Source of the DNA: Acidobacteriota bacterium
GTDB lineage: Bacteria; Acidobacteriota; Terriglobia; Terriglobales; Acidobacteriaceae
Reading direction: 5' to 3'
DNA length: 37,546 nucleotides
Assembly (NCBI GenBank): GCA_028872955.1
Contig: JAGWNX010000033.1
Coordinates: 1-37,546 of the forward strand
Part shown: piece by piece, positions 1 through 37,546 of the stretch
Layout of the letters: the number at the start of each line of letters is the position of its first letter
Position numbering within the stretch: the stretch's first letter is position 1
Translations under genes and position numbers: made by a program
Notes under the pieces: model-generated
Databases searched by the model: none
Seen by the model: the letters and a program-made list of their open reading frames with translations, nothing else
What the model was told of the DNA's origin: nothing

Positions 1-85
1 AGCCGTAACAGCCTATCAGATTCCCGCCACAATTGGACGGACCACCTGAAAATTTCCTGACGTAATCTGATGGATTAAAAGGGCA

Positions 86-108
86 AAGGGCACCCCAGGG
101 GTGCCCTT
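86..108 (-). terminator. Intrinsic terminator of the porin gene
   Basis: A near-perfect inverted repeat has arms 86-96 and 98-108 (AAGGGCACCCC / GGGGTGCCCTT). Read on the minus strand it is followed by a T-rich stretch (TTTGCCCTTTT). It lies about 20 bases past the porin stop codon. The rest of bases 1-128 shows no gene. Confidence 0.75.
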
Positions 109-128
109 GCCACATACTGCCTGTCTTC

Positions 129-1949
129 CTAGGGGATGTAGTAACGGAAGCTCGTAAACACCATGTTGTTGGTGCCCTTCGGAGCCGCGACTGCGCCGCC
201 AGTGAGACCGCCGTTGCCATCCCACGTACCGCGCTGCAGGTAGCTGTACATCAGCTCATACTGCAGACGGCCCTTGGGGCCCTGATAGAAGCGGTAGGTG
301 TAGCCCAGCGAGCCTTCCGACACCACACGAGTCGCCGCACCGCAGCTGCCCGCCGCCGTGTAGGGAGGCGCGCCGGCAAAACCGTTGCCCGTCGTTCCCG
401 GCAGACCCTCGGTGTTGCAACCGGTGTTGTTGATGGTGATCGGCGCATAGCCAACCAGCTTGCCAGCCGTATTCATGTACGTTGTCCGCTGCACATACTC
501 CGAGCCGGCATAGGCCCAGATGTCCAGCTTCTTGGTCGGGTGCATCTCGAGCGAGAACAGGCCCTGGTAGGCGCGGAGTGGCTCCAGCGTGCCGTCCGGG
601 TGAACCGTCGTATCCGGCAGGCCGACCGTTCCGTAACGACCCACACCGTCGCCGGCCATCACGTGGAGGCCGATATCGACGTACTTGCTGGGCGAGACGC
701 GGATGTTGCCGAGGACGCCGCCACCAACCTTGGAGCTGTTGGTCGCACCGGCCGAAGTCGGGGTGGTCGAGGTCGCATTCGGATAGTAGCGATCACGGAA
801 GATGCTGGCCACGCCGCCGATCTCGAGGTGAGCGTGCTTCGGATCGAATGCGAGCTTCGCAATGATGTCAGGCGAGACGTTGTTGGTGTAGTTCGTGGTG
901 GGGTTGAACAGACCGCCGCCATTGCCCGCGCCACCGATGAAGAAGTTTGTCGGTGCATTCGATGCGGCAAAGGTGGTCTGCGAGCCTTCGAGGGACAGCG
1001 CAGCCGTCGTGATGGTGCCAAACTTCTGCTGAACGCGGACGCCGTACTGACGAGCCCAGCTGAAGCCTACGTGGTACTGAGGATCGATGGTCTGCGGCAG
1101 ATTCTCGGTGCGTGGTTCCGTTCCGGTCTTGGTCTCCGTCACCAGCGACCACATCTGACCGCCCGTGAACTTGAAGCCACTGTCCGTGGCCACCTGGCCC
1201 CAGATCTGGCGCTGACGCAGCGGGTAGCTGTTGCTCTCGTTGTTGTTGCTGGTCACACCGGCGTTCAGGAAGTCGGCCTCGAAGTAGCCCGAGAACTTGA
1301 AGATGCCGTTCTTGCCCTCAAACAAACCACCCAGACGGCTCTGACGACCGGTCGCGTTGAACTCGCTGACGTACGCATTGCCGGAGTTCATGAAAGGAAC
1401 CGCGCCGAAAGGCGTGTTGATGTCCGAGTTCATTGCGCGGGTACGGTACACGGATTCAGCCGCGAAGAAGGCAACCGGTGTAAACGTGACGCCCTTGTAA
1501 TGCAAGGCCAGGGGAGAGTCGATCTTCTCCGTCAGGTCCTTCTTGGTGTCGCTGATGGTCTGCGCCAGGCCCACGTTGGTGGTCTTCAGGTCGTTGACCG
1601 TGCTGCTGAGCTTATCGACGGCGTCCTTGTTCTCCTGAACGCTGCTGCTCACGCTCTGTGCCTGCTGGGTTGCAGCGCTGGCAGCAGAGTTGGCGGTCTG
1701 CGCATCCTGCGTGGCTGCCGCAAGCTTCGCATCCTTTTCGGCATTCTGCTGCTTCAGCGCATCGATCTGCGACTGCTGAGCCTTCATCTGCTCCTGCAGC
1801 TCGCGAATCTCCTGCTCCGTAGCGCTTTCCTTCTTCACGCTCTTCTTGGCCTTGGCTGGAGTCGCCGCAGTGGAACTCGTCTGAGCCGGCACGGAGATGT
1901 TTGACATCACCAGGATTGCCGCCAGAGTTACCTGTAGTTGCTTCGTCAT
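129..1949 (-). CDS. DcaP-like outer-membrane porin with N-terminal coiled coil
   Basis: This is a predicted outer-membrane channel of 606 residues. The start is the ATG at 1949: it begins a clear signal peptide (MTKQLQVTLAAILVMSN, ending near VPAQ) and has GAGG five bases upstream, whereas the longer in-frame extension does not look like protein. After a Lys/Ala-rich stretch, residues about 45-140 form a heptad-rich coiled coil (many Glu/Gln/Lys/Ala) typical of trimeric porins. The rest alternates short hydrophobic and aromatic strands with Gly/Asn/Thr-rich loops, as in a beta-barrel, and ends RYYIP. It resembles DcaP-family trimeric porins by general pattern only. It is divergent from the GH20 gene, so import of amino-sugar oligomers is possible but is inference. 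The exact substrate cannot be read from the sequence. Confidence 0.75.
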   Translation of the reverse strand: MTKQLQVTLAAILVMSNISVPAQTSSTAATPAKAKKSVKKESATEQEIRELQEQMKAQQSQIDALKQQNAEKDAKLAAATQDAQTANSAASAATQQAQSVSSSVQENKDAVDKLSSTVNDLKTTNVGLAQTISDTKKDLTEKIDSPLALHYKGVTFTPVAFFAAESVYRTRAMNSDINTPFGAVPFMNSGNAYVSEFNATGRQSRLGGLFEGKNGIFKFSGYFEADFLNAGVTSNNNESNSYPLRQRQIWGQVATDSGFKFTGGQMWSLVTETKTGTEPRTENLPQTIDPQYHVGFSWARQYGVRVQQKFGTITTAALSLEGSQTTFAASNAPTNFFIGGAGNGGGLFNPTTNYTNNVSPDIIAKLAFDPKHAHLEIGGVASIFRDRYYPNATSTTPTSAGATNSSKVGGGVLGNIRVSPSKYVDIGLHVMAGDGVGRYGTVGLPDTTVHPDGTLEPLRAYQGLFSLEMHPTKKLDIWAYAGSEYVQRTTYMNTAGKLVGYAPITINNTGCNTEGLPGTTGNGFAGAPPYTAAGSCGAATRVVSEGSLGYTYRFYQGPKGRLQYELMYSYLQRGTWDGNGGLTGGAVAAPKGTNNMVFTSFRYYIP

Positions 1950-2071
1950 GGAACCTCGCAAGTAGTTCAAAGGCTGAGTTGCGTCAATGCTGAGCCGCAT
2001 GACTGCATGCGCCCCAACGCTCTCTTGCTCTCTGTGTGATCTCACTATCCCAACCCTGTATGAATATCCGC

Positions 2072-2085
2072 TAACGATCGCGTTA
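2072..2085. promoter_or_regulatory. Candidate operator between divergent porin and GH20 genes
   Basis: TAACG-ATCG-CGTTA is an inverted repeat with 5-base arms in the 263-bp divergent intergenic region. Its size and CG-containing half-sites recall LacI-family operators. No regulator gene is adjacent, so this is only a candidate. I could not assign convincing -35/-10 pairs for either gene in this gap. Confidence 0.3.
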
Positions 2086-2212
2086 ACAGGCCGTGAATTC
2101 CATGCGGCCAGCAGCAGAAATGGCAGCAAATCAGCGATTTCTACGCCGTCATTCACACGCCATTCATACTCCGGACTGCCGTGAGTGCCGGCCTTTGCTG
2201 TACCGTGTCAGC

Positions 2213-4354
2213 ATGCCTTTCGCGCGCACACTGCTCCTCGCCCTGGCTCTGGCCAGCCCCTCCCTTGCAGCGCAGGACCTGCACCTCATCCCGGTTCCGC
2301 GCGAGGTACACCCCGCGGCCACGTTGCCGCTTGCCCATGGTGTCGCGCTCACCTGCACGTCGCCGTGCGACCCCGCCGACGCCTTTGCCCTGGACGATCT
2401 CCGTTTGACCCTCTCCAGCCGAGGCATCAACGTCTCGGACGCGGCCCCGGTGCATATTCTCGTCACACGCTTTGGCTCAAGCCTCGGCCACTCTATATAC
2501 ACGGAGTCGGTTCCCGGCCAGGCCGCTTCCCTGCCGGCAGATGCCTCTGCCGCCCAGCCCCCTGCGGGCTACCAGGCCGAGGGCTACTCGATCGTGCCCG
2601 ACCGCAACGGCCTGGCACTGACCGGCATGACTGCCTCGGGCGTCTTCTATGCACTGCAGACCGTCAAGCAACTGGTGGAGGGCACAGGCAGTGCCGCCGT
2701 GCTGCATGTGGCCACCATCCGCGACTGGCCCGCGCTGGCCTATCGCGGCCTGTCCGACGATCTGTCGCGCGGTCCCATGCCCACCTTTGAGTTCCAGAAG
2801 AAGCTCATCCGCACCCTGGCGGCCTACAAGGTCAACCTCTACTCGCCCTACTTTGAGCACACCATGAAGTACACCTCGCTGCCACTAATGGCTCCGCCTG
2901 GCGGCACCTTTACCCAGGAGCAGGCGCGTGAGCTCGTCGCCTATGCAGCTCAGTACCACATCACCGTAGTACCGGAGCAGGAGGCCTTCGGACATCTGCA
3001 CTCCCTGCTGAACTGGGAGCAGTACACGCCGCTGGCAGAGACGCCGCACGGCAATGTGCTGGCGCCCGGGCAGGCAGCCTCGCTCAAGCTGACGCACGCC
3101 ATGTTCGCCGAGCTCGCCGGCATCTACCCCAGCCCCATGTTGCACCTGGGCGCCGACGAGACGGTGGACCTGGGCAAAGGACAGACCAAGGCCGACGTGG
3201 ACGCGCAGGGCCTGGGCGCGGTCTACCTCAGCTACCTGCAGCGCATCGTCGCCGACCTGGCTCCGCTGCATCGGCGGCTGCTCTTCTGGGGAGATATCGC
3301 CATGAAGGATCCCGACCTGGTGGCGAAGCTGCCGGACGACTTCAAGCGAGCGACCATCGCCATCGCCTGGGAGTACAACCCGCAGCCCAAGGGTTTCGCC
3401 AAGTTCATCACGCCATTTACAGACGCGCACATGGAGACATGGGTGGCACCGGGCATCAACAACTGGTCGCGCGTCTACCCCAACTGGAACAACGCGCTGG
3501 CCAACATTCAGCAGTTCACGGCGCAGGGTGAGGCGCTGGGTGCCACCGGCCAGTTGAACACGCTATGGAACGACGACGGCGAGACCTTTGCCGATAGCAA
3601 CTGGTACGGCATCCTCTTCGGCGCGGAGGCAGCCTGGCATCAGGGCGAGGCATCCATCCCGGCCTTCCAGAGCGCTTACGGCCCGGCCTTCCACGGCGAC
3701 CTTTCCGGCAACGTGAACGAGGCACAGCGCGAGGTAATGGCCGCACACCAGTTGCTGCATGACACCGCGCTGAAGACCGATGGCTCCGACCTCGTCTTCT
3801 GGGTCGATCCGTGGTCCGCAGATGGCCAGCATCAGGCCGCGATTCTGCGGCCCGTGCTGGCTGAGCTGCGGCTGCACGCCGAACGCGCCATTACCCTGCT
3901 GGCGCAGGCACGCCAGGCCAACCCCGCGCTGCGCGAGACCGACGCGCTGGACGCGCTGGAGCTGGGCGCCCGCCGGCTGGACCTGATTGGACTGAAGTAT
4001 CAGGTGACGGACGAGATCGCCGTGGGCTACGCGCACGCCTACAGCCTGCAGGGCTCGCGCCGCAAAGAGGACCGCGAGGACGTGACCCGCGAGCTGAACA
4101 ACATCAACTCCGCCAACGGCAAACTCCAGGACCTGCGCAACAGCTTCGCCTTGCTGCGCGACCTGTACCAGCAGGACTGGTTACGCTCCAACCGGCCTTA
4201 CTTCCTGACCAACAACCTAGAGCGCTACGACCTGACCATCCAACTCTGGCTGCAGCGGATCGACCGCTTCCGCTCAGCCCAGCGCCAGTGGGCCAGCTCG
4301 CAGACGCTGCCACCGGCCACGGAGCTGGGCATTCCCGCACCGCCGCAACCGTAG
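2213..4354 (+). CDS. Secreted GH20 beta-N-acetylhexosaminidase
   Basis: Expected to remove terminal beta-linked GlcNAc (or GalNAc) from oligosaccharides by substrate-assisted catalysis, outside the cytoplasm. The product has 713 residues from the ATG at 2213, chosen because it opens a signal peptide (MPFARTLLLALALAS, cleavage near LAAQ); the frame is open upstream to 2093 but that part is not signal-like. Residues about 20-170 form the alpha/beta GH20b domain (IPVPREV, then GYSI and GVFYALQT). The catalytic (beta/alpha)8 domain starts at YRGLSDD. The catalytic Asp-Glu pair is D315-E316 in HLGADETVDLG, where most family members have HxGGDE; the Gly-to-Ala change is notable but the pair is intact. 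The C-terminal 250 residues are helical and not assigned. The stop lies only six bases from the stop of the convergent sugar kinase. Context points to GlcNAc release from peptidoglycan or chitin fragments. Confidence 0.9.
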   Translation: MPFARTLLLALALASPSLAAQDLHLIPVPREVHPAATLPLAHGVALTCTSPCDPADAFALDDLRLTLSSRGINVSDAAPVHILVTRFGSSLGHSIYTESVPGQAASLPADASAAQPPAGYQAEGYSIVPDRNGLALTGMTASGVFYALQTVKQLVEGTGSAAVLHVATIRDWPALAYRGLSDDLSRGPMPTFEFQKKLIRTLAAYKVNLYSPYFEHTMKYTSLPLMAPPGGTFTQEQARELVAYAAQYHITVVPEQEAFGHLHSLLNWEQYTPLAETPHGNVLAPGQAASLKLTHAMFAELAGIYPSPMLHLGADETVDLGKGQTKADVDAQGLGAVYLSYLQRIVADLAPLHRRLLFWGDIAMKDPDLVAKLPDDFKRATIAIAWEYNPQPKGFAKFITPFTDAHMETWVAPGINNWSRVYPNWNNALANIQQFTAQGEALGATGQLNTLWNDDGETFADSNWYGILFGAEAAWHQGEASIPAFQSAYGPAFHGDLSGNVNEAQREVMAAHQLLHDTALKTDGSDLVFWVDPWSADGQHQAAILRPVLAELRLHAERAITLLAQARQANPALRETDALDALELGARRLDLIGLKYQVTDEIAVGYAHAYSLQGSRRKEDREDVTRELNNINSANGKLQDLRNSFALLRDLYQQDWLRSNRPYFLTNNLERYDLTIQLWLQRIDRFRSAQRQWASSQTLPPATELGIPAPPQP

Positions 4355-4360
4355 CGGCGG

Positions 4361-5287
4361 CTAAGCCTGGCGAGCCCGCCACAGCGCGCCTGCAATGGCG
4401 TCGGCGGGCTCGGGCAGCACGTCCACGTCAACCCCCATCGACGCAAGCGCGGCAATCATGGACTCGCGCACCGGCGTGATCTTCTCCAGCACGCTCCCGG
4501 TGCAGGCCACCTGCACACGGCCAAAGTCACCGGCTTCGGCCATCTTGGTGCGCACTACGGCCACCTGCTCTGCCAGTTCGTGCCCGGCGCGCTCCAGCAC
4601 CGCTGTGGCCAGTTCGTCGCCCTCTTTGGCGCACTGGTACACCACCGGAGCAAGCATGGCAAAGTCTGGCCCGGGCTGCGCGTTGCCTGCCTCGACCAGT
4701 TCGCCGAGGGACTGCACGCCCCACGCCTCCTGCACGGCCTCCAGCAGTCGCGAGGGCACACCGCGATCGCGCCCCCACAGTCCGGCACGCACGGCCTCCT
4801 GCCCTATCCAGTAGCCGGAGCCTTCATCCCCCAGCGCCGGCCCCCAGCCGCCCACCCAGTACTTCGCCTCCAACACCTGGTTGCCTTCGTCCAGCACCGC
4901 GCGCCCCACCAGGTTCGACCCCGTTCCGGCAATGACCAGGATGCCCGGGCCACCGCGGAAGGCGCCGTCCAACGCAATCTCCTCGTCGCCGCACAGCTCC
5001 ACGGTGCCACCCACCAGCCTGCCCAGCAGTTGCTCTGCCCAGCGCTTGACGGCCTCAATGGAGAGCCCCGCCAGCCCCATGCAGGTGTACGAGATCGCGT
5101 CCAGCGGCACGCCCGCCGCCGCAGAGAGCTCCTGCAGCAGCGTCTCCAGCCGTTGCGTCGCCTCTTCCTCGCCAACGCGCATCAGCTTCACGCTGCCGCA
5201 GCTTCTGCGCGCCAGCTCGCGTGTCTCATCGGCCATTACGGCTACGGTCTTGGTTCCACCTGCATCCAACGCCAGAAAATAAGCCAC
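4361..5287 (-). CDS. BadF/BadG-type N-acetylglucosamine (or N-acetylmuramate) kinase
   Basis: A cytoplasmic sugar kinase of the ASKHA fold, 308 residues. The start is GTG at 5287, with GAGGAG at 5297-5302 nine bases upstream; it opens directly into the phosphate-1 motif (VAYFLALDAGGTKT). Other family motifs are visible: GDEEIALDGAF, the phosphate-2 motif ILVIAGTGSN, and GWGPALGDEGSGYWIG, characteristic of the GlcNAc kinase branch. In clostridia a kinase of this superfamily (MurK) phosphorylates both GlcNAc and MurNAc. Here the neighbours are a GH20 hexosaminidase and a NamZ-containing transporter fusion, and murQ is in the same window, so MurNAc kinase activity is a reasonable inference. It is divergent from the fusion gene, sharing a 108-bp promoter region. 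Confidence 0.87.
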   Translation of the reverse strand: MAYFLALDAGGTKTVAVMADETRELARRSCGSVKLMRVGEEEATQRLETLLQELSAAAGVPLDAISYTCMGLAGLSIEAVKRWAEQLLGRLVGGTVELCGDEEIALDGAFRGGPGILVIAGTGSNLVGRAVLDEGNQVLEAKYWVGGWGPALGDEGSGYWIGQEAVRAGLWGRDRGVPSRLLEAVQEAWGVQSLGELVEAGNAQPGPDFAMLAPVVYQCAKEGDELATAVLERAGHELAEQVAVVRTKMAEAGDFGRVQVACTGSVLEKITPVRESMIAALASMGVDVDVLPEPADAIAGALWRARQA

Positions 5288-5345
5288 CCCAGTACTCTCC
5301 TCGCACTGCGTGTGTGCCCTCTGCGGCCACACATTCGCTAAGCCC

Positions 5346-5356
5346 GTTATCATAAC
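5346..5356. promoter_or_regulatory. Overlapping divergent -10 elements (palindrome)
   Basis: GTTATCATAAC is a perfect 5+1+5 palindrome between the kinase and the fusion gene. Read rightwards it contains TATCAT (5348-5353) and leftwards TATGAT (5354-5349), both good -10 matches. Leader lengths would be about 36 bases to the first fusion start and about 55 to the kinase GTG. No clear -35 boxes were found. The symmetry could also be an operator. Confidence 0.4.
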
Positions 5357-5395
5357 CTGCAACAGCCCGCACGTCAGGCCGCACCTTGCTCCGGA

Positions 5396-8300
5396 GTGTC
5401 TTCGTTGATCTGTGTCCCAGCCAACCCAGCCCTGCTGACCATGCTGGTTACCGCCCAGCCCATGAGGTTACGCGGTCTGGATCTGCTGCTGATCGCTCTG
5501 TATCTGCTGGGCATCACACTCTTCGGTCTGCGCTTTCGCAGCAAGGCCTCCGGCACTTCTCTTAAGAGTTATTTTCTCGCCGACAAGGTTATCCCCTGGT
5601 GGGCCATCGCACTCTCCATCGTCTCGGCAGAGACCTCCACGCTCACCATCATCTCCGTGCCCGGCGTGGCCTACACGGGCGACTTCGGCTTTCTGCAGAT
5701 CGTGTTTGGCTACCTGCTGGGCCGCGTCGTCGTGGCTGCGCTGTTTCTTCCGCGCTACATCCACGGTGACATGCTGACCGCCTACCAGCTGATCGATCGG
5801 CGCTTTGGGCCTGCCCTGCACAAGGTTACCGCCGCGCTGTTTCTGCTGACGCGTGCTGCGGCAGAGGGCGTGCGCGTCTTCGCGGTCTCCATCGTCGTCA
5901 GCATCGCCATCGGCACGGGAGACGTGCTCTCCATCGCCATCATCACGCTGCTTACCCTGCTGTACACGTTTGAGGGCGGCATGGCCGCCGTCATCTGGAC
6001 CGATGTCGCGCAGATGGCCATCTACCTCGGCGGCACGCTGGTCGCCATGCTCACCCTCGGCACCCACGTCCACGGGGGATGGCCGCAGATTCTGCACGTC
6101 ACCCACGCCGCGCACAAGCTGACGCTCTTCCACTTTGCGTTCAATCTCACGCAGTCCTACACCTTCTGGGCGGGTGTGCTGGGCGGCACTTTTCTCACCA
6201 TGGCCAGCCACGGCACAGACCAGCTGATGGTGCAGCGCATGCTGGCGGCACGGAACCTGCGCGAGTCCCGGCTGGCGCTGCTCAGCTCCGGTGCCGTCAT
6301 CTTTGTGCAGTTCAGCCTCTTCCTGCTCATCGGCGCGGGCCTCTACGTCTTCTACAACCTGGGAGGCGCGGCTCTGCCATCGGCACTCTCGCCAGATCGC
6401 ATCTTCCCGACCTTCATCGTTGCGGAGATGCCCCAGGGCATCGCCGGCCTGCTGATCGCCGCCATCCTGGCGGCAGCCATGTCGAATCTCTCCGCTGCGC
6501 TCAACTCGCTCAGCTCCACGACGGTCGTGGACTTCTACCTGCATCTGCGGCCCAACGCCGACGGCCACGAGCGACTGCTACTCTCACGCAGCGCGACCCT
6601 CGCCTGGGCCTGCGTGCTCTTCGCCATCGCGGTCTACAGCATCCACGTCGGCGGCAAGGGGCATGTGGTGGAGACCGGCCTCTCGATTGCCTCGGTGGCC
6701 TACGGCTCGCTGCTGGGCGTCTTTCTGCTGGGCACGCTCACACGGTATGCAACGGAGTCAGGCACAATTATCGGCATGGTCTGCGGCTTTGCGCTCAATC
6801 TCTATCTCTGGCTCGGCAGCTTTCCAGTGCGGATGGGCGGCTTTACTTTGCCGCGCATCGCCTTCACCTGGTTTGTGCTCCTCGGCGCGGTTGTCACCTT
6901 CTGCGTCGGCTCGCTGGCCAGCCTGATCGTCCGCAGAGCGTCTGCACGAGCCATGGTTGCCCTGCTGCTCTGTCTTGGCCTGGCCCATTCGGCCGTTGCT
7001 CAAAGCAGCAGGCCGGGCCAGTCATTGCAGTTTGCCCCCGTCGATGACCTGATCCAGAACGCCATCGCCGCCAGGAAGCTTCCCGGTGCTGTCCTGATCA
7101 TCGGGCACCAGGGATCGGTGGTCTACCGGCACGCCTATGGTGTGCGCAAGCTCGCCGGCGAGCCGGGAGTGGATGGCCGCCCCTCTGCCGCTGAACCCAT
7201 GACGCTCGACACGGTCTTTGACATGGCCTCGCTCACCAAGTGCCTGGTCACGGCGGTGGCCGTCCTGCAATTACAAGAGGCAGGCAAGCTCGACGTCGAT
7301 CACCCGGTTGTCGAGTACCTGCCCGAGTTCGCCGCAAACGGCAAGCAGAGTGTCACTGTTCGTGATCTGCTCACCCACTACTCCGGCCTGCCGGAGGACG
7401 TTGACTTGAAGGACGCCTGGGGACTGGCCGCGCCGGATAAAGCAGAGGGGCTGCGCCGTGCCCTCACCTCGCCGCTGACCGCAGCCCCCGGCACACACTT
7501 CGAGTACTCTGACGTCAACTTCATCACCTTGGGTGCACTCGTCGAGCGGCTCAGCGGTCAGACGCTCGACGTCTACGCGCAGCAGCACATCTTTACGCCG
7601 CTGGGCATGACCCAGACGCGCTATCTTCCCCTGGCCAACTGTGGCAGCCGCTGCAACCTCGTAGCCGAAGCCATCGCGCCCACGGCCCACGACGATCAGG
7701 GCACCGCCGCAACCAACCCTGACTTTGATCACCTGCTGCGCGGCGTCGTGCATGACCCCACCACACGGCGCATGGGTGGCGTCGCAGGGCACGCGGGCGT
7801 CTTCTCCACGGCAGCGGATACGGCACGCTTTGCGCAGGCGCTGCTGGACAAGCTCCTGCGGAACAGCGGGCCGTTCCCGCTCCAGCAGTCCACGCTGCAG
7901 CGCATGACGCGTCCGCAGCAGCCAGCCACTGCGCAGACGGGTGCGACCATCTTCACGGCTGAGGGTCAACTGACCAAGGGCGTCGCGGCGCGTGGCTTCG
8001 GCTGGGATATCAACTCGGCCTTCTCGCGTCCGCGCGGCGAGGTCTTCCCCATCGCCACCGCCACCGCGCCGGGCTCGTTTGGCCATACGGGGTTTACCGG
8101 CACGTCGCTGTGGATTGACCCGGTGAGCGACACGTATGTCCTCCTGCTGGCCAACGCCATTCACCCGCGCGGCAATCCACCCATCTCCGGACTGCGCGGG
8201 CAGGTGGCCACCGCGGCAGCCCGCGTGCTGGGCCTGCCGCAGACCACCGCCGCACCTGAGACACAGAGCGCTGAGCCTGCGACGCTGACGGGCCTGGACA

Positions 8301-9583
8301 CCCTGGTCGCCACCCACTATGCCGCGCTGGCCGCCGCCGTCGCCCGCCACCGCGGCAACCTGCGCGCTGGCCTGCTGACCAATCAGACCGGGCTGGATGC
8401 CCTGCACCGCCGCACCATCGACATCCTCTACCAGGATGCAGCGCGCGCCGTACCCGGCTTCTCGCTCACCACCCTCTTCTCGCCCGAGCACGGCATCCTG
8501 GGCGTTGCCGATACGGAGGACCTGCACAACGAGACGGACCCGCGCACCGGGTTGCCCGTCGTCTCGCTCTACGGCCCGCACGACGCCGACAAACGCCCCT
8601 CGCATGAGGCGTTACGCAACCTCGATGCCGTCATCATCGATCTGCAGGACGCCGGCGTGCGCTTCTTCACCTACGACACCGTCGTCGGTTACTTTCTGGA
8701 GGCCGCCGCCCAGGAGCGCGCCCTCGGCCACACGCTCGATATCGTCGTGCTGGACCGTCCCAATCCGCTCAGCGGCGACCGCGTGCAGGGCCCGGTCTCC
8801 GATGCCAACCTGACCGCGTACACCAACTACATGCCCTTGCCCATACGGCACGGCATGACCATTGGCGAGCTGGCCCGCTACATCAACCACGAAAATCGCC
8901 GCGCAGACCCTGCCCTGCCCGGCGTCTTCGCCCCGCTCAACGCGCCCCTCACCGTCGTGCCCATGGAGTACTGGCGGCGCAGCATGTACTTTGACCAGAC
9001 AGGCGGCAGCTGGATCAACCCCAGCCCGAACCTGCACTCCCTGGCTGCCGAGATCCTTTACCCCGGCGTGGAGTTGCTGCAGTTCACCAACGTCTCCGTC
9101 GGTCGCGGGACAGACCGGCCTTTTGAGCAGATCGGCGCCTGCTGGCCCCCGCGCAAGCCAGCCGGCAGGCACGCCTCGCCCCCTGTTCCGTGCCCGGCTG
9201 AGGATCAGTTGGACGGCACGGCACTGGCCGCCTACCTGAACGACCGTCATATTCCCGGCGTGAGCTTTGCCCCCACCACGTTTACCGTGGCAGAGGACGC
9301 CAACCACTCCCCCTACCACGGGCAGACCGTAACCGGTGTCTCCCTGACGGTGACGGATCGCGACCAGCTCGACTCGCCCGAACTGGGTATCGAACTGCTG
9401 AGCGCGCTGCACCACCTGTACCCGCAGCGCTTTGCCATGGATCGCGCCGAGCGCCTGATCGCCAACATCAATACCCTGCAGGCCCTGCAAAACGGCGATG
9501 ATCCCCGTCAGATTGCCGCCGCCTGGCAGAGTGACCTGAAGAGTTATCTGGAGCGGCGTGCTGCTTACCTGCTCTACCGCTAG
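5396..9583 (+). CDS. Triple fusion: SSS transporter - AmiE-like serine hydrolase - NamZ (DUF1343)
   Basis: One uninterrupted frame of 1395 codons holds three proteins usually encoded separately. Residues about 26-515 are a sodium:solute symporter with 13 hydrophobic helices (an early TM segment VIPWWAIALSIVSAE, later GTDQLMVQRML and AAMSNLSAALNSLSS). Residues about 545-945 are a beta-lactamase-fold serine hydrolase: nucleophile motif S612-L-T-K615, Y704-S-D706 and H897-T-G899. Residues about 970-1395 are NamZ/DUF1343, with LLTNQTG, FSPEHG (E1031-H1032) and IDLQDAGVRFFTY. In Bacillus subtilis AmiE and NamZ are encoded in the same operon as a PTS MurNAc transporter. Here transporter and enzymes are joined, suggesting coupled peptide removal, MurNAc release and import. 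The start is uncertain: GTG 5396, ATG 5441 and ATG 5462 all lack a strong ribosome site. Two separately translated proteins, from the internal ATG at 6953, remain possible. Confidence 0.88.
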   Translation: MSSLICVPANPALLTMLVTAQPMRLRGLDLLLIALYLLGITLFGLRFRSKASGTSLKSYFLADKVIPWWAIALSIVSAETSTLTIISVPGVAYTGDFGFLQIVFGYLLGRVVVAALFLPRYIHGDMLTAYQLIDRRFGPALHKVTAALFLLTRAAAEGVRVFAVSIVVSIAIGTGDVLSIAIITLLTLLYTFEGGMAAVIWTDVAQMAIYLGGTLVAMLTLGTHVHGGWPQILHVTHAAHKLTLFHFAFNLTQSYTFWAGVLGGTFLTMASHGTDQLMVQRMLAARNLRESRLALLSSGAVIFVQFSLFLLIGAGLYVFYNLGGAALPSALSPDRIFPTFIVAEMPQGIAGLLIAAILAAAMSNLSAALNSLSSTTVVDFYLHLRPNADGHERLLLSRSATLAWACVLFAIAVYSIHVGGKGHVVETGLSIASVAYGSLLGVFLLGTLTRYATESGTIIGMVCGFALNLYLWLGSFPVRMGGFTLPRIAFTWFVLLGAVVTFCVGSLASLIVRRASARAMVALLLCLGLAHSAVAQSSRPGQSLQFAPVDDLIQNAIAARKLPGAVLIIGHQGSVVYRHAYGVRKLAGEPGVDGRPSAAEPMTLDTVFDMASLTKCLVTAVAVLQLQEAGKLDVDHPVVEYLPEFAANGKQSVTVRDLLTHYSGLPEDVDLKDAWGLAAPDKAEGLRRALTSPLTAAPGTHFEYSDVNFITLGALVERLSGQTLDVYAQQHIFTPLGMTQTRYLPLANCGSRCNLVAEAIAPTAHDDQGTAATNPDFDHLLRGVVHDPTTRRMGGVAGHAGVFSTAADTARFAQALLDKLLRNSGPFPLQQSTLQRMTRPQQPATAQTGATIFTAEGQLTKGVAARGFGWDINSAFSRPRGEVFPIATATAPGSFGHTGFTGTSLWIDPVSDTYVLLLANAIHPRGNPPISGLRGQVATAAARVLGLPQTTAAPETQSAEPATLTGLDTLVATHYAALAAAVARHRGNLRAGLLTNQTGLDALHRRTIDILYQDAARAVPGFSLTTLFSPEHGILGVADTEDLHNETDPRTGLPVVSLYGPHDADKRPSHEALRNLDAVIIDLQDAGVRFFTYDTVVGYFLEAAAQERALGHTLDIVVLDRPNPLSGDRVQGPVSDANLTAYTNYMPLPIRHGMTIGELARYINHENRRADPALPGVFAPLNAPLTVVPMEYWRRSMYFDQTGGSWINPSPNLHSLAAEILYPGVELLQFTNVSVGRGTDRPFEQIGACWPPRKPAGRHASPPVPCPAEDQLDGTALAAYLNDRHIPGVSFAPTTFTVAEDANHSPYHGQTVTGVSLTVTDRDQLDSPELGIELLSALHHLYPQRFAMDRAERLIANINTLQALQNGDDPRQIAAAWQSDLKSYLERRAAYLLYR
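6938..7003 (+). other. Internal signal-peptide-like segment joining transporter and enzyme domains
   Basis: After the thirteenth helix comes a positively charged turn (RRASAR), then M520 and the hydrophobic run VALLLCLGLAH ending in SAVA-Q536. This is a textbook signal peptide with a signal peptidase I site after A535. A 13-helix SSS protein ends in the cytoplasm, so this segment would act as helix 14 and put both enzyme domains in the periplasm. It could also be cut by LepB to release them. The ATG at 6953 has no convincing ribosome site, only GAG six bases upstream. Confidence 0.7.
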
Positions 9584-9703
9584 CTTGCTCGTGCGGATCG
9601 GGTTGCGGTACCTAGTTTGTCTCCCTTTCGCACAAAATTCATCGCGTCAGGCAGATGAATACATGACAATAAGAAGAATTCTGATCTGAGAGGGTCCTCC
9701 CCG

Positions 9704-10378
9704 ATGCCCCGCATCCACTTCCAACAACAACTTGTTGCACTCAAGGACAAGCTGCTCGCCATGGCGGCGCTCTCGCAGCAGGCGCTTGGCCTCAGCGTGG
9801 AGGCGTACGTCAAGGGCGACATCGGACTCTGTGACCACGTGCTGGAGATCGAGGCCGCCATCAACGCCGCCGAGACCAGCGTGGATGAGATGGCCTACGA
9901 CCTGCTGGCGAAGGAGCAGCCCATGGCCATCGACCTGCGCTTCATCCTCTCCGTCATCAAGATCAACGGCGACCTGGAGCGCATCGGCGACCAATCCTCA
10001 AACATTGCGCAACGCGCCGTGCTGCTGAAAGATATGCCCCGCCTGAAGCTGCCGGTTGACCTGGCCGAGATGGGAGAGAAGGTCGGTGTCATGATTCGCA
10101 CCGCCATCCAGTCGCTGCTGGAGGCGGACGCCCGGCTTGCCGAGTCCGCCATCGCGATGGATGACGAGATCGACCAGATGAACCGCACCGTACAGGCAGA
10201 GCTGGTGAGCATGATGCAGGGAGACCCGGCCATCAGCACCCAGGCGCTGAACGCCATCATCGTCTCGCGCAACCTGGAGCGCGCCGCCGACCACGCCAGC
10301 AACATTGCGGAAGACGTCATCTTCTGGGTGCGCGGCTCCGACGTCCGCCACCAGTACTCGCTTGCTGGCTCCGAGTAA
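9704..10378 (+). CDS. phoU: PhoU-type phosphate signalling / uptake regulator
   Basis: A cytoplasmic protein of 224 residues, standard for PhoU, expected to damp phosphate uptake and two-component signalling when phosphate is plentiful. Two PhoU repeats are visible. The first has the metal-binding type motif ERIGDQSSNIAQRA, with AAINAAETSVDEMAYDLL before it; the second has NLERAADHASNIAEDVIFWV. The ATG at 9704 is preceded by AGAGGG with nine bases of spacing. No pst, phoB or phoR genes are adjacent: the upstream gene is the transporter/NamZ fusion and the downstream gene is sulfite reductase, so it is genomically isolated within this window. Confidence 0.92.
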   Translation: MPRIHFQQQLVALKDKLLAMAALSQQALGLSVEAYVKGDIGLCDHVLEIEAAINAAETSVDEMAYDLLAKEQPMAIDLRFILSVIKINGDLERIGDQSSNIAQRAVLLKDMPRLKLPVDLAEMGEKVGVMIRTAIQSLLEADARLAESAIAMDDEIDQMNRTVQAELVSMMQGDPAISTQALNAIIVSRNLERAADHASNIAEDVIFWVRGSDVRHQYSLAGSE

Positions 10379-10404
10379 CGAACAGCCTGGCGTCCCGTCA
10401 ATTC

Positions 10405-10433
10405 TTGACACTGGGTTGCCACCAAAGTAGGCT
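10405..10433 (+). promoter_or_regulatory. Promoter of the cysteine-responsive leader
   Basis: A perfect -35 TTGACA (10405-10410), a 17-base spacer and TAGGCT (10428-10433, matching TANNNT) are followed after six bases by the ATG at 10440. The expected transcription start coincides with the A of that ATG, so the leader peptide would be read from a leaderless mRNA. Confidence 0.65.
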
Positions 10434-10439
10434 TAAGGC

Positions 10440-10517
10440 ATGTCAATGCACCTCGCACTCTGTCGCATGAGCTGTCGCACCTGTTGTTGCGACTCTGTGC
10501 GCGCCTGCGTTGCGTGA
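10440..10517 (+). CDS. Cysteine-rich 25-residue leader peptide
   Basis: This small ORF has 25 codons and six are cysteine (positions 8, 12, 15, 16, 17 and 23), with three Cys codons in a row at 10482-10490. A second in-frame ATG lies at 10446. It sits between a strong promoter and an intrinsic terminator, directly upstream of the sulfite reductase gene. This is the position expected for a regulatory leader that senses Cys-tRNA rather than a functional product. Polycysteine leader ORFs, some of them leaderless, are known attenuators of sulfur genes in mycobacteria. The link here is by analogy plus visible RNA pairing. Confidence 0.7.
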   Translation: MSMHLALCRMSCRTCCCDSVRACVA

Positions 10518-10595
10518 TCTTTCGACGTCCCCCGGGACTCCCTCGAATCTCAGCACCCGACACACAGCGCCCACGAACAACGTGGGCCTTTGTTT
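10503..10595 (+). promoter_or_regulatory. Antiterminator / terminator switch (cysteine attenuator)
   Basis: Terminator: stem GCCCACG (10569-10575), loop AACAA, stem CGTGGGC (10581-10587), then CTTTGTTT. Antiterminator: bases 10503-10516 at the end of the leader ORF can pair with 10572-10587, using 14 pairs (two of them G-U) around a two-base AA bulge. That would consume the whole right arm and most of the left arm of the terminator. A ribosome stalled on the Cys codons at 10482-10490 leaves 10508-10516 free, so the antiterminator forms. A ribosome at the leader stop (10515-10517) covers it and the terminator forms. A smaller hairpin (CGCAC 10476-10480 with GTGCG 10497-10501) could be the pause hairpin. 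Confidence 0.7.
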
Positions 10596-10628
10596 ATCTG
10601 CACCCTTGCAAAGGATGATTCAAATACC

Positions 10629-12362
10629 ATGAGTGACGCTGCCCAGCCTGTGGCCCCTGCCATCAAAGAGACGAAAGCCCAGAAGTCCGAGCGCCTGAAG
10701 CTCGCCAAGAACCCTTGGGAAGCCTGGGACGAAGTGCGCGCCTTTGCAGCCAACGGACGCGACACCGTGCTGCCCGAGTGGGCCAACCTCTACTTCAAGT
10801 GGTGGGGCGTCTACACGCAGGGCGATGGCCTGGGCGTGACCGGCGGCGTTGGCGGCGAGGGCAAGGCTACCGAGTACTTCATGATGCGCATCGGCCTGCC
10901 TAACGGCAAGCTCACCAGCCAGCAGCTGCGCGTGATTGGCAACCTGACCCGCAAGCACGCCAACAACCTGGCCGACATCACGACGCGGCAGTGCATTCAG
11001 CTGCACTGGCTCACCATCTCCGGCCTGGTGGAGGTGATCGATGCGCTGGAGGCTGTGGGTCTGTCGCCCAAGGGTGCCTGCGGCGACGTCGTTCGCAACG
11101 TGACCGGCTGCCCGCTCGCCGGCCTGCAGCACGACGAGCTGATCGATGCCAGCCCGCTGGCCGCGCAGATCTCCCGCCACCTGACGGCCAACGCCGAGTT
11201 CTACAACCTGCCGCGCAAGTTCAAGATCTCGGTGACGGGCTGCCCGGTGTGGTGCACGTTCCCTGAGATCAACGACCTGGCGCTCACGGCGATCGCTCGT
11301 GAGGTGAATGGCCAGCGCGAGATCGGCTACACGCTGCGCGTGGGCGGCGGCCTCTCCAATGAGCCGCACATCGCCGTGCGCATCCCGGCCTTCATCCCGC
11401 AGGATAAGGCCCTGGACGTGGTGACTGCCGTGGCCCGCATCTTCAAGGAGCAGACCAGCCTGCGCGAGAACCGCACACGCGCGCGCATCAAGTATCTGTT
11501 CATGAAGCACGGCTGGACTGCGGAGTCCATGCTCGCCGCCATCGAGGCCAAGCTCGGCTACAAGCTGGACCCCAGCCCGCGTTCGGAGGACCTGGTGCCG
11601 GCCGATGTGTATCGCGACCACGTTGGCGTGCTGCCGCAGCAGCAGCCCGGCCTCAGCTCGGTCGGTGCCTCGGTGCTCAACGGCCGACTCTCCGGCGACC
11701 AGTTGATCGAGCTGGCCGACCTGGCCGAGAAGTATGGCGATGGGCATCTGCGCGCCACCATCGGGCAGAACATCCTCATCGTCAACGTGCCCAACGAGCA
11801 GTCTGCCGCGCTGGTAGTCGCGCTCAATACGCTCAAGCTGCATGTGGACGTCTCGGCCTTCTGGCGCGGCGCCATCGCCTGCACGGGAACCGAGTTCTGC
11901 AAGCTGGCGATTGCCGAGACCAAGGGATTCAACAAGTGGCTGGTCTCAGAGCTGGAGGAGCGCCTGCCCGGCTTCGATCAGCAGATTCGCCTGCACGTGA
12001 CCGGCTGCACCAACTCCTGCGGCCAGAGCTGGATTGCGGACATTGGCCTGGAGGGTAAGAAGATCAAGAAGGACGGTCGCATGACCGACGCCTTCTACTT
12101 CTGCGTGGGCGGCTCGGTCGGCAAGTATGCCCGCCCTGCCCGGCAGATCGGCTTCCGCGCCGCTGCCGAGGACTGCCCGGACGCAATCGAGCGCCTGCTG
12201 CGCAACTACCTGGACGCGCGCAACCCAGGCGAAGACCTGCGCGCCTACTTTGACCGTACGGACGATGAGACGCTGCGCCATCAACTGGCCGGTGCCGACG
12301 TCGAACCCGTCGTGCGCGATACCCCGCCCGCCCTGGTCGGCTTCCACGTCCCCGGCGAGTAG
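10629..12362 (+). CDS. Ferredoxin-dependent sulfite (or nitrite) reductase
   Basis: A siroheme and [4Fe-4S] enzyme catalysing six-electron reduction of sulfite to sulfide (or nitrite to ammonia) in the cytoplasm, 577 residues. The start is ATG 10629, with AAGGA at 10611-10615. The double repeat of ferredoxin-like half domains and siroheme domains is evident: TGGVGGEG, TRQCIQLHW, VTGCPVWC. The cluster ligands are C418-x5-C424 (CTGTEFC) and C460-x3-C464 (CTNSCG). It lies behind a polycysteine attenuator and ahead of two siroheme-synthesis genes. This favours assimilatory sulfite reduction for cysteine synthesis over nitrite reduction; sequence motifs alone do not separate the two. A 148-bp gap with a strong hairpin separates it from the next gene. 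Confidence 0.9.
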   Translation: MSDAAQPVAPAIKETKAQKSERLKLAKNPWEAWDEVRAFAANGRDTVLPEWANLYFKWWGVYTQGDGLGVTGGVGGEGKATEYFMMRIGLPNGKLTSQQLRVIGNLTRKHANNLADITTRQCIQLHWLTISGLVEVIDALEAVGLSPKGACGDVVRNVTGCPLAGLQHDELIDASPLAAQISRHLTANAEFYNLPRKFKISVTGCPVWCTFPEINDLALTAIAREVNGQREIGYTLRVGGGLSNEPHIAVRIPAFIPQDKALDVVTAVARIFKEQTSLRENRTRARIKYLFMKHGWTAESMLAAIEAKLGYKLDPSPRSEDLVPADVYRDHVGVLPQQQPGLSSVGASVLNGRLSGDQLIELADLAEKYGDGHLRATIGQNILIVNVPNEQSAALVVALNTLKLHVDVSAFWRGAIACTGTEFCKLAIAETKGFNKWLVSELEERLPGFDQQIRLHVTGCTNSCGQSWIADIGLEGKKIKKDGRMTDAFYFCVGGSVGKYARPARQIGFRAAAEDCPDAIERLLRNYLDARNPGEDLRAYFDRTDDETLRHQLAGADVEPVVRDTPPALVGFHVPGE

Positions 12363-12380
12363 GACAGGCTGTCTCTGCGA

Positions 12381-12411
12381 GCACGGCCCCATCGCTACGG
12401 TGGGGCCGTGC
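12381..12411 (+). other. Strong hairpin in the reductase - siroheme gene gap
   Basis: Arms GCACGGCCCCA (12381-12391) and TGGGGCCGTGC (12401-12411) form an 11-bp perfect stem with a nine-base loop, 18 bases past the reductase stop. There is no T-tract, so it is not a standard intrinsic terminator. It may mark an RNA processing or 3'-end stabilising point. A TATCAT at about 12458 could be a separate promoter for the next two genes. Confidence 0.45.
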
Positions 12412-12510
12412 CGCATCCACCCGGCTCAGCACCTGCCGCCGCAGCGGAATTCCAGCTATCATCAACCATCACGCCAGGCAGCAGTTCCAGCACCAGTCAA
12501 CGGACACACC

Positions 12511-13170
12511 ATGAGTCTCTTTCCGCTCTTCCTCAAGCTTACGGGCCGTCCCTGCCTCGTCATCGGTGCGGGCAATCTGGCCGAATCGAAGATTGAGTCT
12601 CTGCTGGCCGCCAACGGCCGCGTCACGGTGATCGCAACCGCTGCCAGCCCACGCGTGCTGGAGCTTGCAGCCGGCGGAGACATTACGCTGCACCTGCGCC
12701 CCTACGCACCCGGCGACGTGCACGACGTGTTCCTGGTTGTGACCGCGACGGACGACCCCGCAGTCAACCGCGCCGTCTACCAGGAGGCCGTCAGCAAGCA
12801 CGTGCTGTGCAACGCCGTCGATGACCCGCCGTTCTGCGACTTCTACTTCCCTTCCGTCGTCCGGCGCGGTGACCTGCAGATCGCCATCTCCACCGCCGGG
12901 GCCAGCCCCGCCCTGGCGCAACGGTTGCGCAAAGAGATCAACGCAGCGCTGCCCCTGGACACCGGAGACTGGCTGACCGACCTGGGCAATCTGCGCCGCG
13001 AGGTGGTGGCTGCCGAGCCTCTGAACGAGGCACGCAAGCTCTTTCTGCACCAGTTGGCACAGCGCGAGGTATGCGGCTTCGACCAATGCCCCTCCCGCAC
13101 GCTGGCCCGTGAGCACGCACGCAACAATCCACTTCCCCATTCCCCCTCCGCCAGCGAGCCCACGTCGTGA
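12511..13170 (+). CDS. Precorrin-2 dehydrogenase / sirohydrochlorin ferrochelatase (CysG N-domain type)
   Basis: Makes siroheme from precorrin-2: NAD-dependent oxidation, then iron insertion, in the cytoplasm. The product has 219 residues from ATG 12511. The NAD-binding Rossmann start CLVIGAGNLAESKIE is a variant of the family's GGGxVAxRK. The conserved central block is NAVDDPPFCDFYFPSVVRRG, followed by LQIAISTAGASPALAQ. The C-terminal dimerisation region is shorter than in CysG and ends in a low-complexity Pro/Ser tail. Its stop overlaps the start of the methyltransferase gene by four bases (GTGA), indicating translational coupling. The pair divides CysG functions between two proteins. Confidence 0.88.
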   Translation: MSLFPLFLKLTGRPCLVIGAGNLAESKIESLLAANGRVTVIATAASPRVLELAAGGDITLHLRPYAPGDVHDVFLVVTATDDPAVNRAVYQEAVSKHVLCNAVDDPPFCDFYFPSVVRRGDLQIAISTAGASPALAQRLRKEINAALPLDTGDWLTDLGNLRREVVAAEPLNEARKLFLHQLAQREVCGFDQCPSRTLAREHARNNPLPHSPSASEPTS

Positions 13171-13907
13171 GCCACTCGTTGCAACCCGGCATGGTGTACC
13201 TGGTAGGCGCTGGCCCCGGCGCGCCTGAGTTGCTTACCCTGCGCGCGGCGGAGCTGCTGAAGACCTGCGACGTGATCCTGCCCGACGACCTGGTCTCGGA
13301 CGCGATTCTGGACATGGCCAGCCCCACCGCCAACATCATTCCGGTGGGCAAGCGCTGCGGCCAGCCGCGGATCACCCAGGCCGGCATCCACCAGTTGATG
13401 CTGGAGCACGCCACGGCGGGCAGCACGGTGCTGCGGCTCAAGTCCGGCGACCCGCTCGTCTTCGGTCGCGCCGGAGAGGAGATGGCCTTTCTGCGCGAGC
13501 ACGGCATACCGTTTGAGATTGTTCCCGGCATCTCCACGGTCTTTGCCGCCGCCGCCAGCCTGCAGACCCCGCTGACCGACCGCAGCGCCGCCTCCAAGCT
13601 GGTGCTCGCCACGGCTCACCACGCCGCAGGCAAGGTGGAGCTCTCGCCCAGCTGGGCTGGTGCCTTTCCAGAGCACGCCACCCTGGTGATCTACATGCCC
13701 GGGCGCGACTTTGCCACACTGGCTGGTGACCTGATGCACTCCGGCATTGCCGCCAACACGCCCTGCATCGCCGTCAGCAAGGCGACGACGCCCGAAGAAC
13801 AGGTGACGGCCACTACGCTGGACCAGCTGGGCGTGGCAGCCATCGGGCCCGCGCCGGTCATCCTGTTGATAGGGCACGCGATTCAGGTCCCTTCGCCCAC
13901 AGCCTGA
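13167..13907 (+). CDS. cobA: Uroporphyrinogen-III C-methyltransferase
   Basis: A SAM-dependent methyltransferase converting uroporphyrinogen III to precorrin-2, feeding the preceding dehydrogenase/ferrochelatase. The product has 246 residues. The start is taken as GTG 13167, overlapping the upstream stop in a GTGA tetramer; an alternative is ATG 13191 just before the conserved block. Family motifs are VYLVGAGPGAPELLTLRA, the DDLV loop, VLRLKSGDPLVFGRAGEE, and IPFEIVPGIST with a run of Ala. Together with the reductase this forms a siroheme plus sulfite reductase unit. No cysH, cysD or cysN homologue is present in the window. Confidence 0.92.
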   Translation: MSHSLQPGMVYLVGAGPGAPELLTLRAAELLKTCDVILPDDLVSDAILDMASPTANIIPVGKRCGQPRITQAGIHQLMLEHATAGSTVLRLKSGDPLVFGRAGEEMAFLREHGIPFEIVPGISTVFAAAASLQTPLTDRSAASKLVLATAHHAAGKVELSPSWAGAFPEHATLVIYMPGRDFATLAGDLMHSGIAANTPCIAVSKATTPEEQVTATTLDQLGVAAIGPAPVILLIGHAIQVPSPTA

Positions 13908-14047
13908 ACGCGGGCTTTTCCACAGCCTCCTGCGGCATACCGCAACTTCCTGACTGAACCGTTGTTCAATCCAGTGTGAGTCGGGAGCTGCAAGGCCCTG
14001 AACTCTCAGCCGCCCTGCTGCTGGGGGGCCGCTGCAAGGAGGAAGTT

Positions 14048-14497
14048 ATGCGTTCGCTCAAGCTCGTCGCTCTTCTCGCGTTTGTCCTGCTCCCCGCCGC
14101 AACCATCGCACAGGCTGAGGTTCACATCCAGGTCGGAGTAGGCGTTCCGGTCTATGGCGGTGGGTACGCCTACGGTCCGCCGGCCTGCCCCTACGGCTAC
14201 TACGCCGAACCTCCTTACGCCTGCGCTCCCTATGGGTACTATGGCCCGCAGTGGTTTGCCGATGGCGTCTTTATCGGTGCCGGCCCCTGGTATGGCGGTG
14301 CCTACGGCGGCTATCGCCGCGACTGGGATGGCGACCGCGGCTACGGTTATGGCGACGGCTGGCGGCACGAAGACGACCACCGCGGCTGGGGTGGCTGGGG
14401 TGACCGTGGCTGGGGACATCATGACGACGACAACCGCGGATGGTACAGTCGCGGCAACGACTTCCACAGCGAACACGGCGGATGGGGTCGCCACTAA
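14048..14497 (+). CDS. Secreted Gly/Tyr/His/Asp-rich small protein
   Basis: A small exported protein of unknown function, 149 residues. ATG 14048 has an excellent ribosome site (AAGGAGG, 14036-14042, five bases away). The signal peptide (MRSLKLVALLAFVLLP) is cut near AQAEV. The mature part begins with VHIQVGVGVPVYGGG, then a Pro/Tyr/Cys region with three Cys. The second half is dominated by Gly, Trp, Arg, His and Asp (RGYGYGDGW, HHDDDNRGW). The acidic/His pattern could bind metal or form a disordered surface polymer; neither is shown. I do not recognise a named family beyond YXWGXW-like glycine-rich exported proteins. Confidence 0.75.
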   Translation: MRSLKLVALLAFVLLPAATIAQAEVHIQVGVGVPVYGGGYAYGPPACPYGYYAEPPYACAPYGYYGPQWFADGVFIGAGPWYGGAYGGYRRDWDGDRGYGYGDGWRHEDDHRGWGGWGDRGWGHHDDDNRGWYSRGNDFHSEHGGWGRH

Positions 14498-14587
14498 TCG
14501 ACTCGCAGACCCATCGCCCCGGGCAACTCCGCTGACGATGCCGTGGGCTCCACAGGCTAAAGCTCAGTGAGCACCACAGACCAACGA

Positions 14588-14612
14588 CAGGCTACCCGCC
14601 CCGGGTAGCCTG
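14588..14612 (+). terminator. Terminator-like hairpin
   Basis: An 11-bp perfect stem has arms CAGGCTACCCG (14588-14598) and CGGGTAGCCTG (14602-14612) with a three-base loop. Only a weak T-tract follows (TCTGCTTG). It lies 90 bases past the Gly-rich gene and before the membrane glycosyltransferase. Confidence 0.55.
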
Positions 14613-14746
14613 TCTGCTTGTCGACAGAGGGCATATCCACAATGGTTTCCGATGTTTCTATCCCATGCGCGGGCAGCAAGCTTTTGACAGGCCCAGCCCT
14701 GAAAATGACGTAGACTTGGTTGCACTAGCCGAGGAGCTGGAACTCT

Positions 14747-16033
14747 CTGACGTCGAGTGACCAACGCGCACGTAGCCGGCTGATCGCATGGACTCTACTG
14801 GCACTCGCTGCCCTGGTGTTTCTGGTTCGCGGACCACTCCGCTCCAGCGCAGGCTATGCCAATGACTTCGCGTCGCCGTACGTCGCCTCGCGCCTCTGGC
14901 TGCAGCAGCAGAACGCATACGACTCCACCCGCTTCCTATCCACATGGCAAGCTGCTGGCGCACCTTCGGGCGACGTCTATGCCAATCCCTCAAGCTATCA
15001 CTGCATCTACCCGCCAACCACGATCGCTATCCTGGCTCCACTCGCGACACTGTCCTGGCCTGTGGCGTGGGCCGGCATGCAGGTGCTCAGTTGTCTGCTC
15101 TACGGCATAGCTGCGCTACGACTGGCAAAGCTGACGCAACAAGGCACGGGCTCCCGGCAGGTGGTCGGCCTTATCGTCTTCGCACTCATCTTCGCCCCGG
15201 TTCACTCCGGCCTGCACGTCTCCAACATTGTGGTGCTCACGGCCGCGCTGCTGCTGTGGTCCTCGTCGGAGCTGCTCCTCTCGCCAGCCACCACCAGTCT
15301 GATGCCCGCGCTTGGCCTTGGCCTGGCGTTGTCTCTCAAGCCGTCGCTGGTGCCGCTGGTGCTGCTTTGGCTGCTGGCTACGCGACGCTGGCGTCCGCTG
15401 CTGGTGGCGGCTGCTCTGCCGCTGGCCGCATTCGGGGTGTTCCTTCTGCGTCAGTCCGGACAGCCCTGGCTGCACTCGTTGCTGACCAATCAGCACTTTC
15501 TCTTCGGCTACGGCAGTGGCAGTATCAGCGCCACCAATCTGACCCGCTATGACCGGATCGATCTGCAGCTGCCCATCTACATCCTGACCCAGCAACGCCA
15601 ACTGGCCGTAGGGCTGGCCTATCTGGCAGCGGCGGCCCTGGTTGTGCTGGTGCTGGCGACCTGGCTGCGTGCCCAGCCGCTCCACAGGACTCTGGACAAC
15701 GACCTGCTGCTGCTGTCCTGCCTGCTCGCAATCGGCCTGATCCCGTACTATCAGCGTTACTACTCGGCCTGCATTCTGTTGCTGCCTGCGGTATGGGTGG
15801 TGCGCAACCACACCTGCATCCGGGCGCGCGTGCTGCTGGCCTGCAGTCCGCTCTTTCTGCTGAACACGAGCATCATCTCGCGCGTCATCAGCGACGCGCC
15901 AACCCCGCACCCCTACCTGCTGGGGCGGCTCTCCGATACCCTGCTCAACGCCCATGTCTGCTGGTTGATCCTGCTCATCGCCTGCACCCTCACCTGGCAG
16001 CTGCGCGACTCCCTGCGCGCGGCTAGAGCTTAG
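14747..16033 (+). CDS. GT87-like (DUF2029) membrane glycosyltransferase
   Basis: A polytopic inner-membrane protein of the GT-C type, with about ten hydrophobic helices. It is expected to transfer a sugar from a polyprenyl-phosphate donor on the periplasmic side. The acidic pair after helix 1 (YANDFASPYVASRLWLQ) and the loop with YPPTTIAILAPL fit the GT87 family. Start choice: the first standard start is GTG 14816, but it cuts helix 1 in half. The frame is open back to 14729, and a CTG at 14747 has GAGGAG (14731-14736) ten bases upstream and gives a complete helix (RLIAWTLLALAALVFLV). The 3' end overlaps the convergent histidine kinase by 11 bases. The substrate is unknown. Confidence 0.75.
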   Translation: MTSSDQRARSRLIAWTLLALAALVFLVRGPLRSSAGYANDFASPYVASRLWLQQQNAYDSTRFLSTWQAAGAPSGDVYANPSSYHCIYPPTTIAILAPLATLSWPVAWAGMQVLSCLLYGIAALRLAKLTQQGTGSRQVVGLIVFALIFAPVHSGLHVSNIVVLTAALLLWSSSELLLSPATTSLMPALGLGLALSLKPSLVPLVLLWLLATRRWRPLLVAAALPLAAFGVFLLRQSGQPWLHSLLTNQHFLFGYGSGSISATNLTRYDRIDLQLPIYILTQQRQLAVGLAYLAAAALVVLVLATWLRAQPLHRTLDNDLLLLSCLLAIGLIPYYQRYYSACILLLPAVWVVRNHTCIRARVLLACSPLFLLNTSIISRVISDAPTPHPYLLGRLSDTLLNAHVCWLILLIACTLTWQLRDSLRAARA

Positions 16034-17444
16034 GGCTGCGAATCGAACGCACCGCGTCATCCAGCATGGTGCCGGCAGTGTTCAGCGCGTGCCTTCCCGC
16101 ATCCATCCCGGCCTGGAGCCAGGCCTCCGCGCCCGGCTCAACCACCGGCATCTGCAGCGTCACCCGCGTGCCGCGCCCCGGACGGCTGTTGACCTCCACC
16201 GTGGCCAGGTCTCCGTACAGCACATACATTCGCTCGCGGACGTTCTTCATGCCCACACCGGTGCCCGGCCGCAGCACACCATCACCCGCCACCGCCACGG
16301 AGCGCTCCGGCGCCATCCCCACGCCGTCGTCCTCCACCTCCACCACAAACCGACCATCGTCGGCCATCCGGCTGCGCAACGTCACCGTGCCGCCGCTGAT
16401 GCGCGGCTCCAGCCCGTGCTTGATGCTGTTCTCGATCAGCGGCTGCAGCAGCATGCCCGGCACCACCACGTCCAGCGTCTCCGGGGCAATCTCCTTCACC
16501 ACACGCAGCTTCGGCCCAAAGCGCACCACTTCGATATCCAGGTAGTCGTCGGTAAACGCCAGCTCCTCGCTGAAGGGCACAAACGCATCGCGATGCTTCA
16601 GCAGCACGCGCAGAATATGCGCCAGCTTCACCACCATCTCCCGCGCCAGCTCCGGCTGCGACCGCACCAGCGACGAGATGGAGTTGAGCGTATTGAAGAG
16701 AAAGTGTGGGTTGATCTGTCGCTGCAGCGCCTCCAGCCGCGCCTCCAGCAGCAGCCGCTCCTGCTCCTCCAGCCGCCGCTCAATCCGCACGGCGTTCCAT
16801 ATCTTCAGCGGAATGCCCACCACCACCGGCGCGCACGCACACACCGTCAGCTCCACCCACACCTCGCTGGAGTAGAGCCCAAACAGCCGTCGCGGCTGCA
16901 ACCGCGCCAGCACGCTGGTGCCAAACTCCAGCAGCGCAATCAGCAGCAGCAGCAGGATCTGCCGATCCAGCTGCGGCTTGCGCAGGTTGCGCGTCACCCA
17001 CTGGTAGATGCTCAGGTCAATCATCGGCGAGAACGACCACACGTCCTCGTCGCTGGTCACCCGCCGAAACAGCCCGGCGATCATGGCCACCACGACCAGC
17101 ACCGGCAGCGCCAGGTACTCCCCATGCAGCAGCGCCGGTACCGACAGCGCTACCGCGCCCGACGCACCAAACCCCGGCCCCACCAGCAGACCCAGCAGCA
17201 CCGACGCCTCAAACGAGATATCGGCGGCCAGAAAATTCGGCACCATCACCCGCACCCATACGCCCAGAGTGAGCGGTACCAGAATCATCGCCACCAGGTC
17301 CAGCGTCTCGCGTGCCGCGCGATTGGCGGTGAGCAGCAGACGCTTAAAGGTGTTGGACCGCACCAGCGAGCTCGACACCGCCGCCGCCACGCCAAGCTTC
17401 ACCAGCAGCGTAATCAGGATCAGTTTGGGCTCAGTCTGCGTCAC
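16023..17444 (-). CDS. LytS/YehU-type membrane sensor histidine kinase
   Basis: A signal-sensing kinase of 473 residues (GTG start at 17444). Residues 1-130 hold hydrophobic helices of the 5TM-LYT type (VMVPNFLAADISFEASVLLG). Two more helices follow near 163-180 and 198-212. A short coiled coil (RRLEEQERLLLEARLEAL) leads into the His_kinase block INPHFLFNTLNS with the phospho-accepting H247. The ATPase domain has the N box PLIENSIKHGLEP and the G box DDGVGM, then a GTGVGMKNVRERM segment. The usual partner, a LytTR response regulator, is not adjacent, so it is an orphan within this window. A C-terminal tail of about 45 residues follows the ATPase domain. The signal is unknown. Confidence 0.92.
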   Translation of the reverse strand: MTQTEPKLILITLLVKLGVAAAVSSSLVRSNTFKRLLLTANRAARETLDLVAMILVPLTLGVWVRVMVPNFLAADISFEASVLLGLLVGPGFGASGAVALSVPALLHGEYLALPVLVVVAMIAGLFRRVTSDEDVWSFSPMIDLSIYQWVTRNLRKPQLDRQILLLLLIALLEFGTSVLARLQPRRLFGLYSSEVWVELTVCACAPVVVGIPLKIWNAVRIERRLEEQERLLLEARLEALQRQINPHFLFNTLNSISSLVRSQPELAREMVVKLAHILRVLLKHRDAFVPFSEELAFTDDYLDIEVVRFGPKLRVVKEIAPETLDVVVPGMLLQPLIENSIKHGLEPRISGGTVTLRSRMADDGRFVVEVEDDGVGMAPERSVAVAGDGVLRPGTGVGMKNVRERMYVLYGDLATVEVNSRPGRGTRVTLQMPVVEPGAEAWLQAGMDAGRHALNTAGTMLDDAVRSIRSPKL

Positions 17445-17629
17445 ACCCCTACTCTAAACCCCACTGGGAAGAAGCAGAATAGATCGACCAGCCGCCCGGA
17501 GGCAGATGCCAATCCCGCAATCTGTTCTGGCTTTAGCTCGACTACGCCACGCAAGCGGCAATGCCTTGGCGTTGAGCTGATATGCCTGGATCGTTCATGA
17601 CGGGGACGGCGTTTAGCAGTACCAACTCT

Positions 17630-18607
17630 CTAAGGCGCCCCGGCATACGCTTTCAACTGTTCTGCTTGCTCGGATTGAGAAGGAACGCCCAACTGTCGGC
17701 GAAGTGCATCCGAAATCAGACTTCGATCATAAGGTTCCTGGGTCCATCCATGTTGGACATCACGAGAGAACTGAGTTCCGAACACCTGCTTTTGTCCTAT
17801 CTTTTCCAGATAGCGGTCCATAGTCGCACTCGCAATCCAGACTGCGGTAGAGTCGCCCTTTGATACAGCAATAATTGCTAGTGTGTGTGCCAGCAGATAG
17901 TCCTCAGCCGTGTCACCATGTTGAAAAACAAACGAAGCCTCTTCATAGTCTTTTCCGGTGTGCAGAGCGCCAGAGGCAAGTAGCTTCCTCGTTTGTTCAC
18001 GACGCGCAGCGTCCGTACGGCTGACCACTTTCCAGTCGGTGGAAGATGCGGTGCGAAAGCGCTGGTCCTCGGAATAGATCATCTTCATCTCTTCGCTCGG
18101 TGTGTCCGCATCGCTTGAGGTGTACACCCGGTTCGGCTCCCAATCTGTGGCGACTTGCGCGTCAGAATTAGCTCTCTTGAAGACGCGGGGGGCCACGATC
18201 ACTCCTGGCGGCAAACCGTCCCACGCCACCGACAGGGCATCTCCTGCTTTGGACAAGGCGAGTTTGTCCACATCTTTCGGATTATTTGCGTTCTGCTCTA
18301 CTACGTAGAGAACACCATCCTGTGTAGACGTGACAGTGATTGGGTCATGTCGCACTGCTCCTCGTATGTTTGCATAGAGCTCGTTCGTATTCGAGAATTT
18401 CGCAGGACGGGTCATACTACCGGTGAGCATCCCGCCAGTCTCATTTAGTTCCAGAACAAACAAGTTCCGCTGCCCAAGCTGCATCACCCATGTTCCGGCG
18501 AAAGCTGAGGCCGAGCCAACCTGAGCACCAGCGGCGCATACCTGAGAGCCTAATGCTCCTGCCAAGGTGAGGATCTTAACAGTTGCCGAGATGTTTGACG
18601 TCCACAT
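17630..18607 (-). CDS. Secreted protein of unknown function (AT-richer than neighbours)
   Basis: A hypothetical exported protein of 325 residues. The start is the ATG at 18607 because it begins a signal-like stretch (MWTSNISATVKILTLAGALG) with a likely cut after CAAGAQ; the frame is open to 18763 but that part is not signal-like. There is no good ribosome site. Residues about 30-145 form a beta-rich domain (FAGTWVMQLGQRNLFVLELN, then GSMTRPAKF) that looks like a small lipocalin-like fold. The second half is helical and contains FVFQHGDTAEDYLLAHTLA and WIASATMDRYLEKIG. This resembles the C-terminal module of acidobacterial hypothetical proteins of the DUF6624 kind, from memory and not certain. 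Base composition is visibly lower in GC than adjoining genes. Bases 17445-17629 show no feature. Confidence 0.7.
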   Translation of the reverse strand: MWTSNISATVKILTLAGALGSQVCAAGAQVGSASAFAGTWVMQLGQRNLFVLELNETGGMLTGSMTRPAKFSNTNELYANIRGAVRHDPITVTSTQDGVLYVVEQNANNPKDVDKLALSKAGDALSVAWDGLPPGVIVAPRVFKRANSDAQVATDWEPNRVYTSSDADTPSEEMKMIYSEDQRFRTASSTDWKVVSRTDAARREQTRKLLASGALHTGKDYEEASFVFQHGDTAEDYLLAHTLAIIAVSKGDSTAVWIASATMDRYLEKIGQKQVFGTQFSRDVQHGWTQEPYDRSLISDALRRQLGVPSQSEQAEQLKAYAGAP

Positions 18608-18833
18608 CAATAAAGCATACTGGCCGACTCGATTACATAGCGACAGCAATTGGTACCTTGTAGTCGACTTGCCGCAACTACTCCCCTGGCACCCAGAACT
18701 GAAGGCTACCCGCCCCAGCGCTTTTAGCACCACTGAACGAAACCCATAGGCTCTTCCCCCCACTGCCCACCCAGTACCCCTCCCGCACCCGCAGGCGGAT
18801 GTGCCGCATCCAAAGCGTGTGGGCGATAAAACG

Positions 18834-18845
18834 TATAATCAAGCA
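18834..18845 (+). promoter_or_regulatory. Leaderless promoter of ribA
   Basis: A perfect TATAAT (18834-18839) lies six bases before the ATG at 18846, so the predicted transcription start is the A of the start codon. No Shine-Dalgarno site and no clear -35 box are visible. The remaining 18608-18833 interval contains no recognisable feature. Confidence 0.6.
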
Positions 18846-19496
18846 ATGTCCTTCACCTCAGTCCGCAAGGTTGCCGACGCCGACTTCCCCACCCGCTGGG
18901 GACACTTCCGCATCCTCGGCTTTGAGGGCGTCGTCGAGAACCCCCAGCCCTGCAACGACGCGCAGCCCGCGCCCGAGCGCCGCGTGGAGACAGCCGTCGC
19001 CGTCATTATGGGCGACCTGAAGGCCGCCGCTGCCACCGGCGGTCCCATCCTGCGCATCCACTCGCAGTGCCTCACCGGCGACGTCTTCCACTCCCTGCGC
19101 TGCGACTGCCGCCAGCAGCTGGAGCTGGCGCTGGCCACCATCGCCGAGGCCGGCACCGGCATCCTGATCTACGAGAACCAGGAGGGCCGCGGCATTGGCC
19201 TGATGGCCAAGCTGCAGGCCTACGAGCTGCAGGACCAGGGACTGGACACCATTGAGGCTAACCTGGAGCTGGGCTTCGCCGCCGACTGCCGCGCCTACGA
19301 GCTGCCCGCCGCCATCCTGCAACTGCTCAATATCCCCGCCGTACGCCTGATGACGAACAACCCTGAGAAGGTCGAGGCACTGGTTGCCGCCGGCATCCAG
19401 GTGTCGGAGCGCCTCTCTGCCGTGGTGCCGGAGTCTGAGGCCAACGCCCGCTACCTTGAGACCAAGCGCGAGAAGATGGGCCACCTGGTCGGCTGA
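18846..19496 (+). CDS. ribA: GTP cyclohydrolase II
   Basis: Opens the imidazole ring of GTP in the first step of riboflavin synthesis (cytoplasm, zinc and magnesium dependent). The product has 216 residues from ATG 18846, a normal length for stand-alone RibA with no DHBP synthase domain. Zinc ligands C75, C86 and C88 sit in CLTGDVFHSLRCDC. The GTP-binding blocks RIHSQCLTGD and YENQEGRGIGLMAK are intact, as is LMTNNPEKV. Other riboflavin genes are absent from the window. The start is placed at this ATG because a perfect -10 box lies six bases upstream; the frame is open further upstream to 18801 but would lie across the promoter. Confidence 0.95.
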   Translation: MSFTSVRKVADADFPTRWGHFRILGFEGVVENPQPCNDAQPAPERRVETAVAVIMGDLKAAAATGGPILRIHSQCLTGDVFHSLRCDCRQQLELALATIAEAGTGILIYENQEGRGIGLMAKLQAYELQDQGLDTIEANLELGFAADCRAYELPAAILQLLNIPAVRLMTNNPEKVEALVAAGIQVSERLSAVVPESEANARYLETKREKMGHLVG

Positions 19497-19515
19497 TCCG
19501 CCACATACTTAGACG

Positions 19516-19560
19516 CAGACGCAAAATGCGGTGCCACTGGGGCACCGCATTTTGCGTCTG
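19516..19560. terminator. Bidirectional terminator, 20-bp perfect stem
   Basis: Arms 19516-19535 and 19541-19560 are perfect 20-base reverse complements with a five-base loop. The GC-rich inner stem (GCGGTGCC / GGCACCGC) is flanked by A4 on one side and T4 on the other. It therefore acts as a terminator in both directions between convergent ribA and the GH105 gene. Confidence 0.85.
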
Positions 19561-19568
19561 CAAACGAA

Positions 19569-20660
19569 CTACTGCAGCAACGCATCCACCGCCCACAGCA
19601 CCGGGGCCTGGCCGTGGAAGTCGCCGGTGCGGCGATGCCGCGCCAGATAGTAGGGCAGGTCGTCCTTCTTGCCGGTGCCCTCGCACACGCTGGTGATGTC
19701 TGCGTTCTGGTCGATGTAGCCCGCAACCGCCAGCCAGCCACGACGAGCCGCCGGGCCGTAGGTGGCAGCGTCCAGCCAGCCGTGCTTCACGCCCATCACC
19801 ATGGCAAAGGTAAACATCGCAGAGCTGGAGCTCTCCGGCCAGGCGTCGTCGTGATCGATCAGCTCGCGCCACATACCGTCCTTGCCCTGATACTTCAGCA
19901 GGCCTGCCATCATCAGCTTGTAGCCGGCCAAGATGCGGGCGCGCTGCGGATGATCTGCGGGCAGCTCAGAGAGCATCTCTGCCATGCCGGCCGCCACCCA
20001 GCCATCGCCGCGGCCCCAGTAGTACTTCACATCGGGCGCGTGGAAGAAGAGGCCGTTGGGCTGCTGCAGCTTGTCCAGATACGCAGCCATCTCCTTGGCG
20101 TCGCGGTCCAGATACTTCTTATCTCCGGTCGCGCGATAGGCCTCCAGCTGCAGCATGGTCAGCATGTACATGTCGTCGATCCAGAAGCGCGTCTCGCCCG
20201 AGAGTCCATCCGGCTGCGGGTTCTCCCACTGCCGGTCGGCCCAGCTCTTGCCGTAGTCCAGGTACTTCGGGTCCTTGGTCTCGATACCGATCTCCAGCGG
20301 CACTACGCCAAAGATGGAGTCATCCACATGGTGACGGCGCGGGATGCGGCTGGCCTCCGGGCCGTCGGGCATGACGGAGTCAAAGCGCTTGATGAGCGCC
20401 GTGCGCAGGGCGTCGTCGTGCGTCAGGGTGGCATAGCGCAGCGCGCCGTACCAGGTGGCCACTTCAGAGTAGTGGATGGTGCTCTCGGGCCCACGAATGT
20501 ACTGGTGCGGGCTGGTCACAAAGTGCTCCGCCACACGCTTGCCAACCTCCAGCGGCGAGTCACCCGCCGGCCAGTTGCTAAAGTAGTCCTGCTGGCCCCA
20601 GGCACATCCTGTCATCAGCGCCCCGGCCAACATCACTCCACACACACGCTTCCATGTCAT
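19569..20660 (-). CDS. GH105/GH88-type unsaturated glycoside (rhamnogalacturonyl) hydrolase
   Basis: Expected to hydrate the unsaturated uronic acid left at the end of pectin or similar fragments by lyases, releasing it. The product has 363 residues, a standard GH105 length. ATG 20660 opens a signal peptide (MTWKRVCGVMLAGALM) with a Cys at residue 19 (TGC), so it could be a lipoprotein, although the -3 residue is unusual. The (alpha/alpha)6 barrel motifs are visible: RRHHVDDSIFG, the catalytic-region WIDDMYML (D162, D163), and YYWGRGDGWVAAGMAEML. No pectin lyase, sugar transporter or regulator is nearby. The exact substrate is uncertain. Confidence 0.87.
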   Translation of the reverse strand: MTWKRVCGVMLAGALMTGCAWGQQDYFSNWPAGDSPLEVGKRVAEHFVTSPHQYIRGPESTIHYSEVATWYGALRYATLTHDDALRTALIKRFDSVMPDGPEASRIPRRHHVDDSIFGVVPLEIGIETKDPKYLDYGKSWADRQWENPQPDGLSGETRFWIDDMYMLTMLQLEAYRATGDKKYLDRDAKEMAAYLDKLQQPNGLFFHAPDVKYYWGRGDGWVAAGMAEMLSELPADHPQRARILAGYKLMMAGLLKYQGKDGMWRELIDHDDAWPESSSSAMFTFAMVMGVKHGWLDAATYGPAARRGWLAVAGYIDQNADITSVCEGTGKKDDLPYYLARHRRTGDFHGQAPVLWAVDALLQ

Positions 20661-20751
20661 CGTAATCGTCCCTATTGGAAATTATTTAAGATGCGAATTT
20701 TCCAGCCAACGAATAGTACCGCATGAGTGGTACGACCTGCTACGCCGCAAC

Positions 20752-21462
20752 TTAAACCTCTGCGCCGTACACCGGAATGGTAGCGCCGTGGATGACCCGC
20801 GCCGCCGGGCTGGCGAGAAACAGAATCACCTCGGCGATGGCCTCTGGCTGCGGCCAGCGGGAGAAGTCCGCCTGCGGCATGGCCTTGCGGTTGGCTGGGG
20901 TGTCGATGATGCTGGGCAAAATACTGTTGACCCGCACCCCCGTGCCCCGCAACTCAGCAGCCAGCGAGTCCATCATCGCTACTGCCGCCGCCTTGGATGC
21001 CGCGTAGGCACTGGCCCCCGCGCCATGGTCCACCGCCGCTCGCGACGCTACATTCACCACAACTCCGCTACGCTGCGCCAGCATAAAGGGCAACGCCACG
21101 CGCGCCAGCACAAAACCTGCACGCAGATTGAGCGTGAGTTGCTGCTCCAGCACGGCAGGGTCGGTCTGCCACAGGTTTACCCCGCCTGCGTAGCCGCCCA
21201 CGGTGTTCACCAGCACATCCACCCGGCCGTGTTGCTGCGCGCAACGGGCAACGAGAGCGGCCACGGAGTCCAGGTCTGTCACATCCGACACCACGCCAGT
21301 CAGCCGCGAGGCTGCGGCACCGACCGTTTGCTGCAGCGCGGCAAACTCCTGCTCGCGCCGATAGGGCACCACCACCTGGTCTCCAGCCGCCAGAAAGGCC
21401 TGTACGGCAGCACGCCCCAGTCCTCCGGTTCCGCCTGCGAGGATCACTGCTCGTTGTGCCAT
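20752..21462 (-). CDS. SDR-family oxidoreductase
   Basis: A classical short-chain dehydrogenase/reductase, 236 residues, cytoplasmic. The cofactor motif is GGTGGLGRAA at residues 10-19. S140, Y153 and K157 (YAASK) form the catalytic triad, with NTVGG in place of NNAG. The start has a strong ribosome site (GGAGGAGG) overlapping the region just after the DinB stop, 16 bases upstream, so the two genes form an operon. The substrate cannot be inferred. A conserved C-terminal patch ends VIHGATIPVYGAEV. Confidence 0.9.
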   Translation of the reverse strand: MAQRAVILAGGTGGLGRAAVQAFLAAGDQVVVPYRREQEFAALQQTVGAAASRLTGVVSDVTDLDSVAALVARCAQQHGRVDVLVNTVGGYAGGVNLWQTDPAVLEQQLTLNLRAGFVLARVALPFMLAQRSGVVVNVASRAAVDHGAGASAYAASKAAAVAMMDSLAAELRGTGVRVNSILPSIIDTPANRKAMPQADFSRWPQPEAIAEVILFLASPAARVIHGATIPVYGAEV

Positions 21463-21478
21463 GCTGCCACCTCCTCCA

Positions 21479-21985
21479 CTATGCCCGGCCTCGAAGTGCC
21501 GTCACCACCTTGGCGGTGGTCACCACTTGCCCTACGTGCCGCTGCGTGTGGTCCGCACAGTGCACCAGCAGCGCCCCCACCGCGGTGGGCAGCGCCTTGC
21601 GCCCCACGCCGCGTAGGCTCTCGTAACTCGCCGGATCAATCCGGGTTACGCGCGCAGCAGCCAGCTCCAGCCCCTCGGCAAACTCCAGCATCGTCTGCTC
21701 GCGGCCATGGCTGGTCATCTCGCTGCGCAGCAGTTGCATCTGCCGGTCTGAGAGCTGCTCGCCTTCGGCGTAGCTCAGCAAACGGTCCAGGCTGCGTGCG
21801 ATGTGGCGAAGATGAAACCCAACGGAGGCCATTTCCAGGGGGCGCGCCTCCAACTCCTCGTCCGTCAACTCCGCAGTCCACCTGGCAACGTCTTCAGCGG
21901 CTAACTGCAACGCATGCAATACAGCGCGCCGCAGGGTGTCGTACTCCGCGAGGGTGCCGCGCAGCCAAGGCTCTGGTTGAGACAT
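21479..21985 (-). CDS. DinB-family protein
   Basis: A small four-helix-bundle metalloprotein of 168 residues. Histidines fitting the DinB/YfiT metal site are H58 or H61 (GFHLRHIARSLD), and H142, H146 and H150 (HCADHTQRH). Members often act as thiol-dependent transferases or hydrolases; the role here is unknown. ATG 21985 has GGAG eight bases upstream. It is the first gene of a two-gene unit with the SDR oxidoreductase. Confidence 0.87.
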   Translation of the reverse strand: MSQPEPWLRGTLAEYDTLRRAVLHALQLAAEDVARWTAELTDEELEARPLEMASVGFHLRHIARSLDRLLSYAEGEQLSDRQMQLLRSEMTSHGREQTMLEFAEGLELAAARVTRIDPASYESLRGVGRKALPTAVGALLVHCADHTQRHVGQVVTTAKVVTALRGRA

Positions 21986-22070
21986 GGTTGAAGCTCCGGG
22001 CGCCTTGCCAGCGTGCGCAGGCGCGGCTTAATCCTCTCACCTGGATAGGCGGACGGGCTAGCCGCAGCAG

Positions 22071-22122
22071 AAAAAGCCCGGGCCCCTTTCCCTGCGTCGC
22101 CGCAGTTCCGGGTGCTCCGGGC
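22071..22122 (-). terminator. Possible terminator of the P-loop kinase gene
   Basis: On the minus strand, arms at 22117-22122 and 22076-22081 (GCCCGG / CCGGGC) enclose a smaller hairpin (CTGCG-TCGC-CGCAG, 22092-22105). They are followed by TTTTT at 22075-22071. The outer stem is short, so this is moderate evidence. Confidence 0.4.
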
Positions 22123-22145
22123 CTTCTTGCCTGCCTATTCCCTGC

Positions 22146-23024
22146 CTATTCGGCCGCTTCGGGCGAACGCATCAGGCCGCTATCCTCACCGGCCTCTTCA
22201 GCAGCAGCCGGATTGTTCTCCTCTGAGCTCACGGCGTTGTCGGCAGCAGAGACGGCCAGCATGCCCGGCTGTCCCTTCACGCGCACCACGGTGATCTTCG
22301 AGAAGCCCTCTTTGAAGGTCGGCGGCTTCAGTCGCTCTGCCATCTTCTGCATCACGTCGTCTGCCACGGAGCGCTCGCGCTTGCTGTTGCGCTCCATGCA
22401 GACCGTCAGCGGAACATCAAAGAAGACGGCGTGCACCTCGTAACCGAAGCTCTTGGCCATCTTGATCCACTGGCGGCGCTCATGGGCGCTCAGGTTGGTC
22501 GCATCCACGTAGTTCCACGGCATCTTGGCGATCAGCCGGGCGCGCAGCAGACTGCGCAACGTGCTGAAGACCAGGCCCTGATAGCGCTGCTCGGTGATGT
22601 CGTCAAACAACAGCGTCCGCAGCAGGTCGCTGGACAGCGGCGTGACACCGCGGCGCTTGTACCAGGTGGTCTTGCCAGAGCCGGGCAGCCCGATGGTGAG
22701 CACCACATAGCCCTTAGGAGCACGCACGGCAACCGGCTCCGACGGGGGCGTGCTAAGCAGCTCGGGCTGGGTCTCCACCTCGATCTTGCGCTCGGGCTCG
22801 GCGATGGCAGCCGGTGCCTCTTCCTTCAGTGGCGGGGTTGGCAGCGGTTCCACCGCCGCCTCGGTTTTGGGTGCCGGAATCAGTTCCGGGTAATCAGGCC
22901 GCAGGGGAGCTGGCTGGTTCGACGGCAGCTCCTGCCCGCTCTTGCCAGTGGACTCCGACTCATTCGGTCCACGTCTGGAGCGTCTTCTCATTGTTTTGCT
23001 TATCCATTCGCGCAATTCGCGCAT
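22146..23024 (-). CDS. P-loop (AAA/zeta-toxin-like) nucleic-acid or small-molecule kinase
   Basis: An ATP-binding kinase-like protein of 292 residues from ATG 23024. The start is uncertain: ATG 22991 and a GTG further upstream behind GGAGGA are alternatives. Residues 1-105 are a charged, Pro/Glu-rich, probably disordered region. The Walker A is VLTIGLPGSGKTTW, followed by SSDLLRTLLFDD, a helical block, a Walker-B-like VDATNLSAHERRQWIKMA, and EVHAVFFDVPLTVCMERN. This order matches polynucleotide-kinase / AAA_33 domains, as in the kinase module of bacterial Pnkp. A Glu/Ala-rich tail ends the protein. It is divergent from gap and no toxin-antitoxin partner is next to it. Confidence 0.8.
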   Translation of the reverse strand: MRELREWISKTMRRRSRRGPNESESTGKSGQELPSNQPAPLRPDYPELIPAPKTEAAVEPLPTPPLKEEAPAAIAEPERKIEVETQPELLSTPPSEPVAVRAPKGYVVLTIGLPGSGKTTWYKRRGVTPLSSDLLRTLLFDDITEQRYQGLVFSTLRSLLRARLIAKMPWNYVDATNLSAHERRQWIKMAKSFGYEVHAVFFDVPLTVCMERNSKRERSVADDVMQKMAERLKPPTFKEGFSKITVVRVKGQPGMLAVSAADNAVSSEENNPAAAEEAGEDSGLMRSPEAAE

Positions 23025-23129
23025 AAGACGCTTGTAACACACCCCGAAACGCAGCCGCAAATCCAGGAATCGCAGGAAGTAACCCCGGCAGGAAACCACG
23101 CGGACAGCTGTTCCTCCATTGCAACGTGA

Positions 23130-23158
23130 TTGACTGAGTGATAGCATTCGATTTTGAT
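23130..23158 (+). promoter_or_regulatory. Candidate promoter of gap
   Basis: TTGACT (23130-23135), a 17-base spacer and TTTGAT (23153-23158) match the -35 at five of six and the -10 at four of six. The leader would be about 75 bases. Confidence 0.4.
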
Positions 23159-23239
23159 GGAGCGTTTCGCGAGACCGCTGCGCTCCACGCTTCGCATCTC
23201 ACTTCACACGCTTCATCACAACAGGAGCTCATCGCAATC

Positions 23240-24244
<1,005 letters not shown>

Positions 24245-24264
24245 GCCTTACCTCACGCAGAACC

Positions 24265-24300
24265 AAAGCCCCGTATAGCCACCAGGCATGCGGGGCTTTT
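24265..24300 (+). terminator. Intrinsic terminator after gap
   Basis: AAAGCCCCG (24265-24273) pairs with CGGGGCTTT (24291-24299) and runs into TTTTCC. It separates gap from pgk, so pgk probably has its own promoter in 24301-24467. Confidence 0.8.
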
Positions 24301-24467
24301 CCCTGCGTCCCGGGCGGCAAACCCCAGCGGGCCAGCAGCCCGCAGAGTAGACTCTCCCGCAGTGTCTGCCCAGCAGCCGATGGATGGTGGGAGTTTTTCC
24401 CGGATCGCCGCCAACCTGTGGCCGAACCGGCTATCATGTCTGTATCAATTTCACCTAAGGAACCTGA

Positions 24468-25676
24468 ATGCCGAAGCTCTCTATCCGCGATCTCGACCTG
24501 ACCAACCAGCGCGTCCTCATCCGCGTCGACTTCAATGTTCCGCTGAAAGATGGCGTCATCACCGACGACACGCGCATTCGCGAGACGATTCCCACCATCG
24601 AGTACGCCCTGCGTCGCAAGGCCCGTGTCATCCTGTGCTCGCACCTGGGCCGCCCCAAGGGCAAGCCGGTGGAGAGCATGAGCCTGCGCCCCGTGGTGGA
24701 CCGCCTGCGCGAGTTGCTGGACCACGTCATCGACGAGGGCGAGAACGTCGCCTTCTCGCCCGACTGCGTCGGCGAGATCGCCCAGGAGATGGCGAACAAC
24801 CTGGAGCCCGGCCAGACCCTGCTGCTCGAGAATCTGCGCTTCCACGCCGAAGAAGAGAAGAACGATCCGGCCTTTGCCCAGCAGCTCGCCAGCCTCTGCG
24901 ACATCTACATCAACGACGCCTTTGGCAGCGCGCACCGCGCCCACGCATCTACTGAAGGCATCACGCACTACGTCAAGCAGTCTGCCGCCGGCCTGCTGCT
25001 GAGCAAGGAGCTGGAGTACCTGGGCAAGGCTGTGACCGACCCCATCAAGCCCTTCGTCGCCATCATCGGCGGCTCCAAGGTGTCGGACAAGATCATGGTG
25101 ATCGATAACCTGCTCAACAAGGCAGATGCGGTCATCATCGGCGGCGGCATGGCCTACACCTTCCTGAACGCGATGGGCCAGACCACCGGCAAGAGCCTCT
25201 TCGAGGCCGACAAGATCGACATCGCCAAGGCAGCGCTGGACAAGGCGAAGGCCAACGGCGTGCGCTTCCTGCTGCCCATCGATCACGTGCTGGCCGACAA
25301 GTTTGCGCCCGATGCGAAGACCAGCCTCTTCGACGGCGACGGCCCCTTCCCTGCTGACCTGATGGCGCTCGACATCGGTCCCAAGTCCATAGCGCTGTTT
25401 GCCAACGAGATCGCCGAGGCGAACACCATCGTCTGGAACGGCCCGATGGGCGTCTTCGAGATGCCGGCCTTCGCCAAGGGCACCAACGCTATCGCCAATG
25501 CGGTGGCCAACAACGCCAACGCCACCACCATCGTGGGCGGCGGCGACTCCGTCGCGGCGGTGCAGCAGTCCGGTGTGGCCAGCAAGATCACCCACATCTC
25601 CACCGGCGGCGGCGCTTCGCTCGAGTTCCTCGAAGGCAAGACACTGCCCGGCGTCGCGGCACTCACTGAGAAGTAA
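24468..25676 (+). CDS. pgk: Phosphoglycerate kinase
   Basis: Transfers phosphate from 1,3-bisphosphoglycerate to ADP in the cytoplasm; 402 residues, typical length. ATG 24468 has TAAGGA about nine bases upstream. Family motifs are VLIRVDFNVPL, SHLGRPKG, the nucleotide-side IIGGSKVSDKI, VWNGPMGVFE and the C-terminal STGGGASLEFLEGK. A TATCAT (24432-24437) upstream is a possible -10. The next gene starts 14 bases after its stop. Confidence 0.97.
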   Translation: MPKLSIRDLDLTNQRVLIRVDFNVPLKDGVITDDTRIRETIPTIEYALRRKARVILCSHLGRPKGKPVESMSLRPVVDRLRELLDHVIDEGENVAFSPDCVGEIAQEMANNLEPGQTLLLENLRFHAEEEKNDPAFAQQLASLCDIYINDAFGSAHRAHASTEGITHYVKQSAAGLLLSKELEYLGKAVTDPIKPFVAIIGGSKVSDKIMVIDNLLNKADAVIIGGGMAYTFLNAMGQTTGKSLFEADKIDIAKAALDKAKANGVRFLLPIDHVLADKFAPDAKTSLFDGDGPFPADLMALDIGPKSIALFANEIAEANTIVWNGPMGVFEMPAFAKGTNAIANAVANNANATTIVGGGDSVAAVQQSGVASKITHISTGGGASLEFLEGKTLPGVAALTEK

Positions 25677-25690
25677 AACACCAGCGTTCC

Positions 25691-26224
25691 ATGCTCGAAA
25701 GCTTCAAACTCGATCCGGAAGGGATAGACGCTGCAGCGAATACTGTTTTCTGTTGGCTGTCGCTCTATCTCTTGTTAGCCGCCATTACGTTATGGAAAAT
25801 AGTGATGCCGGCTACAACCACGAATAGTGCTGAAGCTCCACAAGATAGCTTCAGTGACGGAGTAAAAATCTTTACTGGAATAATGATCGTTTTTGGTTTG
25901 TTTTCGGCTCTAGCTGCGAGTGCCGATGCATTTCGACTTGCGATTACCTTTCCATTATGGGGAACACTACTTTTGCTACTGATTCTCCTAATTCTTTGGA
26001 TCATCACCCGATGGTTCTTTTTGAATCGGGATGACGCTGCAGATTACACGCTAGATGCAACCGAACGCGAATCTGTCAACAAGAAATGGGCTCGTCAAGC
26101 ACTCTATAAGAGTGCACTTAAAAAGCAACTGGTGGCATGGTTTTGCGGTGATGTCGTTGCCATCGTTTGGCTGATGCAGCTAACGCACCGTGGCCTCACC
26201 AGCCTCAACTTCTTCAATTACTAG
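25691..26224 (+). CDS. AT-rich orphan integral membrane protein
   Basis: A hypothetical protein of 177 residues with about four hydrophobic helices: TVFCWLSLYLLLAAITLW, IFTGIMIVFGLFSALAAS, LWGTLLLLLILLILWII, and LVAWFCGDVVAIVWLMQL. A charged Lys/Arg/Glu loop joins the last two. It lies between pgk and tpiA on the same strand but has clearly different composition: one 60-base line inside it (25861-25920) is 37% GC, against 65% for a line of pgk (25201-25260). There is no ribosome site at ATG 25691. I do not recognise a family. Composition suggests a later insertion into a conserved metabolic pair. Confidence 0.7.
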   Translation: MLESFKLDPEGIDAAANTVFCWLSLYLLLAAITLWKIVMPATTTNSAEAPQDSFSDGVKIFTGIMIVFGLFSALAASADAFRLAITFPLWGTLLLLLILLILWIITRWFFLNRDDAADYTLDATERESVNKKWARQALYKSALKKQLVAWFCGDVVAIVWLMQLTHRGLTSLNFFNY

Positions 26225-26261
26225 GCATACGAATCTTATTTCAACATAGGACTACTAATTA

Positions 26262-27020
26262 ATGCGCAAGCCACTGATCGCCGCCAACTGGAAGATGTTC
26301 AAGACGCCCGCCGAGGCCACTGCCTTTACCAACGAGTTTCTGCCGCTGGTTGCAGCGCAGACGCATGCCGAGATCGTTCTGTGCCCCTCGCCCACCTCGC
26401 TGCCCACGGTCGTTGCTGCTGTTGCCGGCACGGGCGTCAGCGCCGGTGCGCAGACCATGGACTACCACGATAACGGTGCGTACACCGGCGAGACCTCGCC
26501 CGTGATGCTCAACGCGCTGGGCGTCAGCCACGTCATCATCGGCCACTCCGAGCGCCGCCAGTACTTCAACGAGACCGACACCACCGTCAACCTGAAGCTG
26601 AAGGCTGCGCTGGCCCACGGCCTGGTGCCTATCGTCTGCGTCGGCGAGCACCGCGAAGAGCGCGAGTCCGGCAAGACCAACGACGTGCTGAAGCTGCAGG
26701 TCTCCATCGCGCTGGAGGGCATCGACCCTGCCGCAGCCAAGCCGCTGGTGATCGCCTACGAGCCCGTCTGGGCCATCGGCACCGGCCTGACCGCGACGCC
26801 GGAGATGGCCGCCGACGCGCACAAGTTCATCCGCGCCGAGATCGCAGCCGCCCTGGGCGCTGAGATCGCCGCCAGCACCCGCATCCTGTACGGCGGCTCC
26901 GTCAAGCCGGACAACGCTGCCGCACTCTGCGCGCTCGAGGACATCGACGGCGCGCTGGTGGGCGGCGCCTCGCTGGAACCGGCCAGCTTCGCCAGCATCG
27001 TACTGAACTCTGCCGTATAG
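26262..27020 (+). CDS. tpiA: Triose-phosphate isomerase
   Basis: Interconverts dihydroxyacetone phosphate and glyceraldehyde-3-phosphate; 252 residues, cytoplasmic. Catalytic residues K11 (AANWKMF), H95 (IIGHSERRQ) and E167 (IAYEPVWAIGTG) are all present, as is the phosphate loop ILYGGSVKPDN. ATG 26262 has AGGA (26248-26251) ten bases upstream. The short AT-rich interval before it belongs compositionally with the orphan membrane gene. It is closed by a strong terminator. Confidence 0.97.
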   Translation: MRKPLIAANWKMFKTPAEATAFTNEFLPLVAAQTHAEIVLCPSPTSLPTVVAAVAGTGVSAGAQTMDYHDNGAYTGETSPVMLNALGVSHVIIGHSERRQYFNETDTTVNLKLKAALAHGLVPIVCVGEHREERESGKTNDVLKLQVSIALEGIDPAAAKPLVIAYEPVWAIGTGLTATPEMAADAHKFIRAEIAAALGAEIAASTRILYGGSVKPDNAAALCALEDIDGALVGGASLEPASFASIVLNSAV

Positions 27021-27040
27021 GCTCCCTGACGACAGCAAAC

Positions 27041-27075
27041 GGCCCGCGCAGGAGTCAAATCCTGGCGGGCCTTTT
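27041..27075 (+). terminator. Intrinsic terminator after tpiA
   Basis: GGCCCGC (27041-27047) and CAGGA (27049-27053) pair with TCCTG and GCGGGCC (27060-27071), with one bulged base, then TTTT. It lies between convergent tpiA and lepB. Confidence 0.85.
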
Positions 27076-27103
27076 CTCATGCGTGCGAGCTTGAATCGGT
27101 AGA

Positions 27104-27682
27104 CTAGCGCACGACACCGGCCTGATCCACGGGCCAGTAAACGAACGCTGCTCTGCCATAGATCAGCCCGCGATCGACCGGGCCAAAATCGCGGCTATCG
27201 CTCGAGATGGAGCGATGGTCTCCCATCAGCCAGTACTCGTTGGCGGGCAGCAGCAGCTCCGGCTGCGAGCGGCTGTCCTGGTAACGCATGGGCACATAGG
27301 CTTCATCCAGCGCCTTGCCGTTCACATACACCTGCCCGTTGTCGATGCGTACCGTATCACCCGGTAGCCCGATCACCCGCTTGATGTAGCTCTTGGTGTG
27401 GTCGTGGGGATACAGAAAGACCACGACATCGCCGCGATGAATCTCTCCCAGGCGATAGGCGAATTTATTCACGAACAGCCGGTCCTGATCGCGCAGCTCC
27501 GGCAGCATGCTGGTGCCTTCCACCCGCACTGGCTGGTACAGAAACGTGATGATGAAGGCCGACACCATCAGCGAGACGAACAGGTCGCGGAACCATACCC
27601 GAACCACGCGGCTCTGCGCTGCCTGGCGCGTCTCTGCCCGGGGCGGCGTGGGTGTGGTCTGCGGCTGGCTTGCGTCGGACAT
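27104..27682 (-). CDS. lepB: Signal peptidase I
   Basis: A membrane-bound serine/lysine peptidase that removes signal peptides at the outer face of the inner membrane; 192 residues. The start is ATG 27682 because AGGAGAG lies five bases upstream; the frame extends seven codons further. One TM helix (DLFVSLMVSAFIITFLY) precedes box B with nucleophile S58 (VEGTSMLPE). The general base K101 is in SYIKRVIGLPGD, and box E reads MGDHRSISSDSRDFGPV. It is convergent with tpiA and divergent from murQ. It would also be the enzyme to cut the internal signal-like site of the transporter fusion. Confidence 0.95.
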   Translation of the reverse strand: MSDASQPQTTPTPPRAETRQAAQSRVVRVWFRDLFVSLMVSAFIITFLYQPVRVEGTSMLPELRDQDRLFVNKFAYRLGEIHRGDVVVFLYPHDHTKSYIKRVIGLPGDTVRIDNGQVYVNGKALDEAYVPMRYQDSRSQPELLLPANEYWLMGDHRSISSDSRDFGPVDRGLIYGRAAFVYWPVDQAGVVR

Positions 27683-27873
27683 GCTCTCTCCTGCACTCAT
27701 CATAAACGGTTGTGTAGGTCCGTAACAGGCGCGCGGGCTCTGTGCCGGCTGCGTCGCACGGTATCTGCATCAACACCGGGCACCACACGATTGACCACGA
27801 TTCCGTCACGTTTCCTGTCGTAAAAGGGTTTCAATCGGTCTAGAATAAAAGGGGCACGATAAGGTACAGCACT

Positions 27874-28839
27874 ATGGCTACCCTGACCATGCAAGATCCA
27901 AACACCACCAAGACAATCAATCGCGGCGTTGTCGATCTGGACGTTCTTGTCACCGAGAACGTCAATGCTGCTTCGGCAGACTTCGACACCAAATCGGCGC
28001 TGGAGATTGCGCGCATCATCAATCACGAAGACAACAAGGTAGCCGCCGCCGTAAAGAAGGCACTGCCCGAGATTGCCATTGTGATTGACACCGTAGCGCG
28101 CTCTTTGCGAGATGGCGGTCGGCTGATCTACGTCGGTGCCGGCTCCAGCGGACGCATTGCCGCACTGGACGCCTCGGAGTGTCCGCCCACTTTCTCCACG
28201 CAGCCGGCGCAGGTGCAGTACATCATGGCCGGCGGTCCTAAGGCGCTTGCCTCGGCATCGGATGTGAACGAAGACTCGCCGGAGATCGGTCAGCGCGACA
28301 TCGCACGCCGGCGCCCCACGCGTAAGGATATCGTCATCGGCATCTCCGCCAGCGGTCGCACACCCTATGTGATCGGCGCGGTGGAGTATGCGCGCGCACG
28401 TGGCGCCAAGACGGCCTGCATTACCTGCAACGTGAACACTGGCCTGGCCGAGGTCTCGGACACCACGGTTGTGGTTGAGGTTGGCCCGGAGGTCATCTCC
28501 GGCTCCACGCGGATGAAGGCCTCCACGGCCCAGAAGATGGTGCTCAATATGATCACCACCGGCGCCATGACCCGGCTCGGCTACGTCTACGACAACCTGA
28601 TGGTCAACGTGCACATGAAGAACGCCAAGCTGGTGGAGCGCGGCATCCGTGTGCTGATGAAGGTCTGCAACATCGATCGTGAGACGGCGATCCGGACCAT
28701 CAAGTCCGCCGGCAAGTCGATTCCCATCGCCGTCGTCATGCTGAAGGCCAACGTCGACAAAATGGAGGCCGTTCGTCGCCTGGCCAAGTCTGACGGCAAC
28801 GTCCGGCTGGCAATCGAGGACTCCCGCCTGGAGCTGTAA
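27874..28839 (+). CDS. murQ: N-acetylmuramic acid 6-phosphate etherase
   Basis: Cleaves the lactyl ether of MurNAc-6-phosphate to give GlcNAc-6-phosphate and D-lactate; cytoplasmic, 321 residues. The SIS-fold motif VGAGSSGRIAALDASECPPTF contains the catalytic Glu (E102). ISASGRTPYV and EVISGSTRMKASTAQK are also conserved. ATG 27874 follows TAAGG 11 bases upstream; TAGAAT (27841-27846) is a candidate -10. It is alone here rather than beside a MurNAc transporter, but the kinase and NamZ-transporter fusion 18-23 kb upstream would supply its substrate. Confidence 0.95.
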   Translation: MATLTMQDPNTTKTINRGVVDLDVLVTENVNAASADFDTKSALEIARIINHEDNKVAAAVKKALPEIAIVIDTVARSLRDGGRLIYVGAGSSGRIAALDASECPPTFSTQPAQVQYIMAGGPKALASASDVNEDSPEIGQRDIARRRPTRKDIVIGISASGRTPYVIGAVEYARARGAKTACITCNVNTGLAEVSDTTVVVEVGPEVISGSTRMKASTAQKMVLNMITTGAMTRLGYVYDNLMVNVHMKNAKLVERGIRVLMKVCNIDRETAIRTIKSAGKSIPIAVVMLKANVDKMEAVRRLAKSDGNVRLAIEDSRLEL

Positions 28840-28862
28840 CCTCTCACGTTAACTCCCTTGCA

Positions 28863-28886
28863 AACGCGGCCTTTGGCCGCGTTTTT
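28863..28886 (+). terminator. Intrinsic terminator after murQ
   Basis: AACGCGGCC (28863-28871), loop TTT, GGCCGCGTT (28875-28883), then further T residues. It is a textbook terminator 24 bases past the stop. Confidence 0.9.
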
Positions 28887-28927
28887 TGCGTCTGCGGCAC
28901 GATTCCTCCGCAGACGATCCTGCCGTC

Positions 28928-29000
28928 TCCCTGCATGCGAGGGAATGCAATTTCCACTTCGCGAGGGAAAAGTTTTTCCTTTTTCCCTTCGAGGCATGCA
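28928..29000 (+). repeat. Short repeats upstream of the sigma-54 promoter (candidate activator sites)
   Basis: GCGAGGGAA occurs twice (28937-28945 and 28961-28969), 24 bases apart. TCCCT (28928-28932) and AGGGA (28940-28944) make an inverted repeat around the first copy. TGCATGC (28932-28938) is mirrored by GCATGCA (28994-29000). They lie about 100-170 bases upstream of the -12 element, the usual range for sigma-54 activator binding. Together with the promoter and leader this accounts for the 470-base gene-free stretch 28840-29309. Confidence 0.4.
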
Positions 29001-29083
29001 TTTGGCTGCACACCTTCCCCTTTCTGCAGCCCATACAGGGCAAAAATCCCCCGTTTTCAGTAGGAATTCCCCGTTGGGGCGAA

Positions 29084-29099
29084 TGGCACACCGGTTGCT
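29084..29099 (+). promoter_or_regulatory. Sigma-54 (-24/-12) promoter of the PEP-CTERM gene
   Basis: TGGCAC (29084-29089), five bases, TTGCT (29095-29099). It matches the TGGCAC-N5-TTGCW consensus, with GG at -24 and GC at -12 in correct spacing. The expected start is near 29110, giving a leader of about 200 bases. PEP-CTERM genes in several bacteria are controlled by the PrsK/PrsR and RpoN system, which supports the assignment. Confidence 0.75.
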
Positions 29100-29145
29100 A
29101 CACACATGGCGTAACGCAAGATTAGCGGTAGGCCAGGACGACCTT

Positions 29146-29186
29146 CGGAGATTCCTTCAGAGGCGGCCTAAACCAAGGAATCTCTG
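29146..29186 (+). other. Long hairpin in the PEP-CTERM gene leader
   Basis: CGGAGATTCCTT (29146-29157) pairs with AAGGAATCTCTG (29175-29186), 12 pairs with one G-U, around a 17-base loop. A second small hairpin (GTTGC-CAAGA-GCAAC) follows at about 29236-29250. The structured leader has no T-tract. I could not match it to a known riboswitch class. Confidence 0.4.
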
Positions 29187-29309
29187 CCGGGTCCAGGAAA
29201 CGAAACCCGCCAGAGAGCAGGAAACCGGTGCAAAGAGTTGCCAAGAGCAACCAGCACGATCCGGAACCTCCTGCATAACGGGCGCAACGAGCGCCAGGAG
29301 AACCACCCC

Positions 29310-29978
29310 ATGAAGAACAAACTTGCACTTCTCATTCCCGCTATCTGCCTGGCGATTCTGGCTGCATCTTCGTCTGTCGCCAAGGCTGACACCCTCACGC
29401 TGCTGGGCACTTCGAACAACTACGTGATTCCGCTGCCTCCTGGCCCCTACGGAATCGATCCCATCTACCCGTATACCCTGTCGATCAACGGCAACATCAC
29501 CAGCGCGATGTGCCTGGATCTGGCAAACACGGTCTCGAACGGTGAGACCTGGCTGGCAACCCCCTACAACTGGACGACCGGCTCCGGCAGCCTGCTGACC
29601 CAGTACAAGGAAGAGGCATACATCTTCAGCCAGCTCAGCGGCAACACCTACTCCGTGGAAGACATTCAGCTCGCTGCCTGGGACATCTTCGATCCTTCCG
29701 GCGTCAACGCGCTGGTTAGCTCGCAGAAGATCAACACGATGCCGATCTACAACCTGCTCAGCGCAGCGTCAACCGCAGCCAGCACGCTGCCCCTGACGTT
29801 CTTCGAGAACTACACCATCTACATCCCGGACGCGAGCGATTGGGCTGCATGGCAGGGTAACGGTCCTCCGCAGGACTTCATCACCACCGCGGTTCCTGAG
29901 CCCTCCAGCCTGTTGCTCTTCGGTACCGGACTGGTTGGCCTGGCAGGCATCGCGCGCCGCAAGCTGGCCCGCGCCTAA
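29310..29978 (+). CDS. PEP-CTERM domain secreted protein
   Basis: An exported protein of 222 residues predicted to be processed by exosortase and delivered to the cell surface or matrix. ATG 29310 has CAGGAG nine bases upstream. The signal peptide (MKNKLALLIPAICLAILAAS) is cut near AKAD. The body is rich in Ser, Thr, Asn and Tyr and has a single Cys after the signal (C68). The C-terminal sorting signal is complete: V195-PEP-SS, a hydrophobic helix LLLFGTGLVGLAGI, then RRK. No exosortase, prsK or prsR gene is in the window, so the machinery must lie elsewhere. Confidence 0.92.
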   Translation: MKNKLALLIPAICLAILAASSSVAKADTLTLLGTSNNYVIPLPPGPYGIDPIYPYTLSINGNITSAMCLDLANTVSNGETWLATPYNWTTGSGSLLTQYKEEAYIFSQLSGNTYSVEDIQLAAWDIFDPSGVNALVSSQKINTMPIYNLLSAASTAASTLPLTFFENYTIYIPDASDWAAWQGNGPPQDFITTAVPEPSSLLLFGTGLVGLAGIARRKLARA

Positions 29979-30042
29979 CAGCCACTCAATTCCAACGAGT
30001 GTACGCAAGCATCGCAGTAAGAGTAGATAGTTGAAGGACATA

Positions 30043-30080
30043 GGTCACCTGGCAGCATCCGCTCCAGGTGACCATTTTTA
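30043..30080 (+). terminator. Intrinsic terminator after the PEP-CTERM gene
   Basis: GGTCACCTGG (30043-30052) pairs perfectly with CCAGGTGACC (30064-30073), followed by ATTTTTA. It lies between the PEP-CTERM gene and convergent murA. Confidence 0.9.
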
Positions 30081-30140
30081 CCGCCTCTCCTGCTTCCCTT
30101 CAGGAGTCTCCCTGACTCCGGCACCACGCGCCAGCCCGCG

Positions 30141-31457
30141 CTATCTTGGATCCGTCGCCCGACGGTTCTTGGAGAAGACCTCTCCCATACGACGAATCTG
30201 GGCTCCTACCCCCCGCAGCTTATCTTCAAAGTTCTCATAGCCACGGTCCAGGTGATAGACCCGGTCTAGGATGGTCTCTCCGTCTGCCACCAGCGCAGCC
30301 AGCACCAACGACGCCGACGCGCGCAGATCCGAGCACATGACGGCAGCCGACTGCAGCCGGGTTCGTCCGGTGACGGTAGCGGTTCGACCCGAGACCGAGA
30401 TGTTGGCCCCCATGCGGTTCAGCTCCTGCACATGCATGAACCGGTTCTCAAAGATATTCTCGGTCACAATCGTCGTGCCCTCGGTCTGGGTTGCCAGCGC
30501 CATAAACTGCGCCTGCATGTCTGTCGGGAACCCTGGGTACTCCTCGGTCGAGATGTTGGAGGCCTTCAGCTCGCCGCCAGAGCGCACGCGCACGGAGCTC
30601 TCACTCACGTCGATCTTGACGCCGCACTGTTCCAGCTTGGAGATGACCGCGCCCAGGTGTTTCGGTTCGCAGCCATCCACATTCAGGTCGCCGCCCGTGA
30701 TCGCCCCGGCGATCAGGAACGTCCCCGCCTCGATACGGTCCGGGTTGATGCGATACCGTGCGCCGTGCAGGCGTTCTACCCCCTGCACGCGGATGGTGCT
30801 GGTGCCAGCCCCCTCAATGCGCGCGCCCATGGCGGCCAGCAGCGCGGCCAGGTCGGTGACCTCGGGCTCGCGGGCGCAGTTCTCAAAGACGGTCTCGCCC
30901 TCGGCCAGCACGGCCGCCATCAGCAGGTCTTCGGTTCCCGTCACGGTGATCTTGTCGAACAGAATGTGCGCGCCGCGCAGACGTCCGTTGCCATGGTTGG
31001 GCGAGCGTGCCTCCAGATATCCGTGATCCTGCGTGATGGTCGCGCCCATCGCCTCCAGTCCCCTGATATGCAGGTCAATGGGGCGGCCACCGATGGCGCA
31101 GCCTCCTGGCATGGCGACGCGGGCCATGCCGGTACGGGCGATAAGTGGCCCCAGCACCAGCGAACTGGCACGCATCGTCTTCACAATCTCGTACTTGGCA
31201 ATTGGGTCGGACAACAGGCTGCACTTGATGTGCGTCCGATGCTGGGCGCGGCCATAGCCGAGTTCGACCTCTGCCCCCATGCTGGAGAGCAGCTTGCGCT
31301 CCGTCTCAATGTCCTGCACCTGCGGGATGTTCTCGAGAATCAGCTCATCCTCGGTCAGAATCGCTGCTGCCATGCAAGGCAGGGCTGAGTTCTTCGCGCC
31401 AGAGACCTTAATGGTTCCGAGCAGGGGGTTGCCACCACGAACTACAAACTTGTCCAT
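30141..31457 (-). CDS. murA: UDP-N-acetylglucosamine 1-carboxyvinyltransferase
   Basis: Catalyses the first committed step of peptidoglycan synthesis, transferring enolpyruvate from PEP to UDP-GlcNAc; cytoplasmic, 438 residues. The start MDKFVVRGGNPLLGTIKVSGAKN is canonical. The active-site Cys (fosfomycin target) is C120 in MPGGCAIGGRPIDLH. RIEAGTFLIAGA and EEYPGFPTDMQAQ are also intact. The C-terminal extension after EDKLRGVGAQIRR is short and basic. It is last in the operon, beginning four bases after the stop of the membrane glycosyltransferase, with no Shine-Dalgarno site. This suggests coupling to the upstream gene or a leaderless internal transcript. Confidence 0.97.
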   Translation of the reverse strand: MDKFVVRGGNPLLGTIKVSGAKNSALPCMAAAILTEDELILENIPQVQDIETERKLLSSMGAEVELGYGRAQHRTHIKCSLLSDPIAKYEIVKTMRASSLVLGPLIARTGMARVAMPGGCAIGGRPIDLHIRGLEAMGATITQDHGYLEARSPNHGNGRLRGAHILFDKITVTGTEDLLMAAVLAEGETVFENCAREPEVTDLAALLAAMGARIEGAGTSTIRVQGVERLHGARYRINPDRIEAGTFLIAGAITGGDLNVDGCEPKHLGAVISKLEQCGVKIDVSESSVRVRSGGELKASNISTEEYPGFPTDMQAQFMALATQTEGTTIVTENIFENRFMHVQELNRMGANISVSGRTATVTGRTRLQSAAVMCSDLRASASLVLAALVADGETILDRVYHLDRGYENFEDKLRGVGAQIRRMGEVFSKNRRATDPR

Positions 31458-31461
31458 CGCA

Positions 31462-33210
31462 CTAGTTTACTGGGGAGTAACGAGGAAAGAAGTGTCCAGG
31501 CTGGTGCCCTTCGGCAGGCCTGCGCCATATCTGGTACCCGGCCACCTCGTGGTCCAGTACCAGGCCAGCCTCAGCGGCGTGCAGGTAAGCGTCGTAATCT
31601 GCCACGGGTGGCTCCATCAGCTGGAGCTGCGTGTTGACGATCAGCCAATCCACTCCGCCTTGCTGCATGGCTGCCGCCAGCTCTGCCGGCGAGTACGGGT
31701 TCGTCGCCCGGTCCAGCAGCAGCACGGGAAAGTGCGGTACCCGGCCCGAGGCATAGTAGAAAGGGTCCTGCCCGGGCAGCAGCACAATGGTCGCGTCCGG
31801 CGGAATGCTGTGTGCCGTGTCGCGCACCAGTGCCTCCAGCCGCGGCACCCACGGGCCGGGTGCTGCCATGCCACGCAGTGCCGGCAACTGCGCGTGCTGC
31901 ACGGCACCCTCCAGATGGTTGTAGCTCAGCCGCTCCTCGCTCAACGCGTAGCTGCCGCCACACACCACCAGCGTCAGGCTCGCAACCACTCCCAGCGGCC
32001 AGGACAGCTCCGGCACCTGCACCAGCAGCAAGGCCAGCAGCAGCACCAGCAGCGGCCAGATTGCGTAGGTCGAGCCCCAAAGCTGTTGCGACAGAAACGT
32101 GCCGTGAACGGCAGCCAGCAGCAGCCACACCAGCAGCGAGCGCCTGCTCCACGGCCTGCACACCAGGCCCCACCCGGCCAGCGCAGCCGAAAGCACCAGC
32201 AGGTGCGGCCACAGCGACAGCAGCGCATCGGCACGGTCATCTGCATCGCCCAGCCAGACAAACTGGGCTGCCACATACACCCAGGGTGCGGCCAGCAGTG
32301 CCAGCGCTGCGGCCCGGTACAAGACTGCGGCCCGGCGCCAGGCTGCTTGCCCCCCTCGCAGCAGCAGCAGGCAGGCCAGCGCGGCGGGCAGGCTCCACAG
32401 CAACAGGGGCTGCCGATACGCCGCCAGCATCGCTCCCATGCCCGGCAGGCGACGCTGCGCGGCAAACCAGATGGTCCAGTGGTAGTAGTTGCGCAGCCCC
32501 ACAGTAGCCTGCAGGATCCCAAGCGAGGCCACGCTGGCAGTGGCTATGCCCCCCAACACCTGCAGCGGCTCGCGGATGCTGTGCCCTGCCCGCCCCCGCC
32601 GCACTGCCAACGCAACCTGCAACACCCCGGCCACCAGCAGCACCGGCAGACCGATGTTCTGCTTGACCAGCACGGGCACCACCAGTGCGACACCAGCCAG
32701 CCAGCGCGTCCAGGCGCAGTCGGCCCGCATCCACAGCCAAAGCGCCACCAGCAACCACAGCACGCAGTCACTGTCGTAGATCGGATGGGGATAGACGCTG
32801 TAGATGCCCAGCGGTACCAGCGCCAGGCACAGCACCGCTGCCAGCGGCTCTGCACTGCGCACACGACCCGCCAACAGGCGAGCCAGCAGCCGCCACGTCA
32901 ACAGCGTGGCCACACCGCCAGCGATAGCCGCATACGCGATGTGGTGCCAGTAGACACGGCCAAACAGCCGCACCAAAAGCGCCTGCGTGAGAAAGGTAAT
33001 GGGAGCATGGACAAAGGGAAAGTCGCGATAGGGCACCTGCCCCAGCGCCATGCGATCGCTGCTGTCCAGCAGGTAGCTCAGGTCCCACAGCACGGCCTGG
33101 TGGGTATTCTGCCACAGGGTCATGGCGGCGGTGGCGGCAAACAGAATCACCGCCGTGCCCGCACGCACCAGCCGCTGTCGCCTGCTTACCTCGCCGGATG
33201 GCTGCTGCAC
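31462..33210 (-). CDS. GT-C type membrane glycosyltransferase (GT39/ArnT-like)
   Basis: A polytopic inner-membrane protein of 582 residues with about eleven helices followed by a soluble C-terminal domain. After helix 1 come the family-type acidic loop and sugar-site signature (WDLSYLLDSSDRMALGQVPYRDFPF), as in polyprenyl-phosphate-dependent GT-C enzymes. The C-terminal 130 residues include ATIVLLPGQDPFYYASG and VDWLIVNTQ. The GTG start at 33210 is one base after the mqnE stop and has no ribosome site, pointing to translational coupling. The acceptor is unknown; placement beside murA suggests cell-envelope modification. Confidence 0.8.
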   Translation of the reverse strand: MQQPSGEVSRRQRLVRAGTAVILFAATAAMTLWQNTHQAVLWDLSYLLDSSDRMALGQVPYRDFPFVHAPITFLTQALLVRLFGRVYWHHIAYAAIAGGVATLLTWRLLARLLAGRVRSAEPLAAVLCLALVPLGIYSVYPHPIYDSDCVLWLLVALWLWMRADCAWTRWLAGVALVVPVLVKQNIGLPVLLVAGVLQVALAVRRGRAGHSIREPLQVLGGIATASVASLGILQATVGLRNYYHWTIWFAAQRRLPGMGAMLAAYRQPLLLWSLPAALACLLLLRGGQAAWRRAAVLYRAAALALLAAPWVYVAAQFVWLGDADDRADALLSLWPHLLVLSAALAGWGLVCRPWSRRSLLVWLLLAAVHGTFLSQQLWGSTYAIWPLLVLLLALLLVQVPELSWPLGVVASLTLVVCGGSYALSEERLSYNHLEGAVQHAQLPALRGMAAPGPWVPRLEALVRDTAHSIPPDATIVLLPGQDPFYYASGRVPHFPVLLLDRATNPYSPAELAAAMQQGGVDWLIVNTQLQLMEPPVADYDAYLHAAEAGLVLDHEVAGYQIWRRPAEGHQPGHFFPRYSPVN

Positions 33211-33211
33211 G

Positions 33212-34351
33212 CTAGACCGCGACGGTGAAGGTGTCTTCGCTGCGGGTCACGGCGCGGTACAGGGTGTCGCGCTCAAACGGCTCGCGCCCGGCCTCGGTAA
33301 TCAGGCGAACCAGATCGGCTCGACGCATGCCCTGCGGAGTGGTAGCCCCGGCCTCGTGGTAGATCTTCTCTTCAATCACCGTGCCGTCAATATCATCTGC
33401 ACCAAAGCGCAGCGAGAGCTGGGCCAGCTTGGGCGAGACCATCTGCCAGTAGCTCTTCACGTGGGCAAAGTTGTCCAGCAGCAGACGACCCACGGCGATC
33501 TGGCGCAGGTCCATCATGCCCGTGGTCTTGGGGATATGCTCCAGCGCCGTGTTCTCCGGGTGGAAGGAGAGTGGAATGAAGGTCTGGAAGCCGCCGGTGT
33601 CATCCTGAACCGCACGCAGCCGCAGGATGTGGTCCACGCGATCCTCATCGTTCTCCACGTGTCCGTAGAGCGTGGTGGCGTTGGAACGCAGCCCGAGCTT
33701 GTGAGCCTTGCGCGCGGTCTCCAGCCACTCGCCACCGTCGATCTTGTGGTCGCAGATGATGTGGCGGACGCGATCCGCAAAGATCTCTGCACCGCCACCG
33801 GGCATGGAGTCCACACCGGCCTCCTTCATCCGCTTCAGGGTGTCCTCAATGCTCAGCTTGGCACGCTTGGCCAGGAAGGCGACCTCCACCATGGTGAAGG
33901 CCTTGATGTGCACCTTGGGGAATCGCTCCTTGAGGCCGCGAACCAGATCGAGGAAGTACTCAAACGGCAGGTCAGGATGCAGGCCGCCGACGATGTGGAA
34001 CTCGGTCACCGCCTCGCTGTACCCCGAGGCCGCTGTCTGCCAGGCCTCCTCCAGCGCCATGGTGTAGGTGCCGGCCTCACCCTTCTTCAGGCCAAACGCA
34101 CACAGCCGGCAGGAGGCCACGCAAACATTCGTCGGGTTGATGTGCCGGTTCACGTTGAAGTAGGTCAGGTTGCCGTGCAGCTTCTCGCGTACCCAGTTCG
34201 CCAGCCAGCCCACCGCCAGAATGTCGCCCGTGCGGTAGAGCGCCACGCCATCGTCAAAGCTCAGCCGCTCGCCCGCCATCACCTTGTCGGCAATGGGCAG
34301 CAGCGTCTTGTCATCGGTCTGGAACGAGTGTCGTGCGCGCGGCTCCTGCAT
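33212..34351 (-). CDS. mqnE: Aminofutalosine synthase (radical SAM)
   Basis: Radical SAM enzyme of the futalosine route to menaquinone; it joins the chorismate-derived enolpyruvyl-benzoate to SAM to give aminofutalosine. The product has 379 residues. The cluster ligands are C77-x3-C81-x2-C84 (NVCVASCRLCAFG). MqnE-type blocks are RHINPTNVCV, FHIVGGLHPDLPFEYFLDL, DSMPGGGAEIFADRVR, GLRSNATTLYGHVE and FQTFIPLSFHPENTALE. ATG 34351 follows GGGAG. No other mqn gene is in the window. The gene is second in a four-gene minus-strand operon. Confidence 0.93.
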   Translation of the reverse strand: MQEPRARHSFQTDDKTLLPIADKVMAGERLSFDDGVALYRTGDILAVGWLANWVREKLHGNLTYFNVNRHINPTNVCVASCRLCAFGLKKGEAGTYTMALEEAWQTAASGYSEAVTEFHIVGGLHPDLPFEYFLDLVRGLKERFPKVHIKAFTMVEVAFLAKRAKLSIEDTLKRMKEAGVDSMPGGGAEIFADRVRHIICDHKIDGGEWLETARKAHKLGLRSNATTLYGHVENDEDRVDHILRLRAVQDDTGGFQTFIPLSFHPENTALEHIPKTTGMMDLRQIAVGRLLLDNFAHVKSYWQMVSPKLAQLSLRFGADDIDGTVIEEKIYHEAGATTPQGMRRADLVRLITEAGREPFERDTLYRAVTRSEDTFTVAV

Positions 34352-34368
34352 AGCTCTCCCTCTCCCCC

Positions 34369-36492
34369 CTATTTTAGTCCTGCCTGGGTTGGCTCGTGCT
34401 GCGCCACCTCGCGGGAGTCCACCATGCGTGGCTGTACTACGATGCCATCAAACAACGTGGCCCCCACCAGGTAGTCGCCTACCGGACGCACAAAGCGCAG
34501 GCTCCAGCCTGCATCCCAGTACCGGGCCACGTGGTCCGCAACACGCACGGCAAAGACCATAGTGCCCTTCCCTGTCGTGATCAGCACCCGGCCGTTGGCG
34601 GCGTCCGAGTAGATGTTGTTCACGTCCCGGATGACCACGCGCTCCGGCGCATACCAGCTCATGCCGCCATCGACAGAGTAGTAGGCACCGTCGCGGCCAC
34701 CGGCCCACACCCCGCCCGTCGCATCCACCGTCAGTGCAGTCAACTGCGTTACGCCGGCGGGCAAGGTGAGCGGCTTCCAGGTACTGCCGCCATCTCGCGA
34801 CACGCTACCGCCCGCCAGGCTGCCCACCACCACAACATTCTGCGCTGCAGCGACATACTGCAGCGACTGCAGACCGAGCGCCTCCACACGAGTCCAGGTG
34901 GTGCCTGCGGTCACGCTGGTCAGCAGCCCCTCCGTGGTTGCGGCAAACAGACGATCGCCCAGTACGGCCATGGCCAGCACGCTGCCATCAAAGTCGTTCA
35001 CTGCTCGCGCGGCAGGTTGCGACCGGACAGGCGTGTGCGCGGGGCTGCCGCCGTGCCCGGCGTGCCGCTTCGCCACAGGCGTAGCAACGGCCCGGGCGGC
35101 TGGCCGGGGCTCAACCGGCAGCGCCTGGCCACGCTCCGCCAGCTCAGCCACCTGCTCCCGGCTGGCTGCGGCATCACCGACGCGGGTCCAGACCCCGGTA
35201 TTCAAGCGGTAGATGCCATGCGACGTGCCGGCCAGGATGCTGCCATCCGAGGCTTGCACCAGGGCAAAGACGTCGCGCCCCAGCAGACCGGTGCTGTCCT
35301 GCTCCCAGCTGAAGCCACCGTTGCTGCTGGCAAAGACTCCGCCCCACTCCTTGTCATTCACCACGCCCACATACAGGTGCGAGGGCCGCGTTGCCTCGGC
35401 CACATAGGCCGTAATCTGGCGGGCGGAGAAGCCTGCATTCGAGGGCACAAACGAGGTGCCGCGATCCTGACTGGCCAGCACGCCGCCGCGATCTGTCGCC
35501 AGCAGGACATGCTTGGAGTCCGCAGGGTCAACATACACATCATTCACAATCAGCTCTGGCTCCGTGGTGCGAACCCAGGTGGTGCCTGCATCGTCTGTGC
35601 GGTAAAGCCCCTCCGTGGTGCCGGCAAAGACCGTCTCCAGCCGCTGAGGATCCTGCATCAGCACACGCGTTCGTCGTGCCGTGGCGGGAATCCCCTGAAT
35701 CTTGCGAAACTTGTCGCCGCCGTCCTCGCTCTTGTAGATGCCCGAACACGCGCTGGCAAAGACCACCTTCGGCTGCTTTGGATCCACGATGATCGAGAAC
35801 ACGTCCGAGTCATCGATCACACCGTTCTTCACGTTCTTCCAGTGCGCACCGCCATCGGCCGTCTTCCAGGGAAGATGCCAGGTACCTGCGTAGATGACGC
35901 GCGGGTCGGTCGGGTCGATCGCAATCGACTCCACCTCGTGGATCTCGGTACTGCCCGCCGGCGAGATGAGCCGCCAGTGGCTGCCGCCGTCGCTGGACTG
36001 GTAGACGCCCTGCAGCGTTCCCGCCACCAGAATCTTCGCGTCTGAGGGCGCCTGCGCCAGGGCACGCACAGACTGCCCGGCAAGATCGGCACTCCGGGTC
36101 CAGCTCTGCCCGGCGTCGTGGCTCTCATACAGGCCGCCATCGGGATGATCCAGCACCCAGGCCCCGACGATCAGGTGCCGCGAGTCCCGCGCATCCACCA
36201 CAATATTGTCCAGCACCAGGTCGTTGCGATGCCCCACCTGCGCAAGCCGCTCCCAGTGGCTGCCACCGTCGTGGGACTGATAGATCCAGCCCGTCGCCGT
36301 GCCCAGAAACAGGTGCCGGTGATCGTGCGGATCGGCACCGAAGGCGCGGGCATCGCCACCATCTGGCCCAAACGGCAGCCACCGCACCAGCTGCGCGCTG
36401 GCTGCTCCAGCAGCCAGCATCACGCAAAGCGCTGCTGCAGCAAACCAGCGAGACGACCGGAATAACGTCCTGCACTTCATCGTTCGTTGCAT
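34369..36492 (-). CDS. Secreted Asp-box (BNR/YCF48/VPS10-like) beta-propeller protein
   Basis: An exported repeat protein of 707 residues. The start is ATG 36492, with AAGGA ten bases upstream; an ATG six codons earlier is an alternative. The signal peptide (WFAAAALCVMLAAGAASAQ) is clear. At least eleven Asp-box-like motifs of the form S-x-D-x-G-x-x-W are visible, such as SHDGGSHWE, SSDGGSHWR, TADGGAHWK and SRDGGSTWK: eight before and three after a Pro/Ala/His linker at about residues 450-500. This predicts two propellers or one large sortilin-like propeller. No catalytic residues can be named. Its stop lies 17 bases before the mqnE start, so it heads the operon. Confidence 0.85.
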   Translation of the reverse strand: MQRTMKCRTLFRSSRWFAAAALCVMLAAGAASAQLVRWLPFGPDGGDARAFGADPHDHRHLFLGTATGWIYQSHDGGSHWERLAQVGHRNDLVLDNIVVDARDSRHLIVGAWVLDHPDGGLYESHDAGQSWTRSADLAGQSVRALAQAPSDAKILVAGTLQGVYQSSDGGSHWRLISPAGSTEIHEVESIAIDPTDPRVIYAGTWHLPWKTADGGAHWKNVKNGVIDDSDVFSIIVDPKQPKVVFASACSGIYKSEDGGDKFRKIQGIPATARRTRVLMQDPQRLETVFAGTTEGLYRTDDAGTTWVRTTEPELIVNDVYVDPADSKHVLLATDRGGVLASQDRGTSFVPSNAGFSARQITAYVAEATRPSHLYVGVVNDKEWGGVFASSNGGFSWEQDSTGLLGRDVFALVQASDGSILAGTSHGIYRLNTGVWTRVGDAAASREQVAELAERGQALPVEPRPAARAVATPVAKRHAGHGGSPAHTPVRSQPAARAVNDFDGSVLAMAVLGDRLFAATTEGLLTSVTAGTTWTRVEALGLQSLQYVAAAQNVVVVGSLAGGSVSRDGGSTWKPLTLPAGVTQLTALTVDATGGVWAGGRDGAYYSVDGGMSWYAPERVVIRDVNNIYSDAANGRVLITTGKGTMVFAVRVADHVARYWDAGWSLRFVRPVGDYLVGATLFDGIVVQPRMVDSREVAQHEPTQAGLK

Positions 36493-36561
36493 CCTGTCTT
36501 GATCCTTCATACCAATCGCCCACCGATTGGCCTCTGCGTCAGTACGGCCCGTTCAACACAA

Positions 36562-36590
36562 AGGCTGACTGGGTTATCCCCAGTCAGCCT
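36562..36590 (-). terminator. Intrinsic terminator of the OmpA-like gene
   Basis: AGGCTGACTGGG (36562-36573) and CCCAGTCAGCCT (36579-36590) form a 12-bp perfect stem with a five-base loop. On the minus strand it is followed by TTGTGTT. It separates the OmpA-like gene from the propeller operon. Confidence 0.8.
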
Positions 36591-36621
36591 CTGCGCGTTA
36601 CTTCTGCTTCGTTGAATCAGA

Positions 36622-37546
36622 CTACTTCGTGGCAGCCTTCTTCTTGTGCGTTGCCGGAGTGCGGGGCTTCGCCTTCACAGCGCTCTCGTCCACCGGCGTC
36701 ATGCCCGTGGTGTCCAGCGTTGCGCCAGCAGGAATCAGAGTTGTGGTAGCGTCCTTCGCATCGGCAGAGCCGGTGTAGACCGACACACGCGAAGCATCGA
36801 TACCCTTCTCGGAAACCAGGTAGTCCTTGGCATTCACAGCACGCGACGCAGCAGGATCCACCTTCTTCTTGCTGTGCTTGTTGTGACGTGCGGCTGCTGC
36901 CTTCTCCTTGGCATCAGCGTTACCCACCACGGCCAGCTTCGCATCGGAGCTGCGCTGCAGGTTCAGCGAGACGTCATCCAAGCAGGCCTTGGCCTCGTTG
37001 TCCACGCGCTCCGGACGTGCCTTGTCGCGGGCAAAGTCCAGGGTGCAGAGGCTGGAGGTCTTCGGCTGGGGCGGCGGCGGAGGCGCGTTCAGCGTTACCG
37101 TCGTCGTCGCCGAAGCGGTCTGGCCCTTGTCGTCCACAACGTTGCAGGTCACCGTGATCGTGCCCGGTGCCGCACCCGCCGTCGAGAGCGTGCCGGTCGA
37201 GCCCGTGCCCGTGACCGTGCCCGAGGTGGAGCTGTAGCTGTAGGTCAGCGGACGATTCTGCGGGCTCACGCCGTTGCAGGTAATCGTCGACGAATCGCCA
37301 GGATTGAGCGTCGAAGGATTGGCGGAGGCCGTCGCCGTCGGCGGATCAAACTGCTTCACCGTGTAGCTGGCGGTGCAGTCTGCCATCTGGCCGGGCTTCA
37401 CACCCTCTGAGACATGACCCTTCACCGTGTAGGTGCCCGGCGCTGCGTCCTTGGTGTCGATGTTCGCCGTGCCCGAGGTGCCGGCGATCTTGCCGCCGTT
37501 GGCCTCCCAGTTGTAGGTGGCCGTCTTCTTCGGATTCAGATTGGCA
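36622..37546 (-). CDS. Ig-like / OmpA-like envelope protein (5' end outside window)
   Basis: A partial gene whose frame is open to the right edge, so the true start lies beyond 37546. From the edge it encodes the end of one Ig/PKD-like repeat (TATYNWEANGGKIAGTSGTA), then a full second repeat (SANPSTLNPGDSSTITC ... GTITVTCNVVDDKGQ). A Pro-rich linker leads to an OmpA-like C-terminal domain (RVDNEAKACLDDVSLNLQ, AVVGNADAKEKAAAARHNK, KDYLVSEKGIDASRVSVYTG). The tail is Lys/Thr-rich. It probably binds peptidoglycan non-covalently and presents Ig-like repeats. The Lys/His insertion (KHSKKKVDP) inside the OmpA domain is unusual. Downstream is a clear terminator. Confidence 0.82.
   Translation of the reverse strand, partial: ANLNPKKTATYNWEANGGKIAGTSGTANIDTKDAAPGTYTVKGHVSEGVKPGQMADCTASYTVKQFDPPTATASANPSTLNPGDSSTITCNGVSPQNRPLTYSYSSTSGTVTGTGSTGTLSTAGAAPGTITVTCNVVDDKGQTASATTTVTLNAPPPPPQPKTSSLCTLDFARDKARPERVDNEAKACLDDVSLNLQRSSDAKLAVVGNADAKEKAAAARHNKHSKKKVDPAASRAVNAKDYLVSEKGIDASRVSVYTGSADAKDATTTLIPAGATLDTTGMTPVDESAVKAKPRTPATHKKKAATK

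Follow-up and report, generated by a model that had tools for sequence, protein, structure and literature searches.

In a soil acidobacterium, the gene for a ferredoxin-type sulfite reductase in the window (the whole 37,546-nt stretch of DNA analysed here) is preceded by a short leader that we regard, with high confidence, as a cysteine-responsive, ribosome-mediated transcription attenuator, and judging by its sequence the reductase is probably made mainly when the cell is short of cysteine. We established here which parts make up this leader, that they are conserved, and that both alternative helices covary across relatives, and the arrangement is real and not a product of chance. A leaderless polycysteine terminator/antiterminator system in front of an assimilatory sulfite reductase had been proposed from the DNA letters, and comparative evidence supports this original prediction, with the partner strand of the antiterminator corrected to 10554–10574.

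A conserved leader upstream of the sulfite reductase

The region between phoU and the reductase start codon holds promoter-like boxes, a cysteine-rich ORF and an intrinsic terminator (Table 1). All of these had been described in the original prediction and were found in place: TTGACA and TANNNT boxes six bases before an ATG, both kept in relatives, an ORF of 25 codons, six of them Cys and three of these in a row, and a hairpin with a U-rich tail that covaries in relatives. No riboswitch or other Rfam leader matched the window at gathering score.

Table 1. Leader elements and neighbouring genes, in window coordinates except for the last entry
Feature	Position	Strand	Remarks
phoU	9704–10378		upstream neighbour, ends at 10378
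-35-like box TTGACA	10405–10410	+	direct reading; first five bases TTGAC in 71/92 leaders of relatives (start chosen by promoter score)
-10-like box TAGGCT (TANNNT)	10428–10433	+	17-nt spacer; six bases to ATG 10440
Leader ORF MSMHLALCRMSCRTCCCDSVRACVA	10440–10517	+	25 codons, 6 Cys; probably leaderless
Possible small hairpin GTCGCA/TGCGAC within the ORF	10474–10493	+	direct reading; putative 1:2-type pause hairpin
Three consecutive Cys codons TGT TGT TGC	10482–10490	+	predicted stall site
Antiterminator, leader strand	10497–10516	+	16 pairs with 10554–10574, -19.9 kcal/mol; covariation in 38 relatives
Antiterminator, downstream strand	10554–10574	+	pre-terminator segment plus overlap with terminator 5′ arm
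Intrinsic terminator hairpin GCCCACG-aacaa-CGTGGGC	10569–10587	+	7 pairs; covariation in relatives
U-rich tail CTTTGTTTAT	10588–10597	+	ends about 33 bases before reductase ATG 10629
Shine-Dalgarno-like AAAGGA of the reductase	10610–10615	+	outside the terminator
Ferredoxin-type sulfite reductase (NirA/SirA family)	10629–12362	+	PF01077 + PF03460; closest PDB sequence 1zj8
Sirohaem synthase, precorrin-2 dehydrogenase domain	12520–13170	+	domain start approximate; listed ORF begins at 12127
Uroporphyrinogen-III C-methyltransferase (sirohaem pathway)	13167–13907	+	domain matches
Second Cys leader MNRSAHIMCCACRACRCMARACGC (L153)	G000 contig 77, about 7072–6998	-	position by arithmetic

The genes 3′ of the reductase, encoding a sirohaem synthase domain and a uroporphyrinogen-III methyltransferase, provide cofactor supply. 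By sequence, the nearest solved relative of the reductase is 1zj8 from Mycobacterium tuberculosis, deposited as probable nitrite reductase NirA, which we take to be a sulfite reductase. Alignment revealed that the two proteins have in common the Tyr of WWGxYTQ, the Cys of ACGD and PRKxK, whereas the nitrite reductases 3b0h, 2akj and 3b0l have PRKWN in place of PRKxK and lack the Cys of ACGD (in these three the aligned part does not reach the Tyr). The Tyr-Cys pair and the Lys of PRKxK are marks of sulfite reductases, and by these active-site residues the enzyme looks to be of the sulfite, not the nitrite, type; the Cys leader likewise points to sulfite as the substrate, in agreement with the residues.

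For comparison across orthologues, 150 upstream loci were gathered from the whole genomes of relatives and from named genome records; an orthologue was found in 223 of 299 family genomes, from which we used the 30 top-ranking loci, the 20 matches that came next, and 20 chosen further down. Filtering out duplicates, matches that were short or poorly placed, and any with less than 55% identity (27 + 17) left 106 distinct regions. Our strict rule demanded a -35 box with TTG and at least 4/6 bases of TTGACA, a spacer of 16–18 nt, TANNNT, 4–13 nt, and an ATG or GTG opening an ORF of 8–60 codons with CysCys and at least 3 Cys, followed by a terminator within 70 nt of the stop. The full set was present in 80 of the 106 regions (window included), whereas no reverse strand (0/106) passed, nor did any sequence in ten dinucleotide-shuffled versions of all the regions. 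The CysCys ORF alone is less discriminating (92 real regions, 15 reverse strands, and a mean of 11.5 per 106 in shuffles), and together with promoter boxes it was found in 81 real regions, 1 reverse strand and no shuffles. The 26 failures of the strict rule comprised 14 regions without the ORF, 11 without promoter boxes, and 1 without a terminator.

Alignment of the regions upstream of orthologous reductases had been proposed originally as a check for conserved Cys codons and compensatory stem changes. The Cys codons are kept, with a short CysCys ORF followed by a terminator with U-rich tail in 92/106 regions under this looser test, and compensatory changes occur in the terminator and in the antiterminator that uses its 5′ arm; the antiterminator as first drawn lacks comparative support. 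The looser set was absent from 14 of the 106 regions (L011, L021, L051, L062, L123, L124, L126–L129, L134, L136, L141 and L144). We observed that in L123, L127, L128 and L134 the reductase lies directly 3′ of phoU.

Among the 92 leaders, the spacer between the two boxes is 17 nt in 81 and the median gap to the start is 7, although these figures, like that for TTGAC, are optimised, as the start was picked by promoter score (in the window the second in-frame ATG of the ORF, at 10446, was taken); the strict yes/no rule is their unoptimised counterpart. The pattern kept among relatives is TTGAC-17-TANNNT. A generic sigma-70 scan of the window reported no site at the leader promoter, because TAGGCT matches TATAAT at 3/6 bases and the scan demands 4. 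The promoter-predicted start has leaderless spacing both in the window (six bases from the -10 box to the ATG) and in relatives (median 7), which suggests that the transcript starts at or next to ATG 10440.

Cysteine makes up 450 of the 2321 residues encoded by the 92 leaders. Within the window's clade the pattern C..CCCD.VR..LC recurs in the leader peptides, and across clades, judged by eye, CysCys is kept while the remaining peptide varies.

A covariance model of the leader (R1) recovered the reductase leader in 8/8 genomes. It gave 24 further matches, and none of the 7 examined (L186–L191 and L193) looked like a leader; the best of them, L186 (E 1.2e-5), has no Cys-rich frame, and the other examined matches had E values of at least 0.018. 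Among sulfite reductase relatives outside Acidobacteriota (less than 50% identity, L068–L081), Cys-rich frames were found in L068 and L071 only, neither resembling the leader.

Terminator and antiterminator helices

Covariation of both helices was assessed in an alignment of 38 leaders of the window's clade, 37 selected by peptide pattern and one (L056) added by hand. In the terminator, 88.8% of cells are paired, compared with 31–48% when slid, and the percentage paired, the number of double-changed cells and the covariation score each beat all 500 shuffles; two other measures, the pairs changed on both sides (177/500 shuffles as high) and the further pair types (89/500), were unexceptional.

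The antiterminator was analysed in the same leaders, with corrected leader ends for L005, L006, L008, L031 and L088. Its 13 pairs were noted by reading the alignment and the duplexes, so the structure is biased towards these sequences; 80.7% of its cells are paired, compared with 29–51% when one strand is slid by 1–3 columns. Both sides have changed in 27 cells, against 12.2 in shuffles (0/500 as high), and the percentage paired and covariation score also exceed all 500 shuffles. As with the terminator, two counts were unexceptional: pairs altered on both sides (8/13; 31/500 shuffles as high) and further pair types (162/500). RNAalifold predicted the terminator and a small leader hairpin from this alignment and did not predict the antiterminator, an absence that is expected where two structures compete. 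As a separate observation, relatives have a CTTTGC/GCAAAG core that is absent in the window, where both strands differ together.

Pairing energies gave a second line of evidence. Between the 3′ end of the ORF and a segment made up of the terminator 5′ arm and the 26 bases preceding it, the native combination averaged -21.87 kcal/mol in 61 representatives, compared with -16.85 for swapped strands, and 0/5000 permutations were as good. The same type of pairing in 91 usable leaders gave -22.1 native versus -17.0 swapped (0/10000), and the 30 representatives of the window's own clade gave -19.21 versus -16.81 (0/10000). Relative to dinucleotide shuffles the mean z for the ORF 3′ end and 5′ arm was -1.85, with 34/61 representatives below -1.64. 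In the swap tests of the 61 and 91 leaders and in the shuffle tests the leader strand was shortened in at least six leaders (L005, L006, L008, L031, L088 and L054), in which a later CysCys served as the anchor, and this shortening should weaken the result. For the window by itself, the pairing of 10497–10516 with 10554–10574 was not significant (z -0.95; 17/100 shuffles as good).

A 14-bp antiterminator had originally been placed between 10503–10516 and 10572–10587, that is, between the leader and the loop and 3′ arm of the terminator. The complementarity exists (-18.4 kcal/mol) and the leader strand was chosen correctly, but the partner was wrong: in 61 representatives the native combination (-12.33 kcal/mol) was no better than the swapped one (-12.72), with 4341/5000 permutations as good. 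In the window the loop and 3′ arm pair with the leader about as strongly as the 5′ arm does (-19.8 vs -19.9 kcal/mol).

In equilibrium folds of the window the terminator formed from each of seven 5′ ends tried, with a probability of 0.998–1.0, and folds with the ribosome at various places did not separate the two states. Because the terminator wins at equilibrium, any switch would have to operate kinetically, the usual situation for attenuators. Partial folds made before the 3′ arm exists showed a weak difference in the expected competition for the 5′ arm, which was at least 40% paired in 34/91 cases with a stalled ribosome versus 25/91 with the ribosome at the stop.

Proposed switch and competing explanations

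The mechanism that we propose would begin with transcription at or next to ATG 10440 and translation of the leader ORF without a Shine-Dalgarno sequence. With ample Cys-tRNA, the ribosome would get to the stop codon (10515–10517) and, given the usual ribosome footprint, cover about 10497–10528, masking the leader strand at 10497–10516; the terminator would then fold and RNA polymerase would stop. Under a shortage of Cys-tRNA, a ribosome halted at the Cys run would keep 10497–10516 accessible for pairing with 10554–10574 before the 3′ arm of the terminator exists, and with the 5′ arm sequestered in this way the polymerase would proceed into the sulfite reductase and sirohaem genes. The early single Cys codons (C8 and C12) could stall ribosomes ahead of the CCC run. 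For the possible pause hairpin within the ORF, conserved codons may be an equally good explanation.

The alternative that survives best, although we consider it improbable, is translational attenuation of the mycobacterial style, with the Cys leader gating the reductase ribosome binding site and the hairpin at 10569–10587 serving another role. A Shine-Dalgarno-like motif precedes the reductase in 74 of 88 leaders for which a start was found, and in 63 leaders the pairing of such motifs somewhat exceeds that of the flanking sequence (0.59 vs 0.43), as translational gating would have it; yet the motif pairs with leader or terminator sequence at a mean probability of only 0.21 in these 63 leaders, and in the window AAAGGA lies outside the terminator. 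Precedent also favours it, since the accessible text of PMC1262725 describes actinobacterial Cys leaders without obvious terminators and the part of PMC13236596 available to us terms the control by Mycobacterium smegmatis Cys leaders translation attenuation, and many cysD leaders of the same family have no terminator by the rule used here. Against it, the leader's partner, judged by conservation and covariation, is the 5′ arm of the terminator, and the hairpins have U-rich tails, a feature that the search rule demanded. We therefore prefer transcription attenuation; a translational contribution to control may, from the predicted pairing of the Shine-Dalgarno-like motifs, accompany it.

Somewhat less probable again is that the ORF yields a working Cys-rich peptide, with a metal, redox or iron-sulfur role, or a ligand-sensing nascent peptide, either of which would act independently of any report on Cys-tRNA. 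Recurrence of the C..CCCD.VR..LC pattern within the window's clade speaks for it, but between clades CysCys stays as the remaining peptide changes (by eye), and the 3′ part of the ORF is accounted for by its RNA pairing with the downstream strand. That the terminator belongs only to the upstream gene, beside an unrelated or chance Cys-rich frame, is barely credible: phoU does end just upstream, at 10378, but the promoter-like boxes sit downstream of it, the strict set occurs in 80/106 regions and in neither control, and the terminator is not simply that of phoU because leader and terminator are present in 67/77 regions that have no phoU end motif in the 450 bases upstream (25/29 with the motif).

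Other cysteine leaders and known attenuators

Transcription attenuation by cysteine may extend beyond the reductase. In the same genome, a second Cys ORF, MNRSAHIMCCACRACRCMARACGC, with its own terminator lies before cysD and suggests a cysteine regulon; its boxes, TTGACA-17-GATGCT, would fail the TANNNT rule. The genes behind the first leader (sulfite reductase and sirohaem) serve the synthesis of the amino acid that would be sensed, and the second precedes cysD. Among cysD loci of the family, 31 of 35 were scored, the other four being of unusual length. An ORF containing CysCys and at least 4 Cys is present in 27 of the 31, and these ORFs are accompanied by a terminator in 17 cases (L203, L207, L223 and L226 among the doubtful ones) and by promoter-like boxes, under a looser rule, in 25. 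A further 19 cysD stretches (L239–L257, including two from the sister family f2) all have the Cys ORF, L239 being doubtful by position, and 4 have a terminator. Pairing of the leader with the 5′ arm was evaluated for 15 of 21 terminator-bearing cysD leaders, excluding doubtful ones; in the 14 that were long enough, native combinations gave -19.5 versus -17.3 for swapped, with 49/10000 permutations as good.

For cysK-type genes, the promoter rule identified a Cys leader in 0/15 loci (L163–L177), a rule that also missed the cysD leader of the window's own genome; Cys-rich frames from a looser scan in 5/15 of these loci were judged unconvincing. In the sister family f2, a short ORF containing CysCys and a minimum of 3 Cys occurs in all eight loci read for the closer reductase (L227–L234), the ORF being scored alone. 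Among four loci of the more distant f2 reductase (L235–L238), L238 has an ORF near the gene, L235 and L236 have one far upstream only, and L237 has none.

Wider surveys used a looser test of ORF and terminator only and are raw counts without a shuffle control. Elsewhere in the class, 19 of 30 cysD loci were scored, with the gene start possibly misplaced in three truncated ones; a CysCys ORF with terminator was found in 3/19, all in family f7 (3/4), and in none of the loci from f4 (5), f6 (6), f8 (3) or the one from f1. Across the phylum, 4/30 NIR_SIR loci have the combination in the first 1300 bases of the stretch taken (L293, L295, L302 and, from family f1, L303). On balance, we favour the existence of an Acidobacteriota cysteine attenuation regulon, somewhat less firmly than the reductase attenuator itself, covering at least two sulfur-assimilation operons in one genome with different polycysteine leaders and using terminator read-out in some lineages, with none found (Rho or translation) in others; it would be the first cysteine-specific terminator/antiterminator attenuator. 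Related genomes, with cysD leaders that have a terminator or lack one (as in L156), provide a ready-made comparison between two ways of reading out a single signal.

Polycysteine leaderless short ORFs in mycobacteria were reportedly described by Canestrari et al. in 2020. That study is cited on the subject in the available parts of PMC9094748 and PMC13236596, the latter terming the control translation attenuation. Cys-rich leaders in mycobacteria, which the original prediction had mentioned as known, are indeed reported before cys operons in the accessible text of PMC1262725 (2005), which also places Cys leader peptides before cys operons in Propionibacterium acnes and before cbs in Bifidobacterium longum, notes no obvious terminators at these sites, and suggests Rho. 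Within titles and abstract openings, a coverage with most subscription journals outside it, we encountered no terminator/antiterminator attenuator specific for cysteine; nor did any appear for Acidobacteriota.

The acidobacterial leader resembles the mycobacterial ORFs, as far as these sources describe them, in being a short, probably leaderless ORF that carries a run of Cys codons ahead of an operon, with cysteine as the probable signal, a likeness by description and not by leader sequences. It differs in belonging to another phylum and in having a conserved intrinsic terminator and a covarying antiterminator, where the mycobacterial family, from the available text of PMC1262725 and PMC13236596, is characterised by translational control without an intrinsic terminator. 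The Mycobacterium, P. acnes and B. longum leaders of PMC1262725 similarly share short ORFs and Cys runs before cys operons and cbs, and lack the obvious terminator that is conserved here. The action of known Cys leaders was left open in the accessible portion of that paper (PMC1262725), and the visible terminator and covarying antiterminator found here make the mechanism directly testable. The leader would also supply a function for attenuators in a phylum where a 2010 survey, in the part available (PMC2965389), had almost none with an assigned function.

The closest mechanistic likeness is to the trp, his and ilv attenuators (trp of Corynebacterium and Streptomyces in the accessible text of PMC1262725, ilvB1 of M. 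tuberculosis in that of PMC13236596), which have regulatory codons, a terminator, and an antiterminator formed from the leader 3′ end. Tandem Cys codons and a terminator between the ORF and the first gene are both present here, and an antiterminator that shares sequence with terminator and ORF was found for the set of relatives, although for the window alone it is not significant. In contrast to those systems, the amino acid here would be cysteine, and the ORF begins at or next to the predicted transcript start.

Reductase genes lacking a Cys leader

The window's own genome encodes another protein of the nitrite/sulfite reductase (NIR_SIR) domain family (L002, contig 1; 34% identical), and no CysCys frame was found within 630 bases upstream of the aligned start of its gene. 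Among the upstream sequences that we read from relatives, L123, L127, L128 and L134 have no Cys leader before the reductase, which phoU directly precedes. One of these genomes (G237, the source of L128) nevertheless retains a Cys leader at cysD (L256).

Cys leaders of cysD and leader-like ORFs in a distant family

Within the window's genus, CysCys ORFs lie 5′ of cysD in L151, L154, L155, L156 and L241-L249 (for example, MRISCQLRCCCPFNVEQACRLTR). No terminator was found in these leaders by the scoring rule used, whereas the cysD leader of the window's genome has one. Leader-like ORFs with seven consecutive Cys were also present in two stretches of the phylum-wide NIR_SIR set.

Leader-like ORFs of a distant acidobacterial family, and a long ORF of the window
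Sequence	Coordinates	Strand	Feature
L293	121-208		Leader-like ORF, seven consecutive Cys, then terminator
L295	127-250		Leader-like ORF, seven consecutive Cys, then terminator
Window	5396-9583	+	Single ORF, 1395 aa; domain matches to sodium:solute symporter, beta-lactamase family and both NamZ (exo-beta-N-acetylmuramidase) domains

An apparent symporter and NamZ fusion ORF

Judging by its domain matches, the long ORF of the window appears to join cell-wall-fragment transport and cleavage in one protein.
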